From IMG/VR virus record IMGVR_UViG_3300028025_001316, positions 1-30,446 of that record: 30,446 nt of DNA, one strand, 5' to 3'. The notes below the pieces were generated by a model. That model did no database searches. It saw only the letters and a list, made by a program, of their open reading frames with translations, and was not told the origin of the DNA. This stretch comes from a virus. The number at the start of each line of letters is the position of its first letter. The first letter of the stretch is position 1. Of the stretch, positions 1-30,446 are shown piece after piece. A program made the translations under genes and the position numbers.

Positions 1-4
1 TAAG

Positions 5-259
5 GTGCTAGACGAGAACCGCAAGCCAGTAGACTGGTGGCATCAATATCTTGAGTTTAACCAAGCCGTTGCAGAAAACGAATTTTACATTCTGTTTGCC
101 GATGGCTTACTTGTCAAAAAAGGGAAATCTAAATTTAGGACCAGTCAATATGTTAAAGGCGAAAAGTACGTGGACTTTAAGACATTTTACAAGCAAGCAA
201 AACTTGAAAAAGATTGCAGCGATGTTTGGGTTTCTTATGGTGATAATTTGCCTTATTAA
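5..259 (+). CDS. Hypothetical protein, probably 5'-truncated by the window edge
   Basis: I do not recognise the family. The visible 84 residues are soluble and mixed in charge, rich in Trp and Tyr (DWWHQYLEF near the start, DVWVSYGDNLPY at the end), with no membrane segment or motif I can name. The first possible start seen is a GTG at 5, but the frame is already open at position 2, so the real start may lie left of the window. It is the first visible gene of a short rightward group that opposes the rest of the window. It ends 33 bp before the next small gene. Confidence 0.55.
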   Translation: MLDENRKPVDWWHQYLEFNQAVAENEFYILFADGLLVKKGKSKFRTSQYVKGEKYVDFKTFYKQAKLEKDCSDVWVSYGDNLPY

Positions 260-292
260 ATGGTGGTCAGAGTTTCTTAAAATTAACTTATA

Positions 293-388
293 ATGGAAAA
301 ATCAAAAATCTTTTTATTCATTTCCTGCGCTTCAATTTCTTTTACCTTGTTTTTAATGCTAATAACTTATTGGTACTTGTTGAAATAA
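293..388 (+). CDS. 31-aa single-pass membrane peptide
   Basis: A short ORF with an ATG start encodes MEKSK followed by one continuous hydrophobic stretch (about residues 6-30, IFLFISCASISF then LFLMLITYWYLL) ending in Lys. This is the pattern of a tiny N-in membrane protein. Its TAA shares one base with the ATG of the DUF1599 gene (TAATG), the same coupling used elsewhere in this phage, which supports it being a real gene. It fills the gap between its neighbours. No homologue is recognised; a holin-like, superinfection-exclusion or membrane-targeting role is possible but unproven. Confidence 0.5.
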   Translation: MEKSKIFLFISCASISFTLFLMLITYWYLLK

Positions 389-657
389 TGACGCACAATT
401 TCTTTTCCGTACAGGTTACGGTTGTACTTGAGGAAATTAGAGACCTGCTAATTGCTAAAAATCAAAAGTACGGCAATTCAGCACTGGAACCTCTTTGCGT
501 ATTTAGTCAGTTGTCCGCAAAAGAAGGACTACTGGTTAGAATCGATGACAAGCTAAAGCGAATTAAAAACGGAAGCTTGGACAAAGACGATGAGGATGTG
601 GTAAATGACTTGATTGGTTACCTTGTCTTGCTAAAAATTATTGGAAATGAGTCCTGA
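388..657 (+). CDS. DUF1599 / nucleotide modification associated domain 1 (Nmad1)-like protein
   Basis: An 89-aa all-helical protein. It has K24-N-Q-K-Y28-G29-N30-S31, then R51-I-D-D-K55-x-x-R58-I and E69-D70 followed by D74-L-I-G77-Y78. This KNxxYGNS, RxxDKxxRI, ED, DLxGY series matches what I know of DUF1599/Nmad1, a small family related to MazG/dUTPase-type nucleotide pyrophosphatases and found in phages near nucleotide or base modification genes. Metal and substrate binding would use the conserved E/D residues; the actual substrate is unknown. An in-frame TTG lies at 370, but the ATG at 388 overlaps the upstream stop as TAATG and is preferred. It overlaps the next gene by 11 bp. Confidence 0.72.
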   Translation: MTHNFFSVQVTVVLEEIRDLLIAKNQKYGNSALEPLCVFSQLSAKEGLLVRIDDKLKRIKNGSLDKDDEDVVNDLIGYLVLLKIIGNES

Positions 658-844
658 TATCGCAAAATGCCTAGGGACAAATTGTCCCTACAAAGAGACG
701 TGTTACCACTACACATCAAAGCCTAGCGATTGGCAAAGCTATTTCTTAGAACCTCCAATTAAGGACGGAAAATGTGATATGTATTGGGGAGACCTAGCAG
801 AGTCTATTTTTAATCAGCTTAAAGAGATAGTTAAGCCTAATTAA
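647..844 (+). CDS. Small Cys-containing protein, possible metal site
   Basis: A 65-aa protein from the ATG at 647 (a TTG at 641 is also in frame). Four cysteines lie in the pattern C-x4-C-x5-C (CLGTNCPYKETC) followed later by KCDMYW. This could hold zinc or an Fe-S cluster, or could simply be structural. The remainder is short and amphipathic. The start lies inside the end of the DUF1599 gene, so the two are likely translationally coupled. The stop codon overlaps the stop of the opposing leftward array by 3 bp (842-844 against 841-843), with no terminator hairpin visible at this junction. Function unknown. Confidence 0.6.
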   Translation: MSPDIAKCLGTNCPYKETCYHYTSKPSDWQSYFLEPPIKDGKCDMYWGDLAESIFNQLKEIVKPN

Positions 845-1374
845 AACAACTTTTTTGCCACTCCTATTTGGTGGACCTTTTGCAGAGGCTGGAATTGGTA
901 GCTAAATAAATACTTGTTATCCAAGTAGGCAACCGATGCGCTAGGCTGGAGCAATGAATTTACACCACCACCCAAGTAAATTCCCTTTGGTTTTTGAATA
1001 ATTGTCTTTGTTTCTGTGTTCGTAATTGTGTTGGTTACGACTGGCAATTTATAATCGTTTGTAGCGGTCATTTTAAGCACCTCTCCAAGGACTTCTCCGC
1101 TAACCTTGGTACTTCCATACTCAAATGGAAAGGTGGTCTCAAATAGGCTAATTTGTGGCTTAAAATCAACAAGGATTGTGTCTCTTACAACCTCGGTTTT
1201 TATCTTGGTTTTAGGAATGTAAACTGTCTCCAATTTGTCGACAAACAAAGTGTCTGTTTTTGTCACGGTTTCAAATTTATAAACCGTCTCTTGTTCGTGT
1301 CTAGGGTAGACCACAAAGGTTAAGATTACCCCTCCAAGAAAAGCTAAGATTGCGATTTGAATTCTTTGGTCCAT
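841..1374 (-). CDS. Membrane-anchored envelope protein, end of the leftward array
   Basis: A 177-aa protein with an N-terminal transmembrane segment (about residues 7-24, IAILAFLGGVILTFVVYP). A Thr/Val/Asp-rich extended region follows with repeated ETVY and DTLFVDK-like strands (KTDTLFVDKLETVYIPKT, VVRDTILVDF). The C-terminal half is Gly/aromatic-rich and strand-like (GIYLGGGVNSLLQPSASVAYLDNKYLFSY). It resembles membrane-anchored Bacteroidota phage proteins of unknown role; I recall DUF6808-type proteins with similar DT-rich strands but cannot confirm the match. Placed last in the lysis/envelope block, its ATG overlaps the stop of the upstream gene (TAATG). It could be an extra envelope-disruption protein; confidence in function is low. 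Confidence 0.7.
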   Translation of the reverse strand: MDQRIQIAILAFLGGVILTFVVYPRHEQETVYKFETVTKTDTLFVDKLETVYIPKTKIKTEVVRDTILVDFKPQISLFETTFPFEYGSTKVSGEVLGEVLKMTATNDYKLPVVTNTITNTETKTIIQKPKGIYLGGGVNSLLQPSASVAYLDNKYLFSYQFQPLQKVHQIGVAKKLF

Positions 1375-1595
1375 TATTTGTCTAAGTCAATATTTTCCTC
1401 GTAAAGCAAAGTCCTTAGCTGGTCACGACAAGCTTGGTAAACTTGGTGCTGGTCATCGTTTAGGTCCTCGTATTTAATCTTAGAGCGCAACCATTGGTCA
1501 AACTCATTTAAAACGCAATGCATTGCACTTGCATTTACCGCCATATACCATCCATGTTGGTCCTCAGGTAGTTCAAATATTAGCTTGGCTTTCAT
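1374..1595 (-). CDS. Conserved small acidic phage protein, function unknown
   Basis: A 73-aa soluble protein: MKAKLIFELPED, then HGWYMAVNASAMHCVLNEFDQWLRSKIKYEDL, then a helical acidic tail ending EENIDLDK. The layout of a short strand followed by the VNASxxHxVLxEFDQxLRSKIKY helix is one I recall in small uncharacterised proteins of Bacteroidota phages, but I know of no assigned function. Its ATG sits in an ATGA overlap with the metallophosphoesterase stop, and its own stop overlaps the next start as TAATG, so it is expressed as part of the same late operon. Confidence 0.72.
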   Translation of the reverse strand: MKAKLIFELPEDQHGWYMAVNASAMHCVLNEFDQWLRSKIKYEDLNDDQHQVYQACRDQLRTLLYEENIDLDK

Positions 1596-2473
1596 AACGG
1601 AAATTTACAAGAATCGACTAGCAACTCCCAAGTATCACTTTCTTTTGTTCTTATTCGTCTGCCATCTAAATTTAAAATTCTGCCTCCTGTTGGCTTAATT
1701 GGAGCGCCTCTTTCAATATGCCAGCCTCCAAATCCGTCTTCGTATTCTTCCTTATAAGCACCAGTAATTGCAAGGTGAATTTGCTTTTGTACTAACTCAT
1801 GGCAATGTTTTCCTGCATTATATTGTATTGCATCCCTAGCGTCATTTCTGCTGGAGTTTTCGTGGATGTGACCCATTACAAAAACGTCCATATTTTCATA
1901 CATTTCTAACGCTCTAGTCAAGTTAATGGCTCCCTTAGTTACGACTCCACCTCCACCGCTTCCATGAAAGTATTTAACCATCTTGGTCATAAAAGTGTTG
2001 GTTTCAACTTGCTTTTTAACAACAAGCCAACCGCCATATCCGCCAGTATGCACGCTGGTTTTATTTGTGTAGTTTAACAAGTCGACAAACCTTTGCAATG
2101 GGTCGGTTTCTAAATTCTTAATAATTGCCGTCTCGTGATTGCCGTAACCAATAACGGTTAAAAGACTAGCATAAGGAGACCACCAATCAACTGCATCCTC
2201 AATTACTGCGTCAATATAATTTGACTTGTTGTGTTCAGGTAGTACGTCCTTTTTGCTTCGTCTTGGGTCGTACTTTCCCTGCATTAAACAAAAAAAATCC
2301 CCGTTAATAAAAACAGGAATTTCTTGCTCTTTACAATAGTCTAAATGGCGCTTTAGTTTTTCTCGGTCACATTTAGGATTGTCCCAGTGGATATCCGATA
2401 ACAAAGCAATTTTGGACTCTTTTTGGTCAAGGCTAATTTGGTGCAAATTCCTTGAGATTTTTTTTATTTCCAT
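1592..2473 (-). CDS. Calcineurin-like metallophosphoesterase
   Basis: A 293-aa protein with all the metal-binding motifs of the calcineurin-like phosphoesterase fold: SDIH (D27, H29), NGD (D59), GNHE (N112, H113), a later FHG (H170) and GHIH (H202, H204). These hold a two-metal centre that hydrolyses phosphoester bonds; the substrate (nucleic acid, nucleotide or envelope phosphate) is not shown by the sequence. The open frame runs further upstream, but the ATG at 2473 shares one base with the stop of the M15 peptidase (TAATG) and gives a normal domain start, so the longer form is rejected. Its position inside a lysis cassette is unusual. Confidence 0.85.
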   Translation of the reverse strand: MEIKKISRNLHQISLDQKESKIALLSDIHWDNPKCDREKLKRHLDYCKEQEIPVFINGDFFCLMQGKYDPRRSKKDVLPEHNKSNYIDAVIEDAVDWWSPYASLLTVIGYGNHETAIIKNLETDPLQRFVDLLNYTNKTSVHTGGYGGWLVVKKQVETNTFMTKMVKYFHGSGGGGVVTKGAINLTRALEMYENMDVFVMGHIHENSSRNDARDAIQYNAGKHCHELVQKQIHLAITGAYKEEYEDGFGGWHIERGAPIKPTGGRILNLDGRRIRTKESDTWELLVDSCKFPL

Positions 2474-2937
2474 TAAGGAATAGTTTGGTATACTGTTTTT
2501 CCTCCAACCCTTACGGCTTTCAGCTTTTCTTTTCTGTTGCCTGTCTTTGCATAGCTTACGTGTACCCAATCAGGATTGGCATCTGTGCCAAATTCCCAAA
2601 TAAGCTGGTCAAAGTCTAAGCGAGAAACAATAAAGTCAAAAACCATTTTATTAGTTACTCCGCCCTTACTGCCATCCATGTCGATGTCGATGGCTTGACC
2701 TTTGCAATGTTGAGAGGATGAGCTACCACCAATAAAATCGTTTAAGGCTTTGCTTCGGTAACCTGAAGAAATAAATATTGGAGTTTTAAAGTGCAAACGG
2801 ATTGGCTCAAATACTTTCTCAGCTAGTAGCTTAAAGTTTTCCAAATGCTCAGCAGTAGGAGTGTTGTCAATGCCGTGACGCTTTGCAGAATCGGAACGAG
2901 TTACCTCTGCCAAATTTAAGTGCGTGCTAATTTTCAT
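2473..2937 (-). CDS. Peptidase M15 endolysin (D-Ala-D-Ala carboxypeptidase-like)
   Basis: A 154-aa M15_3-type zinc peptidase. It shows SSGYRS (57-62), the metal motif SQH77CKGQAID84IDMD and the closing W124-V-H126, so H77, D84 and H126 are the likely zinc ligands. Family members cleave peptide cross-links in peptidoglycan, which fits the lytic enzyme of this phage acting in the periplasm. There is no signal peptide, so export would depend on the holin-like proteins encoded just upstream. The residues just after the start (HLNLAEVTRSDSA) match the usual M15_3 opening. It follows the lipoprotein gene by 3 bp and overlaps the phosphoesterase by 1 bp. Confidence 0.9.
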   Translation of the reverse strand: MKISTHLNLAEVTRSDSAKRHGIDNTPTAEHLENFKLLAEKVFEPIRLHFKTPIFISSGYRSKALNDFIGGSSSSQHCKGQAIDIDMDGSKGGVTNKMVFDFIVSRLDFDQLIWEFGTDANPDWVHVSYAKTGNRKEKLKAVRVGGKTVYQTIP

Positions 2938-2940
2938 TGT

Positions 2941-3300
2941 TTAGTTTTTTAGTGAGTCAAGACCAACCGAATCAATAGTGACTTTCTTTTTACCCCAAAA
3001 GTTCTTCTCTTCCTTGATGAAAATTGTATCTCTAATATAGACAATTGTCTTTTCAGCTTTAGCCAACTCAACCGCTTTCTTAGCTACAACAACCTCTGTC
3101 TTTAGCGTTTCAATCTTCTTGTCTACCTTCTCTACCATTTTGGTAAACTGCTTGTCTGACTTTGGTAGTGTTATAGTAGCTTGCTTGAATAGGCTATCAC
3201 TTTTGACAAATAAGCTATCAGTTACTTGCTCTTCGATTACCTCTTGTTCTTTACTGCAAGAAGCTAAAACCAGCAAGGATAAAATAATAAGATATTTCAT
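2941..3300 (-). CDS. Lipoprotein, candidate outer-membrane spanin subunit
   Basis: A 119-aa protein with a lipoprotein signal peptide: MKYLIILSLLVLASC, lipobox LASC with the acylated Cys at residue 15. The mature part is Lys/Glu-rich and helical (MVEKVDKKIETLKTEVVVAK and on, coiled-coil-like), with a short Thr/Ile strand region (IVYIRDTIFIKEE). An outer-membrane-sorted helical lipoprotein encoded 2 bp after an inner-membrane protein with a periplasmic coiled coil, and immediately before the endolysin, fits the o-spanin role: fusing outer and inner membranes in the last step of lysis. Spanins share little sequence, so this call rests on topology and context. Confidence 0.65.
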   Translation of the reverse strand: MKYLIILSLLVLASCSKEQEVIEEQVTDSLFVKSDSLFKQATITLPKSDKQFTKMVEKVDKKIETLKTEVVVAKKAVELAKAEKTIVYIRDTIFIKEEKNFWGKKKVTIDSVGLDSLKN

Positions 3301-3302
3301 TG

Positions 3303-3593
3303 TTATTTGATTTTACCTAGCTCCTGCAAGGTTGTCAATTTAGCAAGTGATGCAGAAAGCAAAGAATCCGAACGCTTCAAATTCATAGTTGCGTTGTCAA
3401 TCTTCAATTCCAATGCATCGATTTTCAAGCCTTGCTTTTCGATTTGGCTTGTATAGTTAATTTTGCCATCAATGTACAAGTAACCGATTGCAATGATTAC
3501 TAGGAATAGCATTCCTTTTACTGGCTCTTTTGCAAATTCGGCAAAGCTAATTGGCAATGGGTTTGCTTTGATTTCTTTTTTCTCTTCAGTCAT
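3303..3593 (-). CDS. Inner-membrane coiled-coil protein, candidate i-spanin
   Basis: A 96-aa protein with a short cytoplasmic N-terminus (MTEEKKEIKANPLPISFAEF), one transmembrane segment (about 27-43, GMLFLVIIAIGYLYIDG), then a heptad-patterned helix (IEKQGLKIDALELKIDNATM and SDSLLSASLAKLTTLQEL) predicted to face the periplasm. This N-in/C-out layout is that of the inner-membrane spanin subunit, and the next gene is a lipoprotein. The open frame extends upstream, but the ATG at 3593 overlaps the holin-like gene by 8 bp and lies just behind an A/G-rich leader, so it is chosen. Alternative: an unrelated membrane chaperone of lysis. Confidence 0.65.
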   Translation of the reverse strand: MTEEKKEIKANPLPISFAEFAKEPVKGMLFLVIIAIGYLYIDGKINYTSQIEKQGLKIDALELKIDNATMNLKRSDSLLSASLAKLTTLQELGKIK

Positions 3594-3831
3594 TTTCTTC
3601 TTTTTTATTTGGGTTCTTAAATATCTTTTCGGCTGCACTAATTCCCAAGGCAGCAGCAGACAAAGCGGCTACGGAATAAACCAATGCTTCGGAAGGCTCA
3701 TTAACTGAATCGTGATTTGCATATAAGGTGTAGCATAATGCAACCGCACTAAACACACCAACAAATCGTTTGCTGGATGCTTGCCCGTTTTCGGATAGAA
3801 ATCCGCTAGACCATTCGAAAAACTTTTTCAT
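3586..3831 (-). CDS. Holin-like small membrane protein
   Basis: An 81-aa protein beginning MKKFFEWSSGFLSENGQASSKRF. Two hydrophobic segments (about 23-38, VGVFSAVALCYTLYAN, and 50-66, LVYSVAALSAAALGISA) are followed by a Lys/Asn-rich charged tail (KIFKNPNKKEEND). Two transmembrane segments with charged termini and a position just before spanin-like genes and an endolysin fit a class II holin of a kind I recall from Bacteroidota phages. It would form membrane lesions that release or activate the endolysin. Its ATG overlaps the stop of the 41-aa gene upstream (ATGA), and it overlaps the downstream gene by 8 bp. Confidence 0.68.
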   Translation of the reverse strand: MKKFFEWSSGFLSENGQASSKRFVGVFSAVALCYTLYANHDSVNEPSEALVYSVAALSAAALGISAAEKIFKNPNKKEEND

Positions 3832-3953
3832 CTTCCTTGTCCCCTGTATTTACTTACCTTTTTTCCTTTAGGCGTGTTTAAATTCTTTGCTTTGCCCTCT
3901 CGCTTCTTTCCAAATGCAGATGGCTTGCTATTAGCATTACTTCCCTTCTTCAT
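3828..3953 (-). CDS. 41-aa Lys/Gly-rich basic peptide in the lysis cassette
   Basis: A short ORF from the ATG at 3953 encodes MKKGSNANSKPSAFGKKREG followed by KAKNLNTPKGKKVSKYRGQGR. About a third of the residues are Lys or Arg, none is acidic except one Glu, and there is no hydrophobic stretch. It starts 17 bp inside the end of the upstream membrane protein gene and ends in an ATGA overlap with the holin-like gene. This perfect fit at both ends supports it as a real coupled gene. It may bind nucleic acid or anionic lipid, or act with the holin; I recognise no family. Confidence 0.55.
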   Translation of the reverse strand: MKKGSNANSKPSAFGKKREGKAKNLNTPKGKKVSKYRGQGR

Positions 3954-4140
3954 CTTTTCTTTTTTCGTAAACTGACTTCTCGTTTTTGATTTTGAAAATT
4001 AAGTACACGATTGAAAGCAAAGAAATAATCATTGTCAAAACGACATTTAAAAAGTCAATGCCAATCGCTTGGAAAACATTTGCCAAGAAAGCCACTAGGG
4101 TGGATGGCACTCCTATTTCGTCTTTTTGCAATAAATTCAT
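3937..4140 (-). CDS. Single-pass membrane protein, first gene of the lysis cassette
   Basis: A 67-aa protein with an amphipathic N-terminal region (VPSTLVAFLANVFQAIGIDF), a strong transmembrane segment (about 33-50, VVLTMIISLLSIVYLIFK) and a highly charged tail (KNEKSVYEKRKDEEGK). The arrangement is similar to small phage holins or antiholins. It is the first gene after a terminator and a promoter-like element, so it probably opens a separately timed lysis transcript. Its product and the two-segment protein encoded at 3586-3831 could form a holin/antiholin pair; this is inference from context only. Confidence 0.65.
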   Translation of the reverse strand: MNLLQKDEIGVPSTLVAFLANVFQAIGIDFLNVVLTMIISLLSIVYLIFKIKNEKSVYEKRKDEEGK

Positions 4141-4163
4141 TTAGTTAATTGCTAATCGTTTAT

Positions 4164-4171
4164 CAAAAGTA
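4164..4171 (-). promoter_or_regulatory. Promoter-like -7 element before the lysis cassette
   Basis: Read on the minus strand the site is TACTTTTG, an exact match to the Bacteroidota -7 consensus TAnnTTTG. It would start transcription about 16 bases before the ATG at 4140. No TTG is seen at the usual -33 distance (the position falls in the T tract of the terminator), so the promoter may be weak or need an activator. Confidence 0.4.
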
Positions 4172-4185
4172 AGGCATTTTAAAGG

Positions 4186-4212
4186 AAATAAAAAAGCGCT
4201 ATTTCTAGCGCT
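4186..4212 (-). terminator. Rho-independent terminator with GAAA loop
   Basis: On the minus strand the sequence AGCGCTA-GAAA-TAGCGCT forms a 7-bp perfect stem closed by a GNRA tetraloop and is followed at once by a run of six T. It lies 31 bp beyond the stop of the last tail-region gene (4244-4525) and before the lysis genes, so it likely ends the structural transcript. Confidence 0.85.
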
Positions 4213-4243
4213 CTTAATTGTTACCTATGCTTTACCATTACTT

Positions 4244-4525
4244 TTACTTTAAAGCCTCGTATAGAGGTCCTAAAACAAGCACAGTGAAGCCTTTAGACTT
4301 GACCTTGTCCTTGATTAGTTCAGCATCTGATTTGCTTAGGTCAATCTCGCCATCAGAGTAGTAGACTTTCTTTGCCAACTCGTAAAGACGAATCGGGTCT
4401 TCTTTCTCTTCAGCAGCAAACAAAGCGTTACCTACCATTTTAGAAAGTAGCATTTCCTCGCCTTTCTCATTTTGAATCTTGTTGCCCTCAATGTCAGTTA
4501 GGGCGATTGCTAGATTTACGTTCAT
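4244..4525 (-). CDS. Hypothetical protein, last gene of the tail block
   Basis: A 93-aa soluble protein. It opens with an extended segment (MNVNLAIALTDIEGNKIQNEKG), continues with helices (MLLSKMVGNALFAAEEKEDPI, RLYELAKKVYYSDGEI) and ends ELIKDKVKSKGFTVLVLGPLYEALK. I recall similar small proteins near the end of Bacteroidota phage tail modules, but no function. It is separated from the fibre gene by 35 bp and followed by the GAAA-loop terminator, so it is the promoter-distal member of the structural transcript. Confidence 0.7.
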   Translation of the reverse strand: MNVNLAIALTDIEGNKIQNEKGEEMLLSKMVGNALFAAEEKEDPIRLYELAKKVYYSDGEIDLSKSDAELIKDKVKSKGFTVLVLGPLYEALK

Positions 4526-4560
4526 AGTGTTTAATTTTTCTGCAATTTATAAGATTAATT

Positions 4561-7425
4561 TTAAACTGATGTTACCGTTTCCCAAGTTGCACCTGTAAAA
4601 ACAGATAATTTGTTCAATGTATTGTCATAAACAACAAGTCCCGTTGCAGGCGAAGCAATCGCATTTTTTTGCGTTGTGGTCATCCTTGGAGGCAGAAAGC
4701 CTTTTGTTGTGGAGTCTACAGTAAGAATTGAAGATGCTATATTAGTCGTAGTGTTTATTCCGATGTTTCCGTTGCTAAAAATCTGTAAACGATTAGAGCC
4801 AGCAGTATATAAAGCCAAATTTACAACTCCATTAACAAAAGCTAAATTTGTATCCCAACTAAGAATACCTCTGTTATTACCTGTTAAAGCACTACCCCAA
4901 TTTAATACGCCATCTGCTCTTAAAGCAATTCCACCAGCCCTAAGATTTAAATTAGTTACACCTGTAAAAGCACCATTAGTAAAGGTTGGATTTAAATCTA
5001 GTCCTACAAGCACATCGTTGTTAGCTGCTGCTACTAAAGTTGATGTAAGGTTAGCACCTCTAGCAATAGCAGATGCTGCCGTAGTCGAGCCTGTAATTGT
5101 TGTCACCCCCTGCACCCTAGCCGTACCATTCACATCCAAAGCAAAGCCTGAGTTCGTGTCAGTCCCTATTAACAAGTTTCCGTACCATCTGCCGTGAGTG
5201 GTAGATGAGTTGCCTAGCACAGTTGTGTTAGAGCCTAAGCCTGTTGCATTGTGACCAATGACTATTTGATTCGTTTGATTATCAGCATTTGCTCTAGTGT
5301 CAATGCCAATAAATATTGAATTATTCACAAGTGGAAGAGCATTTCCATTAGCAATTCTTCGACCTGCATCAAAACCTACAAAACAATTATTGGCTCCTGT
5401 GGTGCTAAAAAATCCAGCATTAGCACCAAAGAAAGAGTTAGATGCTCCTGTAGTATTTGAAAATCCTGAATTATGACCAAAGAAAGAGTTATTGCTTGCC
5501 GTTGTGTTATTCTGTCCTGAAGACTGACCAAAGAAAGAGTTAGATGAACCTGTTGAATTTACAAAACCTGAACCTTGTCCAAAGAAAGAACTGCCTCCTC
5601 CTGTTGTATTTGCTTGTCCTGAACCTTGTCCAAAGAAAGCATTAGAACCTCCTGTGGTGTTTGCTGCCCCTGAACTTACACCAAAGAAAGAATTGCTTCC
5701 TCCTGTTGTATTGTTTGCTCCAGAAGAATTACCAAAGAATGTATTATTTGGCCCCGTAGTATTATTTCTACCTGAATTTAACCCTATAAAAATATTTGTT
5801 GCTATACTGCTAATTCTTATCTGATTAGTAACTGTACCTGCACTATTGTTAAATGTAACTGATGCACTTGACGCAGAAATAGTGCGAATCGAAAGTACAA
5901 TCGTTCCATTGAAGTCAGATGTTGGAGTAATAACAAGAGTTCCTGTTGTGGTTGCTCTTGGCCCAAGATTCCCTGTTGCAGTCAATGCAGCGGATGTAAA
6001 GCCTCCAAAGGCAATTGTAAACGAACCTGCCGTTCTGCCTGTAACTGTGTAGGTAATTTGGTAGGATGCTCCAACCACTCCTGCAAGTGTGCTTGTCAAC
6101 GTAGTAGTAGACCCTGCCACATGCGTGTAGCCTGTCGCAAAATCAGTCCCTGTCCAAGATGCATCGCCTGTGCCTGTGGTTAGCAGTTCAGCACCTAGTT
6201 GACCTGAGTCGGAAGCCGTAGTTCCTTGGATGGTTGATAAGCCGTTGAAACGAGTTGAGCCGTTTACATCTAAGCGGAATCCTGCGTCGGTAAATGTGCC
6301 TCCTGCTTGAATTAATACATTACCTGAAGAAAAAACTCTTAACTTTTCGGTTTCAACTGTGCTTGCAGTTGTAACAAAACCTAGTGCAGTACTTGTCGAT
6401 GATTCTAAAGTAGAAAACACTTTAGATGACCTTCTATTACCTCCGTGTTCAAACGAAAGTGCCGTTTGGTCATTAACTGCTCCACCACCTGTATTATATA
6501 TTGTTAAATAGTCAAGATTTCCTGTGCTTGTTTGAGCCACTTCTAGCCTAGAACTTGGAGTAGTAATTCCAACACCTAGCCTACCATTAGTGTTATCCCA
6601 AAACAAGTTGTTCCCACCACCAATAGTATTCGCAGCAGTTCCAAACGCTACTTGACCTGTGGCGATTGTTCCTGAAACCCTAGCATTAATCTGACCTTGC
6701 GTCTTGTTAAATCCCTGCAAGATTGTGTCAGTAGCAAGTATAGTGCTATTCGCACCTGTGCTAAATCCAGTTAAAAGAGTAGATGTCCCAACCTGTGCAG
6801 CAGCAGCAGCCGAAGCAGCAGCGTTGTTTGCACTGGTCAAAGCATTACCTGCCTGAGTCGTAGCGATTCCTGCCTGTGTTGTAGCGATTCCCGCCTGTGT
6901 TGTAGCTATTCCAGCCTGAGTAGTTGCCGTGCTAGCAGAACCGCTTGCAGAGTTCTGAGAAGCCAATGCGTCATCAGCACTTGCCGAAGCCTCTCCAGCC
7001 TTAGTAGTTGCTATGCCTGCTTGTGTAGTTGCTATGCCTGCTTGTGTAGTCGCAGTAGTCGCAGCAGTTTGCGCAAGAATTCTGTCCGCATCCGCAGCTT
7101 GCTCACTAGCCAAAGCACTAGCAGCCGAAGCGCTAGCCTCGTTAGCTTTTGTCGTAGCTATTCCCGACTGGGTAGTAGCAATACCCGCTTGCGTGGTAGC
7201 AATCCCAGCTTGAGTCGTAGCAATACCAGCTTGAGCAGTTGCAATAGAAGCCTGAGCATTTGCGATGTCTGCTGATTCCTCAGCGTCAATGGCAGCTTCC
7301 TGAGCCTCTAAAGCAAACCTTTCAACTAATTCTGAATCGTAGTCTTTTACAAGAATTTCAACATTAGATGTCTCCGCAGTAACATCAATAATGGTTTCTA
7401 AGTTAATTACCTCTATCTGTCTCAT
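4561..7425 (-). CDS. Repeat-rich tail fibre protein with YadA-like head repeats
   Basis: A 954-aa fibre. Residues about 41-212 are an Ala/Thr-rich stalk with many IATTQAG heptads, probably a trimeric coiled coil. A NTNGRLGVGITTPSSRLEV-type segment and a DVNGSTRFNG segment follow. A strand-rich Ig-like region spans roughly 430-530. Residues 554-689 hold eight exact-length 17-residue repeats of the NTTGxxNxFFGxxSG type, like the left-handed beta-roll of YadA-type trimeric adhesins. The C-terminus (TGLVVYDNTLNKLSVFTG) resembles ends of other Bacteroidota surface fibres. There is no signal peptide, as expected for a virion protein. It probably contacts the host surface. Start overlaps the previous stop (ATGA). 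Confidence 0.82.
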   Translation of the reverse strand: MRQIEVINLETIIDVTAETSNVEILVKDYDSELVERFALEAQEAAIDAEESADIANAQASIATAQAGIATTQAGIATTQAGIATTQSGIATTKANEASASAASALASEQAADADRILAQTAATTATTQAGIATTQAGIATTKAGEASASADDALASQNSASGSASTATTQAGIATTQAGIATTQAGIATTQAGNALTSANNAAASAAAAAQVGTSTLLTGFSTGANSTILATDTILQGFNKTQGQINARVSGTIATGQVAFGTAANTIGGGNNLFWDNTNGRLGVGITTPSSRLEVAQTSTGNLDYLTIYNTGGGAVNDQTALSFEHGGNRRSSKVFSTLESSTSTALGFVTTASTVETEKLRVFSSGNVLIQAGGTFTDAGFRLDVNGSTRFNGLSTIQGTTASDSGQLGAELLTTGTGDASWTGTDFATGYTHVAGSTTTLTSTLAGVVGASYQITYTVTGRTAGSFTIAFGGFTSAALTATGNLGPRATTTGTLVITPTSDFNGTIVLSIRTISASSASVTFNNSAGTVTNQIRISSIATNIFIGLNSGRNNTTGPNNTFFGNSSGANNTTGGSNSFFGVSSGAANTTGGSNAFFGQGSGQANTTGGGSSFFGQGSGFVNSTGSSNSFFGQSSGQNNTTASNNSFFGHNSGFSNTTGASNSFFGANAGFFSTTGANNCFVGFDAGRRIANGNALPLVNNSIFIGIDTRANADNQTNQIVIGHNATGLGSNTTVLGNSSTTHGRWYGNLLIGTDTNSGFALDVNGTARVQGVTTITGSTTAASAIARGANLTSTLVAAANNDVLVGLDLNPTFTNGAFTGVTNLNLRAGGIALRADGVLNWGSALTGNNRGILSWDTNLAFVNGVVNLALYTAGSNRLQIFSNGNIGINTTTNIASSILTVDSTTKGFLPPRMTTTQKNAIASPATGLVVYDNTLNKLSVFTGATWETVTSV
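5359..5766 (-). repeat. Eight 51-bp repeats (17-aa YadA-like units)
   Basis: Eight consecutive units of exactly 17 codons encode NTTGxxNSFFGxxSGx variants within the fibre gene. The Phe-Phe-Gly and Ser-Gly positions are nearly invariant, and the last unit diverges (NNCFVGFDAGR). Each probably forms one turn of a trimeric beta-roll. Such repeats can change copy number by recombination. Confidence 0.85.
6790..7305 (-). repeat. Ala/Thr heptad stalk repeats (21-bp units)
   Basis: Three clusters of IATTQAG heptads (about five, three and four copies) separated by ASASAASALAS-like linkers make up residues about 41-212 of the fibre. At the DNA level the 21-bp units are close copies with varied third positions. 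They fit a long coiled-coil stalk whose length could drift by slippage or recombination. Confidence 0.8.
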
Positions 7426-7802
7426 TTCGTTACTACTCGTCTAACATTGATAATTCCACCCACAAGCGTTGTATTTCCATCGGCATCCGTAAATAAAATG
7501 TCGTAGTCCCATTGGTAACCTTGCGACTCCAAAAACTCCTCGCTAAATGTAAACGCTAAAACATTATCGTCATCTCCTTCAATAGTTAACCCATCCCCAA
7601 TCGTCCAACTGATAAAAGGAACCGCATTGACATCAATTTGGGTTTTTACATCCATTTTAATCTCTGTGTATTCTAACAAATCAATAGGCTCTTTGTCTCC
7701 GTTTGGGAGAACATTGTTAAATGCAAGCCTAAATGTTTGCGTGTTGCCTTGTTTGACGAATAGGTTAAGGTTACCTATGGATTGATTGCCGATGTTTGCC
7801 AT
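7422..7802 (-). CDS. Beta-rich baseplate/fibre-attachment protein (BppU N-domain-like)
   Basis: A 126-aa protein with the pattern QGNTQTFRLAF, then TEIKMDVKTQ, ISWTIGDGL, AFTFSEEFLES and DYDILFTDADGNTTLVGGIINV. The QG(N/D)T..F.L opening, a DI/EIKMDV strand and a closing xGxIxV strand are reminiscent of the N-terminal domain of upper baseplate proteins and of small phage proteins that attach fibres. The exact family is uncertain. It sits between two fibre genes and overlaps the large fibre gene (ATGA), which fits a connector between the tail tip and the fibre. Confidence 0.6.
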   Translation of the reverse strand: MANIGNQSIGNLNLFVKQGNTQTFRLAFNNVLPNGDKEPIDLLEYTEIKMDVKTQIDVNAVPFISWTIGDGLTIEGDDDNVLAFTFSEEFLESQGYQWDYDILFTDADGNTTLVGGIINVRRVVTK

Positions 7803-7818
7803 AGCGTAAAGATACTAA

Positions 7819-8103
7819 TTAACCTACGATTATTAGATTCAATTTATCAGCGATGTAGGTATAAGCACTTTGATTAGTCCCATCCCAAGCTAGGTAATCC
7901 TCACCACTCATAGTTATTCCGCCATCTGCAAGAATAGCACCTACAACTAAAGGCATCTCTTCAGTTCCTTCACCGCTTGCATTTAGCGAATAGTAAAATG
8001 AGCAAGAAGACTCAAGGTTGTCGTTAGTGATGTAGGCATTTAATAGGTTAGCTTCTTGGCTTTCGCCATTTTTCCAAATTGTTACTGCTTCAATTTTTTT
8101 CAT
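7819..8103 (-). CDS. Small conserved tail-region protein, function unknown
   Basis: A 94-aa protein with strands AVTIWKNGESQEANLLNAYI, CSFYYSLNASG and VVGAILADGGITMSGEDYLAW, then a short helix and the LNLIIVG end. The MSGEDYLAWD segment is one I recall in small proteins next to tail fibres of Bacteroidota phages, without known function. It is placed between two fibre-type genes and is probably a structural or fibre-associated protein. Spacings of 16 and 27 bp to its neighbours indicate the same transcript. Confidence 0.65.
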   Translation of the reverse strand: MKKIEAVTIWKNGESQEANLLNAYITNDNLESSCSFYYSLNASGEGTEEMPLVVGAILADGGITMSGEDYLAWDGTNQSAYTYIADKLNLIIVG

Positions 8104-8130
8104 GGTTTTTATTTGTTTAAAGTTTAATTT

Positions 8131-9879
8131 TTAAAGACAATCAGTTGTAAAGTTGCTTGATATAATAATCCAATTTGCTCCGTTTGATTGAATCATTACA
8201 GAGGAGTATTCGCAAAAAGGACTCAAAGAATAAGTTGTAACTCCGTTTATTGTTTGGGAGCCATTGCCATCCAAGGTTACCGACCTAGCGCCTGACCCTG
8301 TGTTGTATTGGTAAATCACATAAATACGACCTTGGCAAGTTGTTGCATCGGGAAGCGTTGCAGTTCTGTTGCTTGCACAATCAAATCCAACCGTGTAATC
8401 CGTTGCATCTAAAGTGTAGTCTGCTGACTTTGTAACATGAGGAGCGGAAAATGAGCCGTTAACTTGCAGCTTAGAGCCGTTGTCTAAAGTTGTTCCGACT
8501 AATAAATTGCCGTTAATATTTAGCCTAACACGCTCGGTGTTTAAAGTTCCAAAAGCTAGGGTTCCTGTCGATGGTGTTAATAATGTTACACCGCTAGTTA
8601 GATTTACGAATAAGTCAGCGTCAGAGGTATTTGTAAAAAATGCAATGTTGCCGTTTGCAGCGTTGGAAACACTTAGTTTGACGGTTGGTGTTGCGCTTCC
8701 AATTCCAAGTCTGTCGTTTGTAGCATCCCAAAATAAATTTGATTCGCTAGTTATTGTTGTTGTTCCGTTAAAGTAGGCTATTTGTCCGCTTGTGCCTAAA
8801 CCACTAACATAGATTGTAGAATCCAAACTGCCATCGCCCTTAACAAACTGCGAAGATGTGCCACCTAAAACTTGCGCTTTGGTCTTGTTTTCCCATAATC
8901 CGCTAGCTTGAAGCTGCAATAATTGACCAGTTGTCGGCGTTGTAATTTTAACTCCTTCGTCCGTGTTTATATTAGAGCCATAAGTTGTACGAACTAAAAT
9001 AGTACCGTTATTTTTTGAGTTAATTGCAGCAGCAATAAGGACGATGTTATTAGGGGCAACTGGAGCCGTTGTTTGAAAACCTCCAACAACAGTTGTACTT
9101 GCGTAAAGCAAAGCGCCAGCAGTATAACTGCTCGTATTAATACCATCTAATTCGCCAAAGTGCATTACTTGACCAAATGCCCCATTAGCAATTGTCTCCG
9201 CAGTAACTCCCATAAAGTAGTTGCTAGGGTAAGTTCCGTTTGCCAAGAATGGAGCAATTTTTAAATGACCGCTTGCGCCGTCTGTTCCGTCAAATCTTAC
9301 AGAGGTGCCTTTTGGAATGCTTGAGCCAGTTGAGTTTTTGACATAAAAAAAAGTGTCTTGCCCAATGTGTTGTAAAACGCCATTCATTATGAGCGCAGCC
9401 GTGCTTCTTGATGAGTCCCAATAAACTAATCCTTGCTCATCGGGAACGCTAACAACTGACGTGTCAAAACGAATATACCCAGCACGTAATCCTTGCGCCC
9501 CTAAATCAACAGTAGTAACGGCTCCAATATAAGGAACAAAACCACCGCTTGAGTTTTCCCATTTACTTGTAATCGAATTGTAAACTAAAACTTGACCATT
9601 GCTAGGCGAAACAATCGAAACGTCATTTAAATCGTTAAGGTCCAAGTTGCCTTGGTCGGTGTTTTCCCATTTGCCACTAACCGAATCGTAACGCAATATT
9701 TGCCCGTTAGTTAAACTGCTAATTGCTACGTCGTTTAATTCATCTAAATTTTCAGGTAAACCGCTTAAAAACGTTGCCTTTGTGGTCTGTTTGTTTAGTC
9801 CGTCTTGCCAAATTAATACAATGTCATTATCGCCAACGGTTGACGCAATTGGGAAATCTATGAACCTTCTATTTGCCAT
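8131..9879 (-). CDS. Tail fibre / receptor-binding candidate
   Basis: A 582-aa protein. The N-terminus (MANRRFIDFPIASTVGDNDI, VLIWQDGLNKQTTK) is of the kind used to attach fibres. Two copies of a LDxLNDVxIxSxxNGQxLxY..SxKWEN repeat follow (about 45-75 and 79-111). The middle region is Gly/Ser-rich with strands. A segment NLFWDATNDRLGIGSATPTVKLSV and DNGSKLQVNGSF lies near 390-490, and a C-terminal beta domain (TATLPDATTCQGRIYVIYQYN) resembles fibre knob domains. It shares the WDxTNxRLGxG unit with the larger fibre at 4561-7425, so the two are partly paralogous. It likely forms part of the host-contact apparatus. Start overlaps the tail-tip stop (TAATG). Confidence 0.75.
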   Translation of the reverse strand: MANRRFIDFPIASTVGDNDIVLIWQDGLNKQTTKATFLSGLPENLDELNDVAISSLTNGQILRYDSVSGKWENTDQGNLDLNDLNDVSIVSPSNGQVLVYNSITSKWENSSGGFVPYIGAVTTVDLGAQGLRAGYIRFDTSVVSVPDEQGLVYWDSSRSTAALIMNGVLQHIGQDTFFYVKNSTGSSIPKGTSVRFDGTDGASGHLKIAPFLANGTYPSNYFMGVTAETIANGAFGQVMHFGELDGINTSSYTAGALLYASTTVVGGFQTTAPVAPNNIVLIAAAINSKNNGTILVRTTYGSNINTDEGVKITTPTTGQLLQLQASGLWENKTKAQVLGGTSSQFVKGDGSLDSTIYVSGLGTSGQIAYFNGTTTITSESNLFWDATNDRLGIGSATPTVKLSVSNAANGNIAFFTNTSDADLFVNLTSGVTLLTPSTGTLAFGTLNTERVRLNINGNLLVGTTLDNGSKLQVNGSFSAPHVTKSADYTLDATDYTVGFDCASNRTATLPDATTCQGRIYVIYQYNTGSGARSVTLDGNGSQTINGVTTYSLSPFCEYSSVMIQSNGANWIIISSNFTTDCL

Positions 9880-12200
9880 TATGAAATTGGATAAACGTAT
9901 GCAGTAGGTACTTGCCCAAAGGTAATTCTTGCAACTCGACTTGCCAAGTCATACTCCCAGCCAATTACTTGCATTCTGACAGTTGTATAGCCTGTATAAT
10001 TTAGGCTAGCAGTCAAAAAGCCAAACGCTGAAGCAGTCCCTTTGCGTCTAAATGACCCCTCTAATCGGTAACTTAAAGCGTTGTAAATGCTTAACACATT
10101 TCTAGCATAGCAGTCTCGCAAAGTAGGTGAATAACCTCCCAAAAGCGCTTGGTTTTCAAACGACAGATTTGTTTGCGTGTATGTTATTGAGCCGTTTGCA
10201 TTGATTTGAAAAAGGAAAGTTGAGGTTTGATAATTGTTTCCGTTCGCATCTTTTAAAAAGACTTGAATTTGCACATTTGCCTCGCCTGTATAATCATAAC
10301 CATTAAGCGTAATTGTTACATTTCTTTCCGTGCTAGAAATTGTTGTAACAGTAACATTTAGTTCAGCGCTTGGAGGTGGAGGATTACCCGATAAACTGCT
10401 AACTAAAATAAAAACAGAATCAATTGTAAAGCCACTTGACGCCACAAATTGACGCTGATAACCTCCAGTAACTGTACCGCCCGAAAAACTTAAAGTATTG
10501 CTCCCTAAAGTGTCTGTCAATCTGTTTACTTGAGTTACTGCACCGCTTGGCACTTGAATAATATTTGGAGTTGATGCCAAAGACTTTTCAACAAACACAA
10601 TGGCTGGTAAATCGCCAATTTTAAGCCAGTTCTTTGATGCGGTAATACAAAGGTCGCTAAACCTTAAAGTATCGTCTCGTAAGCTTGTGTATGCCCTAGC
10701 AGTCTCGTAAATCTTTTTTACCTCTGTTGGATTTCTTTTCCCTTCAAAAGTTGACAATATTTTTGCGCTTGTAACTACTGCGCTGCCAGTCTCGCCAAAG
10801 TATTTTAATTCGATTGACAAAAAGCCAGCCGTTGGCAATACAAAGCTTGTGAGTTTAAACTTCCTTTGGTCGTCGTCTTTCGTGGAATAAAAAACAAATG
10901 TGTTATAAGTTTCGCTCCAATCTAGCAATGAAAAACTGCCAACAATAGTTGTTCCTAAATACCTTGTCGTTCCGCTAGAATCTACGTGCTTAACGGCAAT
11001 AGCCAATCCACTTGCTAAAGTAGAGTAATTAATATCAACCTCTAACTCAAGGCTTAAACCAGCAAAGTCCAAGAATACTGGCTTTGATGTAATTGGCTGG
11101 TCTGTCTCCTCCCCATTTGCCATAAATCGAATGTCCCAGCTAACTCCTTCTTCGTCATTATATCCAGTTTGTGACGGAATATTATTTGGAAAAATCTGTA
11201 TTACTGGGGTGTCGGGGTCAGGTGTTATTTCCCAATCAAAAGGTTTGTAAGGTCCTTCTAAAAACCAGCTTGCCTCGTTAAATTGTTCGCCATTCGCAAT
11301 TATAGATTGTCCCAAATCACCTTGGGTAATCGTTAGCTTTTTGATAGGTCTTTGGTATTGCAAAAGCTGGTCTCCACCAACTGGAATCCAAGTTGTGCCA
11401 CCGCCTGTTTGGTCACCAATAACATCCAATGAACTTGTTTCGGTTGAACTACTTATAACGGCTCCAGTTGAGTAGCTATGCACATATAGAATTGTGGTAT
11501 TTATATTTCTTCCAATTGGTCTTTGTACTCTCCATCTGTTATTTCGCTGAAATAGCACCCAACCAAAAGTGCGGCAAATTTCCAATAAGAAATCGTAAGC
11601 ATTTAATCCTAGTTCAGTAAATGTACCTTCTTGCACAAGCAAATTCTCGCCTTCTGATTGGTCAAAAATACTTTTGGTGTTATCCATTACCAACCCCTCG
11701 TAAAGGTCGTTAGAGACCTCTAAATTAAGTTCTAGGTTAAGCCTATTTAACTGCTCCAAAAACAAGTCGCCTAAATCAGTATCTACAGATGGTCCATCCA
11801 AAGCAACTTCTTTAAGTTGTGCAAGTCCATCAGTTGCGGTAATAACAACTGGGTAAGGAGGGTCTTGGAATGGCTCGCCTGTAATGTCGTTTAATAAGTA
11901 GCCCTTAAATACAACATTGCCAGCAAACTCGTGAACAACTAAAAACTCTCGGTCTGAATAGCTAAAGAAATTCCTAAAATCTGTTGTTTCAGTTGAGTAA
12001 AAGCTAATTGTTAAGGTGCTTGACATAATTGGCGAAATTATATCCTCGTTATCCTCTCGCTCGTATTTATGCACCGCAGGCACGTCAGTAGCAATCAACT
12101 CAGTTGATGAGCCAACAAACCCGTCTTGATAAATGCTTACAAGGTTTGCGTTGTTGTCAATGTCCCTAAATGGAATGGTATATTTTAAGCCGTATGCCAT
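9879..12200 (-). CDS. Tail tip / baseplate hub protein
   Basis: A 773-aa protein placed directly after the tape measure, where siphophages encode distal tail and tail-tip proteins. The N-terminal part (YTIPFRDIDNNANLVSIYQDGF, then STLTISFYSTETTDFRNFFSYSDREF) has the strand pattern and FxGYLLND element of a Dit/hub-like domain. A central region contains an Arg/Trp-rich RTFGWVLFQRNNRWRVQRP segment typical of Bacteroidota phage tail-tip proteins. The C-terminal half is rich in Thr/Ser strands and includes an Ig-like stretch (about 605-675). No peptidase motif is apparent. Overlaps at both ends are TAATG. Confidence 0.72.
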   Translation of the reverse strand: MAYGLKYTIPFRDIDNNANLVSIYQDGFVGSSTELIATDVPAVHKYEREDNEDIISPIMSSTLTISFYSTETTDFRNFFSYSDREFLVVHEFAGNVVFKGYLLNDITGEPFQDPPYPVVITATDGLAQLKEVALDGPSVDTDLGDLFLEQLNRLNLELNLEVSNDLYEGLVMDNTKSIFDQSEGENLLVQEGTFTELGLNAYDFLLEICRTFGWVLFQRNNRWRVQRPIGRNINTTILYVHSYSTGAVISSSTETSSLDVIGDQTGGGTTWIPVGGDQLLQYQRPIKKLTITQGDLGQSIIANGEQFNEASWFLEGPYKPFDWEITPDPDTPVIQIFPNNIPSQTGYNDEEGVSWDIRFMANGEETDQPITSKPVFLDFAGLSLELEVDINYSTLASGLAIAVKHVDSSGTTRYLGTTIVGSFSLLDWSETYNTFVFYSTKDDDQRKFKLTSFVLPTAGFLSIELKYFGETGSAVVTSAKILSTFEGKRNPTEVKKIYETARAYTSLRDDTLRFSDLCITASKNWLKIGDLPAIVFVEKSLASTPNIIQVPSGAVTQVNRLTDTLGSNTLSFSGGTVTGGYQRQFVASSGFTIDSVFILVSSLSGNPPPPSAELNVTVTTISSTERNVTITLNGYDYTGEANVQIQVFLKDANGNNYQTSTFLFQINANGSITYTQTNLSFENQALLGGYSPTLRDCYARNVLSIYNALSYRLEGSFRRKGTASAFGFLTASLNYTGYTTVRMQVIGWEYDLASRVARITFGQVPTAYVYPIS

Positions 12201-14143
12201 TAGAATTTGCGTTGTCTTGTTTTATTTGCTCTGTTTAATGTGCCAACTAAGTTGTCGCCGCTTATGCTAAAGGTAACATTTCCGCCCATCATATTTTGCA
12301 ATTTGCTCAATGGTGCAATTACCTCAGGATTTGTACGTGCGCCTGTGTATTCGCCAACTAGCGCTGGGGTTGGTCCTGAAACAATGCCTCCGTTTGCAAA
12401 AGGAGTAAGTCCACCAATACCCATCATTTTGCCGCCTTTTATAATGGCGCCTAATCCTTTACCTCCACCTTTGGTAGCTAACATTCCGCCTGTTAAAATA
12501 TTTAGAGTTACTGCCGCCGCAATTGCTGCCGCAAATCTTATTACCATTTGTTTTAGCGCATCGAAAATGCCTTGAAAAGATATTTTACCAGTCTCGGCTA
12601 AAGTTGATAAGGTTTGCCCAAACATATCGCCAACAAATAAAGCTGCATTCATGTTTTGAGCAACCAATTGAGTTTCGTAAGCCATTAGTTTTTGAGCCTC
12701 TGCCGCTGCGTTTAAACGTGTTATAGCATCCTCAGGAATTACAATGCTTGGCATTGTTAAAGCAATTTGCTTATTCATTGCCAAAATGCTTGCCGATGCA
12801 CTTTGAACCATTTGCAAACGCTCAGGACTCATTTGTTTAGTTACGTCAGTTTGCTGACCGCTAAAAGCATCCCTTTGACCTACATTTTTAAGCGTAGCGT
12901 TTTGATTTTTTAAAAACTCTTCAGATTCCTTTCTTAATTGTTTAATTCTTTGCTCGTGAGCCTTTTGCCTTGCTGCCGCTTGTTTCTCAACCTCAGCGGT
13001 GTTTATTTTAGTTTGTTGTGTTGTTGTTGCCGTAGCGGTTGCAAGCAAGCTTTCAGAGGCTGCTTGCTCCTTTCTTATCTTTACATAGGTTTGATAAAGC
13101 GCTTTTGAATCCTCAACGGTATGACCCAAACGAATCATTTCGTTAAGGAATTTTGTTTGGCTTTCTCCGCTTATTAAAGTTGAAAGGCTTAAATTATCAA
13201 ACTCGGCAGCCGCATCCTTAACCGTTCTCGTTAAATCATTTGTGGAATCGTTAACTTTTAATAGGTAAGTTCTTGCCTCATCGCTTGACTCAGCCAAAGT
13301 TTTAAATGGGTTCATTAACTCAATAATTTCGCCCATATTTCTAAGGGAAGAAATTACATTGTTAAGGTCCTTGACAAACCAGTTGATAAAACCGCTAGAC
13401 GAGTCACCAATGTTTTTAAATAGCTGCGTGATGTTATCCTCTAAGTTTGAAATGGCGCCGCCAGTAGTCTTAGAAATTGCTTCCATTGAACCAGCAACAC
13501 CTTCCAAATTACCAAGGCTTAACAAATAGTCTTGTATTGCTTTGTCGGATTTAGCTACCTCAGTAGTTATTCCTTTAAAGGTGAATTGCACGACATCCCC
13601 TTGAGCGGATGCCTTAACTCCAAACTCTTTTAATCTTTCAAACTCTCCAGTTTGAGCGTCAAGTATTGCCTCTGTTAATTGGTCAAAAGATTTACCAACA
13701 GAGGAGGCAAGGTCGCCCATTTTACGCATTTGGTCCATTGTTGGAACAAATCCTCGGTTGGCTAATTTTACAAATGAGTCTGTTAACTCGTTAACTTGAA
13801 ATGGAGTCGTCGATGCAAAGTCAACAATTTGGTCCATTGCTGCTTTTGCAGCTGAATTGCTGCCCAATGCGGTCGTAAGTACCGCCTCCATCTTTTGAAA
13901 TTCAACAGTAGTGTTGAGAATTGCCTTGCCAAAATTTATTAACTGGTCAACCGCAAAAACGCTCGCAAGCGTTGAGCCTACTTCTGAAAAAGTAGAGGAC
14001 ATTTTTTTTGTTGAAGCAATTGTCTCCTTGTTTGATTTGTCAATTGACGAATTAACTGAGTTGACCTCTGACTTTAGGTCAGCCATTGCCTTGTTAAATT
14101 CTTTTAACTGGGCGACAATGTCAACATTTAATTTTGCGCTCAT
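12200..14143 (-). CDS. Tape measure protein
   Basis: A 647-aa protein that sets tail length and is probably ejected with the DNA. The N-terminus is a long coiled coil (MSAKLNVDIVAQLKEFNKAM, ADLKSEVNSVNSSIDKS), followed by the typical tape measure domain (MEAVLTTALGSNSAAKAAMD, VKLANRGFVPTMDQMRKMGD, LTEAILDAQTGEFERLKEFGV). More helices with KQAAARQKAHEQRIKQLRKE and a hydrophobic C-terminal stretch (AAAIAAAVTLNILTGG) come next. Using the usual 0.15 nm per residue, a tail of roughly 100 nm is expected. Position after the chaperone genes and before the tail tip is canonical. Its ATG overlaps the T frame stop (ATGA). Confidence 0.92.
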   Translation of the reverse strand: MSAKLNVDIVAQLKEFNKAMADLKSEVNSVNSSIDKSNKETIASTKKMSSTFSEVGSTLASVFAVDQLINFGKAILNTTVEFQKMEAVLTTALGSNSAAKAAMDQIVDFASTTPFQVNELTDSFVKLANRGFVPTMDQMRKMGDLASSVGKSFDQLTEAILDAQTGEFERLKEFGVKASAQGDVVQFTFKGITTEVAKSDKAIQDYLLSLGNLEGVAGSMEAISKTTGGAISNLEDNITQLFKNIGDSSSGFINWFVKDLNNVISSLRNMGEIIELMNPFKTLAESSDEARTYLLKVNDSTNDLTRTVKDAAAEFDNLSLSTLISGESQTKFLNEMIRLGHTVEDSKALYQTYVKIRKEQAASESLLATATATTTQQTKINTAEVEKQAAARQKAHEQRIKQLRKESEEFLKNQNATLKNVGQRDAFSGQQTDVTKQMSPERLQMVQSASASILAMNKQIALTMPSIVIPEDAITRLNAAAEAQKLMAYETQLVAQNMNAALFVGDMFGQTLSTLAETGKISFQGIFDALKQMVIRFAAAIAAAVTLNILTGGMLATKGGGKGLGAIIKGGKMMGIGGLTPFANGGIVSGPTPALVGEYTGARTNPEVIAPLSKLQNMMGGNVTFSISGDNLVGTLNRANKTRQRKF

Positions 14144-14433
14144 TTTATGGTCTTGGTTATCGTATCAAAATTGGCTTCTTCTTCAAATTTAAGGTTTTGC
14201 CATTGTAGTCCAATTTGGTACGCTCTCTGCTTTTCTTCCTCAGTTGGAATTACAATTGGTTTGGCGTCTAGCAATGGAATTTTCCAGTATTTATCAGGCT
14301 TCCTAATTAAGTCAGATTTCTTGGTAACATTTACGTTGTTAAGCTGCACCCAAAGCGTCCTAAATAAATTCTCCTCTTTGCTTTGCCGCATTTGGTAGCC
14401 GTAGGCAATGGACTGATACTCGGCAAAAGACAT
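14140..14433 (-). CDS. Tail assembly chaperone T frame (made as a G-T frameshift fusion)
   Basis: The 97-aa frame starting at the ATG at 14433 is open further upstream without a stop as far as the A10 run at 14502-14511 in the G gene. The extra codons read ITFRDVCHYAIGELGIAPDS, then FYF, then MSFAEYQSIAYGYQ. A -1 slip on the A run joins G (121 residues) to this frame and gives a fusion of about 242 residues. G and G-T proteins bind the tape measure during tail assembly, as shown in lambda and its relatives. Position between tail tube and tape measure agrees. The main product is probably the fusion rather than a separate protein from 14433. Confidence 0.8.
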   Translation of the reverse strand: MSFAEYQSIAYGYQMRQSKEENLFRTLWVQLNNVNVTKKSDLIRKPDKYWKIPLLDAKPIVIPTEEEKQRAYQIGLQWQNLKFEEEANFDTITKTIK

Positions 14434-14498
14434 AAAATAAAAGGAGTCAGGTGCAATACCTAACTCCCCAATGGCGTAATGGCAAACGTCTCTAAATG

Positions 14499-14867
14499 TT
14501 ATTTTTTTTTTGACTCTCTAGCGTCTCCACTTGGATATTCGACCTTTGTAATTGCGCTTATACCTTGCATGATTACAACGACAACCTTGCCAATTTCGTC
14601 TGTTGGGTTTGTGTCCACCCAATCAATAATATCGACAAGTTCCAAAGTAAATTCTTTGTCGTGATAAAGCGCATCGACATACAAAGCCGCATAAATAAAT
14701 TTAGCGATTGCCTTGATTTGACCAACGCCTGTTTTTGTTAGTGCCTCAATTGTTTCTTGGACATCGTAGCCAAGTCCTTCGCTAAAATGCAACAAAGCAC
14801 CCATACCAAATTTAACGGTATAGGTGCTGCCATTAATTGTTATTATTGTTCTGCCTGTATGATTCAT
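14499..14867 (-). CDS. Tail assembly chaperone G-like protein
   Basis: A 122-aa protein: an N-terminal strand pair (GRTIITINGSTYTVKFGMGA) then helices (LLHFSEGLGYDVQETIEALT, AIAKFIYAALYVDALYHDKE, LVDIIDWVDTNPTDEIGKVV) and a short basic end (GDARESKKK). The ITINGxxYxVKFGMGALxxF opening is typical of the first tail chaperone of Bacteroidota and Firmicutes siphophages. It follows the tail tube gene by 19 bp and ends at an A10 run that can shift ribosomes into the T frame. The protein coats the tape measure before tube polymerisation and is not part of the finished virion in studied phages. Confidence 0.82.
   Translation of the reverse strand: MNHTGRTIITINGSTYTVKFGMGALLHFSEGLGYDVQETIEALTKTGVGQIKAIAKFIYAALYVDALYHDKEFTLELVDIIDWVDTNPTDEIGKVVVVIMQGISAITKVEYPSGDARESKKK
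14502..14511 (-). other. Programmed -1 frameshift site (A10 slippery run)
   Basis: Ten consecutive A on the minus strand end the G gene as TCA-AAA-AAA-AAA-TAA. Stepping back one base gives AAA-ATA-ACA-TTT and continues for 24 codons into the ATG of the T frame with no stop. Placement just before the G stop, the -1 direction and the downstream T frame match the conserved frameshift of tailed-phage tail chaperone genes. Transcriptional slippage on A10 could give the same product. Confidence 0.82.
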
Positions 14868-14886
14868 AGGCGAAAGATAATACTAA

Positions 14887-15309
14887 TTAAGTAGATGCTG
14901 GTACTACGGTCGCCTTTAGTAAAGGACCTTTTCCAGTAAATTCTACGGAGTAAGTTACTGCCGCTTCCATTTCTGCACTTACAGAGATAGAGGCAACAGA
15001 TGCGTTTCCGTAAAATACAAGGTCTCCAGCAACGTTTGTAGTGAACTTAAGAGCCACAACAGTACGTCCGCTTAGTAGGGTATAAATGTCACCAACGTTG
15101 TTTGTGTCATCAAATGCAACCAATCCGTCAGTTGAAATAGACCAATCACGCAAGCCAGCGATATGGTCCGCCCATCCGCCATCGTCTTTGCAAGTTGCAT
15201 CTGCAAGGTCAACGTTTACAGAAAGTTCAGAAGAGGTGGCGCATCCAATCATAACGTTGTCAAGGTAAACGTTAAGAAGCGTGCCGTTAAATTTGCCAGT
15301 AGTAGCCAT
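14887..15309 (-). CDS. Major tail tube protein
   Basis: A 140-aa beta-rich protein of the TP901-1-type major tail protein group. It shows NGTLLNVYLDNVMIGCATSS, GGWADHIAGLRDWSISTDGL and a closing NASVASISVSAEMEAAVTYS then VEFTGKGPL. The DxWSISTDGLV and ATVxxISxSAxxxxxVxYSxxFxGxG signatures are family hallmarks. Subunits stack as hexameric rings around the tape measure. The gene precedes the G chaperone, as usual, and follows a clear paralogue at 15380-15844. The upstream 70 bp carries a promoter-like element, consistent with the high dose needed for a tube protein. Confidence 0.9.
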   Translation of the reverse strand: MATTGKFNGTLLNVYLDNVMIGCATSSELSVNVDLADATCKDDGGWADHIAGLRDWSISTDGLVAFDDTNNVGDIYTLLSGRTVVALKFTTNVAGDLVFYGNASVASISVSAEMEAAVTYSVEFTGKGPLLKATVVPAST

Positions 15310-15338
15310 ATTTTTATGAGGTTAATTCGATTTTTTTT

Positions 15339-15368
15339 TAAAAATAAAAGGACTTATAAAAAATGCAA
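15339..15368 (-). promoter_or_regulatory. Promoter-like element before the tail tube gene
   Basis: On the minus strand TTG (15368-15366), a 19-bp spacer, then TATTTTTA (15346-15339). The spacing equals that of the strong TTG-N19-TATATTTG site at 29527-29498, but the -7 box ends in A instead of G. The TTGCA plus T-rich spacer and the TTTTATTTTTA core are shared with the site before the prohead protease. It would start about 23 bases before the ATG. Confidence 0.4.
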
Positions 15369-15379
15369 GACAATAAATT

Positions 15380-15844
15380 TTAAGTATAAACCAAAAAGTT
15401 GCCGTCTTGGTCAATAATAATCTCAAATAATTCGTCAACAATAAATCTTTCCGCTGGTAAAATAGTTGGATAAAGTCCGCCAACACCTTTAAAACTTACA
15501 GAAATAGCAGCAACTTGCTCCATTGGTGCTGATTGGCTAATTGACTCAATCGTTGCTAATCCAATAAACGTTAAACTGTCTTCTTGCCCAGCTGACAAAT
15601 AAACTCGCTCACGATTAATATAAGCGGTGTAAAGGTCGCCATAAGAATAACCTTCTTGAATAAAAAGTGAGTCGCTTGATAACGACCAAGACCCAAGCTT
15701 GGAAATATGGTCTGCAAAAAATCCTGACTCGTTGCTTGTCTTGTCCAGCTGGCTCATTTCAGCAGACAAATTGTAAGCCGTAGACTTAGCAATTCTAGCT
15801 AAACCAACAGAAACAAATAAAGCGGAGCCGTTAACCTTACCCAT
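15380..15844 (-). CDS. Tail tube-like paralogue
   Basis: A 154-aa protein that aligns along most of its length with the major tail tube protein at 14887-15309: MGKVNGSALFVSVG against TGKFNGTLLNVYLD, FFADHISKLGSWSLSSDSLF against WADHIAGLRDWSISTDGLVAF, YGDLYTAYI against VGDIYTLLS, and LATIESISQSAPMEQVAAIS against ASVASISVSAEMEAAVTYS. It adds a C-terminal tail (RFIVDELFEIIIDQDGNFLV). The ATG at 15844 is chosen over an upstream TTG because this start aligns with the paralogue. It may form a minor ring, a tube initiator or a decorated tube subunit. It overlaps the tail terminator gene by 8 bp. Confidence 0.8.
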   Translation of the reverse strand: MGKVNGSALFVSVGLARIAKSTAYNLSAEMSQLDKTSNESGFFADHISKLGSWSLSSDSLFIQEGYSYGDLYTAYINRERVYLSAGQEDSLTFIGLATIESISQSAPMEQVAAISVSFKGVGGLYPTILPAERFIVDELFEIIIDQDGNFLVYT

Positions 15845-16262
15845 CAATCCAATTTTCAATAGTCATGATTTCCCGATGCACAATATTTGTGTCGGTAATG
15901 CTCGATAGGCTAGTTTGCTGAACAAGTTTAGCCGTTACAATTTTGCCAACTTCTAGTGCTAAATAGTTTTCAGGATATAGGCAAACAATTTGCAAAATCG
16001 AGTCAGCTATTGTGTCGGCATCAAATCTTCCGTAAGGCGCAATTCCTGCCGTTACAACGTCCAAAGTAATCGTGGTGATGTAATTATACTCCTGATTATC
16101 TTTGTCGTCTTCTTGGGTCTGATTTGTAATAAGAATGTACGGAAAATTGGCATTGTCAGGAGCAAAGGTATCGTAACAAAGAACTGGCGCACCTTTGTAG
16201 GTTATCGTGCCATTTAAAGCTGACCAATAAGCCTTGCGTACAAACTTTTTAATATTTCTCAT
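15837..16262 (-). CDS. Tail terminator / tail completion protein
   Basis: A 141-aa alpha/beta protein: an N-terminal helix (KKFVRKAYWSALNGTITYKG), then strands (APVLCYDTFAPDNANFPYIL, NYITTITLDVVTAG), a helix (DADTIADSILQIVCLYP) and a final strand with REIMTIENWIDG. The pattern PVxxYDxxP..FPYILITNQT and LDVVT fits tail terminator proteins of the gpU/DUF3168 type that cap the tube and join it to the head. Its place between the gp10-like and tube genes is the expected one. Overlaps: ATGA with the upstream gene and 8 bp with the next. Confidence 0.75.
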   Translation of the reverse strand: MRNIKKFVRKAYWSALNGTITYKGAPVLCYDTFAPDNANFPYILITNQTQEDDKDNQEYNYITTITLDVVTAGIAPYGRFDADTIADSILQIVCLYPENYLALEVGKIVTAKLVQQTSLSSITDTNIVHREIMTIENWIDG

Positions 16263-16708
16263 TGTCTCTTTTTCAATAATGTTGTTAAAGTCCGCTCAAT
16301 ATTTTTTGGCAACTCGGTTCTTTGCTTAAAAACTTCAGGGTAAAAGAAAGGTCTTGCTGGTAAGTTTACCTCTCTAATTCCATCGCCTATAAATTCACTT
16401 GCAAACTGAACTAATTCAGTTGGAATTTTTACGCTTGTTCCTGTTCCAAATTCAACGTAAGGTGCGTAATAAGCGCCAACCTCAACACCTCCAGTAATTT
16501 GGTTTTTACTTACTTTGATTGGCGTTGACTGAATGCTTTGCTTTAGCGCTCCGCTCTGTACTTTGACATTTGAAACCGCTTCTGACTCAATAGATAGCAT
16601 GGCATCCTCTACCTCTGCTCGCACGTAGTCAGCAACGTTATCTTCCAAACCTTTTAAATACTTATAAAAGGCGTTAAGGCTTTTCTTGTCAAAGTTAATG
16701 CTTACCAT
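16259..16708 (-). CDS. HK97 gp10-like head-tail joining protein
   Basis: A 149-aa protein with an N-terminal helical part (LKGLEDNVADYVRAEVEDAM), SNVKVQSGALKQSI, then GAYYAPYVEFGTGT and LPARPFFYPEVFK. The SGxLKxSI, YAxYVEFGTG and ARPFFxP series is diagnostic of the HK97 gp10-like family, a neck/tail completion protein. It lies directly after the head-closure gene and before the tail terminator gene, as in many siphophages. Its start directly follows the upstream stop with no gap, and its end forms an ATGA overlap. Confidence 0.88.
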   Translation of the reverse strand: MVSINFDKKSLNAFYKYLKGLEDNVADYVRAEVEDAMLSIESEAVSNVKVQSGALKQSIQSTPIKVSKNQITGGVEVGAYYAPYVEFGTGTSVKIPTELVQFASEFIGDGIREVNLPARPFFYPEVFKQRTELPKNIERTLTTLLKKRQ

Positions 16709-17050
16709 TTAATCTCGCTCTTTAGCAATTAGCTTAATCATTCTGTCGTACTCAAGCACGTCAATTATGTTATCAATAATTAGCGTTCTGCCGTTATAAA
16801 GAATATGCATTGACTTGGTAATAGTCACCAAAGGATTGTCTCGGATAATTATCTCCCAAGAGTTTTTAATAACCATTTGGTCCTCGCTATTTAAACGTGC
16901 GCCATTCAGGTTGGTAACCTTTGCCCAACAAGTATAAGTCACGCCCATTGAGGAATAGTAACCACCAAAGCCGTCACCAAATAAAGTTGGGTTTAGGAAT
17001 TGTATGCGCTCACGTAAATCGCCAGCTTTAACCTCTTTGTTAGTCCTCAT
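16709..17050 (-). CDS. Head closure / head-tail adaptor protein (SPP1 gp16-like)
   Basis: A 113-aa beta-barrel-like protein: AGDLRERIQFLNPTLFGDGF, GGYYSSMGVTYTCWAKVTNL, a KNSWEIIIRDNP strand, then ILYNGRTLIIDNIIDVLEYD and IKLIAKERD. The GxLRERIxF opening, the T.WAKV strand and the YNGRxxxIxxIxxV end are hallmarks of phage head-tail joining proteins. It closes the connector after packaging. The open frame extends 12 bases upstream to a TTG, but the ATG at 17050 makes an ATGA overlap with the connector stop and is preferred. Confidence 0.85.
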   Translation of the reverse strand: MRTNKEVKAGDLRERIQFLNPTLFGDGFGGYYSSMGVTYTCWAKVTNLNGARLNSEDQMVIKNSWEIIIRDNPLVTITKSMHILYNGRTLIIDNIIDVLEYDRMIKLIAKERD

Positions 17051-17637
17051 GCGCCAAACCAATTGTAAGTTTTATAAGGCATTAACAATGCTTTTACTCC
17101 CAAAGGCGAAGGTATTGCTTGCAAGTCGCTAAAGTCTTCTCTGCGTTCGTAAAGCGTGTTTACCATCATTTTAACGGCAAGCTTTATGTCTTCGGGAACG
17201 GTTGTAAATCCAGCCGTATAAACCATCTTAAATTTAAACGATTGAGGACCGCTTGTAATTGCAATCTTTGGAAACAAGCCAACATTTAGTTGGTATTGTA
17301 AAGCAGTTTCTGCTCCATTTTGGTCAACAGTTACCACCTTGGAAACATCTGTTGACGAGACCAAAGGTCCGTAAGGCAACTGCCATTGGTAAGGAAAAGA
17401 GAAGGATTCAACAGTTACTGTCTTGCGAATAATTGCTTTGCCCATAAATGCCTCGCAATGTAGTCGAGCCACCTTTATTAGGCTGCTAATTAAAGTATCC
17501 TCAAAGGTTGAGTCAATCCTTGCATATTCTTTTGCCTCAGTTAAGCTAATTGGCTCGATTGCTGGAATCTCGTCCTCTAATTGGACAGAATAGCCAGTAA
17601 ATGAAAGGTTGCTAGGCGTGTATAATAAATCACTCAT
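17047..17637 (-). CDS. Head-tail connector protein (HK97 gp6-like)
   Basis: A 196-aa protein with EPISLTEAKEYARIDSTFED, then TLISSLIKVARLHCEAFMGK, a TVTVESFSFPYQWQLPYGPL strand region and TVPEDIKLAVKMMVNTLYERRED. The LxEAKxYxRID...DTLIxxLIxxARxxxExxxGK core and the P.DIK.AV..MV..LYE.RE helix are the gp6-like connector signature. It forms a ring beneath the portal. The ATG at 17637 (not the TTG at 17661) is chosen because it overlaps the glycosyltransferase stop by only 8 bp and fits the domain. Confidence 0.88.
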   Translation of the reverse strand: MSDLLYTPSNLSFTGYSVQLEDEIPAIEPISLTEAKEYARIDSTFEDTLISSLIKVARLHCEAFMGKAIIRKTVTVESFSFPYQWQLPYGPLVSSTDVSKVVTVDQNGAETALQYQLNVGLFPKIAITSGPQSFKFKMVYTAGFTTVPEDIKLAVKMMVNTLYERREDFSDLQAIPSPLGVKALLMPYKTYNWFGA

Positions 17638-18616
17638 CGTATGGTTTCTTTGCTTTGTCAACGATAAAATTAAAGAATCTTTCCAACTCTTGGTCTTGGT
17701 ATTTCAGCCGCTCCTCTGCAAGGTTTCGCATAATGTTTTGGTGAAAGTCATAAAGTATTTCATCTGTCATTAACTCCTCAATTTTTGCAGCCATACCGTC
17801 AATGTCTTCACGTTTAAAATACAATCCAGCAGAGCCAAGGCACTCCTTTAATCCGTCCGTAGGCGTGCAAATAACTGGCAGTCTATTAATAGCCGCCTCT
17901 AAGCCTACACGTCCGTAAGACTCGTAAGATGATGGCACAAGGACGATGTTTGTTTTGCCGTAAATCAAATGCACGTCGGGAGTTTGGGCAACATACTTTA
18001 GATTTTTTAAAGTGTCGTCCATGATTTGCTCGCCGTAGCTACCAAGCACTCCAAGAAATTTAAACTTTGGCAATCTTTTAGCAAGGTCAATTAAAATTTG
18101 CCCTCCTTTGTTTTGGTTGCAGTTAATTAGCGTAATGTATTGACCATGCTTGCGGTTGTACTTTACGTCATCGGGGAAAATAGGAGGTTTGCAAACAATA
18201 GAGGCATTTGGATAAGCGCCGTTTTGTAGGTTCTTTTCGTTTGCTTTATTGTTGTAAACTACGTGAATGTTTTGCGATTTAAATCTGACGTTTCTATAAT
18301 CTGAATCGTTGTGGCTTAAAAAAATTAGTTGCTTTTTGTACTTCATGCACCAATTTATTGCAACCCCAGTATTATCAAGGTGAGTAAATACAACGCTTGC
18401 AGTTTGCAAGGCTAGAAAAAAGTCGTTTGAATAATAGCCAGTTATAAATTTTATAAACTTAAACTTTTCACCATCAGGATAAATTTGCCCTTCAGGTAAA
18501 ATAACCTCAATGTTGCACCCTTTTTCGTTAAAATATTTGGCGTAATGCTGTACCGTCCACTCGGCTCCTGAGTTGTGCGTGCCTGCCCATGCGTGTACAA
18601 AAAAAACTATATTCAT
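17630..18616 (-). CDS. GT4-type glycosyltransferase within the head module
   Basis: A 328-aa GT-B-fold enzyme. The N-terminal domain opens MNIVFFVHAW with a NSGAE loop (15-19), and the C-terminal domain shows ITLINCNQNKGG (161-172), a VLVPSSYESYGRVGLEAA stretch (225-242) with the EX7E pair E232/E240, and PVICTPTDGLKECLGSAGLYF. This matches retaining family 4 transferases that move a sugar from a nucleotide-sugar donor. The acceptor is not shown: capsid, tail, host glycan or modified DNA are all possible. It lies between the capsid terminator and the connector gene, so it would be a late gene. No membrane segment is present. Confidence 0.85.
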   Translation of the reverse strand: MNIVFFVHAWAGTHNSGAEWTVQHYAKYFNEKGCNIEVILPEGQIYPDGEKFKFIKFITGYYSNDFFLALQTASVVFTHLDNTGVAINWCMKYKKQLIFLSHNDSDYRNVRFKSQNIHVVYNNKANEKNLQNGAYPNASIVCKPPIFPDDVKYNRKHGQYITLINCNQNKGGQILIDLAKRLPKFKFLGVLGSYGEQIMDDTLKNLKYVAQTPDVHLIYGKTNIVLVPSSYESYGRVGLEAAINRLPVICTPTDGLKECLGSAGLYFKREDIDGMAAKIEELMTDEILYDFHQNIMRNLAEERLKYQDQELERFFNFIVDKAKKPYDE

Positions 18617-18664
18617 GCTTTTTTTTCTATTGATTTCTTGAAAGGTATTGATTTTTAGATAAAT

Positions 18665-18693
18665 AAAAAAAACCCCGACGCTTTTGTCGGGGT
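18665..18693 (-). terminator. Terminator after the major capsid gene
   Basis: On the minus strand ACCCCGAC-AAAAGC-GTCGGGGT forms an 8-bp stem with a 6-base loop followed by a run of eight T. It begins 28 bp beyond the capsid stop and 49 bp before the next start. In the middle of a colinear late operon it probably lets capsid mRNA be more abundant than downstream connector mRNA by partial read-through. Confidence 0.88.
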
Positions 18694-18720
18694 CTTAATC
18701 AAACTAAACACCTATTTTAC

Positions 18721-19923
18721 TTATACTGCGGAACCGTTAGCCAAAGCAGCTGCAAAGTTTCCGTATACCAAAGCTTTAGAGTTGTAAACTGCAAATGCAA
18801 TTCTCTCCTCAACTCGTACAGTTACAAAGTTCTTAGTTACGTTGTCAGCATCCTGCTCGAAGAACTCAAGAGTTACGCCCTGACGAACAAACAACTGAGA
18901 ACCAAGCGCCCAGTCACCAACGAAGAAATCGCCAGCAGTTACGGCATTGATGCTATAAACAGGAACTCCCAAGATGAACATTTGTCCGCCAGCCATAGAA
19001 ACGTAGCTAGGTAGTGCGTATGCTCCAGTTGTTTCCTTAACAGATACCAATTGCAAGTAATCGCTTGGGTTGATAAGGATTGCGTTTGGAGAATATTCGT
19101 CTTTGGTAGTTTGAACAACCGCAGCAGCAAGAACGTCAAATCTGTTGATTAGAGTACCAAATTTAACTGTAGTCCAAGCAGAGCCATCAGTTGCAACACC
19201 GTGCAAGTTTTGACCGCTACCGCTTCCGTAAAGGATTTGCGTATCTTCTACGTTCAACAATTTGCTAGGCGCACGGCTAGAAAGGTAAGCAATCAATCCT
19301 GGAGTATCGTCCAACATTTCTTTGGTCAATCTCATAAAGGTTGGGATTGTTCTTACAGAACGGTCAACCGCAGTCAAATCGAAATCAGACTGAGGCTTTG
19401 CAGAACCTTGAGCGGTTGGAGCCGCAGCGTTGTCGTAAGCAGACTCGCGAACGAAACGGATAAGGTTAGAGCTAGTCTGTCCAGTAGGGATAAGGGAACG
19501 AACGTGAATACGTCTGTTAGGGTCAAACTTCAAATCAGGAACTCTGTCCGCTGGGATAACTTCGCCAGTGTAAGCGTTTCCAACTGTCATGTCGGCACCT
19601 TTCATGTCCAACTCCATCTTTACTTTGTTGGAGTTTCCGCTCTTGTAGTTAGCAAAAGAATCGCCAGCAAAAGCTTTTTCCAACTCAGAAGAGAAAGAAG
19701 CAGACTTCTTAGAACCAGCAAAGCCAGCCTGAGTTCTTGCATCTACTCCGTCCAACTGAGCCTGAAGAGCATCAGCTTTTTCGTTTAACTTAGCGGTTTC
19801 GGCAGAAAGTGACTTTCTGAACTCCTCACCAGCTTCTTTCATTGACTTTACGTCTGAAATCAAAGCTTCGTTTGATTCCAATTTAGCCAATACTGAATCC
19901 AATTGTGATTTAATTGCTTCCAT
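18721..19923 (-). CDS. Major capsid protein, HK97 fold with delta domain
   Basis: A 400-aa capsid protein. Residues 1-65 are a heptad-rich delta (scaffold) domain (SQLDSVLAKLESNEALISDV, EEFRKSLSAETAKLNEKADA) likely removed by the protease encoded just upstream. The shell domain follows with VGNAYTGEVIPADRVPDL, RIHVRSLIPTGQTSS, TFMRLTKEMLDDTPGLIAYL, ILYGSGSGQNLHGVAT and a C-terminal FFVGDWALGSQLFVRQGVTL, EERIAFAVYNSKALVYG. These are standard HK97-type capsid signatures. The exact cleavage site is not obvious. The gene follows the protease by 6 bp and is followed by a strong terminator. Confidence 0.95.
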   Translation of the reverse strand: MEAIKSQLDSVLAKLESNEALISDVKSMKEAGEEFRKSLSAETAKLNEKADALQAQLDGVDARTQAGFAGSKKSASFSSELEKAFAGDSFANYKSGNSNKVKMELDMKGADMTVGNAYTGEVIPADRVPDLKFDPNRRIHVRSLIPTGQTSSNLIRFVRESAYDNAAAPTAQGSAKPQSDFDLTAVDRSVRTIPTFMRLTKEMLDDTPGLIAYLSSRAPSKLLNVEDTQILYGSGSGQNLHGVATDGSAWTTVKFGTLINRFDVLAAAVVQTTKDEYSPNAILINPSDYLQLVSVKETTGAYALPSYVSMAGGQMFILGVPVYSINAVTAGDFFVGDWALGSQLFVRQGVTLEFFEQDADNVTKNFVTVRVEERIAFAVYNSKALVYGNFAAALANGSAV

Positions 19924-19929
19924 TGTGTT

Positions 19930-20637
19930 TTAAATAAATTTTTTAAGTTTTTGGTAATATTCAAATTCCAAAGCCATTGCTATTGTCGGGTCCTCTTCGC
20001 TCTTGAATTGTGTTTCCACGGATTCTACGATTTGGACTGACTCCAATTCCTTTAGGTGATTTTCAATTTGTTTTAATCCAATTTCAAGCTGAATCATTGA
20101 CTCGTCGCTAACGTCTCCGTTTCGTAAAATGTTGCAAAACTTAGCAAGCATCTCCTCACTCTTTGGTTTATCCCAGCTTTTCATTGACTCAATTGGTGTA
20201 TTTGGATTGGCTCCCCATGTAACAGTTGACCCCTCCCAAAGTTTAATCTCTTTAATCTCTCTGTAACCAGCCTTATTGTCTGCCTTGATAATTTCAAAGC
20301 CAACAGAATGCTCATTAAATACGCCTTCAGAATATAGCTTAATTACATCCTTACCATAGCTGGTTTCTGTAATCTTAGAGGTAAATCGCAATCCTTTTGC
20401 ATCCTCCATTAACTCAATAGGTTTTGCCAATGGCATCAAAGGATTATGCTGCAATAGGTGCATGATTCGATTGCGTCCCATTGGACCGTTCTCGGCAATA
20501 CTTTTCTTGTAAGCACCCGAAACAATTACGTCCCCATCGGAATCAATGTTGTTAAAAGCTGAAAAGTAACCAGTAACGATTCCCTTTACGTCGTCAACGT
20601 CTTCGATTATTCCTTGGCTTATATTCTTGTAAATCAT
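19930..20637 (-). CDS. Prohead (HK97 family) maturation protease
   Basis: A 235-aa serine protease of the HK97 prohead type: GIVTGYFSAFNNIDSDGDVI, SGAYKKSI, then LLQH64NP, EGVFNEH110S111VGFEI and EGSTVTWGANPNT. H64 and S111 are the likely catalytic His and Ser. It cuts the capsid delta domain during maturation. The C-terminal 80 residues are charged and helical and probably are trimmed. A promoter-like element lies just upstream, and the capsid gene follows by 6 bp. Length and order are normal for the family. Confidence 0.92.
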   Translation of the reverse strand: MIYKNISQGIIEDVDDVKGIVTGYFSAFNNIDSDGDVIVSGAYKKSIAENGPMGRNRIMHLLQHNPLMPLAKPIELMEDAKGLRFTSKITETSYGKDVIKLYSEGVFNEHSVGFEIIKADNKAGYREIKEIKLWEGSTVTWGANPNTPIESMKSWDKPKSEEMLAKFCNILRNGDVSDESMIQLEIGLKQIENHLKELESVQIVESVETQFKSEEDPTIAMALEFEYYQKLKKFI

Positions 20638-20651
20638 GGTCTCTTTTTTTG

Positions 20652-20681
20652 TAAAAATAAAAGGGTTAAAAAAAAATGCAA
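20652..20681 (-). promoter_or_regulatory. Promoter-like element before the prohead protease
   Basis: On the minus strand TTG (20681-20679), a 19-bp spacer, then TATTTTTA (20659-20652), the same geometry as before the tail tube gene. Both share TTGCA, exactly 14 bases, then TTTTATTTTTA followed by an A-rich run. The leader would be very short (about 8 bases), so it may instead or also be a translation-enhancing leader. Confidence 0.4.
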
Positions 20682-20691
20682 ACCTATAAAA

Positions 20692-21270
20692 TTATTGATA
20701 AATAAAATGAAAGGCTTTTGCTTCGCTTTCCTCAAATAAGCTTGTATAATTTTTATAACCTCCCTCAATGTCACTCTCACTTGGTCGTTGAAAAGAAAGG
20801 AAAGGCACGCAAATATAAGAGTTACCCTTAGGATGGACTATTGTCCTAAAATATTCGTCAATTGGTATGTCCAAATTTAATTCTGCCATTTCTTTAGCAA
20901 ATTTATAAGAATAAAGTATTCCATGGGTTGTCCAAGAGCCATAAGTGCGAACTAATCTCTTGCTTATTCTATCTAGCCTCATGTCTTTTATATTGGCTCC
21001 AAGCATAAGCATATCCCAATCAGTTGGCAAGTCATTCATGCAGTTAATTAGGTCGCTATAATTGCCTCGGTAAGTAGCGTCGTCCTCAAATATTAAAACG
21101 TCTCCTGTTGCTTGTGTAAATATTTGCTTAAATGTTTGCCACAATCCAAGCCATCCCCATTCGTGTTTAATTGCGCTTACTCTTTCAAGGTTAAAATGCG
21201 GTGCTAACTCTTGCATGGATTCAATCCATTTGTCTTTGCGGTGGTCAAGGTTAATAACGTGAGCAATCAT
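20692..21270 (-). CDS. GT25-like glycosyltransferase within the head module
   Basis: A 192-aa protein starting MIAHVINLDHRKDKWIESMQ, followed by ERVSAIKHEWGWLGLWQTFK, the DVLIFEDDAT motif (EDD at 62-64) and WDMLMLGANI. The VINLxxRxDKW opening and the LIFEDDA motif are hallmarks of family 25 (LPS/collagen-type) glycosyltransferases; the EDD acidic group probably binds the metal-nucleotide sugar. At 192 residues it is shorter than many GT25 enzymes but includes the core. The acceptor is unknown. It overlaps the morphogenesis gene stop as ATGA, so it is made together with head proteins. Confidence 0.8.
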   Translation of the reverse strand: MIAHVINLDHRKDKWIESMQELAPHFNLERVSAIKHEWGWLGLWQTFKQIFTQATGDVLIFEDDATYRGNYSDLINCMNDLPTDWDMLMLGANIKDMRLDRISKRLVRTYGSWTTHGILYSYKFAKEMAELNLDIPIDEYFRTIVHPKGNSYICVPFLSFQRPSESDIEGGYKNYTSLFEESEAKAFHFIYQ

Positions 21271-22058
21271 TTTCGCATAGGTAATCCGTCAACGTCTCGC
21301 ATTATTCTAAACACAACCTTGCATCGGCAATTACATATTTGGTCAGCGCCAGCACCTTGCGTTCCGTCTGCTGGTTGTCTCATTTCGTCACCACCTACAA
21401 TAAAGTTTTGCTCAAATGAAATCCAAGGCTTGTTAAGCATCGCAGCATGGTCAGGTCTTGTTCTGTTGTCAGTCGCTGGAATCCATTTCTTTTCATACAT
21501 AAAATCGGAGGTCGCTGCCGACTGCATTGCTGCGTTGTTGGTAGCTATCGCCATTTCTGTTCGTGCAATTAGCTTGGCTCTGTTTCTAAATATGACCGTT
21601 ACTGACTCTTGAATGTTTCTAGCAATTTCAAGCGTGCCAAGACCTTCATTTAATCCACCTAAAACAATGTTGCGGATTATCTTTTGGCTTGTTTCGTTGA
21701 TTTGTATTAGGGTTTGAGGCAAGTTTCTGACTGCAAACAAACGCATAAAGTCTCTCCAGCCTGCTCGCAAAGCTTCTTTGGTTGCTTTACTTGGTGGCTG
21801 GATTGCGTTATACATTGCCTCTGCGTAAGCCGTACCAGCTACAACAAAAAGGTTTTCTAATACGTCAGCTAATGGCGCTGGAGTTATTAAATCAAAGCGG
21901 TTAATATTTCCATCCGCTTGTTTAATAGCATCCAAATATGGCTGCATTTGCTTTTTTAAAGCCGTATAAATTTGCTTTTCGTATCTGACTTCGTAACGTC
22001 TCTGCAATGCATCCAATTGCTTTGCAAGCGCTAGGTCTTTTTTAGTTGGTTTGGGCAT
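21267..22058 (-). CDS. Head morphogenesis protein (SPP1 gp7 / Mu F-like)
   Basis: A 263-aa protein with a helical N-terminal half (LQRRYEVRYEKQIYTALKKQ) and the Mu F-like C-terminal domain: RNRAKLIARTEMAIATNNAA, then YEKKWIPATDNRTRPDHAAM and ADQICNCRCKVVF. The ARTE helix, the KxWxxxxDxRTRxxHxxM stretch and the CNCRC end are diagnostic. These minor capsid proteins bind the portal and act in early head assembly or DNA exit. It overlaps the portal gene by 17 bp. Confidence 0.9.
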   Translation of the reverse strand: MPKPTKKDLALAKQLDALQRRYEVRYEKQIYTALKKQMQPYLDAIKQADGNINRFDLITPAPLADVLENLFVVAGTAYAEAMYNAIQPPSKATKEALRAGWRDFMRLFAVRNLPQTLIQINETSQKIIRNIVLGGLNEGLGTLEIARNIQESVTVIFRNRAKLIARTEMAIATNNAAMQSAATSDFMYEKKWIPATDNRTRPDHAAMLNKPWISFEQNFIVGGDEMRQPADGTQGAGADQICNCRCKVVFRIMRDVDGLPMRK

Positions 22059-23418
22059 AGTCTCCCAAATTTTCTAGGTCGTCGACTGGTTGTGCAGAAA
22101 ACTCCGACAAAGTCATTAAGCCTTGCGGAATAAATGGCTGCTCCATTAGTGCGTTTTCGTATTCGCCGTAATTCATTGCCGCACGCTTTTCGTTTGGAGT
22201 TAACCACCAAGCAGCAGACAATTGGTTAACAAGCTTATCCATGTCGTCTTGCATTTCAGGATAAGCCATGTAATCGAAATCTAGGAATAAATTCTTATTA
22301 CCATAAGATGCCAAAAGCCAGTTGTTAAGCACGTCTCTAATTTCAATGTGCAAAGGTCTTACTACGTTATTAATTAGCGCTTTGTAAGCGGTTTCTGTAT
22401 TGTTAAAGGTGCTTGCCTCAGTATCACCAAGCAGTTTTGCATCAACGCCATAAACTCGGCACAATGAGCGCAAAATTACTTTCTGAGTATCAAGTATTGA
22501 CATATCCACCGCATTCATTCCCATTTGAACCCAGCTTAACTTGGCTGGCGTAATGATAACGTCACCAGCTTTGGTTGCGCCTTGGTAATTGTGGGCGTAA
22601 TCCTCCTTTAGTCCCTGCGCTTGCTCTCTTGTAATGTTAACAGTACCGTCTCCCGTTAGTATACCTCTAGCTCCCATGTTTTGAAGCATAGACAAAAGCG
22701 CTTGCTTGCCATCGTTTGAGGTGGTAAGGTCACGAACTGCGGAACGCAAAGGCGATGCGCCGTAAAGGTGGTTAGCAGTTCCAGCGGTATAGCTTAGGTT
22801 AATATTTTTTAGGTGACCTACGTTTGCAGCATCAATGCGGTCATATCCGTTATAAGTCAATCGGTATTCTTTAATCGGTTGGTTTAGACCTCCCGAAATA
22901 ATCTCCATGTACTGAGCAGGCAAAGAGTACAAAGCAATGATTGGAGCATTAGGTTGTTCCCCACGTCTAGCGCCGTAGATGTATGCGTTGCCAGTTATTA
23001 AACGGAATGCGGCAATTTCTTTTAAAAGGTTGTCCCAAGTCTGAAACTCGTTTGGCTTTTTAAATAGCTTTTCAAGTTCGGGAATGTGTATCTCCTCCAA
23101 TGCCTTTGTCTTGAGTCTCTCAGCTTGAAATTTTGCGCCTGAGTTGTCAAAGTTTCGACTCATGGACTTGTAGTAATTCAAAGCCTTTTGGTCCTTTACC
23201 TCATAAACAACAATCGGAGCGGCACTTATTTTGTTAATAATTAGATTTACAATAGCGTAAAGGTCAGAGTTAAGGTAAAGACCTTTCTCGATAAAGTTTT
23301 GCGTTGTTGGTGCAGTCCAAATGACGTTGTTGCCCAAATAAGGAAAAACTGCATTTAGGTAAGTAGAATCTTTTTGGTTAAAACCCAGTGCGGCTTTAAT
23401 TCTATCTATGTAATTCAT
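22042..23418 (-). CDS. Portal protein (HK97 family)
   Basis: A 458-aa portal subunit: LYLNSDLYAIVNLIINKISA near the start, then ITGNAYIYGARRGEQPNAPI, LYSLPAQYMEI, HLKNINLSYTAGTANHLYGA, SPLRSAVRDL, QNMGARGILTGDG and FNNTETAYKALINNVVRPLH. The GNAY, LxPxxM-like and HLYGASPL elements match HK97-family portals, which form the dodecameric DNA channel. The frame is open to a TTG inside the terminase gene, but the ATG at 23418 lies behind a 56-bp AT-rich leader and starts the normal MNYIDRIKAALGF. The residue 1-30 region is amphipathic. Confidence 0.93.
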   Translation of the reverse strand: MNYIDRIKAALGFNQKDSTYLNAVFPYLGNNVIWTAPTTQNFIEKGLYLNSDLYAIVNLIINKISAAPIVVYEVKDQKALNYYKSMSRNFDNSGAKFQAERLKTKALEEIHIPELEKLFKKPNEFQTWDNLLKEIAAFRLITGNAYIYGARRGEQPNAPIIALYSLPAQYMEIISGGLNQPIKEYRLTYNGYDRIDAANVGHLKNINLSYTAGTANHLYGASPLRSAVRDLTTSNDGKQALLSMLQNMGARGILTGDGTVNITREQAQGLKEDYAHNYQGATKAGDVIITPAKLSWVQMGMNAVDMSILDTQKVILRSLCRVYGVDAKLLGDTEASTFNNTETAYKALINNVVRPLHIEIRDVLNNWLLASYGNKNLFLDFDYMAYPEMQDDMDKLVNQLSAAWWLTPNEKRAAMNYGEYENALMEQPFIPQGLMTLSEFSAQPVDDLENLGDYAQTN

Positions 23419-23435
23419 TCCGTTTGCTTTTTTTG

Positions 23436-23443
23436 TAAAAATA
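23436..23443 (-). promoter_or_regulatory. Conserved AT-rich leader element before the portal gene
   Basis: The minus strand reads TATTTTTACAAAAAAAG here (23443-23427), a 17-base exact match to the leader of the protease gene. The TATTTTTA box matches those at 20652-20659 and 15339-15346, but no TTG lies 19 bp upstream, so promoter activity is less certain. It may be a shared translation leader. Confidence 0.3.
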
Positions 23444-23474
23444 GGGTAATAAAATAAAAAAATGATGCCATATC

Positions 23475-24692
23475 CTAAACGTGCCAAAAATCTTGGCTAG
23501 AAAGCATTAATTCTGTAAATCCCCAAACCATTGCATCAACTCGGTCAGGCGATTTGCCTTTGTCAGGCTCAAAGCTAATCATTTGATTTTCCAGCAATGG
23601 AAAACTTCCAACGTGGAAAATTTTGTGTTGCTCATAAAGTGAATAAATAGGCTCCGCCCTTACAAACTTTCCTTTGGTAGCCGTTACAAGTTTTATTCTT
23701 GCAGTCGCATTTTGCGACCTCAAAACATTCTCAACCATGTCTCCGCCTTGGTTTTTTTCTGCAACTACACAATCAGCATTCCAATTTTTAAATGCTTGCA
23801 ATGCAACTGTTGCCCATTCCGTTGGTGAATATTTACCGCTAAGGTCTTCGAGTACATATCCTTTGCCGTTGGCATCTTTGCCGCATACAATTATACCAGT
23901 CTCATCGCTCGCCATTGATGCGGTGGTTGCTGGGTCAATAGCAATTACAATACGAGACAATTCAGGCTTTGCCGTTATTCTTGCTCTATCAATAATTGGT
24001 CGATTCCAAAGCAATCCCTCTGCATCTTCTAGCCATTTGCCTAAAAATAAATGCTCGTAACGGTGTAGGTTTTCTTGCTTTACTCGTTCAGCTTGGTCAA
24101 TAAATGACTGGCTTAGATTTTGTAAATTATCTAAATACGTGGTGTGAATATAGGTGCAGTTATCTGATGGAGTTTTTACAAATCGTCCGTGAATCCAATG
24201 TGACTTATAGCTAGGGTTCATTACCAAAATTATTCTATTTGGTTTGTTTTTAGCTCTTATCGAAAGGTCAATGCGGTCAAAGGTTTCCTCATCTTGTTGT
24301 TCTTCTGATTCATCTAAAACCCAAGTTGTAACGCCAGCAATCGACTTTAAATTTGCCGTTGCAGTCCCTTGGCTGGTTTTGATGCCTCTAAATAGAATCT
24401 TTGAGCCTGTTGCCTTGTTTATAATTTCCGATTGGGTTATTTCAAAGTCATCAGATTTATTCATCAACTCAATCTTGTCGATGAACTCAGGGATAATCGA
24501 AATAAACGCAGAGGTTAGCGTCCATCTCGTAAATAAAATCACGTGACCTTCTTGGTAGGTAAGGTTTAGCAAAAACATAGACAATGTCCACGACTTACCG
24601 CTACCCCTTCCGCCAGTTATAAGGTAATAACGTGTTTTAGGGACCTCTAAAAATAAAGGCTTGTATTTGTCTATTATTCGGATTGAATCCAC
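23475..24692 (-). CDS. Terminase large subunit
   Basis: A 405-aa packaging motor. The ATPase domain has Walker A GGRGSGKS (27-34), Walker B TWVLDESEE (D127, E128) and a VMNPSYKSHW coupling region. The nuclease domain shows VIAIDPATT (D253), VVAEKNQGGD (E312) and SPDRVDAMVW (D383/D386) as metal ligands. The pattern fits PBSX-like (Terminase_3/6) enzymes. The only suitable start is a GTG at 24692, which overlaps the small subunit gene by 19 bp. It docks on the portal and cuts concatemers; the mode (cos or pac) cannot be told from sequence alone. Confidence 0.95.
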   Translation of the reverse strand: MDSIRIIDKYKPLFLEVPKTRYYLITGGRGSGKSWTLSMFLLNLTYQEGHVILFTRWTLTSAFISIIPEFIDKIELMNKSDDFEITQSEIINKATGSKILFRGIKTSQGTATANLKSIAGVTTWVLDESEEQQDEETFDRIDLSIRAKNKPNRIILVMNPSYKSHWIHGRFVKTPSDNCTYIHTTYLDNLQNLSQSFIDQAERVKQENLHRYEHLFLGKWLEDAEGLLWNRPIIDRARITAKPELSRIVIAIDPATTASMASDETGIIVCGKDANGKGYVLEDLSGKYSPTEWATVALQAFKNWNADCVVAEKNQGGDMVENVLRSQNATARIKLVTATKGKFVRAEPIYSLYEQHKIFHVGSFPLLENQMISFEPDKGKSPDRVDAMVWGFTELMLSSQDFWHV

Positions 24693-25024
24693 TCTATTGG
24701 TGGCGTTATCTTGTCGCCTTTGGTTGTATGGTCGTGGTCAAACTTATCTCTCTGCCCAAGTCTTTGTTTACCTAGCCAAATAAGCATTCCACGGTCTTTA
24801 TCCTTTAAAGCTGCCTCGTATTGCTTGGCAAGAAGCAAGGCATCTCCCTTGCTCCTATTTTGCCGCAAAAACTCGGTAAAACCCATTGCGAGGTCATCCT
24901 TGCATCGGTTGTAAAATGTCTCCTCGTCAATGCCTAAATAGGCAGCGCATTGAACGCCTGTGCATCCAGCTTGGACGAGTCGTCCCATTTCAATCCAGTC
25001 AATTGGTGATTTTGGTCGTGCCAT
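24674..25024 (-). CDS. Terminase small subunit-like DNA-binding protein
   Basis: A 116-aa protein with a helix-turn-helix near the N-terminus (IDWIEMGRLVQAGCTGVQCA, AYLGIDEETFYNRCKDDL) and a helical region (EFLRQNRSKGDALLLAKQYE, LIWLGKQRLGQRDKFDHDHT). The TFYNRC recognition-helix-like segment and the (M/L)xIWLGKQxLGQ(R/K)D motif are common in small terminase subunits. It recognises the packaging site and regulates TerL. Its direct overlap with the large-subunit gene supports the role. Confidence 0.85.
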   Translation of the reverse strand: MARPKSPIDWIEMGRLVQAGCTGVQCAAYLGIDEETFYNRCKDDLAMGFTEFLRQNRSKGDALLLAKQYEAALKDKDRGMLIWLGKQRLGQRDKFDHDHTTKGDKITPPIEWIQSE

Positions 25025-25025
25025 A

Positions 25026-26126
25026 TTACAAAGTTACTCCGTTTTTTTTGATGACTAAAGCTGGGTCTAATTTACGCATCCTGTCTACTATCACTTGGCA
25101 GTACTTTGGGTCTAGTTCCATAACAAATGTTTTTATATTCATTTGCTCACCTGTTACCATTGTAACTCCACTTCCACCAAAAAAATCAGCCATTGTTTTA
25201 ATCTCTGATTTTGTTTTTTCAATGCACCACTTTACTAAAGAAACTGGTTTTTGAGTAGGGTGAACTCTGTTAGTTTTTTCGGATGCCTGAGTAAATTGTC
25301 TTACTACGCTTCTAATATTTGTCCAAGCCAATTCACAATCAGTTTGGTCAGAACCTCCATTATTTTTATCCCAAACTAACCAACATTCACTATCAGGTAA
25401 TGATGATGAGTAATAATTTGCTCCCCACCAAATATGATTTGATTTTGAAAACATTGAATAAATTAAATTAAATGAATCTCTTGCAACATCTGTGTTATCA
25501 TCGCCTAAAATATCATTTCCATATCTTTCTTTTAAAACTCCACTTTTACTGACAGCGTTCATTCCGTAAGGTGGGTCAGTATGAATTAAATTTGGCTCAG
25601 TTCCATTCATTAATAAATCAATACTTTTTGGGTCAACACTGCTTCCACAAAGCAAACGATGGTCTCCAATCTCAAATAAATCGCCAAGTACAATATCTGT
25701 TTGAATTTCGTCAGGTATTTCGTAATCATCCTCCTCAGCACTTAACTCTTCTTTAACTTCAAAGTCAGGAATATCCAAGCCCCAGTCTTGCAAATTATCA
25801 ACATCCCATTCGTTAGCCAATTGCTCCCAATCCCATTCACCAAATCCAACGTTGTCTTTAATTATAAATTGCTTCTGCTCGTCTTCTGTTAAGTCGTCTG
25901 CAAAAATGATTGTAACCTCTTTTAAACCCGCTTCTTTGCAAGCTTTTAGCCTCATGTTACCACCTAGCACAATCATGTCAGCATTTACAACAATAGGTCT
26001 AATTTCCAGCATTTTTGGAAACTCTTTAATTGACCTTACCAGCTTTGCAAACTTGTCATCCTTAATCAATCGTGGATTGTTAGGATTCATTTTGACTTCA
26101 GAAATTTTTACTTTTTGCGTTTTCAT
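25026..26126 (-). CDS. ParB-domain DNA methyltransferase (N6-adenine/N4-cytosine type)
   Basis: A 366-aa fusion. Residues 1-95 are a ParB/sulfiredoxin-like domain ([35 protein letters not shown]). The rest is a DNA methyltransferase with TDPPYG (catalytic DPPY at 184-187), HPTQKP (289-294) and FGGSG (316-320) followed by ELDPKYC. The DPPY-before-FxGxG order indicates the beta class. With no restriction enzyme gene nearby, it is an orphan enzyme likely protecting phage DNA from host restriction or marking DNA for packaging. Target site unknown. Codon use around 25250-25700 looks more AT-rich than in the neighbours. Overlaps the SAM methyltransferase stop (ATGA). Confidence 0.9.
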
Positions 26127-26683
26127 ATTTTATCAAATACCATTATTGTATATCCAAACCAAGACGCATTTGTTGCTGCGTTCCTAATGGTTTGACTGTC
26201 CTTAGCATTGTGCTTAAATCCTCGGTCTACAATTTGCTCAATGATGTAGTCATTATTTGCACAATTAACGTGACCATCTCCTCCTTGACCTTTAACCGCC
26301 CAGCTTATAATCAAATGCTTTTTGGCGTGCTTGGTAATGTTGTCAATAAATTGCTCCTCAAATTCTTTTGGGATATGCTCGCCAACTTCCAGCGACAAAA
26401 CAACGTCAAATTTTTTGCCTAAATAAAACGGCTTGGACAGGTCTAGCACTTTACCAATTCCGTCAGTTAGCGTTTCTGTATTTGGGTTGCCATCGTATGC
26501 CTCCACCTTATAGCCGTCACCTTTAAAAGCCTTTGCATAGTCTCCCAAACCACAACCAAAGTCGACAACTGTCTTGGCTTGCTTATCGGCTAAATACTGG
26601 GACAATGCAGCTGCAATGCTTTTGTCGTGAACGTGTCCTGTTTGGTCTGTCGTTTCCCAAAAACCTACCTCGTTAATTTTCAT
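26123..26683 (-). CDS. Class I SAM-dependent methyltransferase
   Basis: A 186-aa Rossmann-fold methyltransferase: motif [12 protein letters not shown] (39-49), an acidic post-I strand ([12 protein letters not shown]), [16 protein letters not shown], and a later strand [20 protein letters not shown]. The N-terminal [19 protein letters not shown] region is one I associate with small phage methyltransferases. DPPY is absent, so it is not a typical adenine DNA enzyme; acceptor could be protein, a nucleotide or a small molecule. Expressed together with the ParB-fused enzyme (ATGA) and after a terminator, so the pair may form its own unit. Confidence 0.8.
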
Positions 26684-26696
26684 ATTTTAAAATTTT

Positions 26697-26723
26697 AAAA
26701 AAAAGCTTGAGCAGAACCCAAGC
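26697..26723 (-). terminator. Terminator after the early/replication block
   Basis: On the minus strand GCTTGGG-TTCTG-CTCAAGC forms a 7-bp stem (one G-T pair) with a 5-base loop and a run of eight T. It lies 28 bp beyond the stop of the 83-aa gene and before the methyltransferase pair, so it likely ends the replication-gene transcript. Confidence 0.82.
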
Positions 26724-26751
26724 CTTTTCACTTAACAAAAACCCAAAATAA

Positions 26752-27003
26752 CTACATTAATATTATTGTTTGACCAGTCGGCTCGCCTGTAAAATTGCAA
26801 AGCTTTCCGTTCCATTCAAATCTTACTTCTTTTTCTCGCCCTTGGTAAGCTGCTGCCAATGTTCTTATTTGGCGCTGGACAAGTTCTATGCATTCAAATT
26901 TACCCTTTCCTTTGTTTGACCAAGGTGACCATTGTCCGTCCCTTAGTCGGTATCTAATCTCTAGGGAATAGTCAGGCTTTGAAATCGGGTAACCTTTAGC
27001 CAT
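26752..27003 (-). CDS. Hypothetical 83-aa protein downstream of the XRE regulator
   Basis: A small basic protein: SLEIRYRLRDGQWSPWSNKG, then a helix ECIELVQRQIRTLAAAYQGR, then strands EVRFEWNGKLCNFTG and a short hydrophobic end. It has a strand-helix-strand layout suggesting a compact alpha/beta fold. I do not recognise the family. It overlaps the XRE gene by 8 bp and is followed by a strong terminator, so it is co-transcribed with the regulator. Confidence 0.65.
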   Translation of the reverse strand: MAKGYPISKPDYSLEIRYRLRDGQWSPWSNKGKGKFECIELVQRQIRTLAAAYQGREKEVRFEWNGKLCNFTGEPTGQTIILM

Positions 27004-27199
27004 CCTTACGTCTAATTACTACCTCCAAACCAATCTCTTCACAAATCTTGCGCAAATTAAAAAGGCTTATTGACTCCAAGCCATTCTCAACATGGTTAAT
27101 TGGTGCATGACTCAATCCAATTTTCTTGCACAAATCCAGCTGGTTGTAGCCAGCTTGCTTTCTTGCTTTCTTAATTAGTAACCCTTCGTAAATGCTCAT
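26996..27199 (-). CDS. XRE-family helix-turn-helix regulator
   Basis: A 67-aa Cro/C1-type DNA-binding protein: LLIKKARKQAGYNQLDLCKK, IGLSHAPINHVENGLESISL, FNLRKICEEIGLEVVIRRKD. The QAGxNQxDLxKxIGLSxxxIxxxENG pattern is a clear HTH_3 domain and fills the whole protein, so there is no separate dimerisation domain. It has its own promoter-like site and a dyad that overlaps the expected start of transcription, suggesting autoregulation. It may time the switch from early to late genes. Confidence 0.88.
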   Translation of the reverse strand: MSIYEGLLIKKARKQAGYNQLDLCKKIGLSHAPINHVENGLESISLFNLRKICEEIGLEVVIRRKDG

Positions 27200-27202
27200 T
27201 GT

Positions 27203-27214
27203 GTAAATCTTTAC
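27203..27214. promoter_or_regulatory. Operator-like dyad before the XRE gene
   Basis: GTAAA-TC-TTTAC is a perfect 5+5 dyad lying between the -7 box and the ATG, over the expected transcription start. XRE regulators often bind such short dyads and block their own promoters. No second copy was noticed nearby, so the evidence is modest. Confidence 0.35.
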
Positions 27215-27215
27215 G

Positions 27216-27243
27216 CAAATATAAGATTGCGATTTGATTCCAA
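27216..27243 (-). promoter_or_regulatory. Promoter of the XRE regulator
   Basis: On the minus strand TTG (27243-27241), a 17-bp spacer and TATATTTG (27223-27216). The -7 box is a full match to the Bacteroidota TAnnTTTG consensus and identical to that of the early promoter at 29505-29498. Transcription would start about 9 bases before the ATG at 27199. Confidence 0.6.
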
Positions 27244-27263
27244 GTTAAAACCTAGATTTTTGT

Positions 27264-27605
27264 TTAAAAAGGTAATAGCTGATAAATGCCCATTTGTATA
27301 AACTCCTCGCCTTTTTTGACCAAGCACTTGCGCACGTTTAACTCAAATACGTTTTTATCGTCAAAGCCGTACTTTTTTTGTGCAATGTCCATCAATAACT
27401 TAACTGGGTTGTCGAGGTCACTTGCCTTGTTGCTAAAGCCAAAGAAAAACTCAACCCTAAGCATTTGACTTATGTCTACTTTTGATGCTGGCATACGCAA
27501 AAGCATTGCCTTTTCGTAATCTTTGTAGGCTGGCGTTTTAAATCTTTTGCCTTGCCAAGCTAAATTCACGCTTAAAGGCTTTTCGTTTATTTTAAACTCA
27601 ATCAT
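27264..27605 (-). CDS. rusA: RusA-family Holliday junction resolvase
   Basis: A 113-aa protein with the RusA signature: ASDLDNPVKLLMDIAQ (D63 and D65 in DLDN, D73), then YGFDDKNVFEL with D82/D83. These acids bind the metal that cuts four-way DNA junctions. The N-terminus (INEKPLSVNLAWQGKRFKTP) and the VRKCLVKKGEEFIQMGIY end are standard. It resolves branched replication and recombination intermediates before packaging. It begins in an ATGA overlap with a 49-aa membrane-protein gene, and the XRE promoter lies after its stop. Confidence 0.9.
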   Translation of the reverse strand: MIEFKINEKPLSVNLAWQGKRFKTPAYKDYEKAMLLRMPASKVDISQMLRVEFFFGFSNKASDLDNPVKLLMDIAQKKYGFDDKNVFELNVRKCLVKKGEEFIQMGIYQLLPF

Positions 27606-27751
27606 TTGCAGCGTTCATAAATCCAAGACCAAGCCAATGTCCACAAAGCGAGCAGCACAATAAAAAGCAGTAGGCTAGAAATCTTTAGCAGCAAAAGTAG
27701 ACAGATGCCTACCAATGCCACAAAGATTGCGTACAAATCATTTTTTTTCAT
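27602..27751 (-). CDS. 49-aa two-segment membrane protein
   Basis: A short ORF with an ATG at 27751 encodes MKKNDL then two hydrophobic segments (about 7-22, YAIFVALVGICLLLLL, and 27-43, LLLFIVLLALWTLAWSW) joined by a KISS turn, ending YERCK. It starts one base before the SSB-like stop region (no gap) and ends in an ATGA overlap with RusA, so the fit at both ends is exact. No homologue is recognised. A membrane anchor for replication, or an exclusion factor, would be possible. Confidence 0.6.
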   Translation of the reverse strand: MKKNDLYAIFVALVGICLLLLLKISSLLLFIVLLALWTLAWSWIYERCK

Positions 27752-28024
27752 TTAAAAAGGTAAGTTATCATTTTCGACAATGCGCTTCTCTGTCGGCTTG
27801 TTTGCTACCTGTACAGGCTTCCAGTCGTCTACCTCCAAATAATGCGTTGCTTTGCCTTCAACTTTTTCTTGCTTTTCCTTCATTACTAAATTGACCCACT
27901 CGGTATCGTTGGCGTTTAGGTATGCCAATAACTTTTCAAGGTCACTTCTGCTTTGGCTAATCTTTGTCATTGTGCCAAATTTTGTTTGGATAATCTTTGC
28001 GTTGCCGCCGTAAATCTTGCTCAT
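27752..28024 (-). CDS. Small ssDNA-binding-like protein with SSB-type tail
   Basis: A 90-aa protein: IYGGNAKIIQTKFGTMTKIS, SDLEKLLAYLNANDTEWVNL, VMKEKQEKVEGKATHYLEVD, then a flexible charged region and the end VENDNLPF. The acidic-hydrophobic C-terminus (D/E-rich then LPF) is the docking tail of single-stranded DNA-binding proteins (DDIPF in many), which recruits partner enzymes. The body is too short for a classical SSB OD-fold by itself but could be a reduced strand-rich version. Position among replication genes fits. I know of similar unassigned proteins in Bacteroidota phages. Confidence 0.6.
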   Translation of the reverse strand: MSKIYGGNAKIIQTKFGTMTKISQSRSDLEKLLAYLNANDTEWVNLVMKEKQEKVEGKATHYLEVDDWKPVQVANKPTEKRIVENDNLPF

Positions 28025-28035
28025 AATTGTTTTGG

Positions 28036-28665
28036 TTATATTAATTTATCTAAATCCTTTTTTTCTCTAATTGCCTGTAAAATAAACAATTTCCAAATTT
28101 TATTCTTTGTCTTGGCGCCAACGCTTACCTCGTCTACGTATCTAACCGTCAAGCGTAACTCTTTGCGCACGTCATTCTCCATCTCTTCTACGTTAAAGTC
28201 CCATGGCTTTAAAATTCCTTTTTCTTGAAACTTATTAAACCAGTTCATGCCCCATTCTGCAATGTCTCGGCAAAATCCTGTCTCCTTTGCATACTGGTAA
28301 TTATCCCGAAATATCTGCTTACCAACTTCAATCCAGTAGGCAATCTCTTCGTTGCTTGGCTCCTTTTCTTTGTTGTTTAAAGCTTGCACTTCCTGCACAA
28401 TTTGACTTTGGTGGTGCGCATAATACTGATTTATCCAAACGCTTACGGTCTTTTCGTTTACGTGATAAAAATCGCCGTATTGTCCTCGCATTCCAGCGTG
28501 CAAGATGTAGTCAACTCTTGCCTCAGTCATCCAGCCGTATCTTCCAAATAATTTACTGAGGCATCCAAGTAACTCGCTTGCCTCTTCTTTTTTGTATTCT
28601 TTAAACTGCTTCAGTCCGCATACAAACTCCATCTTTCGGAGGTGCGTTAAAATTATTTCATTCAT
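28036..28665 (-). CDS. Replication-module protein, function unknown
   Basis: A 209-aa mostly helical protein: LRKMEFVCGLKQFKEYKKEE, EASELLGCLSKLFGRYGWMT, VWINQYYAHHQSQIVQEVQA, EIAYWIEVGKQIFRDNYQYA. Aromatic-rich helices and no nucleotide-binding loop are seen. It lies directly after the replication initiator (8-bp overlap), a usual place for a helicase loader or DnaT-like partner in lambda-type systems, but the sequence does not prove this. An internal Met (residue 12) is a second possible start. Confidence 0.68.
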   Translation of the reverse strand: MNEIILTHLRKMEFVCGLKQFKEYKKEEASELLGCLSKLFGRYGWMTEARVDYILHAGMRGQYGDFYHVNEKTVSVWINQYYAHHQSQIVQEVQALNNKEKEPSNEEIAYWIEVGKQIFRDNYQYAKETGFCRDIAEWGMNWFNKFQEKGILKPWDFNVEEMENDVRKELRLTVRYVDEVSVGAKTKNKIWKLFILQAIREKKDLDKLI

Positions 28666-29401
28666 TGTTTAGGTGTTTTTGTTTTTGTAAATCCTCGTAA
28701 AGTTCGTCAAATACGTTTTTGCCTTTGCTTTCTTTTTTTGGTACTGGGTTGCCTCTTTTTACCCAATTAAAAAAATGCTCCTTGGCAAGCTTTTCGTTTT
28801 CTTTAAAATCAGCCTTTAAGATACATTCTTGCCTAAAGGTATTCAAATGGTTTTTAACTTCTGTTAAATCAGCTTTCCAGTTCATTGCTAATCCTTCAAG
28901 CCAAATGTTATTATTCCATAATTGACGAAAAATCGCATTATGTGAATCCTCATTTACTTTGATTTCTTTTTCTTTAATTTCTTTTACTTTACTTTCCTTT
29001 AATTGCATTGCATCCGCATTGCGTTCGCTATGCGTTCGCATTGCGTTCGCATCAATATCCCTATTCCAGCGTTTCTTGGCTGATTCTCTTGCTTTTTCTG
29101 AGCGCTCTTCCTTTAATTCCATACGCTTTAATAGGCTTTCAGACCAAAAATATTGGTCATCTAATTGGAATAAATCAAATTCATTAATAAGCTTTTTTAT
29201 GCAATCCTCATGCGTTTGCAATGCGAATGCAATGCCTTTGTAATGCGTTCGCATCCGAAAGTCGCTTTCGTTTCTAAGCATCTCAATAATTGCCCAAAAC
29301 AACCCATACCCCTCCCAACCCATTTCCATTCTTAGCTGGAGAATCTTTGGGTCATCTTTGGCATTTGAATCGTGGGAAAAATAATAAGCTTCTTTTTTCA
29401 T
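28658..29401 (-). CDS. Lin1244/DUF4373-type replication initiator with internal iterons
   Basis: A 247-aa protein. Residues 1-95 are the Lin1244/Lin1753 N-terminal domain (YYFSHDSNAKDDPKILQLRM, GYGLFWAIIEMLRNES, FWSESLLKRMELKEERS). A basic linker (SAKKRWNRDIDANAMRTHSE) and a C-terminal helical domain (AIFRQLWNNNIWLEGLAMNW, NTFRQECILK) follow. The family is associated with phage and plasmid replication initiation. The gene holds two arrays of four 11-bp iterons, so protein and origin seem to be nested, as in lambda O. Its ATG lies directly behind a terminator-like hairpin, so its expression may be attenuated. Confidence 0.85.
   Translation of the reverse strand: MKKEAYYFSHDSNAKDDPKILQLRMEMGWEGYGLFWAIIEMLRNESDFRMRTHYKGIAFALQTHEDCIKKLINEFDLFQLDDQYFWSESLLKRMELKEERSEKARESAKKRWNRDIDANAMRTHSERNADAMQLKESKVKEIKEKEIKVNEDSHNAIFRQLWNNNIWLEGLAMNWKADLTEVKNHLNTFRQECILKADFKENEKLAKEHFFNWVKRGNPVPKKESKGKNVFDELYEDLQKQKHLNNE
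29007..29050. repeat. Iteron array A: four 11-bp repeats
   Basis: Four head-to-tail 11-bp units at 29007-29017, 29018-29028, 29029-29039 and 29040-29050; consensus ATTGCGTTCGC, core TGCGTTCGCA. Unit one has CATCC for CGTTC. The period of 11 is not a multiple of three, so the repeat is not produced by a repeated peptide. It lies in the linker of the replication gene, next to an AT-rich pyrimidine tract. Confidence 0.85.
29210..29253. repeat. Iteron array B: four 11-bp repeats
   Basis: Four head-to-tail 11-bp units at 29210-29220, 29221-29231, 29232-29242 and 29243-29253: ATGCGTTTGCA, ATGCGAATGCA, ATGCCTTTGTA and ATGCGTTCGCA. The last is the consensus and is a near-palindrome (TGCG-TT-CGCA). 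The array lies 159 bp from array A in the same orientation and within the conserved N-terminal domain region of the replication gene. Confidence 0.8.
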
Positions 29402-29404
29402 ATA

Positions 29405-29440
29405 AAATAAAAAACCCCAACAGGTGAGAGACTGTCGGGG
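29405..29440 (-). terminator. Terminator/attenuator hairpin before the replication gene
   Basis: On the minus strand CCCCGACAG-TCTCTCAC-CTGTTGGGG forms a 9-bp stem with one G-T pair and an 8-base loop followed by TTTTTTATTTT. It lies between the early promoter and the ATG at 29401, only a few bases before the start codon. It may end a short RNA or act as an attenuator of the replication gene. Confidence 0.8.
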
Positions 29441-29493
29441 CAGGTTAAGTTAACCTATGGAATCATTCTTGCCTCTCACCTCAGGAATGATTC
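29405..29493 (-). ncRNA. Structured three-hairpin leader or small RNA
   Basis: The expected transcript from the promoter at 29498-29527 begins near a hairpin with a perfect 9-bp stem (GAATCATTC at 29493-29485 with GAATGATTC at 29468-29460, 16-base loop). A 6-bp hairpin follows (AGGTTA/TAACCT, 29456-29442), then the terminator hairpin. The loop of the first contains AGGTGAGAG (29481-29473) and the terminator loop and right arm contain its exact complement CTCTCACCT (29430-29422). This 9-bp pairing could form a kissing complex or an antiterminator. About 85-90 nt in total. Confidence 0.55.
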
Positions 29494-29497
29494 GATA

Positions 29498-29527
29498 CAC
29501 AAATATAAATCTTTTCTATTTATCCAA
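29498..29527 (-). promoter_or_regulatory. Early promoter for the leader and replication genes
   Basis: On the minus strand TTG (29527-29525), a 19-bp spacer, then TATATTTG (29505-29498). It matches the Bacteroidota consensus fully (TTG at -33, TAnnTTTG at -7). The predicted start near 29491 is at the foot of the first leader hairpin. It overlaps the last codons of the 49-aa HTH gene. Confidence 0.65.
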
Positions 29528-29669
29528 CTAAATCCCGACGTTTTAGTTCGGTATAAATTGTGCCATAACATCGATTAAGTTCAATTGCAATTATTTTAAT
29601 TGGCTTGCGGTCTTGCCATCCTTCAAATATTAACTGCTTTTCCTCGTCAGTTACTCTGCGTCTTTTCAT
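29520..29669 (-). CDS. 49-aa helix-turn-helix protein
   Basis: A short ORF with an ATG at 29669 encodes MKRRRVTDEEKQLIFEGWQD then RKPIKIIAIELNRCYGTIYT and ELKRRDLVG. It reads as one homeodomain-like/resolvase-type helix-turn-helix: helix (TDEEKQLIFEGWQD), turn, helix (IKIIAIELN), and the recognition helix (YGTIYTELKRRDL). The basic N-terminal arm (KRRR) fits DNA contact. It starts 23 bp inside the end of the upstream gene and ends beside the early promoter, so it could act on that promoter. Length and codon pattern look normal for a small phage regulator. Confidence 0.7.
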   Translation of the reverse strand: MKRRRVTDEEKQLIFEGWQDRKPIKIIAIELNRCYGTIYTELKRRDLVG

Positions 29670-30012
29670 TGTCGTTTAAAATTTGTTCAATAGCTGATAA
29701 ACAGTCGTGAAATAGATTGCCACCTTGGTCAATCGAATTGTGTAAGCGTTCAAACAAAGTCACAAACTCGTGAAACTGCTTAATTGTTGCCTCTCCGCCG
29801 TCGTAATTTTCCAAGAATCTAAACGCCTCGGTTGACTTACGTTTTAAAGCGTTAATCATGTTCTTATGCTTAGTTTTTAGGTCTACGTCAAATGCTTTGA
29901 GCATTGTTACGTCCTCGTAGTAATCGAGCATAATTTCTTGGAGCGCCAAGTATACCAAGTACTTTTGAGTTGCTCGGTGGTTGAGTTCGGTAATTATTTC
30001 CTCTCGTGTCAT
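29647..30012 (-). CDS. Hypothetical helical early protein
   Basis: A 121-aa acidic, mostly helical protein: EIITELNHRATQKYLVYLAL, QEIMLDYYEDVTMLKAFDVD, LKTKHKNMINALKRKSTEAF, EATIKQFHEFVTLFERLHNS. No catalytic or metal motif is visible. The pattern suggests a four-helix bundle. I recall similar unassigned early proteins in Bacteroidota phages. It overlaps HTH_39 upstream by 4 bp and the 49-aa HTH gene downstream by 23 bp, so it is part of the early regulatory group. Confidence 0.7.
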   Translation of the reverse strand: MTREEIITELNHRATQKYLVYLALQEIMLDYYEDVTMLKAFDVDLKTKHKNMINALKRKSTEAFRFLENYDGGEATIKQFHEFVTLFERLHNSIDQGGNLFHDCLSAIEQILNDNEKTQSN

Positions 30013-30218
30013 CGTTTTACAAAATACCGTGCAACCCTCTTGCCATTTTCTAGCGTAACCATGTCGGTTACCACGTTTAAACCTTTGTCTCTAAGGTCTG
30101 CAATCCTAGCGGCTAGTCTAAAGCATCCAAACTGGTTTAAAGCTTCTAGCTGGGTCAAGGAATAGCCATTCAATAGCCATCCCTTGATTAGTGCGTTTTG
30201 TGAGTCTGTGCTTGTCAT
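30009..30218 (-). CDS. HTH_39 domain protein
   Basis: A 69-aa protein that consists almost wholly of an HTH_39-type domain: NALIKGWLLNGYSLTQLEAL, NQFGCFRLAARIADLRDKGL, then a beta wing NVVTDMVTLENGKRVARYF. The (I/L)xxWLxxGxxLTxxEALxxFGxxRLAARIxDLRxxG pattern is characteristic. These small phage proteins are thought to bind DNA and regulate or assist replication, but the target is unknown. ATG overlaps the upstream stop (TAATG) and it overlaps the next gene by 4 bp. Confidence 0.88.
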   Translation of the reverse strand: MTSTDSQNALIKGWLLNGYSLTQLEALNQFGCFRLAARIADLRDKGLNVVTDMVTLENGKRVARYFVKR

Positions 30219-30430
30219 TAGTTCAAATAATCTAAAATTAAAATACTTGCTTTAGTGTACTCCTCTTTAAATTCCTCCTCAGTAATTGCAATCAAATCTT
30301 GGCTAATTGTATTTTGATGCCAGCGATTAGCTGACCAGCTGATTTGCAAAATTGAAATCTCAGGATACAAAAGTAAAGACTTATCTAAATTAGACTTTAC
30401 AAATAGATAGCTCCTATCATCTAAAATCAT
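30218..30430 (-). CDS. Hypothetical 70-aa early protein at the right edge
   Basis: The protein starts MILDDRSYLFVKSNLDKSLL and continues LYPEISILQISWSANRWHQN, then TISQDLIAITEEEFKEEY and a hydrophobic TKASILILDYLN end. It is small and mixed in secondary structure, with no family that I recognise. The ATG at 30430 is 16 bases from the window edge, so its promoter cannot be seen. The stop is shared with the HTH_39 start as TAATG, indicating co-expression. Confidence 0.65.
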   Translation of the reverse strand: MILDDRSYLFVKSNLDKSLLLYPEISILQISWSANRWHQNTISQDLIAITEEEFKEEYTKASILILDYLN

Positions 30431-30446
30431 GTGATAATGACTATAA

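Follow-up and report, generated by a model that had tools for sequence, protein, structure and literature searches.

A probable replication origin nested in a phage initiator gene, with paired arrays of putative 11-bp iterons whose core co-varies with a basic helix of the encoded protein

The initiator gene of this virus very probably contains its own replication origin, with two arrays of 11-bp repeats acting as iterons bound by the protein that the gene encodes; neither binding nor replication data are available for this reading. Both arrays, together with an A+T-rich tract beside one of them, are constrained at the DNA level, the 11-bp period is found family-wide, and the core of the repeat co-varies with a basic helix of the protein. 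Binding, melting, helicase loading and origin firing are inferred.

Background

Replication origins remain unmapped in most phages known only from metagenomes, and two of the protein families met below, DUF1376 and DUF7833, are as yet catalogued without a function. Should the present reading be right, the sequence of any such phage would by itself place the origin to within tens of bases, a few residues would tell its specificity class, and natural switches would allow the link from initiator to iteron to be traced. One DNA would then have three readers, the ribosome, the initiator and the unwinding machinery, a case of overlapping codes that is open to experimental test and in which a change in the protein would force both arrays to change together. 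Nested origins as such are already known. Our search of the literature, in which few subscription journals were covered, found no report of paired 11-bp arrays, of the helix code described here or of an origin in Lin1244/DUF4373 or DUF1376 genes, and none of the listed papers containing TGCGAACGCA deals with phage replication.

Results

The initiator gene and its surroundings

The window, by which we mean the whole stretch of DNA analysed, is 30,446 bases long and is a complete entry of a virus collection rather than part of a host genome. Its initiator gene, the domains encoded therein and the downstream neighbour are located as follows.

28658 to 29401, minus strand: initiator gene, 247 aa, with Lin1244_N and DUF7833 domains
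29132 to 29383, minus strand: Lin1244_N codons (residues 7-90), predicted winged-helix-like fold, from profile match and AlphaFold2 model
28757 to 28924, minus strand: codons of the C-terminal DUF7833 (PF25200), residues 160-215, from profile match
28036 to 28665, minus strand: downstream gene, 209 aa, overlapping the initiator stop and conserved behind the initiator in close relatives

Residues 7-90 of the initiator match the Lin1244_N profile (PF14297) with an E-value of 2.9e-12 and 47.6 bits against a cut-off of 25, and the protein also matches PHROG 2562, 'replication initiation protein' (E 4.4e-25). Its function in replication is inferred from annotation, domain partners and neighbouring genes only. 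Neither PF04492 (Phage_rep_O) nor the DUF1376 profile (PF07120) finds a match in the initiator, and a sequence search of the PDB returned nothing relevant. In an AlphaFold2 model built from 58 sequences, the N-terminal domain is predicted with pLDDT values mostly of 92-98 from residue 21, a long helix spanning residues 88-120, which carries the putative recognition residues, is likewise confident, the linker encoded by array A and the adjoining tract is poorly ordered and the C-terminal domain is helical. Fold searches against the PDB with two models of the initiator gave weak matches of winged-helix type, none under E 0.2.

The C-terminal slot varies among relatives and is filled by DnaB_2 in EF62phi. 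A DnaB helicase or primase-helicase is encoded at or just behind the initiator in the relatives L209, L213, L233 and L055, and a DnaC/IstB-like loader occupies this place in L330, EF62phi and a Porphyromonas phage. The 209-aa downstream gene of the window has no convincing Pfam or PHROG family and no helicase-loader signature; by its position only, it is a possible candidate for an unrecognised helicase loader.

Several other genes of the window deserve mention in their own right. A probable tail protein of 954 aa (4561-7425, minus strand) contains 7-residue repeats (GIATTQA) near its N-terminus and 17-residue repeats (NTTGGSNSFFG-like) in mid-protein, while two genes that appear glycosyltransferase-like by eye (17630-18616 and 20692-21270, minus strand) lie within the virion structural block. 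Adjoining terminase-like genes, a further gene (25026-26126, minus strand) apparently fuses a ParB-like N-terminal part to a DNA methyltransferase with a DPPYG motif, again as judged by eye.

Two arrays of four 11-bp units

Inside the initiator gene lie two arrays of exactly four 11-bp units each, as an earlier note on this DNA had proposed.

29008 to 29051, plus strand: putative iteron array A, 4 x 11 bp, TTGCATCCGCA TTGCGTTCGCT ATGCGTTCGCA TTGCGTTCGCA, units starting at 29008, 29019, 29030 and 29041
29210 to 29253, plus strand: putative iteron array B, 4 x 11 bp, ATGCGTTTGCA ATGCGAATGCA ATGCCTTTGTA ATGCGTTCGCA, units starting at 29210, 29221, 29232 and 29243

The interval previously given for array B (29210-29253) needs no change, that for array A moves by one base (29008-29051, not 29007-29050) and the gap between the two, put at 159 bp, is 158 bp. 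Array A sits in codons of the poorly ordered linker (residues 117-132), and array B in codons of the N-terminal domain (residues 50-64), so that one array does fall within the conserved domain as had been claimed. The arrays are situated some way into the coding sequence, at about 150-190 and about 350-395 bases. For array A, Tandem Repeats Finder reports 4.4 copies over 29005-29052.

The common core that the units had been said to share is only partly realized: TGCGTTCGCA is exact in three of the eight units and has one mismatch in three more, the other two, A1 (TTGCATCCGCA) and B3 (ATGCCTTTGTA), being degenerate. The claim of a single orientation also requires qualification, as the core is near-palindromic (TGCG-NN-CGCA) and unit B2 (ATGCGAATGCA) is inverted. 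Sites that match TGCGTTCGCA with at most one mismatch number eight in the window, compared with a mean of 1.63 and a largest value of six in 100 shuffles, and no further arrays of this core were found in the 30,446-base record.

Selection on the DNA

As the null model for repetition, we generated 20,000 synonymous recodings of the same protein that follow the codon usage of the phage. At a lag of 11, array A matches itself at 27 of 33 positions against a recoded mean of 15.1 (z 5.0), and array B at 24 of 33 against 12.6 (z 4.6), values that were reached by none of the 20,000 recodings in either case. The argument put forward earlier, that a period out of phase with the codons cannot stem from a peptide repeat, is borne out by the loss of that period upon recoding. 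A test of the same kind on lambda gene O, used as a positive control, picked out lags of 44, 20 and 23 (z 4.9, 4.1 and 3.6), which match the annotated lambda iterons.

We compared codons at conserved amino acids in relatives of 66-100% identity. Arrays A and B each have an identical fraction of 0.905 and the adjoining tract one of 0.909, compared with 0.55, 0.62 and 0.66 for the remainder of the initiator gene; judged from these sequence comparisons, synonymous conservation at the three sites is a mark of selection on the DNA. The period itself was followed through 86 non-redundant relatives (under 70% identity, from Bacteroidota and Bacillota), in which the only periods above the synonymous null are 11 bp and its multiple 22, in the linker and the N-domain alike. 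Taken singly, 29 of the 86 exceed the null at lag 11 in the linker and 13 in the N-domain (p <= 0.005). Exact units are seen in all three codon phases across the family, and array B is degenerate in many relatives.

The tract beside array A

28950 to 29000, minus strand: A/G-rich tract on the coding strand with a period of about 5 bp, putative unwinding element, adjoining array A

On the coding strand, the units of this tract read AAAGG AAAGT AAAGT AAAAG AAATT AAAGA AAAAG AAATC AAAGT AAA and encode a Lys/Glu-rich stretch. The tract is the 50-mer of highest A+T content in its neighbourhood (0.82), shares first place in the window for purine/pyrimidine asymmetry and matches itself at lag 5 in 30 of 44 positions, compared with 19.9 in recoded proteins (p 0.0016). 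Codon choice in 133 relatives examined follows the same pattern: where the motif K-E-S/R-K is present, its first Lys codon is AAG in 70 of 85 cases, compared with 30% elsewhere (p 8e-23); Ser in the tract is encoded by AGT in 52 of 53. The T/C-rich AT stretch that the earlier note had seen next to array A is real (28950-29000 as read on the plus strand), conserved and constrained as DNA; its role in melting is inferred.

Co-variation of the repeat core with a basic helix

29063 to 29107, minus strand: codons of the putative DNA-recognition helix ERSEKARESAKKRWN, residues 99-113, from co-variation with the core and the confident model helix 88-120
29090 to 29092, minus strand: codon of Ala104, within the putative recognition helix
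29081 to 29083, minus strand: codon of Ser107, within the putative recognition helix

Across the family, the unit takes the general form TGCN-NN-NGCA. Alignment of homologous genes at the DNA level, which the earlier note had called for, reveals that both arrays are kept and that the unit differs between phages, with A and B of one gene changing together. Related genes without the repeat would have counted against the proposal, but those that lack the window's core (L051, L057-L060 and L065) have another one in A as well as in B. Family-wide, the core of A is correlated with that of B (Spearman 0.64, n=63); the cores do not rise with codon GC3, and base composition does not account for the correlation.

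The helix lies just in front of array A, and the variable bases of the unit follow residues 103, 104 and 107: Lys-Ala..Ser at these positions pairs with TGCG..CGCA, and Arg (or Met) together with Ala107 pairs with TGCA..TGCA. Of 114 columns in the N-domain, that of residue 104 is the best predictor of the core (z 24.5, the next being 12.7). G or C stands at the outer centre of the unit in 61 of 63 representatives with Ala104 but in 0 of 15 with Arg or Met104 (Fisher 3e-14). Base composition was ruled out as the cause of the Ala/Arg difference, codon GC3 being similar and slightly higher in the Arg class. Two natural pairs, L051/L028 and L071/L058, have N-domains that are 94-98% identical and C parts that are 84-92% identical, and differ in the helix (KMREAA versus KARESA or KARQSA) and in both arrays. 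Specificity thus follows the helix; the C-terminal domain is ruled out as its determinant, because C parts that are nearly identical can accompany different iterons.

The association was also approached in reverse, starting from the DNA. When the viral collection was scanned for TGCGTTCGC double units, before the residue rule had been seen, 120 loci came up, in 111 of which the double unit lies within 130 nt behind the helix motif; after thinning, TGCG-type arrays are accompanied by Ala104 and Ser/Asn107 in 48 of 53 cases and by Arg at 103/104 in one of 53. A second scan, for TGCATTTGC double units, was run to test the rule and left 15 TGCA-type cases after thinning, none with Ala104 and Ser/Asn107, 13 with Arg at 103/104 and 14 with Ala107. 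In its first form (Arg104) the rule is met in 10 of these 15, the others having Arg103-Ala104, Met or Leu. The rule came from a subset of the data and was widened later, with position 107 and the Arg103 option as post hoc additions. On the best tree, which is weakly resolved, 11-13 independent pairs agree with the co-variation and none disagrees, only about two of them standing on well-supported branches. Relatives from Chishuiella and Poseidonibacter (L278, L281) have 11-bp units with other palindromic cores, AACGGTCGTTG and AACGGACGTTC, and a helix outside the Ala/Arg rule.

DUF1376 genes and further carriers

Lin1244_N-like genes account for 67 of the 120 TGCGTTCGC loci. Many others, found among L082-L201, are in genes of DUF1376 type, for example L101 (3653-4456; the one checked, PF07120), L106 and L192. 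Like the gene of the window, these genes for DUF1376/YdaU-like 'primosomal' proteins (PF07120) have TGCGAACGCA units, a K-A..S-A...R-W helix just before the array and a short-period tract directly behind it; unlike it, they belong to another Pfam family and their tract has a period of about 6-7 bp (AACCAAT-, ACCAGAC- or CCCAAT-like) instead of AAAGN. The modelled fold of the initiator resembles those of predicted viral DUF1376 proteins and of replisome organizers, with the DUF1376 match at E 7e-4, and on the strength of these modelled folds the Lin1244_N and DUF1376 families are probably distant relatives.

In coliphage mEp515, gp16 (L525:2995-4050; PF14297) has an array of GGTCATGA type with a period of 11 bp (z 4.1) and, behind it, a 6-bp GAATTA tract; it is a tractable test case in E. 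coli K-12. A closed circular Crassaminicella plasmid of 36.6 kb, pCT01, has the gene with both arrays and the AAAGN tract (L612:3001-3906). Given that pCT01 carries the system and that EF62phi-like elements are listed among plasmids, the Lin1244_N initiator and its arrays may run phage-plasmids. The Rac prophage of E. coli K-12 has a known active origin, oriJ (PMC3945230). Its ydaU gene (L609:6120-6977; DUF1376, PHROG primosomal / O-like) has repeats resembling TGTTCAAACA, several of them about 11 or 33 bp apart, and gave in the recoding test a best lag of 23 (z 4.2), with TGTT-NN-AACA-like motifs that are unlike the motif of the window.

Discussion

In the mechanism that we propose, the encoded protein would bind arrays A and B, most likely by way of the basic helix at residues 99-113, which follows the winged-helix-like N-terminal domain and would read TGCG half-sites in the Ala104/Ser107 type or TGCA half-sites in the Arg or Met type. 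With one helical turn per unit, a nucleoprotein complex could form and melt the strand-asymmetric, A+T-rich tract that flanks array A, whereupon the C-terminal domain would bring in a helicase loader or helicase. The binding step, in the form most likely here, is supported by co-variation, and the opening and helicase-loading steps, as the most likely course, by analogy with lambda and SPP1. For no member of the family did we find an experiment on binding, footprinting, melting or replication. GC skew marks no origin and is uninformative, because it falls steadily along the record with nearly all genes on one strand.

Could the arrays be operators only, by which the protein represses or tunes its own operon, with the origin elsewhere? 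This is the main rival, for the co-variation of site and protein demonstrates binding specificity and not replication, and autoregulation is frequent among iteron proteins. We nevertheless regard it as improbable: the arrays lie inside the coding sequence and not at a promoter, a DNA-constrained A+T-rich tract accompanies array A across the family, and the PHROG name is one of replication initiation, with a DnaB_2 domain and helicase-related neighbours recurring. A smaller chance still attaches to the idea that the repeats serve a host factor (DnaA-like or a nucleoid protein) or packaging and are merely housed in the initiator gene. Such sites can occupy coding DNA too, but the unit here follows residues 103/104/107 of the encoded protein, close pairs included, and in the viral collection the double unit keeps close behind the helix motif in 111 of 120 loci.

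Virtually no weight can be given to the view that the repeats merely reflect a peptide linker of repetitive or low-complexity sequence. Array A does encode a low-confidence linker, and the tract a stretch rich in Lys and Glu; however, neither 11 bp nor 5 bp is divisible by 3, and array B lies in a folded domain. A peptide repeat as the source is ruled out by the recoding test, in which the same protein is kept and the repeats are abolished, by conservation of synonymous sites at precisely these places and by the occurrence of exact units in all three codon phases.

Beyond the nested origin itself, which is the reading that we prefer, the repeats and a few protein residues that change together across hundreds of relatives suggest, as far as sequences can tell, a simple read-out code for phage origins. 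A bolder claim, which we advance tentatively and hold to have somewhat less than an even chance, is that Lin1244_N and DUF1376 genes form one widespread class of origin, in which paired TGCR half-sites are recognized by one basic helix through a short residue code at 103/104/107 and in which the family-specific tract of 5, 6 or 7 bp is itself read as sequence, for example in single-stranded form, like DnaA trios. The reading helix of this joint class would lie outside the usual winged-helix recognition helix. If such a class exists, the origins of very many uncultured phages would be readable from sequence, and phages and phage-plasmids that compete for the same origin would be predictable in the same way.

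Comparison with known origins

The initiators of the iteron plasmids P1, F, RK2, pSC101 and R6K belong to families different from that of the Lin1244_N initiator. These plasmids have initiator-specific direct repeats, phased with the helix and beside an A+T-rich region (PMC5043065); unlike the arrays of the window, the repeats are not described in that source as lying inside the initiator coding sequence. Closer in arrangement are SPP1 oriL (gene 38) and 80alpha ORF20, in which direct repeats and an A+T-rich unwinding element lie within a replisome-organizer gene that adjoins the helicase loader (PMC6316719, PMC5499656). The product of the latter, 80alpha gp20, differs in having Phg_2220_C and not Lin1244_N, and no 11-bp array appears in its gene in the same recoding test.

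The label 'lambda-type', which the earlier note had applied, is apt for the mode of working and not for kinship. Lambda O belongs to PF04492 and its iterons are inverted repeats of 18-19 bp, bound by O dimers at a spacing of 20-24 bp in one cluster, whereas the initiator of the window belongs to PF14297, lacks a Phage_rep_O domain and has 11-bp units in two clusters. In lambda an A+T-rich opening region adjoins the iterons (PMC5043065). The lambda origin, like the one proposed here, lies inside the initiator gene, O, and the first of its four iterons begins near codon 117 of O; array A likewise starts at codon 117 of the window's initiator.
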